NCBI RefSeq assembly: GCF_014472415.1
Contig: NZ_JACSZV010000001.1
Span: forward strand, 124,001 to 188,000
Direction of reading: 5' to 3'
From: Pseudomonas sp. N40(2020)
Lineage (GTDB): Bacteria > Pseudomonadota > Gammaproteobacteria > Pseudomonadales > Pseudomonadaceae
Length of the DNA: 64,000 nt
Below are positions 1-64,000 of this stretch, piece after piece. Positions within the stretch are counted from its first letter, which is position 1. Each line of letters opens with the position of its first letter. The translations under genes were made by a program, and so were the position numbers. Below the pieces are notes generated by a model, which was not told where the DNA came from, searched no databases, and saw nothing but the letters and a program-made list of their open reading frames with translations.

Positions 1-756
1 GAAGACAATCTGCAAGCGTTCGAGACCCTGTTCGCCAAGCGCGGCTTTGTCGATGCGTTTGTCCGTGTGCCGGGCGAAACGCGCAGCAACATCAAAGTCG
101 CCGAGCGCGATGGCCGTATCACCGACATCAACGGCCCGGGGCCGGTGGTCGATGCAGCGGCGCAGCAGGCATTGCTTGATCGTCTGGTGCAGATTGCGCC
201 GGGGCACGACGCGGTCGTGGTCGCCGGCAGTCTGCCGCGCGGCGTGACTGCACAGTGGTTGCGCGAACTGATCGAACGGCTCAATTCCCTCGGCCTGAAA
301 GTCGCCCTCGATTCCAGCGGTGAAGCATTGCGCGAAGCGCTCAAGGCCAGTCCGTGGCTGATCAAACCGAATACGGAAGAGTTGGCCGATGCGCTTGGTT
401 GCGAAGTGGTTTCCCACGCCGCCGAGGCGCACGCAGCGGCGCAGTTGCACGGGCAAGGCATCGAACACGTGGTGATCTCCCACGGCGCCGACGGCGTGAA
501 CTGGTTCAGCGTCGGCTCGGCGCTGCATGCCTCGCCGCCAAAGGTCAGCGTCGCCAGCACCGTGGGTGCCGGTGATTCGCTATTGGCCGGCATGCTCCAC
601 GGTTTGCTCAGTGCCGACACGCCGGAGCAAACCTTGCGCACGGCCACGGCGATTGCCGCAATGGCGGTGACCCAGATCGGTTTTGGCATCAACGACGCCG
701 CGCAACTGGCGCAGCTCGAACAGGGCGTGCGCGTGCGCCCCCTGACAGAACAATAA
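1..756 (+). CDS. fruK: 1-phosphofructokinase FruK, 5' end missing
   Basis: The frame is open from the first base, so the N-terminus lies outside the window; 251 residues are visible of a family length near 310. This PfkB-family cytosolic kinase phosphorylates fructose 1-phosphate, the product of the fructose PTS, to fructose 1,6-bisphosphate. Visible marks are VVAGSLPRG, the IKPNTEEL segment and the C-terminal PfkB signature GAGDSLLAGMLHG, whose Asp is the catalytic base. The gene ends 11 bp before fruA, so the two are one operon. A short ATG at 67 is internal and not the start. Identity is firm because of the FruA neighbour; tagatose-6-phosphate kinase would be the alternative from sequence alone. 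Confidence 0.95.
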   Translation, partial: EDNLQAFETLFAKRGFVDAFVRVPGETRSNIKVAERDGRITDINGPGPVVDAAAQQALLDRLVQIAPGHDAVVVAGSLPRGVTAQWLRELIERLNSLGLKVALDSSGEALREALKASPWLIKPNTEELADALGCEVVSHAAEAHAAAQLHGQGIEHVVISHGADGVNWFSVGSALHASPPKVSVASTVGAGDSLLAGMLHGLLSADTPEQTLRTATAIAAMAVTQIGFGINDAAQLAQLEQGVRVRPLTEQ

Positions 757-767
757 GAGGGTTTGTC

Positions 768-2501
768 ATGAAGTTAGCCATTGTTACGGCTTGCCCGAAC
801 GGCATGGTCACCAGTGTGCTGTGCGCCCGTTTGCTCGATGCGGCGGCCCAGCGTCAGGGTTGGAGCACCAGCGTCGAAGTGGTCGACGCGGCGCACCCGG
901 AACGTGAATTGTCGGCAGCGACCATCGAAGCGGCGGAGTGGGTGTTGCTGGTCGCCACCGGTAACGTCGACATGACGCGTTTTGTCGGCAAACGGGTCTT
1001 TCAGATTGCCCCGGCGCAAGCCCTTCAGGACGTCGAAGCGGTGCTGCGTCGTGGTGCCGAAGAAGCCGAAATTTATGTCGCCAGCGCAGCCGCCCCGGCT
1101 GCCGTTGAGCAGCGTACGCCGCGCATCGTCGCCATCACCGCGTGCCCGACCGGCGTCGCACACACCTTCATGGCGGCCGAAGCGTTGCAGCAAACGGCCA
1201 AGCGTCTGGGCTATGAATTGCAGGTCGAAACTCAGGGCTCGGTCGGCGCGAAAACTCCGCTGAGCGCGACAGCGATTGCCGAGGCTGACGTGGTGCTGCT
1301 GGCGGCGGATATCGACGTCGCCACCGAGCGATTCGCCGGCAAGAAAATCTACCGCTGCGGCACCGGCATTGCGTTGAAGCAATCCGAAGCCACCCTGAAA
1401 AAAGCCCTCGCCGAAGGCCAGCAGGAAAGCGCCGCCAGCGACGGCAAGGCACCGGCCAAGTCGGAGAAAACTGGCGTCTACAAACACCTGTTGACCGGCG
1501 TGTCGTACATGCTGCCGATGGTGGTGGCGGGTGGTTTGATGATCGCGTTGTCGTTTGTCTTTGGCATCACCGCGTTCAAAGAGGAAGGCACACTGGCGGC
1601 GGCACTGATGCAGATCGGCGGCGAGACCGCGTTCAAGCTGATGGTGCCGCTGCTGGCCGGTTACATCGCCTACTCGATTGCCGACCGTCCAGGCCTGGCG
1701 CCGGGGATGATTGGCGGCCTGTTGGCGAGCACCTTGGGCGCCGGGTTTATCGGCGGGATCGTCGCCGGGTTTATCGCCGGTTATGCGGCCAAGGCGATCA
1801 GTCGTTATGTCGCGTTGCCGCAAAGTCTTGAGGCACTGAAACCGATTCTGATCATCCCGTTGTTCGCCAGTCTGTTCACCGGCCTGGTGATGATCTACGT
1901 GGTCGGCAAACCGGTGGCGGGCATGCTCGCGGCGCTCACTCAATTTCTCGACAGCATGGGCACCACCAACGCGATTCTGCTTGGGATCGTGCTCGGCGGC
2001 ATGATGTGCGTCGACCTCGGCGGGCCGATCAACAAAGCCGCGTATGCGTTCTCGGTGGGGCTGCTGGCCTCGCAGAGTTACGCGCCGATGGCCGCGACCA
2101 TGGCGGCCGGGATGGTGCCGCCGATTGGTCTGGGCATCGCCACGTTCATCGCCCGGCGCAAGTTCGCCCAGACCGAACGCGAGGCCGGCAAGGCTGCCTT
2201 CGTACTGGGGCTGTGCTTTATCTCCGAAGGGGCGATTCCGTTTGCCGCGAAAGATCCATTGCGGGTTATCCCGGCGAGCATCGCTGGCGGTGCGCTGACC
2301 GGTGCGTTGTCGATGTACTTCGGCTGCAAACTGATGGCGCCGCACGGTGGCTTGTTCGTCATGCTGATCCCGAATGCGATCAATCATGCGTTGCTGTATT
2401 TGCTGGCGATTGTCGCGGGGAGTTTGTTGACGGCGGTGGTTTACGCGACGGTCAAACGGCCTGAAGCCGTGGAGCTGGCAATGGAACCCGCCAAGGCCTG
2501 A
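768..2501 (+). CDS. fruA: PTS fructose transporter, EIIB'BC fusion FruA
   Basis: Inner-membrane permease and phosphotransferase (577 residues) that imports fructose as fructose 1-phosphate. Two EIIB-type domains come first: residues 1-100 with TACPNG (Cys9) and residues 118-215 with TACPTGVAHTFMAAEAL, whose Cys126 is the likely phosphorylated residue. A linker rich in Ala, Ser and Lys (216-235) leads to the EIIC membrane domain from about 236, starting GVYKHLLTGVSYMLP, with many hydrophobic helices and the GGPINKAAYAF segment. The first EIIB copy lacks the VAHTF part of the motif and may be regulatory or degenerate, as in other FruA proteins. The start ATG follows AAGAGGG at good spacing. FruB (EIIA-HPr) would be expected upstream of fruK, outside the window. 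Confidence 0.96.
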   Translation: MKLAIVTACPNGMVTSVLCARLLDAAAQRQGWSTSVEVVDAAHPERELSAATIEAAEWVLLVATGNVDMTRFVGKRVFQIAPAQALQDVEAVLRRGAEEAEIYVASAAAPAAVEQRTPRIVAITACPTGVAHTFMAAEALQQTAKRLGYELQVETQGSVGAKTPLSATAIAEADVVLLAADIDVATERFAGKKIYRCGTGIALKQSEATLKKALAEGQQESAASDGKAPAKSEKTGVYKHLLTGVSYMLPMVVAGGLMIALSFVFGITAFKEEGTLAAALMQIGGETAFKLMVPLLAGYIAYSIADRPGLAPGMIGGLLASTLGAGFIGGIVAGFIAGYAAKAISRYVALPQSLEALKPILIIPLFASLFTGLVMIYVVGKPVAGMLAALTQFLDSMGTTNAILLGIVLGGMMCVDLGGPINKAAYAFSVGLLASQSYAPMAATMAAGMVPPIGLGIATFIARRKFAQTEREAGKAAFVLGLCFISEGAIPFAAKDPLRVIPASIAGGALTGALSMYFGCKLMAPHGGLFVMLIPNAINHALLYLLAIVAGSLLTAVVYATVKRPEAVELAMEPAKA

Positions 2502-2513
2502 AACCACAAAAAC

Positions 2514-2602
2514 TGTGGGAGCGAGCTTGCTCGCGAATGCAATCTGTCAGTCACATGGATGTTGACTGGCACACCGCTTTCGCGAGCAGGCTCGCTCCCA
2601 CA
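2514..2602. repeat. Intergenic palindromic repeat, family A
   Basis: An inverted pair of a 'tgtgggagcgagc(t/c)tgctcgcga' unit separated by about 45 bp. The right arm reads 'tcgcgagcaggctcgctccc' and is the complement of the left arm. Same family as 13537, 21449, 35541, 40311 and 52261. It lies between fruA and the phosphatase gene and could act as a transcript 3' stabiliser or weak terminator. It carries no gene. Confidence 0.85.
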
Positions 2603-2670
2603 GGAGGATGTGTTGTCATGCCGGATTCATCATCGCGTGCTTTAGTTTTCCTTTTTTCAGGGAGAACAGC

Positions 2671-4212
2671 ATGAGCGATTTCAATGTGGGTCGCCGGCGT
2701 GTCATGCAAGTCGTCGGCGCCGGGCTGCTGATGCCGAGCCTGGCGCCGGCGGTGATTGCGTCGGTCAAGGATCGTCCGCAACTCACCGATGGCGTGCAGT
2801 CCGGCGACCTGCAAGGCGACCGCGCGATGATCTGGAGTCGCAGCGATCGTCCGGCGCGGATGGTGGTCGAGTGGGATACCCGCAGCCAGTTTCGCAACCC
2901 GCGCCGCGTCGTCTCGGCGCTGGCCGATGCCCACAGCGATTTCACCGCCCGGGTTGAGCTCACCGGGCTGCCCGCCGATCAGGCGATTTTCTATCGCGTG
3001 TACTTCAAGGACGCCCGCACTGGTGTGGCCAGCGAACCGTGGCTCGGCCACTTGCGCAGCGCCCCGACGGCGCGGCGCAATATTCGCTTCGTCTGGAGCG
3101 GCGACACCGTCGGCCAGGGCTTCGGCATCAACCCGGACATCGGCGGCATGCGTATCTACGAAGCGATGCGCCTGCGCCTGCCGGACTTCTTTATCCACAG
3201 CGGCGACACCATCTACGCCGACGGCCCGGTGCCGGCCCAACTGACCACCGAAAACGGTCGGGTGTGGCGCAACATCACCACCGAAGCCAAGAGCAAAGTC
3301 GCCCAGACCCTCGACGACTATCGCGGCAACTACCGCTACAACCTGCTGGACGAAAACATCCGCCGCTTCAACGCCGAAGTGCCGCAGATCTGGCAGTGGG
3401 ATGACCATGAAGTGGTCAACAACTGGTCACCCGGCAAACAGCTCGACGAGCGTTATCAGGAAAAAGATATCCACACCCTGGTCGGCCGTGCGCGCAAGGC
3501 CTGGCTGGAATATTCGCCGATGCGTTTGCAGGCGGCCGACGGTGGCGGGCGGATCTATCGCAAGATCAGTTATGGGCCGATGCTCGATGTGTTTGTGCTG
3601 GATATGCGCAGTTATCGAGAAGCCAACGACGACAACCTCGGGGCGGCGAAACCGTTCTTGGGGCGTGAGCAACTGGACTGGCTCAAGCGTGGCTTGAAGA
3701 AATCGAAAGCCCAATGGAAGGTGATTGCCGCCGACATGCCGATTGGTCTTGGCGTGCCTGATGGCGAGGTAAGTCCGGGCGTGGCGCGCTGGGAAGCGGT
3801 GGCCAACGGCGACCCGGGACCAGCGCAGGGACGTGAGTTGGAAATAGCTGAATTGCTCGGTTATCTGCGAGCGCAACAGGTGCGCAATTTTGTCTTCCTG
3901 ACGGCAGACGTGCATTACTGCGCGGCGCATCACTATCACCCCGACCGTGCGGCGTTTCAGGATTTCGAACCGTTCTGGGAATTTGTCGCGGGGCCGTTGA
4001 ATGCCGGGAGTTTTGGGCCCAATCCATTGGATAAAACCTTCGGCCCCGAGGTGGTGTTCGAAAAGGCTCCGCCGGCACAGAACACTTCGCCGTTTGCCGG
4101 GTTTCAGTTTTTTGGCGAGGTGAATATTGAAGGGCAGAGCGGGGAGATGAGTGTGGTGTTGCGGGATCTGGATGGGGTGGCGGTGTTTGAGAAGAAGTTG
4201 CAGCCGGTTTGA
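2671..4212 (+). CDS. PhoD-type alkaline phosphatase/phosphodiesterase, Tat-exported
   Basis: A 513-residue predicted metallophosphatase of the PhoD family, which uses Fe and Ca to cleave phosphate mono- and diesters outside the cytoplasm. The N-terminus has a twin-arginine signal (NVGRRRVMQVVGAGLL), so folded export by Tat is expected. Metal-site segments visible are WSGDT near residue 145, HSGDTIYADGP, WDDHEVVNN and TADVHYCAAHHY. I take the ATG at 2671, which follows CAGGGAGAACAGC, rather than an in-frame ATG 63 bp upstream, because only this puts the twin arginines near the N-terminus. Length is normal for the family. I do not see a convincing Pho box upstream, so phosphate control is not shown. 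The gene stands alone between repeats. Confidence 0.88.
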   Translation: MSDFNVGRRRVMQVVGAGLLMPSLAPAVIASVKDRPQLTDGVQSGDLQGDRAMIWSRSDRPARMVVEWDTRSQFRNPRRVVSALADAHSDFTARVELTGLPADQAIFYRVYFKDARTGVASEPWLGHLRSAPTARRNIRFVWSGDTVGQGFGINPDIGGMRIYEAMRLRLPDFFIHSGDTIYADGPVPAQLTTENGRVWRNITTEAKSKVAQTLDDYRGNYRYNLLDENIRRFNAEVPQIWQWDDHEVVNNWSPGKQLDERYQEKDIHTLVGRARKAWLEYSPMRLQAADGGGRIYRKISYGPMLDVFVLDMRSYREANDDNLGAAKPFLGREQLDWLKRGLKKSKAQWKVIAADMPIGLGVPDGEVSPGVARWEAVANGDPGPAQGRELEIAELLGYLRAQQVRNFVFLTADVHYCAAHHYHPDRAAFQDFEPFWEFVAGPLNAGSFGPNPLDKTFGPEVVFEKAPPAQNTSPFAGFQFFGEVNIEGQSGEMSVVLRDLDGVAVFEKKLQPV

Positions 4213-4233
4213 GATGGGGGGGAGTCAAAAGCT

Positions 4234-4426
4234 ACCCTCACCCCAGCCCTCTCCCAGAGGGAGAGGGAGCTGACCGCATTGTCTCGAGTCATACGCCGAC
4301 CTGAAAAACCGAGTCGATTATGAATTCGGTGGAGAGCGTTCAGGTCGGCGTATTTCTGGAGCATATTCCGATCAGTCCCCTCTCCCTTTGGGCGGTCCGA
4401 CGTTTCGGGAGGGCTAGGGTGAGGGG
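4234..4426. repeat. Intergenic repeat, family C, left copy flanking DUF559 gene
   Basis: Outer inverted arms 'ccctcaccccagccctctcc' and 'agggctagggtgagggg' enclose an inner inverted pair (ATACGCCGACCTGAA and TTCAGGTCGGCGTAT) around the asymmetric core 'gagtcgattatgaattcgg'. The right half is slightly rearranged (gggcggtccgacgtttcggg). The right arm overlaps the 3' end of the DUF559 gene and provides its stop codon. Other copies: 4830, 34667, 49121. Confidence 0.85.
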
Positions 4427-4782
4427 TTTTTCAGACCCTCCGCAATCCTGATGATCTGCTCCAGCACATCCCCCATCTGCTGCATCACTTCCAGATTACT
4501 GAACCGCACAACTTCAATACCCTGACGTTGAAGGAACAGCGTCCGACGCTGGTCGTGAATGACGCCCGCCGTTTCATAGTGCTGACCGCCGTCCAACTCG
4601 ATGGCCAGTTTCAACTCAACACAATAAAAATCCAGCACATAGGGCGGGCAGGGGAATTGCCTGCGGAACTTGAGATCAGCGATTTGGCGCGAGCGCAACC
4701 TTTGCCAGAGCAGGTGTTCACAGTCGGTTTGGTGAGTGCGTAAATGGCGGGCGAATTGAGCGAGTGTGGGGCGGTTTGGCAT
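4414..4782 (-). CDS. DUF559 family endonuclease-like protein
   Basis: A 122-residue protein of the DUF559 family, which is related to Vsr-type nucleases of the PD-(D/E)XK fold. The N-terminal part reads LWQRLRSRQI, the core KFRRQFPCPPYVLDFYC followed by KLAIELDGGQHY, which supplies the family's acidic residues (Asp of DFY, Glu and Asp of IELDGGQH). The C-terminal helix region ends EGLKNPSP. Function of family members is not firmly established; DNA cleavage is inference from fold. The start ATG at 4782 is preceded by AAGGAACGTGAAGC. The purine-rich ribosome site lies in the loop of a small CTTCAC/GTGAAG hairpin. The gene sits alone between two same-orientation copies of repeat C and takes its last codons and stop from the left copy. 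Confidence 0.85.
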   Translation of the reverse strand: MPNRPTLAQFARHLRTHQTDCEHLLWQRLRSRQIADLKFRRQFPCPPYVLDFYCVELKLAIELDGGQHYETAGVIHDQRRTLFLQRQGIEVVRFSNLEVMQQMGDVLEQIIRIAEGLKNPSP

Positions 4783-4829
4783 GCTTCACGTTCCTTGTGA
4801 AGTGGCTTGAGATTTCACTGTAGTTCACG

Positions 4830-5069
4830 ACCCTCACCCCAGCCCTCTCCCATGGGGAGAGGGGGCCTACGGAGTTGTTTCAGGTTGTACATCGACCTGA
4901 AAGACCGAGTCGATTATGGATTTGGTACAGACGCGGATGGCGATTATGGCTCTGGCGCAGCGCTCTGATATCGATGTTGGATTCGGCACAGAGCTTTCAG
5001 GTCGGCGTATTTCTGCAGCATCCCCCAATCAGTCCCCTCTCCCTCGGGGAGAGGGTTAGGGTGAGGGGC
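4830..5069. repeat. Intergenic repeat, family C, right copy flanking DUF559 gene
   Basis: Same terminal arms as the copy at 4234. Its inner core (accgagtcgattatgga and cctgaaagaccgag) is in the same orientation, so the two form direct repeats around the DUF559 gene. This copy is longer by an internal stretch near 4918-5000. It ends 13 bp from the stop codon of the flavoreductase gene. Confidence 0.85.
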
Positions 5070-5081
5070 TTTTCAGCGATT

Positions 5082-7652
5082 TCAATAAACGTCGCGGCGG
5101 TATCGGCCCTGTTCGGTCAGGCTTTCGACTTCAGCAGCACCAAGAACGTCATGGAGCACTTGATCCACGCCTGATGCCATCCCCTGCAAGCTGCCACAGA
5201 TATAGATGACAGCACCGTCGGCCAGCCACTGCTTCAACTCATCAGCCGACTCACGCAACCGATCCTGCACATAAATCTTCTCGGCCTGATCCCGCGAAAA
5301 CGCAAGATCCAGCCGCTCCAGATCACCATTGATCAACCACTCTTCCAGCTCCGCACGGCACAGGTAATCGTATTCACGATTACGTTCGCCAAACAATAAC
5401 CACTGACGCTGTTGACCGTCGGCAATCCGTGCCTTGAGCAAACTGCGCAACCCGGCAAGGCCGGTGCCGTTACCGATCAGAATCATCGGCACCGGTTCAT
5501 TCGGCAGGTGGAAACCGCTGTTTCGGCGCACCCGCAAGCTGATGCTGCCACCCACCGGCGCATGCTCGGTCAACCAACCGGAGCCGACGCCGAGGCTGCC
5601 GTCGCTGTGTTGTTCCTGACGCACGATCAGCTCCAGCAAACCGTCGGCGGCAATCGAAGCGATCGAGTATTCGCGCATGGCCAGCGGCACCATGGCATCG
5701 ACCAGCGCCTGCGCATGCAGACCCACCAGATGCGCGCGATGCTCGGGCAGCTGGCGCGAGGCCAATGCCACTTCCAGCGGTTCGTCGAGGCCGTTGATGT
5801 TCACCGTGGTCTCGCCCCGAATGCCGAGGCCGTCTAGGAAGTGCTCGATGATCCACGGGCAGTTGCGTGGCAGCACTTCCACCAGATCACCGGCCAGCCA
5901 ACTGCTGGTATTCGGTGCGCTCAGGCCCAACAGATAAACCGGCGAACCGCTGCTGTCCGGGTTCATCAGTTCACGGCGGACCAGCGTCCAGTTGTCGTAG
6001 CTCGGCGCCTGCCAGGTGTCGACCGGTGCTTGCCCGGTGAGTTGGCCCAGTTGGGTTTGCCAGTGACGCAGGGCATACGGATCGCCGCTGTCGACTTCTA
6101 CCGGGGCAAACAGGGTCTTGCCGCCGTGCTCGCTCAACCATTGGTGCAGACGACGGGCGAACCCGCAGAAGTGTTGATACTGACGATCGCCCAGACCCAG
6201 CACCGCGTAGTTCAGGCTGTCGAGTGTCGAGGCTTTGCCCAGCACCTTGCGTTCGAAACCACGGGCGCTGTCCGGCGCTTCGCCGTCGCCGAAGGTACTG
6301 ACGACAAACAGCGCGTTGGTTGAATCACGCAGATCCTGTTCGCTGACATTGGCCAGCGGCTGCACCTTCACCGGCAACCCGGCGGCCTGCAATTGGCCGG
6401 CGGTCTGCCAGGCCAGTTGCTCGGCAAAACCGCTCTGGCTGGCGAAGCCGATCAGCCACGCCGGAGCATCGCCGGCCGGTTGTGCGAGGCCTTTGCGGGC
6501 ATCTTTGATCTGCTTTTTCTTGCGGCGACGATCCAGATACAACAGCCATCCGGTGATGAAAAACAGCGGCATGCATATGGCGGCGACAGTGATGATGATC
6601 CGCCCGATGAGACCGAAATAGCTGCCGACGTGCAGTGCATAAATGCTCGTCAGCAGTTGCGCCTTGAAGCTCTTGTCGGCGTAGCGGTCGACGCGTTTGA
6701 CGATGCCGGTGGCCGGGTCGAGGGTGATCTGGTTCAGCGCGCGATCATGGGGCGAGCTGTCGAGCAGGTAGAACACCGTCGCCGGTTGGCCAGCCACGGG
6801 CGGCATGCGGATGTTGTAGGCGGACAGGCCTGGGCCGGCGGCGCTGTAGATGCTGCTCCACATCGCGGCGTAATCGGCGGTGGGCGCAGGACCTTCTGGC
6901 GCAGGCCCGCGACCACCGCGCACGCGTTCGTTTTGCGGGGCGTCGGAAAGCAGTCTGGTCAGGCCCTTGTTGTACCACTCGTACGACCACGACAACCCGG
7001 TCAGCGCCAGCAGCAGATACACCAACAGGCACCAGGTGCCGGCTACCGAGTGCAGATCCCAGTTGAAGGCGCGGCCCTTTTTCTTCCAGTCGAGGGTCAG
7101 CCACACACGCCAGCTGTTCCACTGGCGCGGCCAGCGCAGGTAAAGGCCCGAGAGGCAGAAGAACAACAGGATCAGGGTGCAGGCGCCGGTGATGTTGCGA
7201 CCGGTGTCGCCCATGGCGAGGAAACGGTGCAACTGCAGCATCAGGCCGAAGAAGTCCTGACCCACGGCATCGCCCATGAACTCGCCGGTGTACGGGTCGA
7301 AGTAGCACATTTCACCGCGACGTTCGCCTTTGGGCGGGGTGAAGTACACCCGCGCGGCGTTGCCACTGTCGGTCTCGACCCACAGCATCGAGACTTTTTT
7401 GCCCGAGGTGGCTTCGATGCGTTCCACCAGTTCAACGGGGGGCAGCACGCCGGAAACTTGTTTTTCCACCTGCAACACCGACGGGTTCAGCGCCCGCAGG
7501 ATCTCGTCCTGAAACGAATAGGCGGCGCCGGTAATGCCCATCAGGGCCAGCACCAGGCCGGCAGTGATGCCAAAAAACCAGTGCAACTGGAACAGGGTTT
7601 TCTTCAACACGTCACTCGCCGTCCGTTTGGAAATTGTCATCACGGCGCACAT
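5082..7652 (-). CDS. PepSY membrane domain / flavodoxin / FAD-NAD(P) reductase fusion, probable iron reductase
   Basis: An 856-residue fusion. Residues 1-400 form a PepSY-associated membrane domain with helices near 27-48, 155-175, 205-225 and 345-370. Residues about 402-545 are flavodoxin-like ([36 protein letters not shown]). The rest is a sulfite-reductase-type FAD/NAD(P) module ([36 protein letters not shown]). This layout suggests electrons pass from cytoplasmic NAD(P)H through FMN and FAD to a membrane or periplasmic acceptor. Beside the siderophore receptor piuA the likely role is reduction of ferric iron or ferri-siderophore; this is inference. In P. aeruginosa an oxidoreductase also lies next to piuA. 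Neither possible start (7652 or 7640, MTISKRT) has a clear ribosome site. A frequent automatic name, sulfite reductase flavoprotein, would mislead: no cysI-type partner is near. Confidence 0.85.
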
Positions 7653-7688
7653 TATGCCGTGGGTTATCGAGAGCTTCTTTGATTACGC

Positions 7689-7723
7689 ACAAAAGCCCCG
7701 TTCAATCTAATGAACAGGGCTTT
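7689..7723 (-). terminator. Intrinsic terminator after piuA
   Basis: Stem AAAGCCCCGTTCA / TGAACAGGGCTTT with a short loop, followed by T residues on the minus strand. It lies between the piuA stop and the flavoreductase start, so the two minus-strand genes probably have separate promoters or attenuated read-through. Confidence 0.75.
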
Positions 7724-7730
7724 GTTGTTT

Positions 7731-7822
7731 GTAGGAGCTGCGGCACGCTGCGATCTTTTGTTCTTGGATTTCCCAGAGTCAAAAGCAGGATCAAAAGATC
7801 GCAGCGTACCGCAGCTCCTACA
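7731..7822. repeat. Intergenic palindromic repeat, family B
   Basis: Left arm 'gtaggagctgcggcacgctg', right arm the inverted 'accgcagctcctac', with 'gatcaaaagatcgcag' towards the centre. Same family as 19431, 41731, 46021 and 50307. It lies just downstream of the piuA stop. Confidence 0.85.
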
Positions 7823-7828
7823 GGTTCC

Positions 7829-10132
7829 TTAGAAGTGGAAGTTGGTGCTCAACAGTGCCGTACGACCCGCCGCCTGGTTGGCGAAGTGGGTCGAGAAGGC
7901 TTTGTCGTAATAGGTTTCGTTGGTCAGGTTTTGCACGTTGAGTTGCAGGTCGACGTTCTTGGTCAGCTTGTAGGCCGCCATTGCGTCGTAGCGAACATAG
8001 GAGTCGACCATGGTGGTGTTGGCCACGTTGCCGAACACGTCGTCGACATAGAACGCACCGCCACCGATGGTCAGCTTCGGCGTGACTTGGTAAGTGGTCC
8101 ACAGGCTGGCGCTGTTTTTCGGTGTGTTAGGCAGTTGATTGCCGTCGGTGGCGCGGTTCAAAGCGCCGCCATCAACTTGCTCGCTGTCCATGTAGGCGTA
8201 ACCGGCGAACACTTGCCATTTGTCGGTGATCTTGCCGCTGGCCGACAGTTCGATACCTTGCACGCGGGTTTTGCCGGCGTTTTCGTAGGAAGTGGTATCG
8301 ACTTGCACACGCGCGTTTTCTTTCTCGGTGCGGAAGATGTCGGCGGTCAACGACAGGCGATCGTTGAGCAGATCCCACTTGGTACCGATTTCGTAGTTCT
8401 TGGTGGTTTCCGGCTCCATGTCGCTGCTCAGCAGGTTGCCGCTGCGATCCGGGGTGCCACCCAGTGGGTTGCCTTCCTGACCTTCGCCGAGGGTGTTGCC
8501 CGGCGGTGTGGCGGAGGTGGCGTAAGAAGCATAGATGCTGCCGTTTTCCGCCGGCTTGTAGACCACGCCGAACTGACCGGTAACGAACTCGCTGGTGTCA
8601 TCGCCCTTGGAGGTGGTGGCGCCAGCAGCGGTGTAGGTCTTGTACTCGGTGTCGAAGTGGTCGTAGCGCAGACCCATGTTCACCAGCCACTGCTCGGACA
8701 ATTCCAGGGTGTCGAACACATACAGCGCGTAGGTGTTGGCCTTGGTGTCGGTGCCGGCGTAGTTGCGCGAGATCGCGCCGTTCCACGGATCGTTCGGGTT
8801 CGGGTTCGACAGCGAGGTGCAGTTGTAGCCACTCGACGAGCCGATCATCGAAGGGGTGCAATTGGTGGACGCGGCAGTGGTGCGCGGCGTGGTGTCGGTG
8901 TTGACGTTATACGAGGACTTCTGGCTTTCCTCGCGGGTGTATTCCACGCCGGTGGAGAAGCTGTTCTTGAAGCCGGCGACGTAGAAGTTGCCGAACAGGT
9001 CAGTCTGGTTGGTGGTGGTCTCGGTGTTGCTCACGCGAGTGTTCGCGCGACGCCAGACGCTGCCGTTATTGACGTTACCCTTGCTGTCGTCCGGCTGGGT
9101 CAGGATGTAGTCCTGCATGCTGGTGCCGTGGCGCAGGGTGTTCTTGATCGTCAGCGAGTCGCTCAGGTCATGCTCGATGGCGAAGGTCGCGGTGTCGGTG
9201 CGGCCCTTGCGGAAATCGCGATCCAGACCGTAGAAGTTGCTGTCATCACCGCCGGCGTAGGGCTTGTCCGGATTGGACTTGGTTCGCGGATTCGACAGCG
9301 TGTAAGGCACGCCCGAATCCGGGGTGTCGTTGCTTTCGAGATGGTAATAGTCGAGGTTGACGCGGGTGTCGGTGCCCAGGCCGAAGGCCAGCGATGGCGC
9401 GATACCCCAGCGGTCGTAGTCGACCTTGTCGCGACCGGCGACGTTGCTCTCGTGGCTCATCAGGTTCAGACGGCCGGCAGCGGTGTCGCTGAACTGATAG
9501 TTGCCGTCGAGGGTGTAGCGCTGGGTCTGGTCGGAGCCCCAGGTGAAGCCACCGTCGAACGAGTTGCCCAGGTGCGCTTTCTTGCTCACCAGGTTGATGC
9601 TGCCGCCGGCCGCACCGCGACCGCCGATGGCGGAATTCGGGCCCTTGCTGACTTCAATGTTTTCTACCGCGAAGATTTCGCGGCTTTGCGAACCGGTGTC
9701 GCGCACGCCGTCCAGGTAAGTGTCGCCCTGGGCGTCGAAGCCACGGATGAACGGACGGTCGCCCTGCGGGTTGCCGCCTTCACCGGCACCGAAGGTGATG
9801 CCCGGCACGGTACGCAGCGCGTCCTGCATGTTCAGGGCGCCGGTATCCTTGAGGACTTGTTGTGGAATCACAGTCACCGAGCGCGGCGTGTCGACCAGCG
9901 GTGCGGTGTACTTGGGCGAGGAGGCTTTCTCGACCTGATAGGAAGTCGCGTCCTGGGCTTCGCCGGTGATCGACGTGGCGTCCAGGGCGATGGCATTGCC
10001 GGCAGCTTTGCTGTCGGTCTTTTCGGCGGCGAACACCATGTGGCCGGCGGAGCCAGCGGTGATTGCCACGCCGATTGCAGAGGCGAGCAAGCGTGGTGAA
10101 CTGACCGGTAATTGTGCGTGTTGACGTGCCAT
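7829..10132 (-). CDS. piuA: TonB-dependent siderophore receptor PiuA
   Basis: A 767-residue outer-membrane ferric siderophore receptor. It has a long signal region ending near GHMVFAAEK, then a plug domain with PRSVTVIPQQVLKD, ALNMQDALRTVPGI, RPFIRGFDAQGDTYLDGVRD and IEVSKGPNSAIGGRGAAGG, then a 22-strand barrel ending in the C-terminal aromatic LLSTNFHF. I chose ATG 10132 over an in-frame ATG at 10195 because GGGGAGGGG lies 7 nt before it and the signal peptide then starts properly. In P. aeruginosa PiuA takes up siderophores and siderophore-drug conjugates (established). The divergent piuC supports the name. Iron control through Fur is expected, but no strong box is visible upstream. Confidence 0.92.
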   Translation of the reverse strand: MARQHAQLPVSSPRLLASAIGVAITAGSAGHMVFAAEKTDSKAAGNAIALDATSITGEAQDATSYQVEKASSPKYTAPLVDTPRSVTVIPQQVLKDTGALNMQDALRTVPGITFGAGEGGNPQGDRPFIRGFDAQGDTYLDGVRDTGSQSREIFAVENIEVSKGPNSAIGGRGAAGGSINLVSKKAHLGNSFDGGFTWGSDQTQRYTLDGNYQFSDTAAGRLNLMSHESNVAGRDKVDYDRWGIAPSLAFGLGTDTRVNLDYYHLESNDTPDSGVPYTLSNPRTKSNPDKPYAGGDDSNFYGLDRDFRKGRTDTATFAIEHDLSDSLTIKNTLRHGTSMQDYILTQPDDSKGNVNNGSVWRRANTRVSNTETTTNQTDLFGNFYVAGFKNSFSTGVEYTREESQKSSYNVNTDTTPRTTAASTNCTPSMIGSSSGYNCTSLSNPNPNDPWNGAISRNYAGTDTKANTYALYVFDTLELSEQWLVNMGLRYDHFDTEYKTYTAAGATTSKGDDTSEFVTGQFGVVYKPAENGSIYASYATSATPPGNTLGEGQEGNPLGGTPDRSGNLLSSDMEPETTKNYEIGTKWDLLNDRLSLTADIFRTEKENARVQVDTTSYENAGKTRVQGIELSASGKITDKWQVFAGYAYMDSEQVDGGALNRATDGNQLPNTPKNSASLWTTYQVTPKLTIGGGAFYVDDVFGNVANTTMVDSYVRYDAMAAYKLTKNVDLQLNVQNLTNETYYDKAFSTHFANQAAGRTALLSTNFHF

Positions 10133-10339
10133 TTTTATTCCCCTCCCCAAGGATTTGAGGTCGCGGAATATAGGGTAAACAGTTATTCGTATCAATTGCG
10201 AAACATTGTTATTCGCACTGAATTTACATTCTTTACAATTTGGCCTTACGGTTTTTACTGATTCATTCGTCTCGCGGGTTTTACTTGGCCAATAAGAATC
10301 AATACCATTGGCGCCCCTTTACCATCAGGTACGTTTGCC
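10133..10339. promoter_or_regulatory. Divergent piuA/piuC promoter region
   Basis: This 207-bp AT-rich gap separates piuA (minus) and piuC (plus) and must hold both promoters. Two copies of GTTATTCG (10182-10189 and 10208-10215) are direct repeats 26 bp apart. Best matches to the 19-bp Fur consensus that I could align by eye were only about 10 of 19 (near 10195-10178 reversed and 10289-10307), so a Fur site is possible but not shown. Confidence 0.5.
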
Positions 10340-11020
10340 ATGCTGCTGCACATTCCCGGCCTGTTCGCGAAAGAAGAAGTGCAGCGTATCCGCCAGGCGC
10401 TGGAAGAAGCGGATTGGGCCGATGGCAAGATCACCGCCGGTTTCCAGTCGGCCAAGGCCAAGCACAATCTGCAACTGCCTGAAGGCCATCCGCTGGCCAA
10501 GGAAATCGGCGCGGCAATGCTTGAACGGCTGTGGCAAACCCCGCTGTTCATGTCTGCCGCGCTGCCACACAAAGTGTTCCCGCCGTTACTCAACTGCTAC
10601 ACGGCGGGCGGCAGTTTCGATTTCCACATCGACAACGCCGTGCGCCAGCCCAAGGGCAGCATCGAGCGGGTGCGTACCGATCTGTCGGCAACACTGTTCT
10701 TCAGCGAACCTGAGGATTACGACGGCGGCGAACTGGAAATCCAGGACACCTTCGGCACCCAACGGGTGAAACTGCCCGCCGGTGACATGGTGCTGTACCC
10801 CGGCACCAGCCTGCACAAGGTCAATGCAGTCACTCGCGGCGCGCGGTATGCGTCGTTCTTCTGGACGCAAAGTCTGGTGCGCGAAGACAGTCAGCGCGCG
10901 TTGCTGTTCGAGATGGACGGGGCGATCCAGCAGCTCACCCAGGACATGCCTGATCACCCGTCGCTGATCCGCCTCACCGGCACCTACCACAACCTGCTGC
11001 GTCGCTGGGTCGAGGTATGA
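10340..11020 (+). CDS. piuC: PiuC-type Fe(II)/2-oxoglutarate dioxygenase (PKHD-type hydroxylase)
   Basis: A 226-residue cytosolic oxygenase of the PKHD/PiuC family. The iron-binding facial triad is visible as HID in [10 protein letters not shown] and a distal His in [10 protein letters not shown]; the 2-oxoglutarate-binding Arg is in [11 protein letters not shown]. The substrate is not established; the family is linked to iron uptake by its constant link to TonB receptors. The gene is divergent from piuA and overlaps the following Sel1 gene by 4 bp (ATGA), so the two are translationally coupled. Length is normal for the family (about 226). Confidence 0.93.
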
Positions 11021-11766
11021 GTTTTCATCTGCGCCGCGAAGAAGTGCTCAACGTTGAGCAGCTCAGCGCCATGCTCGAAGAGAGCCCGGCCCGTGCGGCA
11101 CAGGCGATTTTGCTGGCGGCGGGCGAGGGTGTCCTAGAGGCACAGGCGTTGCTCGGGCAGATCCTGCTCGATGGCCGAGGCATTGCGCAGGACCAAGCGC
11201 TGGCGCTGCGCTGGTTCGGCATCGCTGCGGGGCGAGGGCATCTGATGGCGCGCAATATGCTCGGCCGTTGCCACGAGCATGGCTGGGGTTGTGCAGTGGA
11301 TGCCGCGGTTGCGGCGCAACATTATCGAATGGCCGCCGAGGCAGGGCTGGACTGGGCGATGTATAACCTGGCCAACTTGCTGGCGACCGGACGAGGCGTG
11401 GCTGCGGATCATGTTCAGGCGTTAGAGCTTTATCAGCATGCCGCCGAATCGGGCCATGCGAAATCGATGAACTTGCTCGGGCGATATCTGGAAGAAGGGC
11501 AGGTGTGCCCAGCGAATCCGGCAGCGGCGCGTGAGTGGTATCGACGTTCGGCTGAGGGCGGAGATTTTCGTGGGCAGTTCAGTTACGCGGCGGTGTTGGC
11601 GGATGAGGGCAATGTCGATGAAGCCATTCTCTGGCTTGAGAAGGCCTTGGCCGGTGGCAACCTGAATTTCCTGCGAGTAGCGAGTCAGACGCTGGCGAGC
11701 GCAACGGATCCCAGAATCCAGGCCATGGCCAACCAATATTCTCAACGCTACGCGCAATCCTTGTAG
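11017..11766 (+). CDS. Sel1-repeat protein of the piu locus
   Basis: A 249-residue cytosolic protein built of Sel1-like (SLR) helical repeats: [60 protein letters not shown] and [11 protein letters not shown]. Such repeats mediate protein contacts; no enzymatic residues are seen. The start codon overlaps the piuC stop (ATGA), which ties its expression to piuC. The same pair exists in P. aeruginosa next to piuA, so a role with PiuC is likely, though unknown. It ends at a bidirectional terminator shared with speC. Confidence 0.9.
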
Positions 11767-11782
11767 GGGATCGGCGGATACG

Positions 11783-11812
11783 AAAAAGCCCATGACACGT
11801 CATGGGCTTTTT
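11783..11812. terminator. Bidirectional intrinsic terminator between sel1 and speC
   Basis: AAAAAGCCCATGAC / GTCATGGGCTTTTT is nearly perfectly symmetric with a minimal loop (AC), so it serves both convergent genes. Confidence 0.9.
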
Positions 11813-11831
11813 GCATTTCGGTGTGTGTGCG

Positions 11832-12995
11832 TTACACGTAGAACGATTTCAGCGGCGGAAAGCCATTGAACTCAACTGCGCTGTAACTGGTGGTGTAAGC
11901 ACCGGTCGACAACCAGTACAGACGATCACCAATGGCCAGGTTCAGCGGCAGGCCGTACTTGTAGTTCTCGTACATGATGTCGGCGCTGTCGCAGGTCGGG
12001 CCGGCGATGACGACTTCTTCCATCTCGCCTTTTTTCTCGGTCCAGATCGGGAACTTGATCGCCTCGTCCATGGTTTCGATCAGGCCGGAGAACTTGCCCA
12101 CATCGGTGTACACCCAACGCTCGACGGCGGTGCGAGATTTTCGTGCAACCAGCACCACTTCGCTGACCAGAATACCGGCGTTGGCGATCAGCGAACGGCC
12201 CGGCTCCAGAATGATTTCCGGCAGGTCATCACCGAAGTCTTCTTTCAGGAAGCGAATGATTTCTTCCGCGTAGGTTTCCAGGCTGTTGGTGCGGGTGATG
12301 TAGTTGGCCGGGAAGCCACCGCCCATGTTGATCAGCTTCAGGTGAATGCCGTCTTCTTCTTTCAGACGTTCGAAGATCACTTTGACCTTGGCGATCGCTG
12401 CGTCCCAAACACTGATGTCGCGTTGTTGCGAGCCAACGTGGAACGAGATGCCGTAAGGCACCAGGCCCAGGTCGCGAGCGAGGATCAGCAGATCCATGGC
12501 CATGTCGGTCTGGCAACCGAATTTGCGCGACAGGGGCCAGTCGGCCGTGGTCGAGCCTTCGGTAAGGATACGTACATAAACTTTCGAGCCCGGCGCAGCC
12601 TTGGCGATGTTGCGCAGGTCGGCTTCGGAGTCGGTGGAGAACAGACGCACGCCCTTCTCATAGAAGTAGCGGATGTCCTTGGATTTCTTGATGGTGTTGC
12701 CGTAGCTGATACGGTCGGCGCTGACGCCGCGATCCATCACTTTGTCCAGCTCGTAGATCGAGGCGATGTCGAAGCTCGAACCTTTCTCTTTGAGCAGGTC
12801 GATGATCTCGACGGCCGGGTTGGCCTTGACCGCGTAGTAGACCTTGGCGAATTCGAAACCGGCGCGCAGGTCATCGTAGGCCTGGCTGATCATCGCGGTG
12901 TCGATCACCACGAACGGGGTTTCCTGTTTGTCGGCGAACGCCTTCATTTTGTCAAAAGTGGCGCGCGCGAAATAATCTTCGACGTTGATCGACAT
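11832..12995 (-). CDS. speC: Ornithine decarboxylase SpeC, alanine-racemase-fold type
   Basis: A 387-residue PLP enzyme that makes putrescine from ornithine, the first polyamine step. It is the short, eukaryote-like fold III type, not the 700-residue E. coli SpeC. The PLP lysine is Lys57 in KVYYAVKANP. Other marks are SFHVGSQQRDI, EPGRSLIANAG (phosphate binding) and PTCDSADIMY with the active-site Cys. Length equals that of the P. aeruginosa homologue as I recall it. The ATG follows TAGGAGTCTCCCAGC. A long leader upstream carries a promoter, an intrinsic terminator and a short ORF, which hints at attenuation. Lysine/ornithine bifunctional activity cannot be excluded from sequence. Confidence 0.94.
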   Translation of the reverse strand: MSINVEDYFARATFDKMKAFADKQETPFVVIDTAMISQAYDDLRAGFEFAKVYYAVKANPAVEIIDLLKEKGSSFDIASIYELDKVMDRGVSADRISYGNTIKKSKDIRYFYEKGVRLFSTDSEADLRNIAKAAPGSKVYVRILTEGSTTADWPLSRKFGCQTDMAMDLLILARDLGLVPYGISFHVGSQQRDISVWDAAIAKVKVIFERLKEEDGIHLKLINMGGGFPANYITRTNSLETYAEEIIRFLKEDFGDDLPEIILEPGRSLIANAGILVSEVVLVARKSRTAVERWVYTDVGKFSGLIETMDEAIKFPIWTEKKGEMEEVVIAGPTCDSADIMYENYKYGLPLNLAIGDRLYWLSTGAYTTSYSAVEFNGFPPLKSFYV

Positions 12996-13073
12996 GCTGG
13001 GAGACTCCTAAGGGCAAACTGAATTGATCAATGGGTGCAAATGAACGTCCTCCGTATCCCCACTTTGGTTCGC

Positions 13074-13187
13074 CTACTTCCCAAGGCATGTCGCCGAAAG
13101 CAAAAAGGCCATGGGAAATGCAGCTTCTTTCCCTTGGCCTTGCTGTCTCGTCGTCAGTACTTGAGCCGGATGGATCGTTTCCAGCAT
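13074..13187 (-). CDS. Possible 37-codon leader ORF of speC
   Basis: Between the predicted leader promoter and speC an ATG at 13187 opens a 37-codon frame, starting MLETIHPAQVLTTRQQ and ending LLSATCLGK, that runs through the terminator hairpin at 13102-13139. Translation through the hairpin could control termination. No clear ribosome site precedes the ATG, so this may be chance. Confidence 0.2.
   Translation of the reverse strand: MLETIHPAQVLTTRQQGQGKEAAFPMAFLLSATCLGK
13102..13139 (-). terminator. Intrinsic terminator inside the speC leader
   Basis: On the minus strand GGCCAAGGGAAA pairs with TTTCCCATGGCC (one mismatch, 9-nt loop), followed by TTTTTGC. It points towards speC and lies about 110 bp before its start codon. 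It would end transcripts begun upstream before they reach speC, so it is either an attenuator or the end of a small RNA. Confidence 0.7.
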
Positions 13188-13202
13188 GGACGTTCGGCGC
13201 GA

Positions 13203-13231
13203 ACTTTAGGGCGTGAGGGGCGTGAGATCAA
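13203..13231 (-). promoter_or_regulatory. Candidate sigma-70 promoter of the speC leader
   Basis: Minus strand TTGATC (13231-13226), 17-bp spacer, TAAAGT (13208-13203). A start near 13196 would give a leader of about 200 nt before speC. Consensus match is moderate. The stretch 13232-13536 upstream holds nothing else I recognise. Confidence 0.4.
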
Positions 13232-13536
13232 CTAAAAATGTCGCGTTTTTGCACGCTTCTGACGTGCGTAACCGATATCACTCTTTGTAGCCGACCGAGA
13301 TGACGGTCAGATGTTCCCCGGAAATTTCCGAGTGTTAAACATACCTGCACGTTCGCGGATTATGTCGGCTAAGTCGTGGGTAAGTGTGATTGACGCAACA
13401 TCGGCGACGTTGGCGGCGAGAGAGGGGTGTGAGGGGGATTTTGGTCGTCTAAGGCGCTATGTCTGAGCGGCTGTCCGACAGCCAGGTGTTGAGATTCTTT
13501 TCCGCTTTGTGAGTGAAGAAAAAATAACGCAAATCC

Positions 13537-13626
13537 TGTGGGAGCGAGCCTGCTCGCGAAGGCATTTTTACAGTCGACATCATCGCCGACTGATACTCCG
13601 CTTTCGCGAGCAGGCTCGCTCCCACT
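13537..13626. repeat. Intergenic palindromic repeat, family A
   Basis: Left arm 'tgtgggagcgagcctgctcg' and its inverted partner 'cgagcaggctcgctcccac', about 45 bp apart. It lies directly downstream of opuCA on the minus strand and may be the 3' end of that operon's message. Confidence 0.88.
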
Positions 13627-13639
13627 GGTTGTGTATTTT

Positions 13640-14797
13640 TTACGCGACTACCGCTTCAGCTGGCGAGACGATACTGGTCTTCATCCCGCGCGAACGCCCC
13701 GAGCTCAGATATGCCGCAATTGACTCCTGCGTTACCTCGCCCAGGAACACTCGCTCGGCATCCATCACCGGCAGCCACGCACGGTTGAACTCGTACATGC
13801 GCGACAGCAGGATGCGCAGGTGTTCGTCGTACGCCGCCGTGGCGTTGAACTCACGCAGGTACTGCGCGCAGGTGCCGGTCTGGCGGTGCAGGTCGCGACG
13901 ACGCACGTAACCCAGTGCCTTGTTCTCGGCGCAAGTGACGACGACATAACGACGGTCATGCTCGTCTATCAACTCCAGCGCATCGGCCACCGGGGTTTCC
14001 GGGCTCACCGACGGCGCGTTGTCCGCCGCGTCTTCAGCCTTGACCAACAGCAAGCGTTTCAGTGTGCTGTCCTGACCGACGAAGCTGCTCACGAAGTCGT
14101 CCGCCGGATGCGCGAGCAGGGTGTCCGGGTGGTCGATCTGCAGCAGCTTGCCGGCGCGGAAGATCGCGATCTTGTCGCCCAGTTTGATCGCTTCGTCGAT
14201 GTCGTGGCTGACCATGATCACGGTCTTGTTCAGCGCGCGCTGCATCTCGAAGAACTCGTTCTGGATCATCTCGCGGTTGATCGGGTCGACCGCGCCGAAC
14301 GGTTCGTCCATCAGCAACAGCGGTGCATCAGCTGCCAGTGCGCGGATCACGCCGATGCGTTGTTGCTGGCCACCGGACAACTCGCGTGGATAGCGATGCA
14401 GATACTGCTTGGGCTCAAGCTTGATCATGCTCATCAGTTCGCGTGCGCGGTCGTGGCACTTCTGTTTGTCCCAGCCTAGCAGTTTCGGCACCACGACGAT
14501 GTTCTCTTCGATGGTCATGTTGGGGAACAGACCGATCTGCTGGATCACGTAACCGATGTTGCGGCGCAGGGTGACTTCGTCGAGATCGGTGGTGTCTTCG
14601 CCGTTGATCAGGATCTTGCCCGAGGTCGGTTTGATCAGGCGGTTGATCATCTTCAGCGTGGTGCTTTTGCCGCAGCCCGATGGCCCGAGGAACACACAGA
14701 TTTCGCCTTCATTGACGGTCAGGCTCACCGAGTCCACGGCTTTCACATCTTTGCCGTTGCTTTGGAAGGTCTTGCTGAGGTTTTGAAGTTCGATCAT
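13640..14797 (-). CDS. opuCA: Osmoprotectant ABC transporter ATPase OpuCA (choline/betaine/carnitine)
   Basis: A 385-residue cytosolic ATPase of the quaternary-amine uptake system. It shows Walker A GPSGCGKST, the Q-loop, signature LSGGQQQRIG and Walker B LLLMDEPFGA, followed by a C-terminal CBS-type region that in OpuCA/OpuA proteins senses ionic strength. I use ATG 14797 (MIELQNLSKTFQ), preceded by AAGGA; an in-frame ATG 39 bp upstream lies inside opuCB. The start overlaps the opuCB stop by 4 bp (ATGA). Last gene of the operon opuCD-CC-CB-CA in transcription order, matching the known pseudomonad opuC locus. Exact substrate preference is not visible. Confidence 0.92.
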   Translation of the reverse strand: MIELQNLSKTFQSNGKDVKAVDSVSLTVNEGEICVFLGPSGCGKSTTLKMINRLIKPTSGKILINGEDTTDLDEVTLRRNIGYVIQQIGLFPNMTIEENIVVVPKLLGWDKQKCHDRARELMSMIKLEPKQYLHRYPRELSGGQQQRIGVIRALAADAPLLLMDEPFGAVDPINREMIQNEFFEMQRALNKTVIMVSHDIDEAIKLGDKIAIFRAGKLLQIDHPDTLLAHPADDFVSSFVGQDSTLKRLLLVKAEDAADNAPSVSPETPVADALELIDEHDRRYVVVTCAENKALGYVRRRDLHRQTGTCAQYLREFNATAAYDEHLRILLSRMYEFNRAWLPVMDAERVFLGEVTQESIAAYLSSGRSRGMKTSIVSPAEAVVA

Positions 14798-15447
14798 TTG
14801 AGTAATCCTTTTGGAGTCAGCGAACGTTGCAGCCACTGCAGGAAGAGGTCGGCGAAAATCGCCAGAAGACTGACCAGCAGCGCGCCGACGATAAGCATCG
14901 ACATGTCGCTGCGGCTGATTGAAGCGAGGATCAACACGCCGAGGCCACCGGCGCCGATGGTCGCGGCGATGGTCATCACGCCGATGTTCATCACCACGGC
15001 GGTGCGCACACCAGCGAGGATCACCGGCACTGCGATCGGCAGCTCGACCATGCGCAGGCGCTGGCCGAAGGTCATGCCGATGCCGCGTGCGGCTTCACGA
15101 ATGCCCGGTTCCACACCCGTGAGGGCGAGGTAGGTGTTGCGCATGATCGGCAGCAGTGAATAAAGGAACACGGCGGTGATCGCCGGCATCGGGCCGAGGC
15201 CCTGGCCGAACTTGGAGTAGAACGGCAGCAGCAAACCAAACAGGGCAATCGACGGCACGGTCAGCAGCACCGTGGCGCTGGCCTGCAAGGGGCCGGCGAG
15301 TGTCGGGAAGCGCGTCATCAGAATGCCAAGTGGTACACCGACGACGATCGCCAGCGTCACAGCGATGCCGACCAGGGTGATGTGCTGCCAGGTCAGGTGC
15401 ATCACCTGCTGCCAGTCGAGATGGGAAAAGGCGTTCAAGAATTCCAT
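14794..15447 (-). CDS. opuCB: Osmoprotectant ABC transporter permease OpuCB
   Basis: A 217-residue inner-membrane permease with the BPD-type (MetI-like) fold: hydrophobic helices around VGIAVTLAIVVGVPLGIL, and the EAA-type coupling loop REAARGIGMTFGQRL that contacts the ATPase. It lies 13 bp downstream of opuCC and overlaps opuCA by 4 bp. It pairs with OpuCD to form the membrane channel of the glycine betaine/choline/carnitine importer. Length is typical for the family. Confidence 0.92.
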   Translation of the reverse strand: MEFLNAFSHLDWQQVMHLTWQHITLVGIAVTLAIVVGVPLGILMTRFPTLAGPLQASATVLLTVPSIALFGLLLPFYSKFGQGLGPMPAITAVFLYSLLPIMRNTYLALTGVEPGIREAARGIGMTFGQRLRMVELPIAVPVILAGVRTAVVMNIGVMTIAATIGAGGLGVLILASISRSDMSMLIVGALLVSLLAIFADLFLQWLQRSLTPKGLLK

Positions 15448-15460
15448 GACTTCTCCTCTC

Positions 15461-16372
15461 TTAATTCAGTGGATGCTGGCGCAGGAAATCGGCGGCAACC
15501 GACGACGGGCTTTCATGATCGACATCGACCCGCGCATTGAGCTGGCGCATGGTTTCGTCATCGAACAGTTCGGCCAGCGGCTTGAGCTGCTCGGCGAGTT
15601 TAGGGTGCGCGTCGAGGTAGGCCTGACGCACTACGGGAGCTGCGGTGTAGTCGGGGAAGTAATGCTTGTCGTCTTCCAGCAGCTTGAGGCCGAAGGCATT
15701 CAGGCGACCGTCAGTGGTGTAAACCAGACCGGCAAACACCTGACCGTTACGCAGTGCGGTGTAGACCAGCCCCGCATCCATCTGGCGGATGTTCTTGCGG
15801 CTCAGGTTCATGTCGTAGAGCTTGACCATGCCGTCCAGACCGTCGGAACGGTTGGCGAACTCGGTGTCCAGCGCCACCAGGTGATTGGTCTTGACTTCAG
15901 CGCGCAGCACTTCGTTCAACTGGCTGATATTGCTGATCTGCGGATATTCCTCGGCGACGTTTTTCGGCAGGGCGAGGGCGTAGGTATTGCTGAATTTCGA
16001 CGGCGTGAGCCAGACCAGTCCCTTCTTCGCGTCGAGGTCTTTGACCCGGGCATAGGACTGGGCGCTGTCGAGTTTTTCGGTGACATGGTTGTATGCCACC
16101 AGGGAGACGCCGGTGTATTCCCAGAGCATGTCCAGTTGCCCGCTTTCGTGGGCGCTGCGGGCAAGGTTGCTGCCCAGACCGCCGGTGACCTGCGCGTCGT
16201 AGCCTTTGCTGCGCAGGTATTGCGAGGTGATTTCCGCGAGCAATGTTTGCTCGGTGAACACCCGGGCACCGATGCGGATAACCGGTTTTTCTGCGGCTTG
16301 GGCGATGCCTGCGAACAGCAGGGCACTGCTCAGGATCAGGCCTGAGATCAAGCTAAGTCGTTTCATATTCAT
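15461..16372 (-). CDS. opuCC: Osmoprotectant ABC transporter substrate-binding protein OpuCC
   Basis: A 303-residue periplasmic protein of the OpuAC/ProX type. A cleavable signal peptide (LISGLILSSALLFAGIAQA, cut before AEKPV) precedes the binding domain, which has IGARVFTEQTLLAEI, LWEYTGVSL and the aromatic-rich stretches expected to cage quaternary ammonium ligands. It has no lipobox Cys, so it is probably soluble in the periplasm. Second gene of the opuC operon; ligand (betaine, choline or carnitine) cannot be set from sequence. Confidence 0.92.
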   Translation of the reverse strand: MNMKRLSLISGLILSSALLFAGIAQAAEKPVIRIGARVFTEQTLLAEITSQYLRSKGYDAQVTGGLGSNLARSAHESGQLDMLWEYTGVSLVAYNHVTEKLDSAQSYARVKDLDAKKGLVWLTPSKFSNTYALALPKNVAEEYPQISNISQLNEVLRAEVKTNHLVALDTEFANRSDGLDGMVKLYDMNLSRKNIRQMDAGLVYTALRNGQVFAGLVYTTDGRLNAFGLKLLEDDKHYFPDYTAAPVVRQAYLDAHPKLAEQLKPLAELFDDETMRQLNARVDVDHESPSSVAADFLRQHPLN

Positions 16373-16387
16373 TCCTTCGCAAGAGCC

Positions 16388-17104
16388 TTAAGACGGGCGC
16401 AAACCGCGTTCCAGCCAGAGACGGCTGGCGAGGGTGACCACGCCATCGAGCAGCAAGGCCAGCAGCGCGGTACACGCGGCGCCGAGCAGCAGTTGCGGCT
16501 GATTGTTCAGGGCGATGCCGGGGAAGATCAGGCTGCCAAGGCTGTTGGCGCCGATCAGGAACGCCAGCGGCGCGGTCCCGACGTTGATCGCCAGCGCGAC
16601 ACGCACGCCACCGACGATGATTGGCACGGCGTTGGGCAACTCGACTCGCCACAGCACCTGACGTGGGGTCATGCCGATGCCGACGGCGGCTTCTTTGAGT
16701 GAACCCTGAACGTTTTTCAGGCCTTCGTAGGTGTTGCGCACAATCGGCAGCAACGAGGCGAGGAATAAAGCGAAGATCGCCGGACCACTGCCGATGCCCA
16801 GAATCCCCAGGGCAATCGCGAGAACGGCCAGCGGCGGCACGGTGTTACCGATATTGAAAATCTGCATGAAGCGTTCAGCACGGCCGACCATGGTCGGGCG
16901 ACTGAGGAAGATGCCGGCGGGGATGCCCACGACAAGGGCGGCCAGCATTGAAGCGAGGACGAGAATCAGATGAGCTTGCAGGTAAAACAACAAATCGTCG
17001 CGGTAGTGTTCGATCGTGTTGATGCCGATCCAGTGGACCAGCAGGGCCAGGAGCGCGATAACCACCGCACCTCCCATCAGCCCTTTGCCATAGCGGATAG
17101 CCAC
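16388..17104 (-). CDS. opuCD: Osmoprotectant ABC transporter permease OpuCD
   Basis: A 238-residue inner-membrane permease, the first gene of the opuC operon in transcription order. About six membrane helices are seen (GGAVVIALLALLVHWIG, LVLASMLAALVVGIPAGIF and others) with the coupling loop KEAAVGIGMTPRQVL. It partners OpuCB. The start ATG at 17104 gives the expected length. It diverges from prfC; the 330-bp gap between them must carry the opuC promoter, but I cannot point to a convincing minus-strand box. Confidence 0.92.
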   Translation of the reverse strand: MAIRYGKGLMGGAVVIALLALLVHWIGINTIEHYRDDLLFYLQAHLILVLASMLAALVVGIPAGIFLSRPTMVGRAERFMQIFNIGNTVPPLAVLAIALGILGIGSGPAIFALFLASLLPIVRNTYEGLKNVQGSLKEAAVGIGMTPRQVLWRVELPNAVPIIVGGVRVALAINVGTAPLAFLIGANSLGSLIFPGIALNNQPQLLLGAACTALLALLLDGVVTLASRLWLERGLRPS

Positions 17105-17434
17105 AGGCGGACTCCTTTTTTATAGTCGGCGAGCGCAATCCCGTGTGGCATGCCAAACCTTGGCTGCCGGGAAAAACGTTCGCGAGAAGCAGCTCCCTCA
17201 GCACCGGCAAAAAGCGGCCTGAAAGCGAGCCATGAGCGCAGCCTCGTCAGGCTAACTTGCTGATTTTTCAGCCCCTGACGAAATGTCGTAACAGGGGATG
17301 GACGTCTCCGTGCTTTAAAAGGTTCCCATCCGAGGCAGCATTTGGCCACCCTTAATGTGCTCAACGGTTCGGTTATTGCACTGACTTGGGCTATAATCGC
17401 GGCCCTTTTTTGAATCACCGCCAGGCGATTTCCC
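17105..17434. promoter_or_regulatory. Divergent opuC/prfC intergenic region with prfC -10 box
   Basis: A 330-bp gap. TATAAT at 17392-17397, 38 bp before the prfC ATG, is a perfect -10 hexamer; the -35 region at normal spacing (near 17368-17374, ttcggtt) is weak. Nothing gene-like is seen in the rest, which includes AT-poor sequence upstream of opuCD. Confidence 0.5.
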
Positions 17435-19018
17435 ATGACCAACCAGGCCGCCGAAGTCGCGAAACGCCGCACTTTCGCCATTATTTCCCACCCCGATGCC
17501 GGTAAAACCACGATCACCGAAAAGCTCCTGTTGATGGGCAAGGCGATTGCTGTGGCCGGCACGGTGAAATCCCGTAAATCCGACCGCCATGCGACATCCG
17601 ACTGGATGGAGATGGAGAAGCAGCGTGGTATTTCCATTACCACGTCGGTCATGCAGTTCCCGTATCGCGACCACATGGTCAACCTGCTCGACACCCCGGG
17701 CCACGAAGACTTCTCCGAAGATACCTACCGCACCCTGACGGCGGTGGACTCGGCATTGATGGTTCTCGACGGCGGTAAAGGTGTTGAGCCACGGACCATT
17801 GCGCTGATGGACGTCTGCCGTCTGCGTGACACGCCGATCGTCAGCTTCATCAACAAACTCGACCGTGACATCCGCGACCCGATCGAACTGCTCGACGAGA
17901 TCGAAGCCGTTCTGAAGATCAAGGCTGCGCCGATCACCTGGCCGATCGGTTGCTACCGCGACTTCAAAGGCGTGTATCACCTGGCCGACGACTACATCAT
18001 TGTCTACACCGCCGGTCACGGTCACGAACGCACCGAAACCAAGATCATCGAGAAACTCGACTCCGACGAAGCGCGCGCGCATCTGGGCGACGAGTACGAG
18101 CGCTTCATCGAACAGCTTGAGCTTGTGCAGGGCGCCTGCCACGAGTTCAACCAGCAGGAGTTCCTCGACGGTCAACTGACCCCGGTGTTCTTCGGTACCG
18201 CGCTGGGCAACTTCGGTGTCGACCACGTTCTGGACGCAGTCGTTGACTGGGCGCCACGCCCGCTGGCCCGTGTGGCCAACGAGCGTACCGTGGAGCCGGT
18301 GGAAGAGAAGTTCTCGGGTTTCATCTTCAAGATCCAGGCGAACATGGACCCGAAACACCGCGACCGCATCGCCTTCATGCGTATCTGCTCCGGCAAATAC
18401 GAAAAAGGCATGAAGATGCGCCATGTGCGTACCGGCAAGGACGTGCGCATCGGCGACGCCCTGACGTTCTTCTCTTCCGAGCGTGAGCAACTGGAAGAGG
18501 CGTTTGCGGGCGACATCATCGGTTTGCACAACCACGGCACGATCCAGATCGGCGACACCTTCAGCGAAGGCGAAGCCCTGAGCTTCACCGGCATCCCACA
18601 CTTTGCGCCGGAACTGTTCCGTCGCGTGCGTCTGCGCGATCCGCTGAAATCCAAGCAACTGCGTCAAGGTTTGCAGCAATTGGCCGAAGAGGGCGCGACC
18701 CAGGTGTTCTTCCCGGAGCGCAGCAACGACATCATTCTCGGCGCCGTGGGTGTGCTGCAGTTCGATGTGGTCGCCAGTCGTTTGAAAGAGGAATACAAGG
18801 TCGAGTGCTCGTATGAGCCGATCACTGTTTACTCGGCGCGCTGGATTGAATGCGACGACAAGAAGAAGCTTGAAGAGTTTTCCAACAAGGCTGTGGAGAA
18901 CCTGGCATTGGACGGCGGTGGTCATCTGACTTACCTCGCACCGACGCGGGTTAACCTGGCGTTGATGGAAGAGCGTTGGCCGGATGTGAAATTCCGTGCG
19001 ACGCGTGAGCATCACTAA
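17435..19018 (+). CDS. prfC: Peptide chain release factor 3 (RF3)
   Basis: A 527-residue translational GTPase that removes RF1/RF2 from the ribosome after peptide release. GTP-binding motifs are clear: [15 protein letters not shown] (G1), [16 protein letters not shown] (G3) and NKLDRD (G4). The C-terminal RF3 domain includes [15 protein letters not shown]. Length and domain order are normal. Monocistronic, with a perfect -10 box upstream and a strong terminator downstream. The long opposite-strand frame across it is a codon-bias artefact. Confidence 0.98.
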
Positions 19019-19040
19019 GCGCTGAGCTGTTATGTCCGAA

Positions 19041-19076
19041 GCCCCTGAGGTGTACGCCTCGGGGGCTTTTTTTGGT
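19041..19076 (+). terminator. Intrinsic terminator of prfC
   Basis: AGCCCCTGAGG / CCTCGGGGGCT with a six-base loop, followed by seven T residues. Confidence 0.92.
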
Positions 19077-19119
19077 CTTGGCGGCCTGTGGGCCGACCAG
19101 GCTCTGGGTGTTCTTTGTG

Positions 19120-19430
19120 AATATCCGTTTTTTTGGGTGTTGCGGCTGGCGGTTTCGCCCTTACGGCGAGGTACTTTTTCCAAACGCCGAAAAAGTACCC
19201 AAAAAGGCTTGCCGCAACGTACGGCCCGCTCGCTGAGGCTCGGGGTTCCTTCGCTCCGGAATTGATCCGGCCGCATCGCTTCCGGTTTGCTTCGCTGCAC
19301 CTCCTTTCGATGTGTTTGGCTCCGCCAAACGGCGCTTCGCGCCCACCCCCGGATCAATCCCTCCACTCAGCCTGCCGACGCGGCCTGTGGATCAAGATCA
19401 AGAGCTGCAGCCGAGCTTGCGCTCATCCTG
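19120..19430. repeat. Long structured intergenic repeat, family D, copy 1
   Basis: About 310 bp that align end to end with 34304-34616. Conserved features are 'cgcccttacggcg', a hairpin ACTTTTTC / GAAAAAGT, TTTGGC / GCCAAA, a long-range pair TTGATCCGG / CCGGATCAA, and the end 'gctgcagccgagct'. Short frames in it read as peptides, but differences between copies are mostly amino-acid changing, so it is probably not coding. It abuts a family B repeat at 19431. Confidence 0.85.
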
Positions 19431-19607
19431 TGTAGGAGCTGCCGAAGGCTGCGATCTTTTGATCTTGATTTTGCTCTTCTGTGGGAGCTGGCTTGCCAGC
19501 GATGGCGGCCTTACAGCCGACCATTTTCTAGCTGAGTGCACTCAACAACTGAGCTGCCGAAAGCAGCAAAGTCAAAAGATCGCAGCCTGCGGCAGCTCCT
19601 ACAGGGG
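19431..19607. repeat. Composite intergenic repeat: family B with an A-like unit inside
   Basis: Outer arms 'tgtaggagctgccgaaggct' and the inverted 'gcctgcggcagctcctaca' are family B. Between them lies 'tgtgggagctggcttgccag', a family A half-unit, and a short ATTTTCTAGC stretch. The longer spacing (177 bp) suggests insertion of one element into another. The 110 bp from here to the MFS gene carry no other feature I recognise. Confidence 0.75.
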
Positions 19608-19717
19608 GTTGTAGGGCGACTCCGTTTTTTGTGATCTCGGCATACTTGAGCGCGACAACCAGCGAGCTGGCCGTTAGTGTTTCAGGTTCACGAACGTCGC
19701 TTTGAGAGGTCAATGGA

Positions 19718-20911
19718 ATGACGAGTCGACTGACTCACCTGTTACGACTGGACGGCTATTTCGGCGTCATGGCCTGGGTGCTCGCGGCGCTGCTGTTCAT
19801 CAATCGCTTGAGCAGCATGGTCAAGTTGTTCATGGCGCTGTATCTGCGTCAGGAACTGGGGCTGGCGATTGAGACCGTTGGCTGGCTGCTGTCCGGTTAC
19901 GGCGCGGGACTGTTGATCGGTTCGATGGTCGGCGGGTTGCTCAGCGACCGCTTTCCCACAGCGCGTCTGACGGCAGCGTTGTTTTTTCTGTCGGCATGGA
20001 CTCTGCTGTTGTTGGGGCTGGTCACTGATGTGCCGTGGCTCGCGGCGTTGTTGCTGTTCAGTGGCGTACTCGATGGGGCGATCCGCACGCTGCATCAGCG
20101 GCTGATCATGGAGTATTGCGAAACCGCGCAACGCTCACGTGCGCAGGCTTTGAGCCGGGTCGCGCGCAACCTCGGTATGGCCGCTGCCGGCATTGCTGGC
20201 GGGGTGCTGGCGCAGACTGATTTTCGCTGGGTGTTCTTCGCCAGTGCGGCGATGACGTTGCTGGCCTTGCTGTGGTTTGTCCGCACGACATGGCGCCGTT
20301 CGGTGCTCGCACCGGAGCACTCAGCCGACAGCGCTGAATCCCCTGGTGTCCCCTATCGCGACCGGCCATTTCTATGGCTGCTGGCTGCGGCCGTTCTGCT
20401 CGGCATGGCCTTCGACACGGTCTACAGCATGCTTGGCAATTACCTCACGGATTACTACCGCTTGAGCACCGAGGCCATCGGCTGGCAGTTCGCCTTGAAC
20501 GCGGTGCTGGTGGTGACCTTGCAGATTCCGCTGAGCCATTGGGGCGAGCGCTGGGGCGTGCGTGCACAACTGGTCGCCGGTTGCGTGTTGCTGGCCATCG
20601 GGCTGGGCATGTTGCCACTGGGGTCCGGGCTGGCTTATGTCTGTTTGTCGACGCTGATCTGGACACTGGGCGAGGCGCTGTTCATGCCGCCGTTGAATGT
20701 GCTGGTCATGCAACACGCACAGGGTGGTAAAAGCGGGCAGTACTTCGGCCTGTTCTTCATGTGCTGGAGCGCCAGCGCACTGTTGTCGCCAGTGCTGGGC
20801 GGGCAGATCTACGGCCAGTTTGGCGGGCACAGTGTCTGGGTGGTCAGTGCCGTACTCGCGCTGGCGGCGATCCCGTTGGCGTGGCGGGCAACCCGTGCGC
20901 CCACCCTCTAA
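19718..20911 (+). CDS. MFS transporter, substrate unknown
   Basis: A 397-residue inner-membrane protein of the major facilitator superfamily with about 12 predicted helices. The loop GGLLSDRFPTARLTAALF between helices 2 and 3 is the family's motif A (G-x-L-x-D-R). A central loop with EHSADSAESPG separates the two six-helix halves. Start MTSRLTHLLRLDGYFG gives a short cytoplasmic N-terminus. Drug efflux or small-molecule export is the usual guess for this subgroup, but no substrate residue pattern is recognised. Single gene, bounded by repeats on the left and a 180-bp gap on the right. Confidence 0.85.
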   Translation: MTSRLTHLLRLDGYFGVMAWVLAALLFINRLSSMVKLFMALYLRQELGLAIETVGWLLSGYGAGLLIGSMVGGLLSDRFPTARLTAALFFLSAWTLLLLGLVTDVPWLAALLLFSGVLDGAIRTLHQRLIMEYCETAQRSRAQALSRVARNLGMAAAGIAGGVLAQTDFRWVFFASAAMTLLALLWFVRTTWRRSVLAPEHSADSAESPGVPYRDRPFLWLLAAAVLLGMAFDTVYSMLGNYLTDYYRLSTEAIGWQFALNAVLVVTLQIPLSHWGERWGVRAQLVAGCVLLAIGLGMLPLGSGLAYVCLSTLIWTLGEALFMPPLNVLVMQHAQGGKSGQYFGLFFMCWSASALLSPVLGGQIYGQFGGHSVWVVSAVLALAAIPLAWRATRAPTL

Positions 20912-21091
20912 ATGGCTGCACGTGCTGCTTAGCCGAATCGGTACTAGGGATTATTCGAAAGCGTTCTGCCGGGCGACGGCATTTCTATGGCTTCGATAAC
21001 GTCCTATCTGGTGAACCCGGCTGATCGGAACTAGATTTCATTCAGCGCCGGATCGGCATTGGTGTTTCACCTGCACAGGATGGAATCGATC

Positions 21092-21349
21092 ATGAAAAAC
21101 AGGTTTCTACGGGTTTTACTGCTGTTGAAAGTGATGGTCATGCTGTCCCTCGGCACCGCGACGGCCTGGGCCGAGTGCGAGGATCATGATTCCCAGGCGT
21201 TCAACGGGCAGGTGGGGCCTAGCGGGTTAATGTTGGCCGCGTCTGACTCCGAGGCTGGTGATCAGGGGCAGGGCGGCAGTGCCGATGATGATGACTCGAC
21301 TACCGAGGAGCCGGACACCGACGATGATGAGGGCGATAGCCAGAACTAG
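21092..21349 (+). CDS. Small secreted acidic protein, unknown
   Basis: An 85-residue hypothetical protein. Residues 1-27 look like a signal peptide (FLRVLLLLKVMVMLSLGT, then AWA), leaving a mature chain of about 58 residues. Its last 35 residues are mostly Asp, Glu, Ser, Gly and Thr (SADDDDSTTEEPDTDDDEG), so it is very acidic, disordered and perhaps cation-binding. I take ATG 21092; an in-frame ATG at 21080 would add four residues. A strong terminator lies just after the stop, which supports a real transcript. No family recognised. Confidence 0.6.
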   Translation: MKNRFLRVLLLLKVMVMLSLGTATAWAECEDHDSQAFNGQVGPSGLMLAASDSEAGDQGQGGSADDDDSTTEEPDTDDDEGDSQN

Positions 21350-21363
21350 TTTTCAGGCAAAAG

Positions 21364-21411
21364 AAAACCCCTTCTATCTCGACCGATGCGCAATCGAGGT
21401 GGAAGGGGTTT
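21364..21411 (+). terminator. Intrinsic terminator after the small acidic gene
   Basis: AAACCCCTTC ... GAAGGGGTTT with an inner CTCGA/TCGAG pair. It follows the stop codon by 14 bp and is nearly symmetric, so it may also serve the opposite direction. Confidence 0.8.
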
Positions 21412-21448
21412 GCTCAACACTTGAATCATTGCAACAACACAAATCCCC

Positions 21449-21539
21449 TGTGGGAGCTAGCCTGCTAGCGATTTCGGTGTATCAGTCGACGAACAGGTTG
21501 GCTGACACACCGCTTTCGCGAGCAGGCTCGCTCCCACAT
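21449..21539. repeat. Intergenic palindromic repeat, family A
   Basis: Left arm 'tgtgggagctagcctgctag', right arm 'cgcgagcaggctcgctccca'. The left arm carries changes (tagcctgctagc) that keep its own small palindrome. It lies just downstream of dppF. Confidence 0.85.
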
Positions 21540-21555
21540 TCTTTCAGGGCAGTCT

Positions 21556-22536
21556 TTACGCCGCGCCGTCGAGGAATTGCTCCGCGTAGTGGCAAGCCAC
21601 TTGGCGGTTGTCGAGAGGGCGCAGGGCCGGCTCTTCAGTGCTGCACCGCTCGGTGGCATACGGGCAGCGCTTGTGGAATGCGCAGCCAGGTGGCGGGTTC
21701 AGCGGGTTGGGCAATTCGCCGACGATTTTGATTTTCGGCTTGTTCGGGTCCGGGTGAATGGTCGGGGTCGCCGACAACAACGCCTGGGTGTACGGGTGCA
21801 GAGGGCGTTCGTAGATGTCGTTTTTCGGGCCCATTTCCACCGGGCGACCGAGGTACATCACCATCACGTCATCGGCCACGTGTTGCACTACCGCCAGGTT
21901 GTGCGAGATGAACACGTAGGCGGTGTTGAACTCCTGCTGCAGATCCATGAACAGGTTCAGCACCTGCGCCTGAATCGACACGTCCAGCGCCGAAGTCGGT
22001 TCGTCCGCCACCAGCACTTTCGGTTGCAGCATCATCGCGCGAGCGAGGGCGATCCGCTGGCGCTGACCGCCGGAGAACATGTGCGGATAACGCTGGTAGT
22101 GCTCGGGACGCAAGCCGACCTGCTTCATCATCGCCTGGACTTTTTCGCGACGCTCGGCGGCGGACAGGTTGGTGTTGATCAGCAGCGGCTCGCCGAGTTG
22201 ATCACCGACTTTCTGCCGTGGGTTCAACGACGCGTACGGGCTCTGGAACACCATCTGCACGTCTTTGCGCAGTTGCTTGCGCTGTGCCTTGTCGGCACCG
22301 GCCACTTCCTGGCCGGCGATTTTCAAGGAGCCGGACGACGGTTCTTCAATCAGGGTCAGGGCGCGGGCGAGGGTGGATTTGCCGCAGCCCGACTCGCCGA
22401 CAACCGCGAGGGTCTTGCCGGCCTCCAGTTCGAACGACACACCGTTGAGGGCGCGCACGGTCGCGTGGCCCTTGAACAGGCCACGGGAGACTTCGTAGTG
22501 ACGGGTCAGGTCGCGGGCGGTAAGTACGACGGCCAT
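21556..22536 (-). CDS. dppF: Dipeptide ABC transporter ATPase DppF
   Basis: A 326-residue cytosolic ATPase that powers dipeptide import with DppD. Motifs are Walker A GESGCGKSTLARAL, signature MFSGGQRQRIALARAM and Walker B VLVADEPTSALD. The C-terminal oligopeptide-type region (PPPGCAFHKRCPYATERC) has the Cys cluster that in DppD/DppF-type ATPases can hold an iron-sulfur cluster. The start overlaps the dppD stop by one base (TAATG). Last gene of the dpp operon in transcription order; a family A repeat follows. Confidence 0.93.
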   Translation of the reverse strand: MAVVLTARDLTRHYEVSRGLFKGHATVRALNGVSFELEAGKTLAVVGESGCGKSTLARALTLIEEPSSGSLKIAGQEVAGADKAQRKQLRKDVQMVFQSPYASLNPRQKVGDQLGEPLLINTNLSAAERREKVQAMMKQVGLRPEHYQRYPHMFSGGQRQRIALARAMMLQPKVLVADEPTSALDVSIQAQVLNLFMDLQQEFNTAYVFISHNLAVVQHVADDVMVMYLGRPVEMGPKNDIYERPLHPYTQALLSATPTIHPDPNKPKIKIVGELPNPLNPPPGCAFHKRCPYATERCSTEEPALRPLDNRQVACHYAEQFLDGAA

Positions 22537-23504
22537 TACGCCACCTCCTGGTTCAGCGGGTAGAAGCAGCGGGCGAGGCTGTTGCTTTTCGGATCAAGGG
22601 TCGGACGCTGCGTGCGGCAGCTGTCTTGCACGTACGGGCAGCGCGGCGACAGCAGGCAACCCTGCGGCCGGTCGTAACGGCCCGGGACGATGCCCGGCAG
22701 CGTCGCCAGGCGCTCGGCGCCCTGGCTGTGTTCCGGAATCGCCTTGAGCAGCGCTTCGCTGTACGGGTGCGCCGGGATGTCGAACAGTTGTGGCACCTGA
22801 CCGACTTCAACGGCTTGACCGGCGTACATCACGCACACGCGCTGGGCGGTTTCGGCCACGACGGCGAGGTCGTGGGTGATCAGCACCAGGCCCATGTTCT
22901 GTTCTTTCTGCAACGCCAGCAGCAGATCCATGATCTGTGCCTGAATCGTTACGTCGAGTGCCGTGGTCGGCTCATCCGCGATCAGCAGTTTCGGCTCACC
23001 GGCAATCGCCATGGCGATTGCAACACGCTGGCTCATACCGCCCGACAGTTGATGCGGGTAGGCGTCCATACGGCTCGCGGCGCCTGGGATTTCAACTTTT
23101 TCCAGCAGTTCGATCGCACGTTTGCGCGCTTGCTTGCCGGACATTTTCAGGTGCAGGCGCAGCACTTCTTCGATCTGGAAACCGACGGTGTAGCTCGGGT
23201 TGAGCGCGGTCATCGGGTCCTGGAACACCATCGACAAGTCTTTGCCGACGATTTGCCGACGTTGACGATTGCTCAGTTTGAGCATGTCTTTGCCGTCAAA
23301 GCTGAGCGAGTCGGCGGTCACGATGCCGGGATGCTCAATCAGCCCCATCAGCGCCATCATGGTCACGGATTTACCCGAACCCGATTCGCCAACGATGGCC
23401 AGCACTTCGCCTTTGTCGACTTTCAGGTCGAGTCCATCAACAACGGGCGTAGCAGTCTTGTCGCCGAAACGAACGTTGAGATTCTTGATTTCTAACAGTG
23501 ACAT
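22536..23504 (-). CDS. dppD: Dipeptide ABC transporter ATPase DppD
   Basis: A 322-residue partner ATPase of DppF. Motifs are Walker [17 protein letters not shown], signature [14 protein letters not shown] and Walker [13 protein letters not shown]. The C-terminal Cys-rich region ([14 protein letters not shown]) matches the oligopeptide/dipeptide subfamily. I take ATG 23504 ([14 protein letters not shown]), preceded by GAGGAGATTCC, instead of an in-frame ATG 45 bp upstream. It follows dppC by 10 bp and couples to dppF by a one-base overlap. Confidence 0.93.
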
Positions 23505-23514
23505 TGGAATCTCC

Positions 23515-24432
23515 TCAGGCGGCGTTCTTGAGTTTCGGGTCCAGCGCATCGCGCAGACCGTCGCCCATCAGGTTGATTGCCAGCACGCTGAGCAAAATGG
23601 TCAAACCGGGCAGGCTCACCACCCACCAGGCGCGTTCGATGTAGTCGCGGGCCGAGGCCAGCATGGTGCCCCACTCAGGGGTTGGCGGTTGTACGCCAAG
23701 GCCGAGGAAGCCCAGGGCGGCGGCATCGAGAATCGCCGAGGAGAAGCTCAAGGTTGCCTGAACGATCAGCGGCGCCATGCAGTTCGGCAGTACGGTGATG
23801 AACATCAGGCGTGGCAGACCGGCACCGGCCAGGCGCGCGGCGGTCACGTAGTCGCGGTTCAGTTCGCCCATCACGGCTGCACGAGTCAGACGTACGTAGG
23901 ACGGCAAGGACACCACAGCGATAGCGATCACGGTGTTGATCAGGCCAGGGCCGAGGATGGCGACGATCGCCACAGCCAGCAGCAAGGACGGCAGGGCCAG
24001 CATGATGTCCATCAGACGCATGATGGTCGGGCCAATCATCTTCGGGAAGAAACCGGCGAACAGACCGAGCAGAATCCCCGGGATCAGCGACATCACCACC
24101 GACGACAAGCCGATCAGCAGCGACAGGCGCGAACCCTGGATCAGACGCGACAGCAGGTCGCGACCCAGTTCATCGGTACCGAGCAAAAACTGCATCTGCC
24201 CGCCTTCAAGCCACGCCGGCGGCGTCAGCAGGAAGTCACGGTATTGCTCGCTCGGGTTATGCGGCGCAACCCACGGCGCGAACAGCGCGCAGAAGATGAT
24301 CAGCAGCATGAACAGCAGGCCGGCAACCGCGCCTTTGTTCTTGGAGAAGGCTTGCCAGAATTCTTTGTACGGGGACGGATACAGCAGGCTTTGATCGACT
24401 GCTACCGCTGGAGTTGGAGTGGTCATGGTCAT
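23515..24432 (-). CDS. dppC: Dipeptide ABC transporter permease DppC
   Basis: A 305-residue inner-membrane permease with the DppC/OppC N-terminal cytoplasmic segment ([19 protein letters not shown]) followed by about six helices and the coupling loop [20 protein letters not shown]. It pairs with DppB. ATG 24432 (MTMTTPTP) lies 4 bp after the dppB stop; ATG 24426 is the alternative. An upstream in-frame ATG at 24468 would overlap dppB by 32 bp and is less likely. Confidence 0.92.
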
Positions 24433-24436
24433 GATC

Positions 24437-25447
24437 TCAGCGCTGATGACGGATGCGTGGGTTGGCAAAGCCGTAGAGGATGTCCACTACGAAGTTGACC
24501 AGAATCACCAGGCAGGCGATTAACAGGATGCCGTTTTGCACAACCGGGTAGTCCCGGGCGCCGATGGCTTCGATCAGCCATTTACCGATGCCGGGCCAGG
24601 AGAAAATGGTTTCGGTCAGGACTGCACCGGCCAGCAGGGTGCCGACTTGCAGGCCGACCACGGTGAGTACCGGAATCAGCGCGTTGCGCAGACCGTGGAC
24701 GAACACCACGCGCGACGGCGACAGGCCTTTGGCCTTGGCGGTGCGGATGTAGTCTTCGCGCAGCACTTCGAGCATCGACGAGCGGGTCATCCGCGCGATC
24801 ACTGCCAGTGGAATGGTGCCGAGCACGATGGCCGGCAGAATCAGGTGATGCAGCGCATCGAAGAACGCGCCGACGTCATCGGCCAGCAGCGTATCGATCA
24901 GCATGAAACCGGTGCGCGGCTCGATGTCGTAAAGCAGGTCGATCCGCCCGGAAACCGGCGTCCAGCCCAGGCTCACCGAGAAAAACATGATCAGGATCAG
25001 ACCCCACCAGAAGATTGGCATCGAATAACCCGCGAGGGAGATGCCCATCACCCCGTGGTCGAATAAAGATCCTCGTTTGAGTGCCGCGATCACCCCGGCC
25101 AAGAGGCCCAGAATGCCGGCGAACAGCAGGGCGGCCATGGACAGTTCCAGGGTCGCCGGGAAAAGGGAGGTGAACTCGGTCCAGACGCTCTCACGCGTAC
25201 GCAGGGATTCGCCGAGATCGCCGTGGGCCAGTTTGCCGATGTAGTCCAGATACTGGGCATACAACGGTTTGTTCAGACCTAGGCGTTCCATTGCCTGAGC
25301 GTGCATTTCGGGGTCGACCCGACGTTCGCCCATCATCACTTCCACGGGGTCGCCCGGAATCATGCGAATCAACGCGAAAGTCAGCAAGGTGATGCCGAAA
25401 AACGTGGGGATCAACAACCCCAGTCGGCGGGCAATAAAACTAAACAT
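24437..25447 (-). CDS. dppB: Dipeptide ABC transporter permease DppB
   Basis: A 336-residue inner-membrane permease. The start FSFIARRLGLLIPTFFGI and RMIPGDPVEVMMGERR are hallmarks of the DppB/OppB family, and the coupling loop is IRTAKAKGLSPSRVVF. It forms the channel with DppC. It follows the binding-protein gene dppA4 by 73 bp, a gap that contains a GC-rich hairpin, a common way to make more binding protein than permease. Confidence 0.93.
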   Translation of the reverse strand: MFSFIARRLGLLIPTFFGITLLTFALIRMIPGDPVEVMMGERRVDPEMHAQAMERLGLNKPLYAQYLDYIGKLAHGDLGESLRTRESVWTEFTSLFPATLELSMAALLFAGILGLLAGVIAALKRGSLFDHGVMGISLAGYSMPIFWWGLILIMFFSVSLGWTPVSGRIDLLYDIEPRTGFMLIDTLLADDVGAFFDALHHLILPAIVLGTIPLAVIARMTRSSMLEVLREDYIRTAKAKGLSPSRVVFVHGLRNALIPVLTVVGLQVGTLLAGAVLTETIFSWPGIGKWLIEAIGARDYPVVQNGILLIACLVILVNFVVDILYGFANPRIRHQR

Positions 25448-25480
25448 CTTGTGTGGTACCTCATCAGCCGGTTAGGCGTG

Positions 25481-25510
25481 CCCGGCTTCCCTGGGGTCAG
25501 GGAGGCCGGG
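25481..25510 (-). terminator. Hairpin between dppA4 and dppB
   Basis: CCCGGCTTCCCT / AGGGAGGCCGGG (one bulge-free mismatch) with a short loop. On the minus strand it is not followed by a strong T run, so it more likely stabilises the upstream binding-protein message or attenuates than ends the operon. Confidence 0.55.
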
Positions 25511-25520
25511 AGTTTCTTAT

Positions 25521-27116
25521 CTACTTCACCTGGGTAGTGGCGAAGTTATTAGTTGTCAGGGGGCTGATGTGATAGCCCTCTACGTTGTTGCGCATTGCAG
25601 TAAACATCCGCGTGTGGGCCATGCTGATCCATGGTTGATCCTGGTTAAAGATCACCTGGGCTTGTTCATACAGCTTGGCGCGTTCGGCCGGATCTACTTT
25701 AGCTCGTGCTTCGTCGATCAGCGCCTGGAACTTCTCGCTGCACCAGCGCGCGTAGTTTTCGCCGTTCTTGGCCGCTTCGCAACTGAGCATATGCGTCAGG
25801 AAGTTATCCGGGTCGCCGTTGTCGCCTGCCCATCCGGCCGAGACCATGTCGTGCTCGCCGGCCTTGGCGCGTTTAAGCATCTCGCCCCATTCCATCACAC
25901 GGATGTCGATCTTGATCCCGACTTTCGCCAGGTCAGCCTGCATCATTTGTGCGCCGAGCATCGGGTTGGGGTTGGTCGGACCGCCGCCGTTGCGGGTAAA
26001 CAGGGTAAACGTGGTGCCTTCTGGAACCCCGGCTTCCTTGAGCAGGGCGCGAGCCTTGTCGAGGTCGCGTGGCGGATTCTTCAGTTCGTTGTTGTAACCG
26101 AGCAGGGTGTCCGGGTACGGGTTGACCGCGACGGTCGCGTTGCCCTTGCCGAACAGTGCATTGACGTAAGCGGCTTTGTCGAAGGCGATATCGATCGCCT
26201 TACGCACGCGCACGTCGCTCATGTATTTGTGCTGGGTGTTCATGGCGATGTACGAAACGGTCATCGCGTTCAGTTCATCGACCTTCAGATTGCTGTCTTT
26301 CTTGATGCTCGGGATGTCATCCGGTTTCGGATACAGCGCGATCTGGCACTCATTGGCCTTGAGCTTTTGCAGGCGCACGTTGTTGTCGGTGGCGATTGCC
26401 AGAATCAACGCGTCGGCCGGTGGCTTGCCACGGAAATACTCCGGGTTGGCCTTGAACCGTACCTGGGCATCCTTGGCATAACGCTGGAAGATGAACGGGC
26501 CGGTGCCGACGGGTTTGTTGTTCAGGTCGGCGGTCTTGTTGGCCTTGAGCAACTGGTCGGCGTATTCGGCGGAGTAGATCGCGGTGAACGGCATGGCCAC
26601 GTCGGCCAGGAACGGCGCTTCGCGACGGGTCAGGGTGAACTTGACCGTGTAGTCGTCGACCTTTTCCACGTTCTTGAGCAGTTCCTTGAAGCCCATGCTT
26701 TCAAAGTACGGGAAGCCCACGCTCGACAGTTTGTGCCACGGGTGATTCGGGTCCAGCTGACGCTGGAAGCTCCAGAGCACGTCGTCGGCGTTCATGTCGC
26801 GGGTCGGCTTGAAGTATTCGGTGGTGTGAAACTTGACGCCTTTGCGCAGGTGGAACGTGTAGGTCAGGCCGTCTTCACTGATTTCCCAGGTGTCTGCCAG
26901 GGCCGGAACGATTTCCGTCGTACCCGGCTTGAAGTCCACCAGGCGGTTGAAGATGGTTTCGGCCACAGCATCCGCCGTGACTGCAGTTGTGTACTGGACC
27001 ATGTCGAAGCCTTCCGGACTGGCTTCGGTGCAGACCACCAAGGGTTTGGCCGAGACGCCGATGGCGGCGCTCAACAACGCGGCAGCGACGGCCGCACGTA
27101 GGGGAAGCATTTTCAT
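25521..27116 (-). CDS. Peptide ABC transporter substrate-binding protein (DppA4-like)
   Basis: A 531-residue periplasmic protein of the DppA/OppA family (SBP class C). The signal peptide is PLRAAVAAALLSAAIGVSA, cut before KPLVVC. Family marks are EASPEGFDMVQYTTAVTADA, YTFHLRKGVKFH, KPVGTGPFIFQRYAKDAQVR and AGWAGDNGDPDNFL. I use ATG 27116, after AGAGGGTTATCG, over an in-frame ATG 54 bp upstream. It is the binding protein directly ahead of dppBCDF. It differs most from the other three paralogues (TEASPEG rather than SEGSPAG/SEASPAG), so a different peptide preference is plausible. Confidence 0.9.
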   Translation of the reverse strand: MKMLPLRAAVAAALLSAAIGVSAKPLVVCTEASPEGFDMVQYTTAVTADAVAETIFNRLVDFKPGTTEIVPALADTWEISEDGLTYTFHLRKGVKFHTTEYFKPTRDMNADDVLWSFQRQLDPNHPWHKLSSVGFPYFESMGFKELLKNVEKVDDYTVKFTLTRREAPFLADVAMPFTAIYSAEYADQLLKANKTADLNNKPVGTGPFIFQRYAKDAQVRFKANPEYFRGKPPADALILAIATDNNVRLQKLKANECQIALYPKPDDIPSIKKDSNLKVDELNAMTVSYIAMNTQHKYMSDVRVRKAIDIAFDKAAYVNALFGKGNATVAVNPYPDTLLGYNNELKNPPRDLDKARALLKEAGVPEGTTFTLFTRNGGGPTNPNPMLGAQMMQADLAKVGIKIDIRVMEWGEMLKRAKAGEHDMVSAGWAGDNGDPDNFLTHMLSCEAAKNGENYARWCSEKFQALIDEARAKVDPAERAKLYEQAQVIFNQDQPWISMAHTRMFTAMRNNVEGYHISPLTTNNFATTQVK

Positions 27117-27144
27117 CGATAACCCTCTGCAATCGGTTGAAGAC

Positions 27145-27187
27145 AAAAAACCGAACGGCCGACTCATCATGAGTCAGCCGTCGGTTG
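27145..27187 (-). terminator. Intrinsic terminator after the OpdP-type porin gene
   Basis: Long stem built from CCGAACGGCCGACTCAT and ATGAGTCAGCCGTCGG, flanked by A and T runs (AAAAAA / TTTTTT at 27190 onward). It lies between the porin stop and dppA4. Confidence 0.8.
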
Positions 27188-27194
27188 GCGTTTT

Positions 27195-28616
27195 TTACAG
27201 GATGTTGAATGGAATCGTGGTCACGAGACGGAACTCGTTGATGTTGCCATCAGCCTGGTTTTCGCTGGCGCGGTGAGTGGTGTATGTCGCACGAATGGCG
27301 GTGGCCTTGAGTGGACCGCTTTGTACTGCGTAGGAAGCACCGACGCCGTATTCGTAATGGGTTTCACCATCCATCAGGCTCAGGTCGCCTCGCTTGGCTC
27401 CCGGATCGGTGTAGGCAGTGCCGCGGTAGTGAGTACCGTCGATGCCCCAGCCGCGTGCCTGGTAGATGTTGAACTTCAGGCCTGGTACGCCGTACTCGGC
27501 CATGTTGATGCCGTAGGCGATCTGGAAGGATTTCTCGTTCGGGCCGTTGAAGTCCGACAGCAGGGAGTTGGCCAGGTAGATGCCGTTGGTTTCGTGCAGG
27601 TAGTCGAAGTACTCGTTACCGTTAACTTCCTGGTACGAGAAGGTCAGGCTGTGGGCCTGGTGAGTCAGACCCAACGACAGCGAGTAGGTGTCGTTGTCGA
27701 TGTTGCCCATCAACTTTTTGCCTTCGTCGACGGTCTTGTAGTAGTTCAGACCGGTGGTCAGGCTCAGCACCTGGCTATCACCCAGTTCGTGGGTGCCGCC
27801 GAAGTAGTACTGGTTCCAGAAGTCTTCGACGTTGGCGACGTACAGGCTGGTTTTCAGGCTCTTCAGCGGCTGGTAGTTCACGCCGGCGGTGTAGACCTTG
27901 TCGGTCTCAACGCCAGTGGCGGAGTACTCGGAGCGGAATTTCGACAAGCTTTGTTCAGTACGTGGCGAGACGCGGTCAAAACCTGCCAGGTCGAACGACA
28001 GGTTGTTGAGCTCTTCGCTGTGCAGGCTGATACCTTCGAAGCTCGAAGGCAGCGGACGGTTACCGATGACGTCGACGATCGGCGTGCTGAAGTTCTGGCG
28101 GCCCGCGGTCAGCGTGGTGTTGGACACACGGAACTTGACGTTGGCCAGACCCAGTTTGCTCCACTGGTCTACGGCGTCGCCGTCGGAGTCCGCCAGGGTA
28201 CGGTTGGAGCCGCCAGCGATGTTCTTGCGATCACCGTCCAGAACGATGGCGTTGTAGGCCGCCACTTCAGTGCTGACGCCAACGGTGCCTTGGGTGAAGC
28301 CCGAGGTGTAGTTGACGATGGTGCCTTGCACCCAGTTGATACGACGCTGGGTCGGTGTCTTGACCAATGGCGAAGTGTTCTTGTCGCTGTTCTTCACGTA
28401 GCTGAAGGTGTCATCACGACGCTTCAGTTCGTTGGCGTACCAGTTACGGGTTGTGCCGCCCAGGCTTTGTCCATCGATAAAACCCTTGGCCTCGCTTTGG
28501 GCGCTACTGCCGGCCAATGTGGTAGGGACGAACTCCTGACTTACAGGTTCTGCGTACGCCGTGGCGGTGATGCTGCTGATGGCCAGGGCCAGTATCGCGG
28601 TGCTGCTCAGTTTCAT
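27195..28616 (-). CDS. opdP: OprD-family porin, OpdP-type (dipeptide)
   Basis: A 473-residue outer-membrane porin with signal peptide TAILALAISSITATAYA and an OprD-type 18-strand barrel: GFIDGQSLGGTTRNWYANEL, a string of alternating amphipathic strands, GTHYRGTAYTDPGAKRGD, and a C-terminal aromatic-containing strand (FRLVTTIPFNIL). It sits inside the dpp cluster between two binding proteins, as opdP does in P. aeruginosa, where it admits glycine-glutamate dipeptides and carbapenems. The symbol rests on that context; other OprD paralogues are similar. Confidence 0.85.
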   Translation of the reverse strand: MKLSSTAILALAISSITATAYAEPVSQEFVPTTLAGSSAQSEAKGFIDGQSLGGTTRNWYANELKRRDDTFSYVKNSDKNTSPLVKTPTQRRINWVQGTIVNYTSGFTQGTVGVSTEVAAYNAIVLDGDRKNIAGGSNRTLADSDGDAVDQWSKLGLANVKFRVSNTTLTAGRQNFSTPIVDVIGNRPLPSSFEGISLHSEELNNLSFDLAGFDRVSPRTEQSLSKFRSEYSATGVETDKVYTAGVNYQPLKSLKTSLYVANVEDFWNQYYFGGTHELGDSQVLSLTTGLNYYKTVDEGKKLMGNIDNDTYSLSLGLTHQAHSLTFSYQEVNGNEYFDYLHETNGIYLANSLLSDFNGPNEKSFQIAYGINMAEYGVPGLKFNIYQARGWGIDGTHYRGTAYTDPGAKRGDLSLMDGETHYEYGVGASYAVQSGPLKATAIRATYTTHRASENQADGNINEFRLVTTIPFNIL

Positions 28617-28792
28617 GGGTGAAGCTCCTTTACTTTCTTTTTATGCCGGCTTTTTTGGGTTGGCCGGTTATTGGTTTAGAACTTATTCACACACCGCAAA
28701 CGTTTGCAAAATGCCGGATTGGCGAATTTTGGCAAAGCGCTTGCGTGAGGGGGATAGACGGCCCCCCTCAGTATTGCGGCTAATCGGTTGGG

Positions 28793-30391
28793 TTAATCGA
28801 TACTGACACCCGAGAACACGTTGCGGCCGAAGGGGCTCACCTTGAACCCTTCAACCCGGGTGCTTAACGGCTGGTTGACCGTCGAGTGGGCGACAGGCGT
28901 GATCGGCACTTGCTGCTTGAGCAACTGCTGGGCCTGTTTATAGAGCGTGGTGCGCTGGTCGCGGTCGGTGACGACCTTGGCCTCTTTGATCAACTTGTCG
29001 TAAGCCGGATCGCACCACATGGAGTAGTTGTTGCCGCCAATGGCGTCGCAGCTGTAAAGCGTGCCGAGCCAGTTGTCCGGGTCACCGTTGTCACCGGTCC
29101 AGCCGATCAGGCTGATGTCGTGCTCGCCGTTCTTGGTGCGCTTGATGTACTCGCCCCATTCATAGCTGACGATCTTCACTTTCAGACCGATCTTCGCCCA
29201 GTCAGCCTGGAGCATCTCAGCCATCAGTTTGGCGTTCGGGTTGTACGGACGCTGTACCGGCATTGCCCACAGGGTGATCTCGGTGCCTTCTTTGACGCCG
29301 GCAGCCTTGAGCAGCTCTTTGGCTTTTTCCGGGTTGTAGGCTGCGTCTTTGATCGTGTCGTCGTAAGACCATTGGGTCGGTGGCATGGCGTTGACGGCCA
29401 GTTGGCCGGCGCCTTGATAAACAGCGTTGAGAATCCCCTGTTTATTCACCGCCATGTCCAGCGCCTGACGCACTTCGAGCTGGTCGAACGGTTTGTGCCG
29501 AACGTTGTAGGCGATGTAGCCGAGGTTGAAGCCGGGCTTGGAGATCAGTTGCAGCTTTGGATCGGTCTTCAGCGCTTCAACATCGGCAGGGCGCGGATGC
29601 AGGGTGACCTGGCATTCACCAGCCTTGAGCTTCTGCACGCGCACCGAAGCGTCGGTGTTGATCGCGAAGATCAGGTTGTCGAGTTTTACCCGGCTCGGAT
29701 CCCAGTAATGTTTATTAGCTGTGTAACGGATGTTCGAGTCTTTCTGGTAGCTCTTGAACACGAACGGCCCAGTGCCGATCGGCTTCTGGTTGATGTCGCT
29801 CGGCTTGCCTTCGGCCAGCAGTTTGTCGGCGTATTCGGCAGACAGGATGGCGGCGAAGCTCATGGCGATGTTCTGGATGAACGCGGCGTCGACGCTGTTG
29901 AGCGTGAACTCTACGGTCAGCGGCCCGGTCTTCTCGACCTTGGCGATGTTCTTGTTCAGGCTCATCCCGTTGAAATACGGGAACTCGGTCGGATAAGCCT
30001 TACGGAAAGGCTGTTGTGCATCAAGCATGCGATTAAACGTAAACAACACGTCGTCGGCGTTTAAATCGCGGCTCGGCTTGAAGTACGGCGTTGTATGAAA
30101 TTTCACACCTTCACGCAGGTGAAAGGTGTACTTGAGACCATCCTCGGAAATATCCCACTTGGTCGCCAGGCCAGGGACGACATTGGTCGCGCCTTTTTCG
30201 AACTCGACCAAACGGTTGTACAGCGGCTCGGCGGCATCGTTATCGGTAGCCGTCGTGTATTGCGCGGTATCAAAACCCGCCGGGCTGCCTTCGGAGCAGA
30301 AAACCAGGCTTTTGGGTGCGGCGAAACTGGCTGACGAGACGGTCAACAGACCGGCACCCAGCAATGCGGAAAAAACCAAGGTATGGCGCAT
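28793..30391 (-). CDS. Peptide ABC transporter substrate-binding protein (DppA3-like)
   Basis: A 532-residue periplasmic DppA/OppA-family protein. Signal peptide VFSALLGAGLLTVSSASFA, cut before APKSLVFC. Family marks are SEGSPAGFDTAQYTTATDN, YTFHLREGVKFH, KPIGTGPFVFKSYQKD and IGWTGDNGDPDNWLG. It is very close in sequence to the next paralogue (30694) and precedes the porin gene, as dppA3 precedes opdP in P. aeruginosa. A 176-bp gap to the porin start suggests its own or a weakly coupled promoter there. Confidence 0.9.
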   Translation of the reverse strand: MRHTLVFSALLGAGLLTVSSASFAAPKSLVFCSEGSPAGFDTAQYTTATDNDAAEPLYNRLVEFEKGATNVVPGLATKWDISEDGLKYTFHLREGVKFHTTPYFKPSRDLNADDVLFTFNRMLDAQQPFRKAYPTEFPYFNGMSLNKNIAKVEKTGPLTVEFTLNSVDAAFIQNIAMSFAAILSAEYADKLLAEGKPSDINQKPIGTGPFVFKSYQKDSNIRYTANKHYWDPSRVKLDNLIFAINTDASVRVQKLKAGECQVTLHPRPADVEALKTDPKLQLISKPGFNLGYIAYNVRHKPFDQLEVRQALDMAVNKQGILNAVYQGAGQLAVNAMPPTQWSYDDTIKDAAYNPEKAKELLKAAGVKEGTEITLWAMPVQRPYNPNAKLMAEMLQADWAKIGLKVKIVSYEWGEYIKRTKNGEHDISLIGWTGDNGDPDNWLGTLYSCDAIGGNNYSMWCDPAYDKLIKEAKVVTDRDQRTTLYKQAQQLLKQQVPITPVAHSTVNQPLSTRVEGFKVSPFGRNVFSGVSID

Positions 30392-30650
30392 GACGCTCCC
30401 TCTTTTTTAGTGTTGTTCGATGCGCCGCGATCCCGTCCGGGGATGTTGTGGCTGCATCAAGCTCAAACCAGTACGGACAGCAAAACCGTTAGCCCACACA
30501 GTCACTGGTCAGAACCCGACGGTAGGGGCCGTGGATCTGGCAGTAAATGCGTTGAGTCCTAAAGACTCGTAGGAAAAGGCAACACATCCTGTACCACTCT
30601 GTTAAGGCAGGGCGGAAACAGATGTAGGCAAATTCCTAGGCAATCGGCAG
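30392..30650. other. Intergenic stretch upstream of dppA3-like gene
   Basis: About 260 bp, presumably with the promoter of the minus-strand gene at 30391. I see no coding frame, repeat-family member or clear operator in it. Confidence 0.4.
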
Positions 30651-30688
30651 AAAAAAACAGCGGCGACGCTGGAAACGTCGCCGCTGTG
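30651..30688 (-). terminator. Intrinsic terminator of dppA2-like gene
   Basis: ACAGCGGCGACG / CGTCGCCGCTGT perfect 12-bp stem with a seven-base loop; on the minus strand it is followed by seven T residues. Confidence 0.93.
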
Positions 30689-30693
30689 TCTTT

Positions 30694-32319
30694 TTATTTG
30701 CTGACGCTGACGCCGTAGAAGGAGTTCAAGCCAAATGGGCTGATCTTGAAGTCCTGCACGTTGGCGCGCATGGGTTGATACACCGTCGAGTGAGCGATAG
30801 GTGTCATTGGGACTGCATCTTTGAGGACGTGTTGCGCCTGTTTGTACAGTTCGGTGCGCTTGCCCTGATCAGTGGTGCGCTTGGCTTCTTTGACGAGGCC
30901 GTCGAACTTCTTGTCGCACCATTTGGAGAAGTTGTTGCCGCTCAGCGAGTCGCAGCCAAACAGAACATTGAGCCAGTTGTCCGGATCACCATTGTCACCG
31001 CTCCAGCCAATGATCATGGCTTGGTTCTCGCCACCTTTGGAACGCTTGATGTACTCGCCCCATTCGTAGCTGGTGATCTTCACTTTCAAGCCGATCTTGG
31101 CCCAGTCGGACTGGAGCATTTCAGCCATCAGCTTGGCGTTCGGGTTGTACGGACGCTGCACCGGCATCGCCCACAGGACGATCTCGGTACCTTCCTTGAC
31201 GCCGGCTTCCTTGAGCAGCTGCTTGGCTTTCTCAGGGTCGTACTTGGCATCCTTGATGGTGGTGTCGTAAGACCACTGGGTCGGCGGCATGGCGTTGACG
31301 GCCAATTGGCCAGCGCCCTGGTAAACCGAATCGATGATCTGAGGCTTGTTGACAGCCATGTCCAGCGCCTGACGCACGCGCAGGTCGGCCAGCGGGTTCG
31401 CTTCGTTGCTGCCCTTGACCTTGTCCATCACGTTGTAGGCGATGTAGCCCAGGTTGAAACCAGCCTGATCAGGCATCTTCAGCGACTTGTCTTCTTTCAG
31501 CGCTTTCAGGTCGGCTGGACGCGGGAACAGGGTGACCTGGCACTCGTTCTTTTTCAGCTTCTGAATGCGTACCGACGGGTCGGTGGTGATAGCGAAGATC
31601 AGGTTGTCGATCTTCACGTCTTCAGGCTTCCAGTAGTCCTTGTTCCCGGTGTAGCGGATGTTGGAGTCTTTCTGGTAGCTCTTGAACACGAAAGGACCAG
31701 TGCCGATCGGCTTCTGGTTGATGTCGGCAGGCTTGCCATCCTTGAGCAGCTGGGCAGCGTACTCGGCGGACTGAACCGAAGCGAAGCTCATGGCCATGTT
31801 CTGGATGAACGCAGCATCAACTTCTTTAAGGGTGAACTTGACGGTGTGGTCGTCGACTTTATCGATCTTGGTGATGTTGGTGTCCATCCCCATGTCGGTG
31901 AAGTACGGGAATTCGGTCGGGTACGCCTTACGGAACGGGTCATCCTTGTTAATCATGCGATTAAAGGTGAACAGCACGTCGTCGGCGTTGAACTCACGAG
32001 TCGGCTTGAAATACGGGGTGGTGTGGAACTTGACGCCTTCACGCAGGTGGAAGGTGTAAGTCAGGCCGTCATCGGAAATGTCCCACTTGGTCGCCAGACC
32101 AGGAATCACGGCGGTGCCGCCGCGTTCGAACTGGGTCAGACGGTTGAACATGGTTTCGGCTGAGGCGTCGAAGTCGGTTCCGGTGGTGTACTGGCCCGGA
32201 TCAAAACCGGCCGGGCTCCCTTCGGAGCAAAACACCAGGTTAGTCGCAGCGGATGCGAAAGGTGCGGAGGCTAACAAGCCTGCGCCGACTAAAAACGGAA
32301 TGACCGCGTGTTTAAGCAT
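30694..32319 (-). CDS. Peptide ABC transporter substrate-binding protein (DppA2-like)
   Basis: A 541-residue periplasmic DppA/OppA-family protein. Signal peptide VIPFLVGAGLLASAPFASA, cut before ATNLVFC. Family marks are SEGSPAGFDPGQYTTGTDF, YTFHLREGVKFH, KPIGTGPFVFKSYQKD and IGWSGDNGDPDNWLN. I use ATG 32319, just after ATGAGGCCAAC; the upstream extension of 43 codons has no signal-peptide character. Its own terminator follows and a 260-bp gap precedes it, so it is probably transcribed alone. Confidence 0.9.
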   Translation of the reverse strand: MLKHAVIPFLVGAGLLASAPFASAATNLVFCSEGSPAGFDPGQYTTGTDFDASAETMFNRLTQFERGGTAVIPGLATKWDISDDGLTYTFHLREGVKFHTTPYFKPTREFNADDVLFTFNRMINKDDPFRKAYPTEFPYFTDMGMDTNITKIDKVDDHTVKFTLKEVDAAFIQNMAMSFASVQSAEYAAQLLKDGKPADINQKPIGTGPFVFKSYQKDSNIRYTGNKDYWKPEDVKIDNLIFAITTDPSVRIQKLKKNECQVTLFPRPADLKALKEDKSLKMPDQAGFNLGYIAYNVMDKVKGSNEANPLADLRVRQALDMAVNKPQIIDSVYQGAGQLAVNAMPPTQWSYDTTIKDAKYDPEKAKQLLKEAGVKEGTEIVLWAMPVQRPYNPNAKLMAEMLQSDWAKIGLKVKITSYEWGEYIKRSKGGENQAMIIGWSGDNGDPDNWLNVLFGCDSLSGNNFSKWCDKKFDGLVKEAKRTTDQGKRTELYKQAQHVLKDAVPMTPIAHSTVYQPMRANVQDFKISPFGLNSFYGVSVSK

Positions 32320-32525
32320 GTTGGCCTCATGATTTGTTGTCATTTTTTGATTTGAGGTACGACCTCGTGAGTCGTGCCTGCGGATACTTATGCAGGCGCC
32401 ATACCCAATGCAAGATCCAGAGCGGTCGGTGGCCTCAAACGGTGGCACGAACGTACCTTAATGTCGCATCTGTATAACTTTTGACGCATTTGACCGTTTG
32501 CGGGTGGTTTTTACGGTGCAAATGA

Positions 32526-32573
32526 AGCCCCAAAATGGTGCGCGGTTCAGGCTGTGCGCGCCGCCTTGGGGCT
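32526..32573 (-). terminator. Probable terminator of dppA1-like gene
   Basis: GCCCCAA ... TTGGGGC outer pair with an inner GGTGCGCG / GCGCGCC pair. It lies 6 bp from the gene's stop. The T run is short, so this is less certain than its neighbours. Confidence 0.6.
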
Positions 32574-32578
32574 CGGTG

Positions 32579-34180
32579 TTACTTATTTATACCCACGCCG
32601 TAAAAGGGGGTTAGACCAAAAGGGCTGATACGGAAATCAGTGACTTCTTTGCGCAGTGGTTGGAACACCGTGGAGTTGGCAATCGGGGTGATCGGCACCT
32701 GCTGCTTAAGGATCAGTTGCGCCTGTTGATACAGTTTTACCCGCTGCGCTTTGTCAGTGGACACCTTGGCCTGTTGCACCAGTTTGTCGTAGGCCGGGTC
32801 GCACCATTTGGCGTAGTTGCTGCCTTTCACCGCCGCGCAGCTGTAAAGCACGCCGAGCCAGTTGTCCGGATCGCCGTTGTCGCCGGTCCAGCCGTAGATC
32901 ATCGCGTCGTGTTCGCCGTTCTTGGCGCGCTTGATGTACTCGCCCCATTCATAGCTGACGATGTTGGCCTTGATGCCGATCTTCTCCCAATCCTGCTGGA
33001 TCATCTGCGCCGACATCCGCGCATTCGGGTTCGAGGCGCGCTGCACGGTCATTGCCCAAAGGTTGATGGTTGTACCCGGTGCAACCCCTGCTTCTTTAAG
33101 TAGCGCCTTGGCCTTTGCCGGATCGTGCGGCGCGTCCTTGATGTTCGGATCGAACGACCATTGCGCCGGCGGCAAAGCGTTCTGGGCCAACTGGCCGGCA
33201 CTCTGGTAAACGGCTTTGATGATCGCCGGTTTGTCGATGGCCATGTCCAGGGCCTGACGCACTTTGAGCTGGTCCAGCGGCGGGTGAGTGGTGTTGTAGG
33301 CGAGGAAGCCAAGGTTGAAACCGGCCTGTTTCAGCACGCGCAGATTTGGGTCTTTTTCCATCACTTCGATGTCGGCGGGGCGCGGGTAACCGCTGACCTG
33401 GCATTCGCCGGTTTTGAGTTTTTGCAGGCGTACGGCGGCGTCCGGGGTGATCGAGAAAATCAGGTTGTCGATCTTTACATCCTCGGGTTTCCAGTAGGCC
33501 GTGTTCGCGACGTAGCGGATTTGCGAATCTTTTTGATAGCGCTTGAACACGAACGGGCCGGTGCCGATCGGTTTCTGGTTGAGGTCGGCGGCTTTGCCTT
33601 CCTTCAACAGTTGCGCGGCATATTCGGCGGACTGCACCGAGGCGAAGCTCATGGCGAGGTTTTGCACGAAGGCGGCGTCGACGTTGTTGAGGTTGAAACG
33701 CACGGTTTGCGCGTCGAGTTTTTCGACTGATTTGATGGTGGTGTTGAGGCCCATGTCGGTGAAATACGGGGACTCGGCGGGGTAGGCCTTGCGGAAGGCG
33801 TTTTCCGGGTCGAGCAGGCGTTGGAAGGTGAAGAGGACGTCGTCGGCGTTGAAGTCGCGGGTTGGGGTGAAGTATTCCGTTTTGTGGAATTTCACGCCTT
33901 GGCGCAGGTGGAAGGTGTACTGCAGGCCATCCGTTGAGACGTCCCATTTTGTGGCCAGGCCGGGTTCGATGTCGGTGCCGCCGCGTTTGAATTGGGTGAG
34001 GCGGTTGAAGACGGTTTCGGCGGAGGCGTCGAAGTCGGTACCGCTGGTGTATTGGCTGGGGTCGAAGCCTGCGGGGCTGGCTTCGGAGCAGTAGACCAGG
34101 GTTGTGGCGGCGTTTGCTATCGGGGCGGTTGTGGCCAGGGCCAGCGAGATCAAAAGCGGTTTGAGGGTGGATCTTGGCAT
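32579..34180 (-). CDS. Peptide ABC transporter substrate-binding protein (DppA1-like)
   Basis: A 533-residue periplasmic DppA/OppA-family protein, first of the cluster in transcription order. Signal peptide LLISLALATTAPIANA, cut before ATTLVYC. Family marks are SEASPAGFDPSQYTSGTDF, YTFHLRQGVKFH, KPIGTGPFVFKRYQKD and YGWTGDNGDPDNWLG. In P. aeruginosa the dpp region also has dppA1, dppA2, then a dipeptidase and the regulator psdR before dppA3; those two genes are not present between the paralogues here. Confidence 0.9.
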   Translation of the reverse strand: MPRSTLKPLLISLALATTAPIANAATTLVYCSEASPAGFDPSQYTSGTDFDASAETVFNRLTQFKRGGTDIEPGLATKWDVSTDGLQYTFHLRQGVKFHKTEYFTPTRDFNADDVLFTFQRLLDPENAFRKAYPAESPYFTDMGLNTTIKSVEKLDAQTVRFNLNNVDAAFVQNLAMSFASVQSAEYAAQLLKEGKAADLNQKPIGTGPFVFKRYQKDSQIRYVANTAYWKPEDVKIDNLIFSITPDAAVRLQKLKTGECQVSGYPRPADIEVMEKDPNLRVLKQAGFNLGFLAYNTTHPPLDQLKVRQALDMAIDKPAIIKAVYQSAGQLAQNALPPAQWSFDPNIKDAPHDPAKAKALLKEAGVAPGTTINLWAMTVQRASNPNARMSAQMIQQDWEKIGIKANIVSYEWGEYIKRAKNGEHDAMIYGWTGDNGDPDNWLGVLYSCAAVKGSNYAKWCDPAYDKLVQQAKVSTDKAQRVKLYQQAQLILKQQVPITPIANSTVFQPLRKEVTDFRISPFGLTPFYGVGINK

Positions 34181-34303
34181 GGAGTCCCCGGGGGTATGGA
34201 GGTGGTTTTGGGTTGAGATTAGCGGGGAATTGTGGGGGTTCGGAAATATCGTTTTTCTTGGGGGAGTGTCTATCTCGGTATATGTGGGCGGCTTTTGTTG
34301 TGG

Positions 34304-34616
34304 GTATATCCGTTGCTGCGGTCATGACGGCTTAGGGTTCCGCCCTTACGGCGGGTCACTTTTTCCAGACCCCGAAAAAGTAACCAAAAAGGCTTGCTCC
34401 TGCGTGCGGCCCGCTCGCTGGGGCTCGGGGTTCCTTCGCTCCGGGATCGATCCGGGGGCATCGCTTCCGGTTTGCTTGGCTGCACCTCCTTTCGCTGTGT
34501 TTGGCTTCGCCAAACGGTCGCTGCGCTCCTACCCCCGGATCAATCCCTCCGCTCAGCCTTCCGACGTCGCCCGTGGATCAAGATCAAAAGCTGCAGCCGA
34601 GCTAACGCTCATCCTG
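34304..34616. repeat. Long structured intergenic repeat, family D, copy 2
   Basis: Aligns with 19120-19430 over its whole length. Visible pairings are ACTTTTTC / GAAAAAGT, GATCCGGGGG / CCCCCGGATC spanning about 90 nt, and TTTGGC / GCCAAA. It lies upstream of the dppA1-like gene, in the region that must also hold that gene's promoter. Confidence 0.85.
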
Positions 34617-34666
34617 TTGAGTGGTGGAAAAGCGTGCGGTCGGCTTTTGGGTTGTGTTGGGTTTGG

Positions 34667-34827
34667 CCCTCATCAGGACGCCGCCAGCCCAGCGCTCTCC
34701 CGAGGGCGAGGGAGCCGATTTGTGGGCTTTTCAAACCTGAGTTCGACTCGGTATCCCACGTCGGCGTACCTCTCCCAAACACCTCGGTCAGTCCCCTCTC
34801 CCTCCGGGAGAGGGCTAGGGTGAGGGT
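34667..34827. repeat. Intergenic repeat, family C
   Basis: Degenerate left arm (ggccctcatcagg) and intact right arm 'gggagagggctagggtgagg'; the inner core keeps 'gtcggcgtacctctcc'. Shortest of the four C copies. Confidence 0.8.
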
Positions 34828-34922
34828 TCGCTTTGGCTGTTTAAAGAGCTGTCGAATTACCAGAACCTTCCCACAAGGTTTTCAGGTTGTCCGTCGGACG
34901 TGCGATCTCTAGGCTTGGGTTG

Positions 34923-35160
34923 TCGCTGAATGTTCAGCGATCGGGTGTGAGAACCCGGCAATTCATAGTCATTCAGTGTTCATGCCCGCATAATTGCCGC
35001 CAGCCAATCCGCTGCATGCAAATGCGTTATGGCGGCTCTGTGCGGGCAGACTTATGTCTGGCCGGGTGCCTATGACCGGTTTTCTCACCCCGCACAAAGC
35101 TGCCACCTCTTCGCCGTGTGAGAAACGGCAGGAGATGGCTCAACTTCATAGGTGAAACGC
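34923..35160 (+). ncRNA. Structured 5' leader of the DUF6124 gene (candidate regulatory RNA)
   Basis: A 240-nt stretch with many exact pairings. TCGCTGAA / TTCAGCGA (34923-34940) is a hairpin. CAGAC-TTAT-GTCTG (35047-35060) is a hairpin inside TGTGCGGG / CCCGCACA (35039-35046 with 35089-35096), inside GGCGGCT / AGCTGCC (35031-35037 with 35098-35104, one G-U). Two pairings compete with these: GCCGCCA (34996-35002) with TGGCGGC (35030-35036), and ACCCGGC (34953-34959) with GCCGGGT (35061-35067). Short frames run through it, including 30 codons from 35029, but the pairing is the dominant signal. It ends at the ribosome site of the DUF6124 gene. Confidence 0.5.
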
Positions 35161-35523
35161 ATGACTAAGCCTGTACCCGATCCACCCGAAGAAAAACCAA
35201 CCCCCCTCGAAGAAGCCCTCCGCGCCGAAGACCTGGCCCGAAACCGCGAAGCCATCAACCGCGCCCTCGATTTCTATCTCTGTCCCCAACCCAGAAAACC
35301 GCGCCAACCGAGCACGATGTTCATGGTCTGTCCCAACGTCGACACTGAAAGTCTGCTCGCCCATGCCTGTGAATCACTGGCCTCTGCCAGCGCCGCAGCC
35401 AGCAACTTCGCCAACGAGTTGGGTGGCACGCAGCGCAATACGGTGCTCGGTATTCAGCAGATCATCATGCTGGCCGAACTGGCGGTGAACCGGGCGCTGG
35501 ATCGGGTTGATCCGCAGACTTGA
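35161..35523 (+). CDS. DUF6124 family protein, unknown function
   Basis: A 120-residue protein of a small pseudomonad family of unknown function. It begins MTKPVPDPPEEKPTPLEEAL, a proline- and acid-rich start typical of the family. It then has FMVCPNVDTESLLAHACESL and the conserved helical part GGTQRNTVLGIQQIIMLAE and LAVNRALDRVD. No signal peptide or membrane helix. I take the ATG at 35161; a GTG 9 bp upstream overlaps the ribosome site (TAGGTGAAACGC). It follows a long, highly paired leader, which suggests RNA-level control. Single gene. Confidence 0.85.
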   Translation: MTKPVPDPPEEKPTPLEEALRAEDLARNREAINRALDFYLCPQPRKPRQPSTMFMVCPNVDTESLLAHACESLASASAAASNFANELGGTQRNTVLGIQQIIMLAELAVNRALDRVDPQT

Positions 35524-35540
35524 GACCGCGTTATCGTTCA

Positions 35541-35622
35541 TCGCTTGCAAGCCAGCCCCCACAGGTTTTGTGCCGATTTTGGAATCGACGCACGATCTTG
35601 TGGGAGCTGGCTTGCCAGCGAT
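35541..35622. repeat. Intergenic palindromic repeat, family A variant
   Basis: Left arm 'gcaagccagcccccaca' pairs with 'tgtgggagctggcttgc' on the right. The unit is inverted relative to other A copies (arms swapped), and its sequence variant 'gctggcttgccagcg' matches the half-unit inside 19431-19607. Confidence 0.8.
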
Positions 35623-35655
35623 GACGGCAGCTCAAACAACACAAATCCCAGGCAC

Positions 35656-35693
35656 AAAAAAACCGGCGATCATGCTCTGATCGCCGGTTTTTT
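35656..35693. terminator. Bidirectional intrinsic terminator
   Basis: AAAAACCGGCGATCA / TGATCGCCGGTTTTTT with a short loop, between the convergent DUF6124 and SIMPL genes. Confidence 0.92.
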
Positions 35694-35710
35694 ATTCAGC
35701 CCATATCACA

Positions 35711-36427
35711 TTACTGCATCAACACTTCAATCGAGCCATCAGCGGTCATGCTGACCTGGCTGGTGCCTGCTTCAACTTCCGGCGTCACTGGCGCTGAATC
35801 CATGCCGGCGGCTTTCATCATCATCGGGGCGCGCAGGTACGGTTGTGGGTAGCCGTTGCTGTTGAGGTTCAGATTGACGATTTTGTAGCTCTTGCCGCCG
35901 AGTGCATCGGTGGCCAGTTGGGCGCGGGCCTTGAAGGCGGTGACGGCTTCTTTGAGCAACTGGTCTTCGCTGGCCTTGCGGGTCGGGTCGGCGATGGCGA
36001 AGTCCATGCCGCCCATTTTCAGGTCGGTCAGCAGTTCGCCGGTGAGTTTCGAAAGTGCAGCGAAGTCGGCGCTTTCCAGGCGCAGTTCGGCGCGCTCACG
36101 CCAGCCAGTGATCTTCTGACCCTTGGTGTCGTAGATCGGGTAGCTGTTACGGCTGCCCTGGCGCAGGGTGATGTCTTTGACTTGCTTGGCCTGGGCCAGT
36201 GCCTTGTTCATGGTGGTGCTGACGTCGGCGGCGAGTTTGGCCGGGTCGGTGTTTTGTTCTTCGGTGTAGAGGGTCACGATCATCAGGTCGCGAGCCACTT
36301 CCTGGCTGACTTCGGCGCGCAGGGCAATCTGGTTGTAGTGCAGCTCATCGGCGGCCAGGGCCGGAAGGCTGGCGACGCTGCCGATGGTGAGGGCGAGAAG
36401 GGCGGCGCTGCGGCGAAATGTGTGCAT
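35711..36427 (-). CDS. SIMPL domain (DUF541/YggE-like) periplasmic protein
   Basis: A 238-residue exported protein with signal peptide SAALLALTIGSVASLPALA, cut before ADELHY. The rest is a SIMPL/DUF541 domain (ALRAEVSQEVARDLMIVTLY, GWRERAELRLESADFAALSK, QLATDALGGKSYKIVNLNL). Family members such as E. coli YggE are linked to lower oxidative stress, but mechanism is unknown. Divergent from the roxS-type kinase, with a 230-bp gap between them. Name by family only. Confidence 0.88.
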   Translation of the reverse strand: MHTFRRSAALLALTIGSVASLPALAADELHYNQIALRAEVSQEVARDLMIVTLYTEEQNTDPAKLAADVSTTMNKALAQAKQVKDITLRQGSRNSYPIYDTKGQKITGWRERAELRLESADFAALSKLTGELLTDLKMGGMDFAIADPTRKASEDQLLKEAVTAFKARAQLATDALGGKSYKIVNLNLNSNGYPQPYLRAPMMMKAAGMDSAPVTPEVEAGTSQVSMTADGSIEVLMQ

Positions 36428-36658
36428 GAAAGCTCCTTGATGGGGGCGCAGGTTTTTTCAGTGCTGGCCTGCGTGAACCATCAGACTCTAGCTTTTATGA
36501 TCCGGTTCGCCCAGTTACAACTTCTATACAGATAGCTCGGCCCCTATAGCCGCAGAAACTCTTTGCGCCATGTGGTCGTTTGCCGCACTTTCGCCTCTCA
36601 AGGGCGCGGCTTGGTTATACTCCGTGCGATCCGCCTGGAGCGCTCATCAGGAGAGCTC

Positions 36659-37921
36659 ATGCTCGCCCCCGTTCAACTGACTTCCGCCACTCGCCAGAAC
36701 CTTTGGCGACTGACTTTCATCCGCACCCTGGTGCTCGCCGCGCAGGCCGGCTCTGTGGGGCTGGCCTATTGGCTGCAACTGCTGCCGTTGCCGTGGGTGC
36801 AACTGGCGATGACGCTCGGCTGTTCGACACTGCTCTGCGTGTTCACCGCCGTGCGTTTGCGCACATCGTGGCCGGTCACCGAACTCGAATACGCGCTGCA
36901 ACTGGCCTGCGATCTGGTTATCCACAGTGCGCTGCTGTATTTCTCCGGCGGTTCAACCAACCCCTTCGTTTCCTATTATCTGGTGCCGCTGACCATTGCG
37001 GCGGTGACGCTGCCGTGGCGTTATTCGGTGATCCTGTCCGGCATCGCGCTGGCGTTGTACACCTTGATGCTGACGCGGTTTTACCCGCTGGAAACTCTGC
37101 CGGTCGCCCGCGAAAACCTGCAGATTTACGGCATGTGGTTGAGTTTCGCCCTGGCCGCTGCGGTGATCACTTTCTTCGCCGCGCGCATGGCTGAAGAGTT
37201 GCGCCGTCAGGAAGAATTGCGTGCGATCCGCCGTGAAGAAGGCCTGCGCGATCAGCAGTTGCTCGCCGTCGCCACCCAAGCCGCCGGCGCCGCCCATGAG
37301 CTGGGTACGCCGCTGGCAACCATGAGTGTGCTGCTTAAAGAGATGCAGCAGGATCACCCTGACCCGATGTTGCAGGACGATCTGAAAGTGCTGCAGGATC
37401 AGGTCAAACTGTGCAAAGAAACCTTGCAGCAACTGGTGCGCGCCGCCGAAGCCAATCGTCGACTGGCGGTGGAGATGCAGGACGTTACGGTGTGGCTCGA
37501 CGAAGCGCTGAACCGCTGGCACCTGATGCGTCCGGAAGCCAGTTATCGCTTCCATCGTCTTGGCCAGGGCACGGTGCCGCGCATGGCGCCGCCGCCGGAT
37601 CTGACCCAGGCCCTGTTGAATCTGCTCAACAACGCCGCCGACGCCTGCCCGGAGAACCTCAAGGTGACGCTGGACTGGGACGCGGAAAACCTGACCATCA
37701 GTATTCGCGACCATGGCGCCGGTGTGCCGCTGGCCATCGCCGAACAGATCGGCAAACCGTTTTTTACCACCAAGGGCAAAGGTTTCGGCCTGGGCCTGTT
37801 TTTGAGCAAGGCCAGCGTGACACGCGCCGGCGGCTCAGTGAAACTCTATAGTCATGAGGAAGGCGGCACGCTCACCGAGCTGCGCCTGCCCCACGGCGCC
37901 CGAGGAGACCAACATGAGTGA
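36659..37921 (+). CDS. roxS: Redox-sensing histidine kinase, RoxS/RegB/PrrB type
   Basis: A 420-residue inner-membrane sensor kinase. About six helices fill residues 20-185, including the segment SGGSTNPFVSYYLVPL, which carries the GGxxNPF motif that in RegB binds quinone. The H-box AAGAAHELGTPLATM holds the phospho-accepting His; the ATPase region has LLNLLNNAADACP (N), IRDHGAGVP (G1) and GKGFGLGLFLSK (G2). I use ATG 36659, with GGAGAGCTC before it, since the 32-codon extension from 36563 is not membrane-like. A TATACT box lies at 36616-36621. It overlaps the regulator gene by 8 bp. In pseudomonads RoxSR tunes terminal oxidases and responds to respiratory inhibition (established). Confidence 0.9.
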   Translation: MLAPVQLTSATRQNLWRLTFIRTLVLAAQAGSVGLAYWLQLLPLPWVQLAMTLGCSTLLCVFTAVRLRTSWPVTELEYALQLACDLVIHSALLYFSGGSTNPFVSYYLVPLTIAAVTLPWRYSVILSGIALALYTLMLTRFYPLETLPVARENLQIYGMWLSFALAAAVITFFAARMAEELRRQEELRAIRREEGLRDQQLLAVATQAAGAAHELGTPLATMSVLLKEMQQDHPDPMLQDDLKVLQDQVKLCKETLQQLVRAAEANRRLAVEMQDVTVWLDEALNRWHLMRPEASYRFHRLGQGTVPRMAPPPDLTQALLNLLNNAADACPENLKVTLDWDAENLTISIRDHGAGVPLAIAEQIGKPFFTTKGKGFGLGLFLSKASVTRAGGSVKLYSHEEGGTLTELRLPHGARGDQHE

Positions 37922-38474
37922 CGAAATCCAAGTTGAAGGCGAAGAACTGCCGCATTTGCTGCTGGTCGACGACGACGCGACCTTTACCCGAGTGATGGCC
38001 CGCGCCATGGCCCGCCGTGGCTTTCGCGTCAGCACCGCCGGTTCTGCCGAAGAGGGCCTGACCATCGCCCAGGCCGATCTGCCGGACTACGCCGCACTGG
38101 ACCTGAAGATGGACGGCGACTCCGGCCTGGTGTTGCTGCCGAAGTTGCTCGAACTCGACCCGGAAATGCGCGTGGTGATCCTCACCGGTTATTCGAGCAT
38201 TGCCACTGCGGTCGAGGCGATCAAGCGTGGCGCCTGCAACTACCTGTGCAAACCCGCTGATGCCGACGACGTCCTTGCCGCGCTGCTCTCCGAGCACGCC
38301 GACCTCGACACGCTGGTGCCGGAAAACCCGATGTCGGTCGACCGCCTGCAATGGGAACACATCCAGCGCGTGCTCACCGAGCACGAAGGCAACATCTCCG
38401 CCACTGCCCGCGCCCTGGGCATGCACCGCCGCACGCTGCAGCGCAAACTGCAGAAACGTCCTGTTCGTCGCTGA
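37914..38474 (+). CDS. roxR: Response regulator, RoxR/RegA/PrrA type
   Basis: A 186-residue cytosolic response regulator. The receiver domain (LLLVDDDATFTRVMARAM, phospho-Asp in ALDLKMDGDSG, switch VVILTGYSSIATAVEAI, Lys in CKPADADD) is joined by a short linker to a Fis-type helix-turn-helix (NISATARALGMHRRTLQRKL). This two-part layout without a sigma-54 domain is the RegA/PrrA/RoxR form. The ATG at 37914 follows CGAGGAGACCAAC and lies inside the kinase 3' end, so the pair is translationally coupled. Confidence 0.93.
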   Translation: MSDEIQVEGEELPHLLLVDDDATFTRVMARAMARRGFRVSTAGSAEEGLTIAQADLPDYAALDLKMDGDSGLVLLPKLLELDPEMRVVILTGYSSIATAVEAIKRGACNYLCKPADADDVLAALLSEHADLDTLVPENPMSVDRLQWEHIQRVLTEHEGNISATARALGMHRRTLQRKLQKRPVRR

Positions 38475-38513
38475 ACCTGCGCTGAACGACTATCGCCAGC
38501 CCTCGCGATAAAA

Positions 38514-38540
38514 CGCACCGATCATCTATGATCGGTGCGT
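38514..38540 (+). terminator. Probable terminator of roxSR
   Basis: GCACCGATCAT / ATGATCGGTGC, a perfect 11-bp stem with a two-base loop. It is followed by a broken T run (gtgtctgttctttt), and lies 30 bp before the next gene. Confidence 0.6.
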
Positions 38541-38570
38541 GTCTGTTCTTTTCTATATCGAGCCTTTTCC

Positions 38571-40298
38571 ATGAATCAGAACGCTGAATATTCCGCGGTC
38601 AACGATGCTGTGCGCGGGCAGTTTTTTCGCAAAGTGTGGGCGATGATCACGCCTTATTGGCGCAGTGAGGAGAAGGTCAAGGCCTGGACGCTGCTGATTG
38701 CAGTGATCGCACTCTCGCTGGTCAGCGTGGGCATCTCGGTGTGGTTCAACACCTGGTACAAGGATTTTTACAACGCGCTGCAAAAGAAGGATGAAGCGGC
38801 GTTCTGGAATCTGATTCTCTACTTTTGTGCAATCGCAGCGGTGGCGATTGTCGGTGCCGTATACAGACAATATCTGACGCAGATGCTGACGATCCGCTGG
38901 CGGGCGTGGCTGACCGAAAAGCATTTCTCCCGCTGGCTCGCCGACAAGAATTATTACCAGCTGGAGCAGGGCGGTTACACCGATAACCCGGATCAGCGGA
39001 TTTCCGAAGACCTCAACAGCTTTACCTCCAACACCCTTGAACTGGGTATCGGGCTGTTGCGCAACATCGTCAGTCTGGTGTCGTTCTCGATCATTTTGTG
39101 GGGTGTGTCGGGCAGCATCGAAATCTATGGCATCACCATTCCCGGCTACATGTTCTGGTGCGTGCTGGTTTACGCCGTGGTGGGTAGCTGGCTGACGCAT
39201 TTGATCGGTCGTCGCTTGATCGGTCTGAACAACAAGCAACAACGTTTCGAAGCTGACCTGCGTTTCTCTATGGTGCGGATACGTGAGAACGCCGAGAGTA
39301 TCGCGTTGTACAACGGTGAGCCGAATGAGAACCGCCGGCTGAGTAACCGTTTCGGGATGGTCTGGCACAACTTCTGGGACATCATGAAAGTGTCCAAGCG
39401 CCTGACGTTTTTCACCGCCGGTTACAGCCAGGCCGCCATCATCTTTCCGTTCATCGTTGCTTCGCCGCGTTACCTCACCGGTAAGATCGAACTTGGCGAG
39501 CTGATGCAGATCAGCTCGGCATTCGGCAACGTTCAAGAGAGCTTCAGCTGGTTTATCAACGCGTACCAGAGCCTCGCTTCCTGGCGTGCCACCTGTGATC
39601 GTCTGCTGAGTTTCCGCCAGGCGATGACCGACAATGAAGAGCGTCCTCCGGCCATCGATGTACAGAATCAGGGCCGCGAATTGAAGGTGCATGACCTCGG
39701 ACTGGATCTGGCCGATGGTCGTCATCTGCTGACCAGCGCCGACATGACTGTCGAACCGGGTGAGCGCCTGATGCTCAGCGGCCGCTCCGGCAGCGGCAAG
39801 TCCACCTTGCTTCGGGCGATGGGCCATTTGTGGCCGGCGGGCCACGGCAGCATTCGACTGCCGGCGGCGCGTTATCTGTTCCTGCCGCAGAAGCCCTATC
39901 TGCCGATCGGCACTCTGCGAGATGCGCTGAGTTATCCACAACCGGGTGATACGTATTCGTCGGAACGCTACGCCGAGGTGCTGGAAACCTGTCGTTTACC
40001 GCATCTGGTCGCCCGTGTAGATGAAGCCAATCACTGGCAGCGCATGCTGTCGCCAGGTGAGCAGCAACGTCTGGCCTTCGCCCGCGCGCTGCTCTATGCG
40101 CCGCAATGGCTGTACATGGACGAAGCGACCTCGGCGATGGATGAAGAGGACGAAGCGACGCTGTATCAGGCGCTGATCGATCAGTTGCCGGGGTTGAGCA
40201 TCGTCAGCGTTGGTCATCGCAGCAGCCTCAAACGCTTCCACCCACGGCATGTGCGGATCGACAGCGGTCATTTGGTTGAGCAGACCGTGAACGCCTGA
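38571..40298 (+). CDS. SbmA/BacA-like ABC transporter, fused membrane and ATPase domains
   Basis: A 575-residue half-transporter. The N-terminal 330 residues form an SbmA/BacA-type membrane domain (KVKAWTLLIAVIALSLVSVG, WRAWLTEKHFSRWLADKNYY, NPDQRISEDLNSFTS). The C-terminal ATPase has Walker A SGRSGSGKSTLLRAM, signature LSPGEQQRLAFARALL and Walker B WLYMDEATSAMD. This architecture is that of E. coli YddA and mycobacterial Rv1819c, the latter a vitamin B12 and hydrophilic-molecule importer; the substrate here is unknown. I use ATG 38571; 12 upstream in-frame codons lie over the terminator region. Monocistronic. Confidence 0.85.
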   Translation: MNQNAEYSAVNDAVRGQFFRKVWAMITPYWRSEEKVKAWTLLIAVIALSLVSVGISVWFNTWYKDFYNALQKKDEAAFWNLILYFCAIAAVAIVGAVYRQYLTQMLTIRWRAWLTEKHFSRWLADKNYYQLEQGGYTDNPDQRISEDLNSFTSNTLELGIGLLRNIVSLVSFSIILWGVSGSIEIYGITIPGYMFWCVLVYAVVGSWLTHLIGRRLIGLNNKQQRFEADLRFSMVRIRENAESIALYNGEPNENRRLSNRFGMVWHNFWDIMKVSKRLTFFTAGYSQAAIIFPFIVASPRYLTGKIELGELMQISSAFGNVQESFSWFINAYQSLASWRATCDRLLSFRQAMTDNEERPPAIDVQNQGRELKVHDLGLDLADGRHLLTSADMTVEPGERLMLSGRSGSGKSTLLRAMGHLWPAGHGSIRLPAARYLFLPQKPYLPIGTLRDALSYPQPGDTYSSERYAEVLETCRLPHLVARVDEANHWQRMLSPGEQQRLAFARALLYAPQWLYMDEATSAMDEEDEATLYQALIDQLPGLSIVSVGHRSSLKRFHPRHVRIDSGHLVEQTVNA

Positions 40299-40310
40299 TC
40301 ACCTCCACCC

Positions 40311-40395
40311 CTGTAGGAGTGAGCCTGCTCGCGATAGCGTTCTGTCAGTCACATTGATGTCGAATGTTCCGACGCCACCGGCTCACTCCTATAGA
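40311..40395. repeat. Degenerate intergenic repeat, family A
   Basis: Left arm 'ctgtaggagtgagcctgctc' is a hybrid of B and A starts; the right arm 'ccggctcactcctatag' is partly decayed. Lies between the ABC gene and the FadR-type regulator gene. Confidence 0.7.
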
Positions 40396-40415
40396 GAAGC
40401 GATGTGAGCCGACCA

Positions 40416-40444
40416 GTGATCGTACAACCCGCTTGAGCTATGAT
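40416..40444 (+). promoter_or_regulatory. Promoter and candidate operator of the FadR-type regulator
   Basis: TATGAT (40439-40444) is a good -10 box 36 bp before the start. GTGATCGTACAAC (40416-40428), over the -35 position, matches 12 of 13 bases of the reverse complement of GTTGTACGATGAC at 43498-43510 before kdgD. Shared sites suggest the regulator controls itself and the operon. Confidence 0.5.
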
Positions 40445-40480
40445 GCCCCCAAGCCGAATTTTCGAGACAAGATACAGACT

Positions 40481-41230
40481 ATGGAAAACGCGATCGAAAC
40501 CCCGCGCCTGCCGCGCAAGCGCCGCAGTCTGGCTCAGGAACTGGTGACGGTGCTGAGCGAGCAGATCCGCGATGGCCTGCTCAAGCGCGGCGACAAATTG
40601 CCCACTGAGTCGGCGATCATGGAAGCCCATGGCGTCAGCCGTACGGTGGTGCGCGAGGCGATTTCCCGTTTGCAGGCCGCCGGCCAAGTGGAAACCCGCC
40701 ACGGCATCGGTACCTTCGTGCTCGACACACCGAGCCCGAGCGGTTTTCGTATCGACCCGGCCACCGTCGTTACCCTGCGTGACGTGTTGGCCATTCTTGA
40801 ACTTCGCATCAGCCTCGAAGTGGAGTCCGCCGGCCTCGCCGCGCAACGCCGCAGCCCCGAGCAACTGGCAACCATGCGTGCCGCCCTCGATGCGCTGAAC
40901 GACAGCGTCGCCCATGCCAGCGACGCCGTGGCTTCTGACTTCGCGTTTCACCTCGAAATCGCCTTGTCCACGGGCAACCGCTATTTCACTGACATCATGA
41001 CCCACCTGGGCACCAGCATCATTCCGCGTACCCGGCTGAATTCCGCGCGACTGGCCCATGACGATCAGCAGCACTACATGAATCGCCTGAGCCGCGAGCA
41101 CGAAGAAATCTACGAGGCCATCGCCCGCCAGGATTCCGATGCTGCGCGTGCGGCCATGCGTCTGCACCTGACCAACAGCCGAGAAAGACTGCGCCAGGCC
41201 CATGAAGAGGCGCAGGCGCAGCGGGGGTAA
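40481..41230 (+). CDS. FadR-subfamily GntR regulator, probable repressor of galactarate/glucarate genes
   Basis: A 249-residue transcription factor. The winged helix at about residues 15-85 shows RRSLAQELVTVLSEQIRDGL, LPTESAIMEAHGVSRTVVRE and AAGQVETRHGIGTFV. The FCD ligand domain follows (LRDVLAILELRISLEVESAG) with acidic and His residues (FAFHLEIALSTGN, LSREHEEIYEAI) that in this class bind metal and sugar acids. Its start ATG has no good ribosome site. It lies 2.3 kb before kdgD, and a near-copy of its promoter site occurs at the kdgD promoter, so it likely represses that operon until a sugar acid binds (inference). Confidence 0.85.
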   Translation: MENAIETPRLPRKRRSLAQELVTVLSEQIRDGLLKRGDKLPTESAIMEAHGVSRTVVREAISRLQAAGQVETRHGIGTFVLDTPSPSGFRIDPATVVTLRDVLAILELRISLEVESAGLAAQRRSPEQLATMRAALDALNDSVAHASDAVASDFAFHLEIALSTGNRYFTDIMTHLGTSIIPRTRLNSARLAHDDQQHYMNRLSREHEEIYEAIARQDSDAARAAMRLHLTNSRERLRQAHEEAQAQRG

Positions 41231-41234
41231 CGGC

Positions 41235-41615
41235 TTAGGCTTCGATACGCAGCATCAGCGGGGCCGAAAACGGCTCCATGCTCGATTCGTCCTGAAACTT
41301 GTAGCGCAGTTCAATTTCGCAACTCACGTACGTCTTCAGCACTTCCTTCGGAATCTGCAATTCGATGCCCGTGAGTTTTTCCATCTCGTCCTCGGCGTCA
41401 TCCCAGGCGCCAGTATCAACTTCTTCGCCTGCCCATTCGGGCTCTTCGGGATCGTCGCCAAGAATGGCGTAGACGCTCCAGTTGGCTGCAAAGTCGCTGG
41501 AGTCCGGGACCTCAACGATCAGGTGATCGCTCAATTCCGACAAGTTCACGGTTACCGTTTCAGATGAATGAGGCAGAAATTGTGTGAGTGTGAGTGTGGG
41601 TGAGGCAAAAGTCAT
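41235..41615 (-). CDS. Hypothetical protein, 126 residues, beta-rich
   Basis: No family recognised. It lacks a signal peptide and is acidic in the middle (GDDPEEPEWAGEE, WDDAEDEMEKL). Alternating patterns such as TVTVNLSELSDHLIVEVP and EIELRYKFQ suggest a beta-sandwich. I use ATG 41615, preceded by GGAGAGCGACCCTC; an in-frame ATG 93 bp upstream lies near the repeat and adds an unlikely basic stretch. It is convergent with the FadR-type gene, 4 bp apart. It may be the last gene of the phospholipase-like module but is separated from it by 213 bp and a family B repeat. Confidence 0.65.
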   Translation of the reverse strand: MTFASPTLTLTQFLPHSSETVTVNLSELSDHLIVEVPDSSDFAANWSVYAILGDDPEEPEWAGEEVDTGAWDDAEDEMEKLTGIELQIPKEVLKTYVSCEIELRYKFQDESSMEPFSAPLMLRIEA

Positions 41616-41730
41616 GAGGGTCGCTCTCCATGCGTAGTGCGCCGTGATCCATTCACGGCGGTTCTGCACGGTAAAAGACTCTCGCGGAAGGTGTTTTAAA
41701 CCGTTCATTTCCAGTCATTTCAAAGCCCCC

Positions 41731-41817
41731 TGTAGGAGCTGCCGCAGGCTGCGATCTTTTGACTTTGATTTTAAAAAGCAAGATCAACAGATCGCAGCCT
41801 GCGGCAGCTCCTACAGG
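41731..41817. repeat. Intergenic palindromic repeat, family B
   Basis: 'tgtaggagctgccgcaggct' and the inverted 'agcctgcggcagctcctaca', an almost perfect pair with 'gatcaacagatcgcag' inside. Confidence 0.9.
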
Positions 41818-41828
41818 GGAGGGTTGCG

Positions 41829-42020
41829 TCAGTGAAGGGGCAGAATTGAACGGTCAACCCTTACGGCGAGCAGGCCGGCAACGGGTTTGGCATCAAAGGT
41901 TGCGTAACCTTGGGCATTTACCGTCGCCCGGGCGATAGGCAGGCCTTTGGCCAACAACTCCAGCGGCGCACCCTTGAGCGATTGGCCCGAGGCCAGTTCC
42001 AGTTTTAATGTGATCGTCAT
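41829..42020 (-). CDS. Small hypothetical protein downstream of the phospholipase-like gene
   Basis: A 63-residue protein, no signal peptide or membrane helix. Its pattern (TITLKLELASGQSLKGAPLE, ARATVNAQGYATFDAKPVAG) resembles one small beta-sandwich, as in prealbumin-like or Ig-like accessory domains; this is only a resemblance. The ATG follows CAAGGAGAACCGCC, a strong ribosome site, and lies 15 bp after the phospholipase-like stop, so the two are surely co-transcribed. It could be a partner or inhibitor of that enzyme. Confidence 0.65.
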   Translation of the reverse strand: MTITLKLELASGQSLKGAPLELLAKGLPIARATVNAQGYATFDAKPVAGLLAVRVDRSILPLH

Positions 42021-42035
42021 GGCGGTTCTCCTTGA

Positions 42036-43340
42036 TTAATTGACGTTGCCGGTCGGGTGGTAATCCTTGAGCAGCAGGTAAGTGCTCCAGCCCCACCAGT
42101 CGTCGACGGTCGCGGTGTCGTTGAGGTTGTTGACGTCCTTGCGCCGCAACACTTTGCCGCCTTCGGTGCGGAACAGTGGCGAGAAGTTGTTCCCCAGATT
42201 CAGTACCGCCGTCAGGTCCGGCAGGCGTTTGAGCGCGGCGAACGCGGAAGGCGCGGGGAGGTTGCCGCTGAGGTAAGCCGCGAACACTTCATCTGCCGAG
42301 GTTTGCACCGCTTGATTGACCTGTTGGCGGTTGTCGGCGTCGGTGGCCTCGAAGTAGCGCTTGTCACCGTATGCCCGCCACTGATCACCACGACTGTTTT
42401 GCACCTTGAGGCCGAATTTGCTGTCCTCGTCGTGCATGAAACGGGTGATCAACGAACCCAGATCGCTCGGTGTCACCACTGCTGCCAGCTCCTTGCGTGG
42501 CACCCGCAGGTGGCCGGAGGAAAACAGGTCGGTGAGGAAGTGGTCGGCAAACGCGTTCATCGCGTAAGCCCGTTCCAGTTGCAGTTCATCCTGATTGGCG
42601 CGGGCAGCAATGGCGGTTTGCAGCGCGGCGGTGTGGCCGGCGATATAGGCCAGTTTTGCCCATTCGCCAAAGTGGTCTGCGTTATTTGCTGCCAGTTTCA
42701 GGTAACGACCAAGCGGGAACAGCGCCGAGACAAAACTGCCGCCACCGGTGATTTTGTTCCACTCTTCGGACAACGTATCTCCTAGCGCGTCGTAGGCTTC
42801 GTGCGGTTGTTTCCCGTCCTTGATGGCCTGTTTAACCGCGTCGATCTCTTTTTGCATTACCGCAAGAATCTGCGTGGCTTCGGCCCGTGCGGCGGGCAAC
42901 ACCGCAAGAGAGTCGAAAGCGGCGTTGAAACGTTGCAGGCGATCCACCGGCGTAGCGCCTTCGCTGATCGGGCGATCCGGGATGCCGTAGAAATCACCCC
43001 CCAACGCCAGAACCTGGCCGTAAGTGAAGGCTGAGCCGTTCGGCAGGTGCAGTTGCACGTTTTGCGCGAGCACCGGTTCGGCATTTTCGACAAAGCGCAG
43101 CAGCGTGTTATCGCCGATGGCCGTGTGTTCGCCACCTTCGAAGCGTGCCTGCGGCCTGCCTTTAAAGGCGTTTGCGGGGAGGGCAGTGACCGGTTCGACA
43201 TCGCTGTGGGCATCGGCGATGTGCAGCACCAGATGCGGATTTTCGGCGTCAAAGCCGATGCCGGATTCAGTGAACAGATCATCAAAACGGGCAATGATCG
43301 GCTTGGGTTTTTCCTGAGGTTTCGGGTGTAGACCGGACAT
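42036..43340 (-). CDS. Predicted zinc phospholipase C / P1-nuclease-like enzyme
   Basis: A 434-residue protein without signal peptide. The helical centre has histidine and acid pairs like the zinc site of bacterial phospholipase C and P1 nuclease: GGEHTAIGD (His72), TYGQVLALGGDFYG (Asp116), ADHFGEW (His223), AYIAGHTAAL (His236) and ADHFLTDLFSSGH (His267, Asp271, His277). Cleavage of phospholipid or another phosphodiester is inference. The ATG follows AAGGAGAAAGAA. About 40 bp upstream is a palindrome that fits the LexA box, so induction by DNA damage is likely. With no export signal it may be released by lysis or by a secretion system. Confidence 0.6.
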   Translation of the reverse strand: MSGLHPKPQEKPKPIIARFDDLFTESGIGFDAENPHLVLHIADAHSDVEPVTALPANAFKGRPQARFEGGEHTAIGDNTLLRFVENAEPVLAQNVQLHLPNGSAFTYGQVLALGGDFYGIPDRPISEGATPVDRLQRFNAAFDSLAVLPAARAEATQILAVMQKEIDAVKQAIKDGKQPHEAYDALGDTLSEEWNKITGGGSFVSALFPLGRYLKLAANNADHFGEWAKLAYIAGHTAALQTAIAARANQDELQLERAYAMNAFADHFLTDLFSSGHLRVPRKELAAVVTPSDLGSLITRFMHDEDSKFGLKVQNSRGDQWRAYGDKRYFEATDADNRQQVNQAVQTSADEVFAAYLSGNLPAPSAFAALKRLPDLTAVLNLGNNFSPLFRTEGGKVLRRKDVNNLNDTATVDDWWGWSTYLLLKDYHPTGNVN

Positions 43341-43374
43341 TTCTTTCTCCTTGATATGTCATCGGAAGGTTTAT

Positions 43375-43402
43375 GTTTAGCTGTATGTATATACAGCTAA
43401 AC
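43375..43402 (-). promoter_or_regulatory. LexA-type (SOS) operator before the phospholipase-like gene
   Basis: GTTTAGCTGTAT and ATACAGCTAAAC are perfect 12-bp arms around GTAT. The core at 43381-43396 is CTGT-N8-ACAG with an A/T-rich centre (CTGTATGTATATACAG), very close to the LexA consensus CTGTATATATATACAG. It lies 40 bp before the minus-strand start codon, a normal place for a repressor site. Confidence 0.75.
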
Positions 43403-43441
43403 AAACCTTAGCCGAGAAATTTCCTACGTCAAGAAACGATC

Positions 43442-43519
43442 TTGTCCGACAAAAAGTGCCCGCCAACGATGAAATGCAGTTGACGGTTATCTTTTAAGTT
43501 GTACGATGACCTACAACTT
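43442..43519 (+). promoter_or_regulatory. kdgD promoter with two candidate FadR-type operators
   Basis: TTGACG (43480-43485), 16-bp spacer, TACGAT (43502-43507) is a plausible promoter. AAGTTGTA / TACAACTT (43496-43503 and 43512-43519) is a perfect 8-bp inverted pair that covers the -10 box, as a repressor site would. A second palindrome, TTGTCCGACAA, lies at 43442-43452. The first site shares 12 of 13 bases with the regulator's own promoter at 40416. Confidence 0.6.
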
Positions 43520-43575
43520 CAGCGAGCGCTGAAAGGTTTACTCACAACAATATTGCTACCCAGGGTGTTCGAATA

Positions 43576-44487
43576 ATGAATCCACAAGAACTGAAGTCCA
43601 TCCTCTCTGCCGGCCTGCTGTCTTTCCCGGTCACCGATTTCAACGCGCAGGGCGATTTCAACCGCGCGGGCTATATCAAGCGTCTGGAATGGCTGGCCCC
43701 GTATGGCGCTTCGGCCTTGTTCGCAGCCGGTGGCACGGGTGAGTTCTTCTCCCTGGCCGCCAGCGAATACTCGGAAATCATCAAGACTGCCGTCGACACC
43801 TGTGAAACCAGCGTTCCGATCCTCGCCGGCGTTGGCGGTTCGACCCGTCAGGCCATCGAATACGCTCAAGAAGCTGAACGCCTGGGCGCCAAAGGCCTGT
43901 TGCTGCTGCCGCACTACCTGACCGAAGCCAGCCAGGACGGCGTTGCCGCCCACGTTGAAGCGGTGTGCAAATCGGTCAAGATCGGCGTGGTCGTCTACAA
44001 CCGCAACGTCTGCCGCCTGACCGCGCCGCTGCTGGAACGTCTGGCCGAGCGCTGCCCGAACCTGATCGGTTACAAGGACGGTCTGGGCGACATCGAGTTG
44101 ATGGTGTCGATCCGTCGCCGCCTTGGTGATCGCTTCAGCTACCTGGGTGGTTTGCCGACCGCTGAAGTCTACGCCGCTGCCTATAAGGCGCTGGGCGTGC
44201 CGGTTTACTCCTCGGCAGTGTTCAACTTCATTCCGAAAACCGCGATGGATTTCTACCACGCGATTGCCCGTGAAGATCACGCCACCGTCGGCAAGATCAT
44301 CGACGACTTCTTCCTGCCGTACCTGGACATCCGCAACCGCAAAGCCGGTTACGCCGTGAGCATCGTCAAGGCGGGCGCAAAAATCGCCGGCTATGACGCG
44401 GGCCCGGTGCGGGCACCGCTGACCGACCTGACCGGCGAAGAGTACGAAATGCTCGCCGCACTGATCGACAAGCAAGGTGCGCAGTAA
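43576..44487 (+). CDS. kdgD: 5-dehydro-4-deoxyglucarate dehydratase
   Basis: A 303-residue cytosolic DHDPS-family lyase that dehydrates and decarboxylates 5-keto-4-deoxyglucarate to 2,5-dioxopentanoate (ketoglutarate semialdehyde). The Schiff-base lysine is Lys167 in [11 protein letters not shown]; the active-site Tyr is Tyr141 in VVVYNRN; the substrate loop [11 protein letters not shown] replaces the GTTGE of DHDPS, typical of this family. First gene of the operon with the semialdehyde dehydrogenase, transporter and garD, which together convert galactarate (and glucarate if a gudD exists elsewhere) to 2-oxoglutarate. Confidence 0.95.
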
Positions 44488-44501
44488 CACACGACAAACC
44501 G

Positions 44502-44528
44502 AGGCCGCTGAGCAATCAGCGGCTTTTT
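44502..44528 (+). terminator. Hairpin with T run between kdgD and the dehydrogenase gene
   Basis: GCCGCTGA / TCAGCGGC with a GCAA loop, then TTTTT. It has the form of an intrinsic terminator, so the downstream genes may depend on partial read-through or on another promoter. Confidence 0.75.
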
Positions 44529-44560
44529 GCGTGAAGGCTTTTAGTTTCGAGGGCTGTCCC

Positions 44561-46006
44561 GTGGCAAATGCAAAACGTTACGACAACTACATCAACGGTG
44601 AATGGGTCGCCGCTGCCGATTACTCGGCCAACATCAACCCGTCCGAGTTGAGCGACACCATTGGTGACTACGCCAAGGCTGACCTGACTCAGGTTAACGC
44701 CGCCATCGACGCTGCCCGCGCGGCGTTCCCGGCGTGGTCGACTTCGGGCATTCAGGCCCGTCACGATTCGCTGGATAAAGTCGGTACGGAAATCCTCGCC
44801 CGCCGCGAAGAACTCGGCACTTTGCTGGCTCGGGAAGAGGGCAAAACCCTGCCCGAAGCCATCGGCGAAGTGACCCGCGCCGGCAACATTTTCAAATTCT
44901 TCGCCGGTGAATGCCTGCGTCTGTCCGGCGACTACGTGCCGTCGGTGCGCCCGGGCGTCAACGTCGAAGTGACCCGCGAAGCACTCGGCGTGGTCGGCCT
45001 GATCACCCCGTGGAATTTCCCGATTGCCATTCCATCGTGGAAGATCGCTCCGGCCCTGGCTTACGGCAACTGCGTAGTGCTCAAACCTGCCGATCTGGTC
45101 CCGGGCTGCGCCTGGGCGTTGGCCGAAATCATCTCGCGCGCAGGCTTCCCGGCCGGTGTGTTCAACCTGGTGATGGGCAGCGGTCGTGTCGTCGGTGAGG
45201 CACTGGTCAACAGCCCGAAAGTCGATGGCATCAGCTTCACCGGTTCGGTCGGCGTCGGTCGGCAGATCGCGGTCAACTGTGTGTCGCGTCAGGCCAAGGT
45301 TCAGTTGGAAATGGGCGGCAAGAACCCGCAGATCATTCTCGACGACGCCGACCTCAAGCAAGCGGTCGAGCTGTCGGTGCAGAGCGCGTTCTACTCCACC
45401 GGTCAGCGTTGCACGGCGTCGAGCCGCTTGATCGTCACTGCCGGAATTCATGACAAGTTCGTTGAGGCCATGGCCGAACGCATGAAGTCGATCAAGGTCG
45501 GTCACGCGTTGAAATCCGGCACCGATATCGGTCCAGTGGTTTCGCAAGCGCAGCTTGAGCAGGACATGAAGTACATCGACATCGGCCAGTCCGAAGGTGC
45601 ACGTCTGGTCAGCGGCGGTGGTCTGGTGACCTGCGACACCGAGGGCTACTTCCTCGCGCCGACCCTGTTTGCCGACAGCGAAGCCTCGATGCGGATCAGC
45701 CGCGAAGAGATTTTCGGCCCGGTGGCGAACATCGTCCGCGTCGCCGATTACGACGCCGCACTGGCCATGGCCAACGACACCGAGTTCGGTCTGTCGGCGG
45801 GCATTGCCACCACGTCGCTGAAGTACGCCAACCACTTCAAGCGCCACTCCCAGGCCGGGATGGTGATGGTCAACCTGCCGACGGCGGGCGTGGATTACCA
45901 CGTTCCATTCGGTGGGCGTAAGGGTTCATCCTATGGATCACGTGAGCAAGGCCGCTATGCGCAAGAGTTCTACACCGTGGTGAAAACCGCCTACATCGGC
46001 TCCTGA
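44561..46006 (+). CDS. 2,5-dioxopentanoate (ketoglutarate semialdehyde) dehydrogenase
   Basis: A 481-residue cytosolic aldehyde dehydrogenase that oxidises ketoglutarate semialdehyde to 2-oxoglutarate with NAD(P). Catalytic Cys284 is in [12 protein letters not shown] and the general base Glu250 in LEMGGKNPQ; cofactor segments are ITPWNFP and FTGSVGVG. The best start is GTG at 44561 ([15 protein letters not shown] follows), with GAGGG at proper distance. An in-frame ATG 84 bp upstream would begin inside kdgD's last codons and run through the hairpin. Function follows from kdgD upstream. Succinate semialdehyde dehydrogenase would be the alternative by sequence alone. Confidence 0.92.
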
Positions 46007-46020
46007 TACACGCAATACCC

Positions 46021-46107
46021 CTGTAGGAGCTGCCGAAGGCTGCGATCTTTTGATCCTGATCTTAAAAACAAGATCAAAAGATCGCAGCCTGCGGCAGCTC
46101 CTACAGG
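46021..46107. repeat. Intergenic palindromic repeat, family B
   Basis: 'ctgtaggagctgccgaaggc' and the inverted 'agcctgcggcagctcctaca'; central 'gatcttaaaaacaagatc' gives a further hairpin. It lies inside the operon, between the dehydrogenase and the transporter. Confidence 0.9.
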
Positions 46108-46169
46108 GAGCAAGCGAATACACAACAGATTCACCCGCGCATAAAAATAATCAGTGGGAGTACATCTAC

Positions 46170-47531
46170 ATGCAATCGTCCAAGCCGACTCACGTCCGCT
46201 ATTTGATCCTGCTCATGCTGTTTCTGGTGACCACGATCAACTACGCCGACCGCGCCACCATCGCGATCGCCGGTTCCAGCCTGCAAAAAGACCTTGGTAT
46301 CGACGCGGTCACCCTCGGTTACATCTTCTCCGCATTCGGTTGGGCCTACGTGGCCGGGCAAATCCCCGGTGGCTGGTTGCTCGATCGCTTCGGCTCGAAA
46401 AAAATCTATGCCCTGAGCATTTTCACCTGGTCGCTGTTCACCGTGCTGCAAGGCTTTGTCGGTGAATTCGGCATGTCCACGGCGATTGTTGCGCTGTTCA
46501 TGCTGCGCTTCCTCGTAGGTCTGGCCGAAGCGCCATCGTTCCCCGGCAACGCACGCATTGTCGCTGCCTGGTTTCCGACTGCTGAACGCGGTACCGCCTC
46601 GGCGATTTTCAACTCGGCGCAATACTTTGCCACCGTGTTGTTCGCCCCACTGATGGGCTGGATCGTTTACAGCTTTGGCTGGGAACACGTGTTCATTGTC
46701 ATGGGCATCCTCGGCATCGTCGTCTCGCTGATCTGGCTGAAAGTGATCTACAGCCCGCGCGAACACCCGCGCATCAATGATGCCGAGTTCAAACACATCG
46801 CCGAAAACGGCGGCATGGTCGACATGGACCAGCGCGGCAAAAAATCCGACGGCCCGAAGTGGGATTACATTCGTCAGTTGCTGACCAATCGCATGATGCT
46901 CGGCGTATACCTGGGCCAATACTGCATCAACGGCATCACTTACTTCTTCCTGACCTGGTTCCCGGTTTATCTGGTGCAAGAGCGTGGCATGACCATTCTC
47001 AAGGCGGGTTTCATTGCGTCCTTGCCGGCGATCTGCGGTTTCATCGGTGGTGTGCTCGGCGGGGTGATTTCCGATTACCTGCTGCGTAAGGGCCATTCTC
47101 TGACCTTCGCCCGCAAGGCGCCGATCATCGCCGGCCTGCTGGTGTCCAGCAGCATCGTGGCCTGCAACTATGTCGATGTTGAATGGATGGTCGTTGGCTT
47201 CATGGCCCTGGCATTCTTCGGCAAAGGCGTTGGCGCTCTCGGCTGGGCAGTGGTTTCCGACACCTCGCCGAAACAGATTGCCGGTCTGAGCGGTGGCCTG
47301 TTCAACACCTTCGGCAACATCGCTTCGATCACCACGCCGATCGTGATTGGCTACATCATCAGCTCCACCGGTTCGTTCAAGTGGGCGCTGGTGTTCGTCG
47401 GTGCCAACGCACTGGTCGCGGTGTTCAGCTATCTGGTGATCGTTGGCCCGATCAAGCGTGTCGTGTTGAAAGAGCCGCCAACCCAAGGTGGTACTGAAGC
47501 CACCGGCAAATTGTCTCAAGCGCATTCCTGA
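46170..47531 (+). CDS. MFS galactarate/glucarate transporter (GudP/GarP-like)
   Basis: A 453-residue inner-membrane proton symporter of the anion:cation symporter group in the MFS. The start [20 protein letters not shown] and [17 protein letters not shown] are typical of GudP, GarP and ExuT proteins, followed by [20 protein letters not shown] (motif A). About 12 helices. The ATG at 46170 follows CAGTGGGAGTACATCTAC. The position before garD indicates hexarate uptake; which of galactarate or glucarate is favoured cannot be told. Confidence 0.9.
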
Positions 47532-47542
47532 GGAGCGGCGTC

Positions 47543-49096
47543 ATGCAGTTGATTGAACATTCCGACTCGCCGCGCTACATCCGCCTGCACGAGCGGGACA
47601 ACGTCGTGGTTGTGGTCAATGACCAGGGCGTACCGGCCGGCACTGAATTCGCCGATGGCCTGGTGACGCTGGATTTTGTGCCGCAAAGCCACAAGGTCAC
47701 TCTGGAGGACATTCCCGAGGGCGGCCAGGTGATTCGCTACGGCCAGATCATCGGTTATGCCTTGCAGCCGATCCGCCGTGGCAGTTGGGTCAAGGAAGAT
47801 CAACTGCGCATGCCGACCGCGCCGCCGCTCGACAGCCTGCCGCTGTCGACCGAGGTGCCGGACGCTCAGGCACCACTGGAAGGCTTCACCTTCGAGGGTT
47901 ATCGCAACGCCGACGGCACCGTCGGCACGCGCAACATCCTGGGCATCACCACCACCGTGCAATGCGTGACTGGCGTGCTCGATCACGCGGTGAAACGCAT
48001 CAAGGAAGAACTGCTGCCGAAGTACCCGCACGTCGATGACGTAGTCGCATTGACCCACAGTTACGGCTGCGGCGTGGCGATCACGGCCACCGATGCCTAC
48101 ATCCCGATTCGCACCGTGCGCAATCTGGCACGCAACCCGAACCTGGGCGGCGAGGCGTTGGTGATCGGTCTGGGCTGCGAGAAATTGCAGGCCGGGCAGG
48201 TGATGCACGAGGACGATGCTTCGGTGGATCTCAGCGAGCCGTGGCTGTATCGCTTGCAGGATTCCAGTCACGGTTTTACCGAGATGATCGAGCAGATCAT
48301 GGAACTGGCTGAAGTCCGCTTGAAGAAACTCGACCAGCGTCGCCGCGAAACCGTGCCAGCGTCCGAGCTGATCCTCGGCATGCAGTGCGGCGGCAGCGAC
48401 GCGTTCTCCGGCATCACCGCCAACCCGGCGCTGGGATACGCCTCGGACTTGCTGCTGCGCGCGGGGGCGACGGTGATGTTTTCCGAAGTCACCGAAGTGC
48501 GTGATGCGATTTATCTGCTGACTTCCCGCGCCCAGACCAAGGCTGTCGCCGAGGAACTGGTGCGCGAGATGGACTGGTACGACCGTTATCTGGCCAAGGG
48601 CGAAGCGGATCGCAGCGCCAACACCACGCCGGGCAACAAGAAGGGCGGGTTGTCGAACATTGTCGAGAAGTCGCTGGGTTCGATCGTCAAATCCGGCAGC
48701 AGCGCGATCAATGGCGTGCTTGGCCCGGGTGAGCGGTTCAAGCAGAAGGGGCTGATTTTCTGTGCGACGCCGGCCAGTGATTTTGTCTGCGGCACGTTGC
48801 AGTTGGCGGCAGGGATGAACCTGCATGTCTTCACCACGGGTCGCGGCACGCCGTATGGCTTGGCGATGGCGCCGGTGGTGAAGGTCTCGACGCGTACTGA
48901 ACTGGCGCAGCGTTGGCCTGACTTGATCGACATCGACGCCGGGCGGATTGCCACCGGGCGCGCGACGATCGAGGAGTTGGGCTGGGAGTTGTTCCACTAC
49001 TACCTGGCCGTGGCGAGCGGCAAGCAGCAGACGTGGGCGGAGAAGCACAAGCTGCATAACGACATTACGTTGTTCAATCCGGCGCCGATTACCTGA
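47543..49096 (+). CDS. garD: Galactarate dehydratase GarD
   Basis: A 517-residue cytosolic dehydratase of the UxaA/GarD family that converts galactarate to 5-keto-4-deoxyglucarate, the substrate of KdgD. Visible are the N-terminal SAF-like domain (residues 1-90, [17 protein letters not shown]), the segment [20 protein letters not shown], and the metal-site region HSYGCGVAI and [11 protein letters not shown] with conserved Cys. Later segments are [19 protein letters not shown] and [19 protein letters not shown]. Spacing of 11 bp from the transporter gene with GAGGAG before the ATG confirms the operon. It ends just before a family C repeat. Confidence 0.95.
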
Positions 49097-49120
49097 GTTT
49101 TGGGGGGAGGTCAAAAGCTT

Positions 49121-49299
49121 ACCCTCACCCCAGCCCTCTCCCGGAGGGAGAGGGGGCCGATTCGGGAATATTTTAGAAGTACATCGACCTGAAAGTGCTT
49201 GGCTGAATCCATAATCGACTCGCACTTTCAGGTCGATGTATAGCGAAAGACACCTCGGTCAGTCCCCTCTCCCTCCGGGAGAGGGTTAGGGTGAGGGGC
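49121..49299. repeat. Intergenic repeat, family C
   Basis: Outer arms 'ccctcaccccagccctctcc' and 'gagggttagggtgagggg'; inner arms ACATCGACCTGAAAGTGC / GCACTTTCAGGTCGATGT form an 18-bp pair. The core 'ccataatcgactcg' is the reverse complement of that in the copies at 4234 and 4830, so this copy is inverted. Confidence 0.88.
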
Positions 49300-49358
49300 T
49301 CTTGAAGCTTTTGGCTTATCATTAGCCCCCTAACGACGCTCACCCAAGGCTCCCCGGC

Positions 49359-50300
49359 ATGCTGGCAATCTTCCTCGAAACCCTGAACATCACCGCGCCG
49401 GTGTTTGCCATGCTGTTTCTCGGTGTGCTGCTCAAGCGCATCGACTGGATCAACGACAACTTCATCCACACGGCCTCGTCGCTGGTGTTCAACGTCACCA
49501 TGCCGGCGTTGCTGTTCCTCGGCATCCTGCATGCCGACTTACACGCCGCGTTGCAACCGGCACTGCTGATCTATTTCTCCATTGCTACGCTGGTGAGTTT
49601 TGCTGTGGCCTGGGGCTGGGCGATTTTGCGCTGTCCGCGTGAAGATCGCGGCATCTATACCCAAGGCGCGTTTCGCGGCAACAACGGTGTGATCGGTCTG
49701 GCACTGGCCGCGAGCATGTACGGCGACTACGGGATTTCCCTCGGGGCGATTCTCGCGGCGCTGGTCATCCTGTTCTACAACACGCTGTCGACCATCGTGC
49801 TGGCGGTGTACAGCCCGGTGATCAAGTCCGATCCGTGGAGCATCTGCAAAAGCGTGTTCAGCAATCCGCTGATCATCAGCGTGATCGCGGCGGCGCCGTT
49901 TGCCTATTTCAAGATCGGTCTGCCGGGGTGGCTGGAAACCTCCGGCCAGTATCTGGCGCAGACCACTTTGCCGCTGGCGCTGATCTGCATCGGCGGCACG
50001 CTGTCGCTGGCGGCCTTGCGCAAGAGCGGCAAGATGGCGCTCAGTTCCAGCCTGGTGAAGATGATCGGCCTGCCGGTGCTGGCGACGTTCGGCGCATGGC
50101 TATGCGGTTTTCGCGGGGCTGAACTGGGGATTCTGTTTCTGTACTTCGGCAGCCCGACGGCGGCGGCCAGTTTTGTCATGGCCCGGGCGGCGCAGGGCAA
50201 TCACGAGCTGGCGGCGGCGATCATTGTGCTGACCACTCTGATGGCGGCGATCACCACCAATCTCGGGATCTTCTTTTTGCAGTGGGGCGGGTGGATCTGA
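49359..50300 (+). CDS. AEC family (auxin efflux carrier-like) transporter
   Basis: A 313-residue inner-membrane protein with about ten helices in two halves, as in the AEC family, whose bacterial members move small organic acids such as malate or malonate. Marks are VFAMLFLGVLLKRIDWIND, ALLFLGILHADLHAAL, the half-site FRGNNGVIGLALAASMYGD with the conserved Asn-Asn, and CIGGTLSLAALRKSGKM. Substrate unknown. The ATG at 49359 follows 'aaggctccccggc'. It lies after the galactarate operon but beyond a repeat, so is probably transcribed on its own. Confidence 0.85.
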   Translation: MLAIFLETLNITAPVFAMLFLGVLLKRIDWINDNFIHTASSLVFNVTMPALLFLGILHADLHAALQPALLIYFSIATLVSFAVAWGWAILRCPREDRGIYTQGAFRGNNGVIGLALAASMYGDYGISLGAILAALVILFYNTLSTIVLAVYSPVIKSDPWSICKSVFSNPLIISVIAAAPFAYFKIGLPGWLETSGQYLAQTTLPLALICIGGTLSLAALRKSGKMALSSSLVKMIGLPVLATFGAWLCGFRGAELGILFLYFGSPTAAASFVMARAAQGNHELAAAIIVLTTLMAAITTNLGIFFLQWGGWI

Positions 50301-50306
50301 CCGGCA

Positions 50307-50389
50307 AGATCAAAAGATCGCAGCCTGCGGCAGCTCCTACACAGGATTGCGTTCCCCTGTAGGAGCTGCCGAAGGCTGCGATCTTTTAG
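50307..50389. repeat. Intergenic palindromic repeat, family B, arms outward
   Basis: The order is reversed relative to other B copies: 'gatcaaaagatcgcagcctg' first, then 'ctgtaggagctgccgaaggc' last, with the tips facing each other. The right end overlaps the stop codon of the CMD-family gene. Confidence 0.85.
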
Positions 50390-50763
50390 CTCTTCTGATA
50401 GGTATCGATCACTTCCTGCGCCGCGCGAAACGCATCGATCGCCGCCGGCACACCGGCATACACCGCACAATGCAGCAGCGCCTCGCGAATCTCATCCACT
50501 GTGCAGCCATTGTTCAGCGCACCGCGCACATGACCTTTCAGCTCTTGCGGACATTTCAAGGCAGTCAGCGCAGCAAGCGTAATCAAACTGCGGGTCTTCA
50601 ACGGCAGGCCTTCGCGATTCCACACGCCACCCCAGGCATGCTCATTGACGAAATCCTGCAGCGGCTGGGTGAATTCCGTGGCGTTGCCCAGCGCCCGATC
50701 AACAAACGCATCGCCCATTACCTGGCGGCGGACTTCAACCCCGGACTTCTTCGATTCGGTCAT
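50386..50763 (-). CDS. Carboxymuconolactone decarboxylase (CMD) family protein
   Basis: A 125-residue all-helical cytosolic protein of the CMD/PcaC/AhpD superfamily. It shows AFVDRALGNATEFTQPLQDF, EHAWGGVWNREGLPLKTRSL, and IREALLHCAVYAGVPAAIDA, where the His-Cys pair marks the active region. It resembles PcaC more than AhpD, as it lacks a CxxC, but no protocatechuate genes are near, so true 4-carboxymuconolactone decarboxylase activity is uncertain. Its stop codon (TAA, 50386-50388) lies in the tip of a family B repeat. It follows the antiporter gene by 8 bp, so they form an operon. Confidence 0.85.
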   Translation of the reverse strand: MTESKKSGVEVRRQVMGDAFVDRALGNATEFTQPLQDFVNEHAWGGVWNREGLPLKTRSLITLAALTALKCPQELKGHVRGALNNGCTVDEIREALLHCAVYAGVPAAIDAFRAAQEVIDTYQKS

Positions 50764-50771
50764 GGCATATC

Positions 50772-51821
50772 CTATTTGTGGTGTTGGCGGCGCCAGGCGA
50801 TGACTGACGTGATCAGCAAAAACGTCAGCAGCGTCGGCAAGACGTAAAACAACATCAGCCGCTCAAGCTTGCCGGCCAGCGGCATGCCGGTGGTGAACGA
50901 CACCACATGCAGCCCGTACGCCAGATACAAACCAAGCAGCAGCAGACCTTCGGCGCGGGTCACGCGGTAGCCGGAATAGAACACCGGCAGACACAGCGCT
51001 GCGACACCGAGCATCACCGGCAAGTCGAAATCCAGCGCATTGGGCGAGACCGACAGCGGTGTCGGCGCGATCAACGCGGTGATGCCGAGTACACCGAGCA
51101 AGTTGAAAAGATTGGCGCCGATCACGTTGCCCACCGCAATGTCCCGTTGCCCGCGCAATGCGGCGATCAGCGAGGTAGCGAGTTCCGGCAGCGAGGTGCC
51201 GACGGCCACCACGGTCAGCCCGATAACGCGCTCGGAAAATCCAAGATCGGTCGCCACCACAACGGCAGCGCCCAACAGCAGATGCCCGGCGAAGACCAGC
51301 ATCGTCAGCCCGACAATGATCATCAGCGAACAGCCGATCCAGGACGTCTGCGCTGCTTCGGGATGCTCCGAATGCGGTCGTGTCGAATGCCGTGACTGGC
51401 GCAGCAGCAAACCAAGGTATAGCGCCAGTGCGCCCAGTAAGAGGATGCCGTCGATGCGACCGATTTCCTCATTCCACGCCAGAACGAACACCAGCAGGCA
51501 GGCACCGATCATCAGCGGAATATCGAGGCGCACCAGTTGCCGCGACACGCGCAGCGGAATGATCAGCGCCGACAAGCCGAGGGTCACGAGGATGTTGAAG
51601 ATGCTGCTGCCGACCACGCTACCGACGGCGATGTCGGGATTGTGCGCCAGTGCGGCTTGCAGACTCACCGCCATCTGCGGAGCGCTGCTGCCGAGGGCGA
51701 CGATGGTCAGGCCGATGATCAGTGGCCGTACATTCAGTCGCGCGGCGAGGCGCACCGCTGCGCGCACCATCAGTTCGGCACCGAAGATCAGCAGGCATAG
51801 CCCGGCGAGCAATTCGATCAC
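50772..51821 (-). CDS. CaCA family calcium/sodium antiporter-like protein
   Basis: A 349-residue inner-membrane exchanger of the YrbG type with ten or so helices and two alpha repeats. Repeat 1 (residues 38-85) reads TIVALGSSAPQMAVS then DIAVGSVVGSSIFNILVTLG; repeat 2 (203-250) reads TVVAVGTSLPELATS then DIAVGNVIGANLFNLLGVLG. In repeat 1 the Glu of the usual GTSxPE motif, a Ca ligand in studied exchangers, is Gln49; repeat 2 keeps Glu213. Substrate or coupling may therefore differ. The start is GTG at 51821 without a clear ribosome site; the frame is open further upstream. A hydrophilic loop near 142-160 is rich in His. Confidence 0.85.
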   Translation of the reverse strand: MIELLAGLCLLIFGAELMVRAAVRLAARLNVRPLIIGLTIVALGSSAPQMAVSLQAALAHNPDIAVGSVVGSSIFNILVTLGLSALIIPLRVSRQLVRLDIPLMIGACLLVFVLAWNEEIGRIDGILLLGALALYLGLLLRQSRHSTRPHSEHPEAAQTSWIGCSLMIIVGLTMLVFAGHLLLGAAVVVATDLGFSERVIGLTVVAVGTSLPELATSLIAALRGQRDIAVGNVIGANLFNLLGVLGITALIAPTPLSVSPNALDFDLPVMLGVAALCLPVFYSGYRVTRAEGLLLLGLYLAYGLHVVSFTTGMPLAGKLERLMLFYVLPTLLTFLLITSVIAWRRQHHK

Positions 51822-51867
51822 GCTGATCAGCGGTAAATCGGTCAGTCCGAAAATGGTCGGCGCTCCA

Positions 51868-52239
51868 TCAGTCGAGGGCCTGAATGCGAACCCGCGCAGT
51901 ACCGGCGCGCAGCATGCCGATCTGGTTTGCGGCCTCGCGGGACAGGTCGATCAGTCGGCCACGGGTATGGGGGCCGCGGTCGTTGATACGCACCACGACG
52001 GATTCGTCATTCTTCAGATTGGTGACCTTTACCCGGGTGCCGAAGGGCAACTGGCGATGGGCGGCGGTCAGGCCATGCTGGTTGAACGCTTCGCCGCTGG
52101 CGGTGCGTTTACCGTGGTGTTTGGCTCCGTAATAGGAGGCGACGCCGGTCTGGTCGTAACCGTGCGGGTCGATGGTGTCGGTGCTGGCGCATCCGGCCAG
52201 TAAAGAGAGCAGGGCGCAGCTGACTAACAGACGCTTCAT
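51868..52239 (-). CDS. RlpA-like septal lytic transglycosylase, short lipoprotein form
   Basis: A 123-residue outer-membrane lipoprotein. The signal peptide ends in the lipobox LLAGC (Cys17). The double-psi beta-barrel domain follows: TGVASYYGAKHHGKRTASGE, FNQHGLTAAHRQLPFGTRVK, VRINDRGPHTRGRLIDLS. The residues needed in P. aeruginosa RlpA (Glu of SGE, His of AAH, Asp of NDRGP) are all present, so cleavage of peptidoglycan glycan chains is plausible. It lacks the C-terminal SPOR domain of full RlpA, so septal targeting by naked glycans is not expected. It follows gatB in the known pseudomonad order. Confidence 0.88.
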   Translation of the reverse strand: MKRLLVSCALLSLLAGCASTDTIDPHGYDQTGVASYYGAKHHGKRTASGEAFNQHGLTAAHRQLPFGTRVKVTNLKNDESVVVRINDRGPHTRGRLIDLSREAANQIGMLRAGTARVRIQALD

Positions 52240-52260
52240 TCAAAGGTTTCCCGAAACAAA

Positions 52261-52350
52261 TGTGGGAGCGAGCCTGCTCGCGATTGCTTTCTGACAGTCA
52301 ACATTGAGTTGAGTGCCGAACCGCTATCGCGAACAGGCTCGCTCCCACAT
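52261..52350. repeat. Intergenic palindromic repeat, family A
   Basis: 'tgtgggagcgagcctgctcg' and the inverted 'gaacaggctcgctcccaca', about 45 bp apart, between the RlpA-like gene and gatB. Confidence 0.88.
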
Positions 52351-52355
52351 AGGGT

Positions 52356-52380
52356 AGAGCCAGGCTTTAGGTCTGGCTCC
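52356..52380 (-). terminator. Intrinsic terminator of gatCAB
   Basis: GAGCCAGGC / GTCTGGCTC stem with a TTTAG loop, 8 bp after the gatB stop. The T run on the minus strand is poor, so termination strength is uncertain. Confidence 0.6.
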
Positions 52381-52387
52381 ATTTGCA

Positions 52388-53833
52388 TCAGCCTTCGAGC
52401 TTGCTTTTCAGCAGTTCGTTCACTTGCTGCGGGTTGGCCTTGCCTTTGGAGGCTTTCATGGCCTGACCGACGAAGAAGCCGAACATCTTGCCGCGTTTGG
52501 CTTCGTCTGCCGCGCGGTATTGCTCGACCTGCTCGGCGTTGGCCGCGAGCATTTCGTCCAGCACCGCCGAGATCGCGCCGCTGTCGGTGACTTGCTTGAG
52601 ACCGCGCTTTTCGATGATCTCGTCCGCGCTGCCTTCGCCGTTGGCCATCGCTTCGAACACAACCTTGGCGATCTTGCCGGAGATGGTGTTGTCCTTGATG
52701 CGCTGCAGCATGCCGCCCAGCAGTTCAGCGGAAACCGGCGACTCGTCGATGTCCAGGCCTTGCTTGTTGAGCAGGCTGCCCAACTCGACCATCACCCAGT
52801 TCGCCGCCAGTTTGGCGTCGCCGCCGATGGCTGCAACTTTCTCGAAGTAGTCGGCTTGTTCGCGACTGGTGGCCAGCACGCTAGCGTCGTAGACCGACAG
52901 ACCGAATTGCTCCTGGAAGCGCTCGCGTTTCTGCGGAGGCAGTTCCGGCAGGGTGGCGCGCACCTCGCCCAGGAACGACTCTTCGATGACCACGGGCAGC
53001 AGGTCCGGATCGGGGAAGTAACGGTAGTCGTTGGCTTCCTCTTTGGAGCGCATCGGACGGGTTTCGTCCTTGTTCGGATCGTACAGACGGGTCTGCTGGA
53101 TCACTTTGCCGCCGTCTTCGATCAGCTCGATCTGACGCTGGATCTCGGAGTTGATCGCCTTCTCGATGAAACGGAACGAGTTGACGTTCTTGATCTCGCA
53201 GCGCGTGCCGAAGGCTTCCTGACCTTTCGGACGGATCGACACGTTGCAGTCGCAACGCAGCGAACCTTCGGCCATGTTGCCGTCGCAGATGCCCAGGTAA
53301 CGCACCAGCGCGTGGATCGCCTTGACGTAAGCCACGGCTTCCTTGGCGCTGCGCATGTCCGGCTCGGAGACGATTTCCAGCAGCGGCGTGCCGGCACGGT
53401 TCAGGTCGATGCCGCTAGCACCGTTGAATTCTTCGTGCAGGCTCTTGCCGGCGTCTTCTTCCAGGTGCGCGCGGGTGATGCCGACACGTTTGACCGTGCC
53501 GTCTTCCAGCGCGATGTCCAGGTGTCCCTTGCCAACGATCGGCAATTCCATCTGGCTGATCTGGTAGCCCTTCGGCAGGTCCGGGTAGAAGTAGTTTTTA
53601 CGGGCGAATACGTTGTGCTGACCGATCTCGGCGTCAATCGCCAGACCGAACATCACGGCCATGCGCACAGCTTCCTGGTTCAGCACCGGCAAAACGCCCG
53701 GCATGCCCAGATCAATCAGGCTGGCCTGAGTGTTCGGCTCGGAACCGAATGTGGTGGAACTACCGGAAAAGATTTTCGACCGGGTAGTGAGCTGAGTATG
53801 AATCTCCAGCCCGATCACGACTTCCCATTGCAT
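52388..53833 (-). CDS. gatB: Asp-tRNA(Asn)/Glu-tRNA(Gln) amidotransferase subunit B
   Basis: A 481-residue subunit that phosphorylates the mischarged aminoacyl-tRNA and receives ammonia from GatA. The start [20 protein letters not shown] and the segment [11 protein letters not shown] are diagnostic; the metal-binding part includes [19 protein letters not shown]. The C-terminal YqeY-like tail domain (from about 330) binds tRNA. It is the last gene of gatC-gatA-gatB, 10 bp after gatA. In pseudomonads the complex serves mainly Asn-tRNA formation. Confidence 0.98.
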
Positions 53834-53843
53834 GTGTGTCTCC

Positions 53844-55295
53844 TCAGAAGCCGGTTGGGGTGCGGGTGTGCCAGTCAGTGTTCAACTGATACTGGTGCGC
53901 AACGTTGAGCAAACGGCCTTCCTGGAAATACGGCGCGAGCAACTGCACGCCAACCGGCAGACCGTCGACAAAACCGGCCGGCATCGACAGGCCCGGCAGG
54001 CCCGCGAGGTTGGCGGTGATGGTGTAGACGTCTTCCAGATAGGCAGCGACCGGGTCGCTGTTCTTGGCGCCGAGTTTCCAGGCCGGGTTCGGCGTGGTCG
54101 GGCCGAGGATGATGTCGACTTCATTAAAGGCAGCCATGAAGTCGTTCTTCACCAGACGACGGATTTTCTGCGCCTTCAGGTAGTAGGCGTCGTAGTAACC
54201 GGCGGACAGCGCATAGGCACCGACCATGATCCGGCGCTGTACTTCAGGCCCGAAGCCTTCGCCACGGGAGCGCTTGTACAGGTCGATGAGGTCTTTCGGG
54301 TGCTCGCAACGGTGGCCGAAACGCACGCCGTCGAAACGCGACAGGTTCGAAGAAGCTTCGGCCGGGGCGATCACGTAGTACGCAGGAATCGCGTGCTGCA
54401 TGTTCGGCAGGCTGATTTCCTTGATCACGGCACCGAGCTTCTGCAGCTCTTTGATGCTGTTCTGGATCAGCTCGGCGATACGCGGGTCGAGACCGGCGCT
54501 GAAGTATTCCTTTGGAACACCGATGCGCAGGCCCTGCAGCGAAGTGTTGAGGCTGGCGGAGTAATCCGGCACGGGCTCATCGATGCTGGTGGAGTCGTTC
54601 TGATCGAAGCCGGCCATACCTTGCAACAAAATTGCGCAGTCTTCGGCAGCGCGCGCCAACGGGCCGCCCTGATCGAGGCTGGAAGCGTAAGCGATCATGC
54701 CCCAGCGCGAAACGCGACCGTAGGTCGGTTTCAGGCCAGTGAGGTTGGTGAACGCGGCCGGCTGACGGATCGAACCACCGGTGTCGGTGGCAGTGGCCGC
54801 AGGCAACAGACGAGCGGCAACGGCCGCCGCCGAACCACCGGACGAACCGCCCGGCACGTGTTCCAGGTTCCACGGGTTTTTCACTGCGCCGTACCAGCTC
54901 GACTCGTTGGCCGAACCCATGGCGAATTCGTCCATGTTGGTCTTGCCCAGGGTCACGGCACCGGCTGCGGCCAGTTTCGCGACCACGGTGGCGTCATACG
55001 GGGCCTTGAAGTTGTCGAGCATCTTCGAGCCGCAACTGGTGCGGATGCCCTGGGTGCAGAACAGGTCTTTGTGGGCGATCGGCGCACCAAGCAGCGCGCC
55101 GCTCTCACCGTTGGCCCGGCGCACGTCGGCGGCTTTCGCCTGCTCGATGGCCAGCTCTTCGGTGAGGCTGATGAAACTGTTGAGCTGCGGGTCGAGCTGG
55201 GTGATACGCGCCAGCAGGACTTTGGTCAGCTCTTCGGAAGAAAACTTTTTATCGGCGAGACCGCGGGCGATCTCGGCCAGAGTCATTTGATGCAT
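53844..55295 (-). CDS. gatA: Asp-tRNA(Asn)/Glu-tRNA(Gln) amidotransferase subunit A
   Basis: A 483-residue amidase-signature enzyme that releases ammonia from glutamine for GatB. The Ser-cisSer-Lys triad is visible: Lys in [14 protein letters not shown], the glycine-serine loop [16 protein letters not shown], and the nucleophile region [14 protein letters not shown]. Standard length. It lies 16 bp after gatC and 10 bp before gatB, in one operon divergent from mreB. Confidence 0.98.
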
Positions 55296-55311
55296 TGCAG
55301 GCTCTTTCCCT

Positions 55312-55599
55312 TTAGTCGATGACTTTCGGAACCAGATACAGGCCGTTTTCGACCGCTGGTGCGATGGACTGATAGGCCTCGCGATGATTGGTCTCGGTCA
55401 CGACGTCGGCGCGCAGGCGCTGACTGGCTTCCAGCGGGTGGGCCAGAGGCTCGATACCGTCGGTATTAACAGCCTGCATTTCGTCGACCAGCCCGAGAAT
55501 GCTGTTGAGGGCGGAAGTAATGTGCGGAAGATCGGCATCATTGAGGCCAAGGCAGGCCAAATGAGCGATTTTTTCCACGTCGGAGCGTTCTAGCGCCAT
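55312..55599 (-). CDS. gatC: Asp-tRNA(Asn)/Glu-tRNA(Gln) amidotransferase subunit C
   Basis: A 95-residue belt subunit that holds GatA to GatB. Marks are [13 protein letters not shown] at the start, [20 protein letters not shown] in the middle and [20 protein letters not shown] near the end. First gene of the operon; ribosome site GGAGAATCCCG before ATG 55599. Confidence 0.97.
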
Positions 55600-56848
<1,249 letters not shown>

Positions 56849-56952
56849 GTCGCCGAGTGCAATACGTGGGTGAGCGCGCAGGCAGCACTTTGCAGTGCTG
56901 CCTGTTGGCGTTTATCTTCTGTCAGTCTTCATCCAGGCCGGTTTGATGCCGT

Positions 56953-56994
56953 ATGAATAAACAGAACATTTGCCTGGGAGGAGCGGCTTATTAA
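56953..56994 (+). CDS. Possible 13-codon leader ORF overlapping the mreC start
   Basis: ATG AAT AAA at 56953 opens a short frame (MNKQNICLGGAAY) whose stop TAA (56992-56994) overlaps the proposed ATT start of mreC (56990-56992). Its Gly-Gly-Ala codons include the mreC ribosome site. No clear ribosome site of its own, so this is tentative. Confidence 0.25.
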   Translation: MNKQNICLGGAAY

Positions 56995-58117
56995 ACCGCT
57001 TTTCGCCAAGGGCCCTTCACTGGGCGTCCGCCTGTTGGTGCTGGCCGTGTTGTCGGTTGCGCTGATGGTGGTCGATGCCCGCTTTGATCTGCTCAAGCCA
57101 GCGCGCAAACAAGCGTCGCTCGTGCTGATGGATGCCTACTGGATCACCGACCTGCCCGGACGGCTGTGGGACGGTATCGCCAGCCAGTTCGGCAGTCGCA
57201 CCGAGCTCATCGCCGAAAACGAAAAACTCAAGACCGAAAACCTGCTGTATCAGGGCCGTATGCAGAAGCTTGCCGCGCTGACCGAGCAGAATGTTCGGCT
57301 GCGCGAGTTGCTCAACTCTTCAGCGCTGGTCAACGAAAAGGTTGAAGTGGCCGAGTTGATCGGCATGGACCCCAACCCCTTCACCCACCGCATCATCATC
57401 AATAAAGGTGAGCGCGACGGCGTGGTTCTCGGTCAGCCGGTGCTCGATGCACGCGGTCTGATGGGGCAGGTGGTCGAGTTAATGCCGTACACCTCCCGTG
57501 TATTGCTGCTGACCGACTCAACTCACAGCATTCCTGTGCAAGTGAACCGTAACGGTTTGCGGGCAATCGCCAGCGGTACCGGAAACCCGGAACGTCTGGA
57601 ACTACGCCACGTCGCCGACACGGCGGATATCAAGGAAGGCGATTTGCTGGTCAGCTCTGGCCTCGGTCAGCGTTTTCCAGCGGGTTACCCGGTGGCGACG
57701 GTCAAGGAAGTGATCCACGATTCCGGTCAACCGTTCGCAATCGTTCGCGCCGTGCCGACTGCTGCGTTGAACCGTAGTCGCTACCTGCTGCTGGTGTTCA
57801 GTGACTCGCGTACCGCCGAGGAGCGCGCCAACGACGCCGCGCAGGCTCAGGAAGCTCTGGATGCCCATGGCGGCGGTCCGATGCAGCCGGTTAACGTTTC
57901 GCGACCGCTGGTCATGCCGGCGCCTGCCGCAACGCCAACCGCCGAACCGGCACCCGCCGCCACAGTGCCCGCCGCGACGCCGGTCAAGCCTGGCGCGAGC
58001 AAGCCGCCGGCGACTGCTCCGACGGCGACAAAGCCACCGGCTTCTGCGCCAGCAGCCAGCAAACCGCCCGCCAAACCGCCGGCGACGGCGCCAGTCACCA
58101 CTGGGGGACGAGAATAA
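56990..58117 (+). CDS. mreC: Rod shape-determining protein MreC
   Basis: A 375-residue bitopic membrane protein that links MreB filaments to wall synthases. A short cytoplasmic start (IKPLFAKGPSLGVR) leads to a membrane helix (LLVLAVLSVALMVV), a coiled coil (ELIAENEKLKTENLLYQGRM), then the MreC beta domains. The tail after residue 290 is long and rich in Pro, Ala and Thr. The frame has no ATG, GTG or TTG before the basic N-terminus; the first usable one (TTG 57035) would cut into the membrane helix. GGGAGGAG lies 6-8 nt before ATT at 56990, so I propose an AUU start. The frame is closed upstream at 56954. Confidence 0.9.
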   Translation: MKPLFAKGPSLGVRLLVLAVLSVALMVVDARFDLLKPARKQASLVLMDAYWITDLPGRLWDGIASQFGSRTELIAENEKLKTENLLYQGRMQKLAALTEQNVRLRELLNSSALVNEKVEVAELIGMDPNPFTHRIIINKGERDGVVLGQPVLDARGLMGQVVELMPYTSRVLLLTDSTHSIPVQVNRNGLRAIASGTGNPERLELRHVADTADIKEGDLLVSSGLGQRFPAGYPVATVKEVIHDSGQPFAIVRAVPTAALNRSRYLLLVFSDSRTAEERANDAAQAQEALDAHGGGPMQPVNVSRPLVMPAPAATPTAEPAPAATVPAATPVKPGASKPPATAPTATKPPASAPAASKPPAKPPATAPVTTGGRE

Positions 58118-58608
58118 TGGTCGGTGTAAAAGCCTCTCGAAATGGCTGGATGGTCTGGCTGACGTTTGTTATCGGCTTGTTGCTCAGCGTCTCGCCGTTG
58201 CCGATCTTCATGGAAATACTGCGTCCGCTGTGGCTGGCTTTGCTGCTGACGTTCTGGGCGCTGTACATGCCGCAGACGGTCGGCATGGTCACGGCGTTCT
58301 GCCTGGGTCTGGCCGAAGACGTGCTGCAGGGCGATCTGTTCGGGCAGAACGCGCTCGTCCTCTCGCTGATCACTTTCCTGGTGCTGTCACTGCAACAACG
58401 CTTGCGAATGTTCCCGATGTGGCAACAGTGCCTGGTGATCCTGGTGATCTTCGGCCTCGCACAACTGGTGCAGTTGTGGCTCAGTGCCTTGACCGGCAAC
58501 CGTCAGCCGACCCTGGCGCTGGTCCTGCCGGCACTGGTCAGCGCCTTGCTCTGGCCCTGGATCAGTTTTGCCCTGCGTGGATTGCGCCGCCGCTACAAAA
58601 TCAATTGA
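58117..58608 (+). CDS. mreD: Rod shape-determining protein MreD
   Basis: A 163-residue inner-membrane protein with about five helices that works with MreC in the elongasome. Its ATG overlaps the mreC stop by one base (TAATG), a strong sign of coupling. Segments include [33 protein letters not shown] and [17 protein letters not shown], the last being the family's conserved Glu-Asp region. Standard length. Confidence 0.96.
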
Positions 58609-58645
58609 TCCGGTGAAGCAGGGCACTGAACAGGGAGACGTTTTG

Positions 58646-59242
58646 ATGAAGCCGCTTTACCTCGCCTCTGGATCGCCGCGTCGGCGTGAGTTGCTCACGC
58701 AGATCGGCGTCCCGTTCTCCGCCATCAGCGCGGATATCGATGAAACCCCGTTGCCCGAAGAATCGCCATCGGCCTATGTCGAGCGCCTTGCGCGCGGCAA
58801 GGCTGAGGCCGGCCGGCGCACGGTCTTGTCCGGCCAGGCATTCTGCGTGTTGGGTGCCGACACAGCGGTGGTGCTGGACGGCAAAATTCTTGGCAAACCG
58901 GTGGACGAAGCCGATGCATGCGCCATGCTGATGATGTTGTCCGGCAAGGAGCATGAAGTGCTGACGGCGATTGCCGTGCTCGAAGGTGAGCGCTGCGACT
59001 CGCGGGTGGTACGCAGTCTGGTGCGGTTCCGGCCGATCAGCCGCGAAGAGGCCGCTGCCTACTGGGCCAGCGGCGAGCCCCGGGACAAGGCCGGTGGATA
59101 CGGCATTCAGGGGCTCGGCGCGGTGTTTGTCGCGGGGCTCAATGGCAGTTATTCGGCGGTGGTCGGGTTGCCTGTTTGCGAAACCGCAGAACTGTTGGGC
59201 CATTTCGGCATACCCTGTTGGCAAAACCTGAACGCGCAATAA
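58646..59242 (+). CDS. maf: Maf family nucleoside triphosphate pyrophosphatase (YhdE type)
   Basis: A 198-residue cytosolic pyrophosphatase that hydrolyses dTTP/UTP and related nucleotides, linked to septum inhibition. Family marks are [41 protein letters not shown] and the final [15 protein letters not shown] with the conserved Asp-Lys. The YhdE branch (dTTP/UTP) is favoured by the position between mreD and rng. ATG 58646 follows AGGGAGACGTTTTG. Confidence 0.95.
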
Positions 59243-59299
59243 GCGTCGTACGAACAAGATGCGGCCATTATCGTGAACATGCCTGAACGAGATCCTGCC

Positions 59300-60757
59300 A
59301 TGAGTGAAGAGATTCTGATCAACATCACGCCGATGGAGTCGCGCGTGGCGGTGGTCGAAAACGGTGTGCTGCAAGAAGTCCACGTCGAGCGCACGCAAAA
59401 ACGCGGGATCGTCGGCAACATCTATAAAGGCAAGATTGTCCGGGTGTTGCCGGGTATGCAGGCAGCGTTCGTCGACATCGGTCTGGATCGTGCGGCGTTC
59501 ATTCATGCCGCTGAGATTTCTCTGCGCGAAGGCCCGGCAGTGGAAAGCATCAGCGCACTGGTGCACGAAGGTCAGAGCCTGGTGGTGCAAGTCACCAAAG
59601 ACCCGATAGGCTCCAAAGGCGCGCGGTTGACCACGCAGTTGTCGATTCCGTCGCGCTACCTGGTGTACATGCCGCGCACCGCTCACGTCGGTATTTCGCT
59701 GAAAATCGAAGACGAAGCCGAGCGCGATCGCCTTAAGCAGGTGGTCACCGATTGTGTGGCCAAAGAAGGCATCAAGGAGGCTGGCGGCTTTATTCTGCGT
59801 ACCGCCGCTGAAGGCGCCGGGGCCGATGAGATCCTTATGGACATCCGCTATCTGCGGCGCCTGTGGGATCAGATCAACGAACAGATCAAAACCATATCTG
59901 CGCCGAGTGTGATCTACGAAGACCTCGGTCTGGCCCTGCGCACGCTGCGTGACCTGGTCAATCCGAAGATCGAGAAAATCCGCATCGATTCACGGGAAAC
60001 CTTCCAGAAAACCACGCAGTTCGTCGCCGAACTGATGCCTGAAATCGCCGATCGTCTGGAACATTACCCGGGCGAGCGACCGATTTTCGATTTGTACGGC
60101 GTCGAAGACGAAATCCAGAAAGCGCTTGAGCGCAAGGTACCGCTGAAATCCGGTGGCTATCTGGTGGTCGATCCGGCGGAAGCCATGACCACCATCGACG
60201 TCAATACCGGGGCATTCGTCGGTCATCGCAATCTCGAAGAAACCATCTTCAAGACCAATCTCGAAGCGGCCACTGCGATTGCCCGGCAGATGCGTCTGCG
60301 CAATCTGGGCGGGATCATCATCATCGACTTCATCGACATGGAAGATGAAGAGCATCAGCGCCAGGTGTTGCGTACGTTGGAGAGACAACTGGAGCGCGAT
60401 CATGCCAAGACCAACATCATCGGGATCACCGAGTTGGGCCTGGTGCAGATGACCCGCAAGCGTACCCGCGAAAGCTTGGAGCAAGTGCTGTGCGAACCGT
60501 GCAGCAGTTGTCAGGGTCGCGGCAAGCTGAAGACTGCGGAAACCATCTGTTACGAGATTTTCCGCGAGATCCTTCGTGAAGCCCGAGCCTATCAGGCCGA
60601 GGGTTATCGCGTGCTGGCGAACCAGAAAGTGGTCGACCGACTGCTCGACGAAGAGTCCGGCAACGTTGCCGAGCTTGAAGGGTTTATCGGGCGCACTATT
60701 CGCTTCCAGGTGGAAACCATGTATTCCCAGGAACAATATGACGTGGTGCTGCTCTGA
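59300..60757 (+). CDS. rng: Ribonuclease G
   Basis: A 485-residue cytosolic endoribonuclease that matures the 5' end of 16S rRNA and trims AU-rich sites. Order of domains: S1 domain split around residues 35-120 (GIVGNIYKGKIVRVLPGMQA, RAAFIHAAE), then the RNase E/G catalytic part with TTIDVNTGAFVG and GGIIIIDFIDMEDEEH (Asp residues for Mg), and the zinc-link CEPCSSCQGRG. It lacks the long C-terminal scaffold of RNase E. The start ATG 59300 (MSEEILINITPMESRVAVV) matches the E. coli start; an earlier GTG/ATG at 59273-59281 adds only a short tail. Confidence 0.97.
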   Translation: MSEEILINITPMESRVAVVENGVLQEVHVERTQKRGIVGNIYKGKIVRVLPGMQAAFVDIGLDRAAFIHAAEISLREGPAVESISALVHEGQSLVVQVTKDPIGSKGARLTTQLSIPSRYLVYMPRTAHVGISLKIEDEAERDRLKQVVTDCVAKEGIKEAGGFILRTAAEGAGADEILMDIRYLRRLWDQINEQIKTISAPSVIYEDLGLALRTLRDLVNPKIEKIRIDSRETFQKTTQFVAELMPEIADRLEHYPGERPIFDLYGVEDEIQKALERKVPLKSGGYLVVDPAEAMTTIDVNTGAFVGHRNLEETIFKTNLEAATAIARQMRLRNLGGIIIIDFIDMEDEEHQRQVLRTLERQLERDHAKTNIIGITELGLVQMTRKRTRESLEQVLCEPCSSCQGRGKLKTAETICYEIFREILREARAYQAEGYRVLANQKVVDRLLDEESGNVAELEGFIGRTIRFQVETMYSQEQYDVVLL

Positions 60758-60832
60758 ACCCCTGCGTCATCTTTTTTCCACAGCGGCTGGCCTCAGCTTT
60801 TCGCAGTATTTTTGCCATGGGAGCCAACTGAC

Positions 60833-63800
60833 ATGGACCGTCTGACACGCATTTTGGCCGCACTCACCCGCTGGGGGCTGGGCCTGTGCGCGTTGGTTCT
60901 GGTGTTGATGGCGCTGTACGTCAGTCTTGGTCGCGAGCTGACCCCGTTGGTGGCCGAGTACCGCACCGACATCGAAGACAAGGCCAGTGCAGCCCTCGGC
61001 ATGCCGTTGCAGATTGGCGAGCTGGAGGGTAACTGGAGCGGGTTCGCGCCGATCCTGCTGGCCCATGATGTGATGGTCGGCGACGGTGCCAACGCCCTGC
61101 GTCTTGATCGAGTGCGTGCAGTACCCGATCTGTGGGCCAGTCTGTTGGCCCGCGAAGTGCGCATCGCTCATCTGGAACTCAATGGCCTGAAAATCAGCCT
61201 CAAGGAATCCGAGGACGGCACCTGGGCGCTGGAAGGCTTGCCGGTGCAGAAGGATCAACCGTTCGATCCCGAGCAACTGTTCAAGCGCTCGCAAATGATT
61301 CAGCAACTGTCGGTGCTCGACAGTCAGGTGACCTTGCAGCCACTGGATCACGCGCCGATGACCCTCACCTACGTCGGCCTCAACCTGAAAACCGGTGCCA
61401 CTCGTCAGCTTCTCGATGCACGTTTGACCCTGCCTGATGGCCAACCCGTTGCACTGAACCTGCGAACTCGAATCCGCCCCGGCCAATGGCAAGACAGCGC
61501 GATAGAAGGCTACGCCAGCCTGCCGCAAAGTGATTGGTCGAAGTGGCTGCCAGAGCGCCTCACTCAACAATGGAATTTCTCCGAGATCAAGGCCGGCGGC
61601 GAGCTCTGGGTGAACTGGGCCGAGGGCGCGCTGCAAAGTGCGGCGCTGCGTTTGAACGCACCGCAAGTGACTGGCGCCTACGCCGAGCGCAAGCCGATCC
61701 AGATCAACAATCTGGCGCTCAACGCCTACTACAAAAACAGTGCCAACGGCGCGACCGTCACCCTCGATTCGCTGGCGATGAACTTCGGCGAAACCCGTTG
61801 GGAGACACGCGTGCAAGTGCAGCAGACGCGCGCCACTGACAAGGTCGACGAACTCTGGCATTTGCAGGCAGATCGTCTTGATCTCACCCCGATCACCCCG
61901 TTACTCAATGCGTTGGGGCCGTTGCCGCAAGGCTTCGCCACCGTGGTCGAGCGCCTGAAAGTGACCGGTGGGCTGCGCAACGTGTTGCTGGATTTCCGCC
62001 CGAACGCCACTGACGGTACAAAATTCGGCTTTGCCGCCAACCTTGATCGTGTCGGTTTTGATGCCTATCACGGCGCCCCTGCGGCGCGAAATGTCAGCGG
62101 CAGCCTCAGCGGTAATCTCGATGGTGGCGAGTTGCGCATGGACAGCAAGGATTTTGTCCTGCACCTCGATCCGATCTTCGCCAAGCCCTGGCAATACATT
62201 CAGGCCAACGCACGGCTCACCTGGAAACTGGATAAAGACGGCTTCACCCTGATCGCGCCTTACCTGAAGGTACTGGGCGAGGAGGGCAAGATTGCCGGCG
62301 ACTTCCTCATTCGCCTGCATTTCGATCACAGCCAGGAAGACTACATGGACTTGCGGGTCGGTCTTGTCGATGGCGACGGCCGCTACACCGCCAAATATTT
62401 GCCCGAAGTGCTGAGCCCGGCGCTCGACGAATGGCTGCGCACCGCGATTCTCAAAGGCGCGGTGGATCAGGGCTTCTTCCAGTACCAAGGTTCGCTGAGC
62501 AAAAATGCCGGCGAGGCCGACCGCAGCATCAGCCTGTTCTTCAAGGTGCATGACGCCGAACTGGCCTTCCAGCCGGGCTGGCCGCATGTGAGCAAGGTCA
62601 GTGGTGACGTGTTCATCGAAGACAGCGGCGTGCGGATCTGGGCCAGCAAGGGCCAGTTGCTCGATACGCAGGTCAGTGATGTTTTCGTCAATATTCCCCA
62701 TGTTCCGTCGGGTCAGAACCCCCATATGTTTCTCGACGGCGCATTTGCCGGTGGTCTGGGTGACGGGCTGAAGATCCTGCAGGAAGCACCGATCGGCACC
62801 GCCGACACCTTCGCCGGCTGGGAAGGCTCGGGCGATCTGCAAGGCAAGCTGAAACTGGATATTCCGCTGGCCAAGGGAGACCAGCCGAAAATTCTCGTCG
62901 ACTTTAAAACCGCCAATGCGCGGCTGAAACTGGCCGAACCGAAACTGGAGCTGACGCAACTCAAGGGCGACTTCCGTTTCGACAGCGCCAAGGGGCTCAG
63001 CGGGCAGAACATCGCAGCTCGGGCGTTCGACAAACCGGTCACCGCGCAAATCTTTGCCGATGGCAGCCCCGGTAAGCTCAGAACCCGAGTGGCCGCTTCG
63101 GGACAGGTAGAGGTCAAGAAACTCACTGACTGGCTCGGCGTGACTCAGCCGTTACCGGTGACCGGGACGATTCCCTATCAGCTGCAACTGAACCTCGACG
63201 GCGCCGACAGCCAGTTGATGGTCAGCTCCAACCTCAAAGGGGTGACCGTCGACCTGCCCGCACCGTTCGGTATGGCGGCCGATGTCGGTCGCGACACGGT
63301 CTTCCGCATGACTCTGCAAGGGCAGGAGCGGCGTTACTGGGTCAATTACGATCAACTGGCCAATTTCACCTTTGCCGCACCACCGACGAATTTCGCTGAC
63401 GGGCGCGGCGAGTTGTTTCTCGGTGCAGGCGAAGCTGTGCTGCCGGGCGCCAAGGGCTTGCGTATTCGCGGCGTGCTGTCGGAGCTGGACGTTGCGCCGT
63501 GGCAGGAACTGGTCAACAAATATGCCGGACAGGACCCGGGCGGCAGTGCCAAGCAACTGTTGAGCAGTGCTGACTTCAAGATCGGCAAGCTCACGGCGTT
63601 CGGCACCACGCTGGATCAGGCCTCGGTTCAGGTCAATCGCAAGCCGGGGGCGTGGAATCTGGCGCTCGACAGTCAACAGGCCAAAGGCACTGCCAGCCTT
63701 CCGGACGCGAAAAGCACACCGCTTGCGGTGAATCTGCAATACGTGCGACTGCCGGCGCCGGACCCGACGGTACAGGCCGACGAAAATTCACCAGACCCTT

Positions 63801-64000
63801 TGGCGTCAGTGGATCCATCGAAAATTCCGGCGCTGGATATCACCATCAATCAACTGTTCCTCGGCCAGGATCTGGTCGGTGGCTGGTCGCTCAAAGTGCG
63901 CCCGACCGCCAAAGGCATCGCCCTGAACAACCTCGACATGGGCCTCAAAGGCATTCTGTTGCAGGGCAACGGCGGCTGGGAAGGCGCGCCGGGGTCGACC
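60833..64000 (+). CDS. YhdP family AsmA-like envelope protein, 3' end missing
   Basis: The first 1056 residues of a very large inner-membrane-anchored periplasmic protein; family length is about 1270. One N-terminal helix (WGLGLCALVLVLMALYVS) precedes an AsmA/DUF3971 body of beta strands. The start SLGRELTPLVAEYRTDIEDK and LQIGELEGNWSGFAP are typical. In E. coli YhdP, with TamB and YdbH, carries phospholipids to the outer membrane through a groove (established). It follows rng as in other gamma-proteobacteria. The ATG at 60833 follows GGGAGCCAACTGAC. The reading frame is intact to the window end. Confidence 0.93.
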   Translation, partial: MDRLTRILAALTRWGLGLCALVLVLMALYVSLGRELTPLVAEYRTDIEDKASAALGMPLQIGELEGNWSGFAPILLAHDVMVGDGANALRLDRVRAVPDLWASLLAREVRIAHLELNGLKISLKESEDGTWALEGLPVQKDQPFDPEQLFKRSQMIQQLSVLDSQVTLQPLDHAPMTLTYVGLNLKTGATRQLLDARLTLPDGQPVALNLRTRIRPGQWQDSAIEGYASLPQSDWSKWLPERLTQQWNFSEIKAGGELWVNWAEGALQSAALRLNAPQVTGAYAERKPIQINNLALNAYYKNSANGATVTLDSLAMNFGETRWETRVQVQQTRATDKVDELWHLQADRLDLTPITPLLNALGPLPQGFATVVERLKVTGGLRNVLLDFRPNATDGTKFGFAANLDRVGFDAYHGAPAARNVSGSLSGNLDGGELRMDSKDFVLHLDPIFAKPWQYIQANARLTWKLDKDGFTLIAPYLKVLGEEGKIAGDFLIRLHFDHSQEDYMDLRVGLVDGDGRYTAKYLPEVLSPALDEWLRTAILKGAVDQGFFQYQGSLSKNAGEADRSISLFFKVHDAELAFQPGWPHVSKVSGDVFIEDSGVRIWASKGQLLDTQVSDVFVNIPHVPSGQNPHMFLDGAFAGGLGDGLKILQEAPIGTADTFAGWEGSGDLQGKLKLDIPLAKGDQPKILVDFKTANARLKLAEPKLELTQLKGDFRFDSAKGLSGQNIAARAFDKPVTAQIFADGSPGKLRTRVAASGQVEVKKLTDWLGVTQPLPVTGTIPYQLQLNLDGADSQLMVSSNLKGVTVDLPAPFGMAADVGRDTVFRMTLQGQERRYWVNYDQLANFTFAAPPTNFADGRGELFLGAGEAVLPGAKGLRIRGVLSELDVAPWQELVNKYAGQDPGGSAKQLLSSADFKIGKLTAFGTTLDQASVQVNRKPGAWNLALDSQQAKGTASLPDAKSTPLAVNLQYVRLPAPDPTVQADENSPDPLASVDPSKIPALDITINQLFLGQDLVGGWSLKVRPTAKGIALNNLDMGLKGILLQGNGGWEGAPGST

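Follow-up and report, generated by a model that had tools for sequence, protein, structure and literature searches.

The question raised by this locus is what kind of RNA the strongly folded leader of a small DUF6124 gene encodes, and how that RNA bears on the gene. The window, meaning the whole 64,000-nt stretch of Pseudomonas sp. N40(2020) DNA that was analyzed, carries the leader at 34923-35160. The initial annotation read it as a cis RNA without description, of the riboswitch, thermosensor or attenuator type. Our analysis suggests instead, with a probability of roughly 0.8, that the leader and its gene together make up a self-silencing module like immI (c4) of phage P1, with a C4 antisense RNA that appears to be made for shutting off translation of the gene behind it. 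The C4 class itself is already known; what is new is the scale and the addressing, with about 45 gene-plus-silencer units in this genome, each having a different pairing address.

Anatomy of the leader and its place in the C4 class

Two Rfam families matched the leader on the + strand by cmscan: the C4 antisense RNA (RF01695) at 35025-35110, with 70.9 bits and an E value of 8.5e-12 against a cut-off of 45, and c4-a1b1 (RF03163) at 34909-34961, with 47.3 bits against a gathering cut-off of 46.7. They were the only families above the Rfam cut-offs in the 64-kb window (isrK gave 22.1 bits against a cut-off of 50), and no described riboswitch or thermometer family matched above cut-off there. Judged by its sequence, the leader has all the parts of a C4 antisense RNA module: C4, a1b1, a2 and b2 are laid out as in phage P1. 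It is thus a described class, and this part of the initial annotation does not hold; the available text of Weinberg 2010 (PMC2864571) has a table that gives C4 for Proteobacteria and phages and c4-a1b1 for gamma-Proteobacteria and phages. The features are as follows.

34887..34915, + strand: putative promoter (TTGTCC, 17 nt, TAGGCT), directly 5' of the a1 hairpin; read by eye
34909..34961, + strand: c4-a1b1 element (RF03163), with a hairpin at 34923-34940 and then a hairpin at 34942-34957 that holds a1 (34943-34954); cmscan
34963..34972, + strand: b1, TCATAGTCAT, which includes TCATAG and pairs with the b' loop; pairing scores
35025..35110, + strand: C4 antisense RNA, with P1 (35030-35046/35089-35105), P2 (35047-35060) and P3 (35061-35065/35076-35080); cmscan, covariation
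35066..35075, + strand: b', the P3 loop GTGCCTATGA, which is the address; pairs with b2, own target ranked 1 of 45
35079..35091, + strand: a' region GTTTTCTCACCCC at the P3/P1 junction; pairs with a1 and a2
35118..35125, + strand: a2, GTGAGAAA; pairing with a'
35146..35154, + strand: b2, TCATAGGTG, with the Shine-Dalgarno AGGTG (35150-35154) of the DUF6124 gene; pairing with b'
35161..35523, + strand: DUF6124 gene (PF19619), 120 aa; hmmscan 89.3 bits, E 1.5e-25
35660..35691, + strand: terminator-like hairpin and T run 3' of the DUF6124 gene; read directly, missed by the terminator scan

The C4 core in the window spans 35030-35105, and the ATG of the DUF6124 gene lies six bases 3' of the end of b2. 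The predicted fold of 34923-35160 reaches -103.3 kcal/mol against -78.4 +/- 4.9 in shuffled sequences (z -5.07, 0 of 200 shuffles as good); the exact complements that had been reported in this leader are all present and non-random. The nested stems at 35031-35104 with CAGAC-TTAT-GTCTG are the C4 helices P1 and P2. The ACCCGGC/GCCGGGT complement is an arm of the a1 hairpin competing with an arm of P3, and the pairing of 34947-34958 with 35076-35088 (GTGAGAACCCGG with CCGGTTTTCTCAC) is that of a1 with a'. The mutually exclusive helices are therefore real and set P1/P2 against the a1-a' pairing. The complement of GGCGGC with an upstream GCCGCC lies outside the C4 model and is kept in three relatives. 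The P3 loop b', its partners b1 and b2, and the a2 site at 35118 come in addition to what had been noticed before. The GGC at 35031 is like the processing motifs described in the available text of PMC5320573.

The putative promoter 5' of a1 is absent from the consensus hits of the promoter scan. A TTGT..-TA...T-like arrangement can be recognized by eye at its position in many of 42 rows from the same genome, at least one of which (C20_278613) is misplaced; this suggests a single promoter for the whole unit. About 35 nt 5' of the C4, at 34985-35005, CATAAT followed by GCCGCC is conserved in relatives L050-L052, and the promoter scan listed a promoter-like site at 34966-34994 that overlaps this region, which is possibly a second promoter serving the C4 only. 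The P1 record has no promoter annotated at the matching position. A 53-aa ORF starting with TTG (34994-35155) overlaps the C4. Another short ORF, MAQLHR (ATG at 35136 to TGA at 35156), was considered as an icd-like translational coupling device and rejected because its ATG is missing in L050 and L052 and is not kept as such in L051.

Class membership was examined further by aligning 106 C4s to the C4 model, a fit that leans towards that model: 96.8% of the cells were paired and 21 of 26 pairs showed double changes. The 403 double-change cells compare with 83.9 +/- 14.1 in shuffles (0 of 500 as high), and slid versions of the alignment were at most 48.0% paired. Covariation thus backs helices P1, P2 and P3, and the structured RNA tied to DUF6124/DUF3077 genes that the initial annotation proposed stands. 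A model built from 45 C4s of the window's genome alone recovers the annotated C4 of phage P1 (50.4 bits, E 1.4e-8).

The comparison with the C4 of P1/P7 was made on the P1 sequence (AF234172), where a1 is at 48255-48261, b1 at 48269-48276, C4 at 48343-48419, a2 at 48423-48429, b2 at 48452-48459 and the icd start at 48470. From the loop and targets of P1, b' can be identified with the P3 loop and a' with the P3/P1 junction. The two systems share the fold, the order a1-b1-C4-a2-b2-gene, the placing of b2 on the ribosome-binding site and the complementarity of loop and target. In the window leader the a1-b1 targets were found upstream (RF03163 above cut-off, and pairing scores) and a2-b2 downstream with b2 at the ribosome-binding site, so that every C4 feature open to testing at this level appears to be present. 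The Pseudomonas modules differ from P1/P7 in that they are chromosomal and occur in dozens of copies whose addresses differ, in that the b' loop facing the Shine-Dalgarno is highly variable, and in that the downstream gene is DUF6124 or DUF3077 rather than icd/ant. The icd and ant genes of the P1 immI operon were not found downstream of the window's leader, where the next gene matches DUF6124 only.

Spread of the module and its gene family

The genome of the window contains 47 C4 matches above cut-off, together with 43 DUF6124 and 3 DUF3077 matches, one DUF3077 overlapping a DUF6124 match. For 40 of the 47 C4s a DUF6124 (38) or DUF3077 (2) match follows on the same strand at a distance of -9 to +236 nt; C52_13939, among the 38, is a degraded fragment. 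Besides the degraded C24_38237, five of the remaining seven precede an ATG ORF of at least 60 codons, and the ORFs behind these five are absent from the genome-wide Pfam lists. In a second species, genome G010, a C4 stands upstream of 29 of 30 DUF genes (28 DUF6124, from the 29 that the genome holds, and 2 DUF3077), and among named Pseudomonas genomes the same is true for 77 of 80 DUF6124 loci, these being the best 80 of 127 candidates, with the candidates themselves numbering at least 127. The initial annotation was therefore right that leaders like this one are also found ahead of other DUF6124/DUF3077 genes of Pseudomonas.

Among 59 genomes of the genus, C4 was found in 54 (0-54 copies), DUF6124 in 47 and DUF3077 in 45, and the C4 counts, obtained by a search with stricter filters, followed the sum of DUF6124 and DUF3077 counts with a Spearman coefficient of 0.935. 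The five genomes without C4 have neither DUF6124 nor DUF3077. Six of the 59 carry 1-3 C4s without any DUF6124 or DUF3077 match, and the C4s from two of these six precede a different ORF of 53-55 aa (L212, L213). Beyond the genus, 228 other genomes were covered at class level; 11 of them contain C4, each with 1-4 matches. We found no link between C4 RNAs and DUF6124/DUF3077 in the titles and abstract openings of the literature searched, a scope outside which most subscription papers fall.

DUF6124 genes lacking a C4 match were four in the window's genome (L053-L056) and L085, L144, L146 and L183 elsewhere. Three of these have an RF03163 a1b1 element, namely L053 (G000 C41:1-2000; 46.2 bits, just below 46.7), L144 (56.8 bits) and L146 (52.7 bits), and they look like loci that lost the C4 and left the gene without its own silencer. 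L085 has a remnant resembling the 3' half of a C4. In L055 (G000 C44), a PrrF sRNA (RF00444, 152.6 bits) occupies 1843-1990, just 3' of a DUF6124/DUF3077-like gene without a C4 match.

The DUF6124 protein was modeled by AlphaFold2 as three helices (pLDDT 88.3, pTM 0.51). Foldseek with this model returned nothing at E <= 0.001 in the PDB or among viral models, the best match in a PDB sequence search had an E value of 0.52, and none of 77 members matched NCBIfam. Four proteins were searched against PHROGs: the window protein gave a best E of 0.15, and one DUF3077 relative matched phrog_36471 (unknown function) at E 4.7e-10. In PADLOC-DB two families were each weakly matched by 1 of 77 relatives. 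The genes around the module encode SBP_bac_5, SIMPL and a histidine kinase. The window also holds tandem paralogous stretches at 28803-34180, each 70-76% identical in DNA to the relatives' counterparts of the others; this would fit a series of SBP_bac_5 transporter genes adjoining the module (32579-34180 scanned). In the literature searched, the only paper found on DUF3077 was PMC9630843, whose available text reports a base insertion in the DUF3077 pseudogene PP_RS01475 of a furfural-tolerant P. putida line.

Predicted pairing of each C4 with its own gene and change of the address

We scored the ungapped complementarity of each b' loop to the 32 nt before each start codon. Over 45 loci the mean score of a loop with its own b2 was 19.16, against 11.38 (sd 2.56) for the crosses, and the maximum of 20000 permutations was 13.46; the own target ranked first for 28 of 45 and within the top three for 36, the other 9 ranking below third. 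This comparison left out C60_22237 and C52_13939, for which the script found no ATG ORF, and the P3 loops of C42_9611 and C18_27720 were set by hand. The three other pair classes, each with n = 45 after leaving out C52_13939 and C24_38237, which were judged degraded, behaved alike: b'/b1 scored 16.80 against 10.66 (permutation maximum 12.30), a'/a2 18.06 against 12.71 (14.24) and a'/a1 19.76 against 15.53 (17.17). Two negative controls on unrelated stretches were flat (10.18 against 10.57 and 10.61 against 10.78). Kinship of the copies is expected to raise the cross scores and thus works against this result.

The second species behaved in the same way. With 25 of the 29 C4s of G010 (L097, L095, L083 and one of the two in L070 were left out for want of a scripted ATG ORF), b'/b2 scored 21.38 against 11.51 with a permutation maximum of 15.04, and the own target came first for 22 of 25; b'/b1 gave 17.34 against 10.55, a'/a2 17.24 against 12.86, a'/a1 18.96 against 14.84 and the control 10.04 against 9.97. 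In L095 of this genome the C4 abuts the DUF6124 match. Since all four pairings coevolve copy by copy, the C4 is addressed chiefly to its own gene. Some addresses are shared: G010 has the same loop in two C4 pairs (both C4s of L070; L087 and L091), so addresses are not always unique. The a' segment is common within subfamilies, and for a'/a2 the own target ranked first for only 18 of 45.

Outside the genus, 16 of the 17 C4s listed (the G266 locus was left out) gave 19.81 against 12.78 for b'/b2 and 17.81 against 13.15 for a'/a2, with a permutation maximum of 16.44 for both. Addressing of the own gene therefore looks general for C4, and the expansion with DUF6124/DUF3077 is what is special here. 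Ten downstream proteins, one of them from inside the genus, were scanned: Rha, Bro-N (two) and a SymE-family protein were found, ORF6C and CsrA matched below cut-off, and the other four matched nothing.

The b' loops of the 45 C4s in the window's genome not judged degraded are all distinct. In five tandem pairs the genes are 92-99% identical in DNA, yet b', b1 and b2 differ. The C32 pair has 100% identity in the protein and in P1-P2 and 97% in the promoter-a1 stretch, but only 60% in the loop and 52% in the b2 stretch; in the C39 and C14 pairs the P1-P2 arm has diverged too (61%), and the change of address is less focal there. Among 44 loci, the 14 protein pairs with at least 85% identity had a mean loop identity of 46% and a P1-P2 arm identity of 81%, compared with a loop identity of 34% (sd 14) for the other 932 pairs. 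At the window's own locus, beside the SBP_bac_5 and SIMPL genes, ten genomes (L176 left out) carry seven loops; most of the flanks are 85-92% identical, and the upstream flank of L136 and of L141 reaches only 72%. Loops are shared there between the window and P. koreensis L119, between L124 and L148, and between L125 and L127. The module is most likely a self-silencing gene, the silencing by analogy with P1, with a private address that would change fast.

Instead of fast local change, recombination among addresses that already exist might underlie the turnover of addresses, an account that is quite plausible, if somewhat short of even odds. Loops do recur at other loci, which makes such exchange possible: 57 of 77 loops are distinct, with GTGTCCATAA and TTGCCTGCT each seen 5 times and TTGCCTACTTA 4 times, and identical loops appear at different loci and in different species. 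The proteins at the window's locus vary as well (68-93% identity to the window protein). Short patches differing inside otherwise near-identical units, as in the C32 pair, speak for local change, and so does the comparison of the window with L050, where most of the differences fall in b1, b' and b2 and the sequence around them is conserved.

Other readings, proposed mechanism and meaning

The main targets of the C4s could lie in trans, among phage or other host mRNAs, as has been put forward for Acinetobacter baumannii (PMC5320573, available text), with pairing to the adjacent gene being secondary. The loops are variable and some recur across loci and species; C4 is an antisense RNA on the P1 ant mRNA (PMC12197685, available text); and insulation in silico is imperfect, 18 of 45 targets having at least one non-cognate loop that scores as high as their own. 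We nevertheless regard a mainly trans role as unlikely, given that every pair class tested scored higher on average within its own locus than across loci (four classes in each of two species, two classes outside the genus), and that b' changes in step with the local b1 and b2.

Less likely still is that the modules are what is left of P1-like prophages in decay, without present function. C4 is a phage immunity RNA, some C4s outside the genus precede phage-type genes (Rha, Bro-N), and one phage record has a DUF6124 gene and a C4 beside prtR. Against this stand the open reading frames and coevolving pairs kept in about 45 copies, a tblastn search with the window protein that matched a single record among 50,697 from phages and none among 72,556 from plasmids, and the SBP_bac_5, SIMPL and histidine kinase genes as neighbors. 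The phage record is that of phage DVM-2008 (L110, EU982300), with a C4 of 89 bits (model R1) and the only DUF6124 gene found in a phage record.

A leader sensing a ligand or temperature through mutually exclusive folds, as riboswitches, thermosensors and attenuators do, would suit the strong folding and the competing pairings in one transcript and is highly improbable, because only C4 and c4-a1b1 reach the Rfam cut-offs, the competing pairs include C4 target pairs, the paired segments vary from copy to copy yet stay complementary, unlike a conserved aptamer, and no terminator-like site is listed within the leader (the scan listed only 34339, 34452 and 36154 and, having missed the hairpin at 35660, is a limited test).

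For the self-silencing module, the course of events in P1 suggests the following. A single transcript would run through a1-b1, C4, a2-b2 and the DUF6124 gene, and RNase P would cut out the C4 RNA, about 77 nt long. Its a' and b' would pair with a2 and b2, cover the Shine-Dalgarno and stop translation of DUF6124; a1-b1 would be the same target offered upstream. Release of C4 by RNase P and the translation block at the ribosome-binding site are described for P1/P7 in the available texts of PMC5320573, PMC8198154 and PMC12197685, which cite Citron and Schuster 1990. The copies may have been selected to escape one another's C4, so that each gene would retain a private off-switch and be expressed only if the matching C4 is absent or overrun.

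The Group 1 C4-like sRNAs of A. baumannii AB5075 resemble these modules in that one genome has many of them (21 similar sequences), in that they seem to be processed from longer transcripts, and in their variable loop; they differ in that the available text of PMC5320573 describes them as sRNAs with possible host or phage targets elsewhere and describes no cognate downstream gene or pairing with their own ribosome-binding site.

A further likeness is to type I toxin-antitoxin modules such as SymE/SymR, in which an antisense RNA encoded with a small gene blocks its translation. C4 too is encoded beside the small gene that it would silence, the difference being its place 5' of the gene in the same orientation and its predicted release from the gene's own transcript. 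DUF6124 is not known to be toxic. One C4 module (L199, in G148) stands before a SymE-family gene (PF08845, E 7.4e-13); the antisense RNA usually described for SymE is a different one.

The pattern of addresses fits selection against cross-silencing of paralogues, or an immunity-type recognition role. In a speculative and rather doubtful extension, Pseudomonas genomes would hold dozens of chromosomal 'address-locked' genes, each silenced by its own C4, and the hypervariable address would diversify in a species group as immunity or incompatibility alleles do; such genes (or their mRNAs) would be expressed only in cells without the matching address, for example after transfer to a naive strain, and the array would amount to a strain-specific immunity or recognition code in antisense RNA.

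The C4 RNA, a classical phage immunity RNA best known from P1/P7, is here the regulatory half of a small-gene family, with up to 43 DUF6124 copies and 54 C4s per genome in our sample and dozens of largely self-directed antisense channels per cell. This gives DUF6124/DUF3077 a starting regulatory logic, makes the C4-like sRNAs of A. baumannii worth re-examining for targets at their own loci, and provides coevolved RNA pairs as a natural library in which antisense specificity can be studied. It also raises the question of what drives such change of address.
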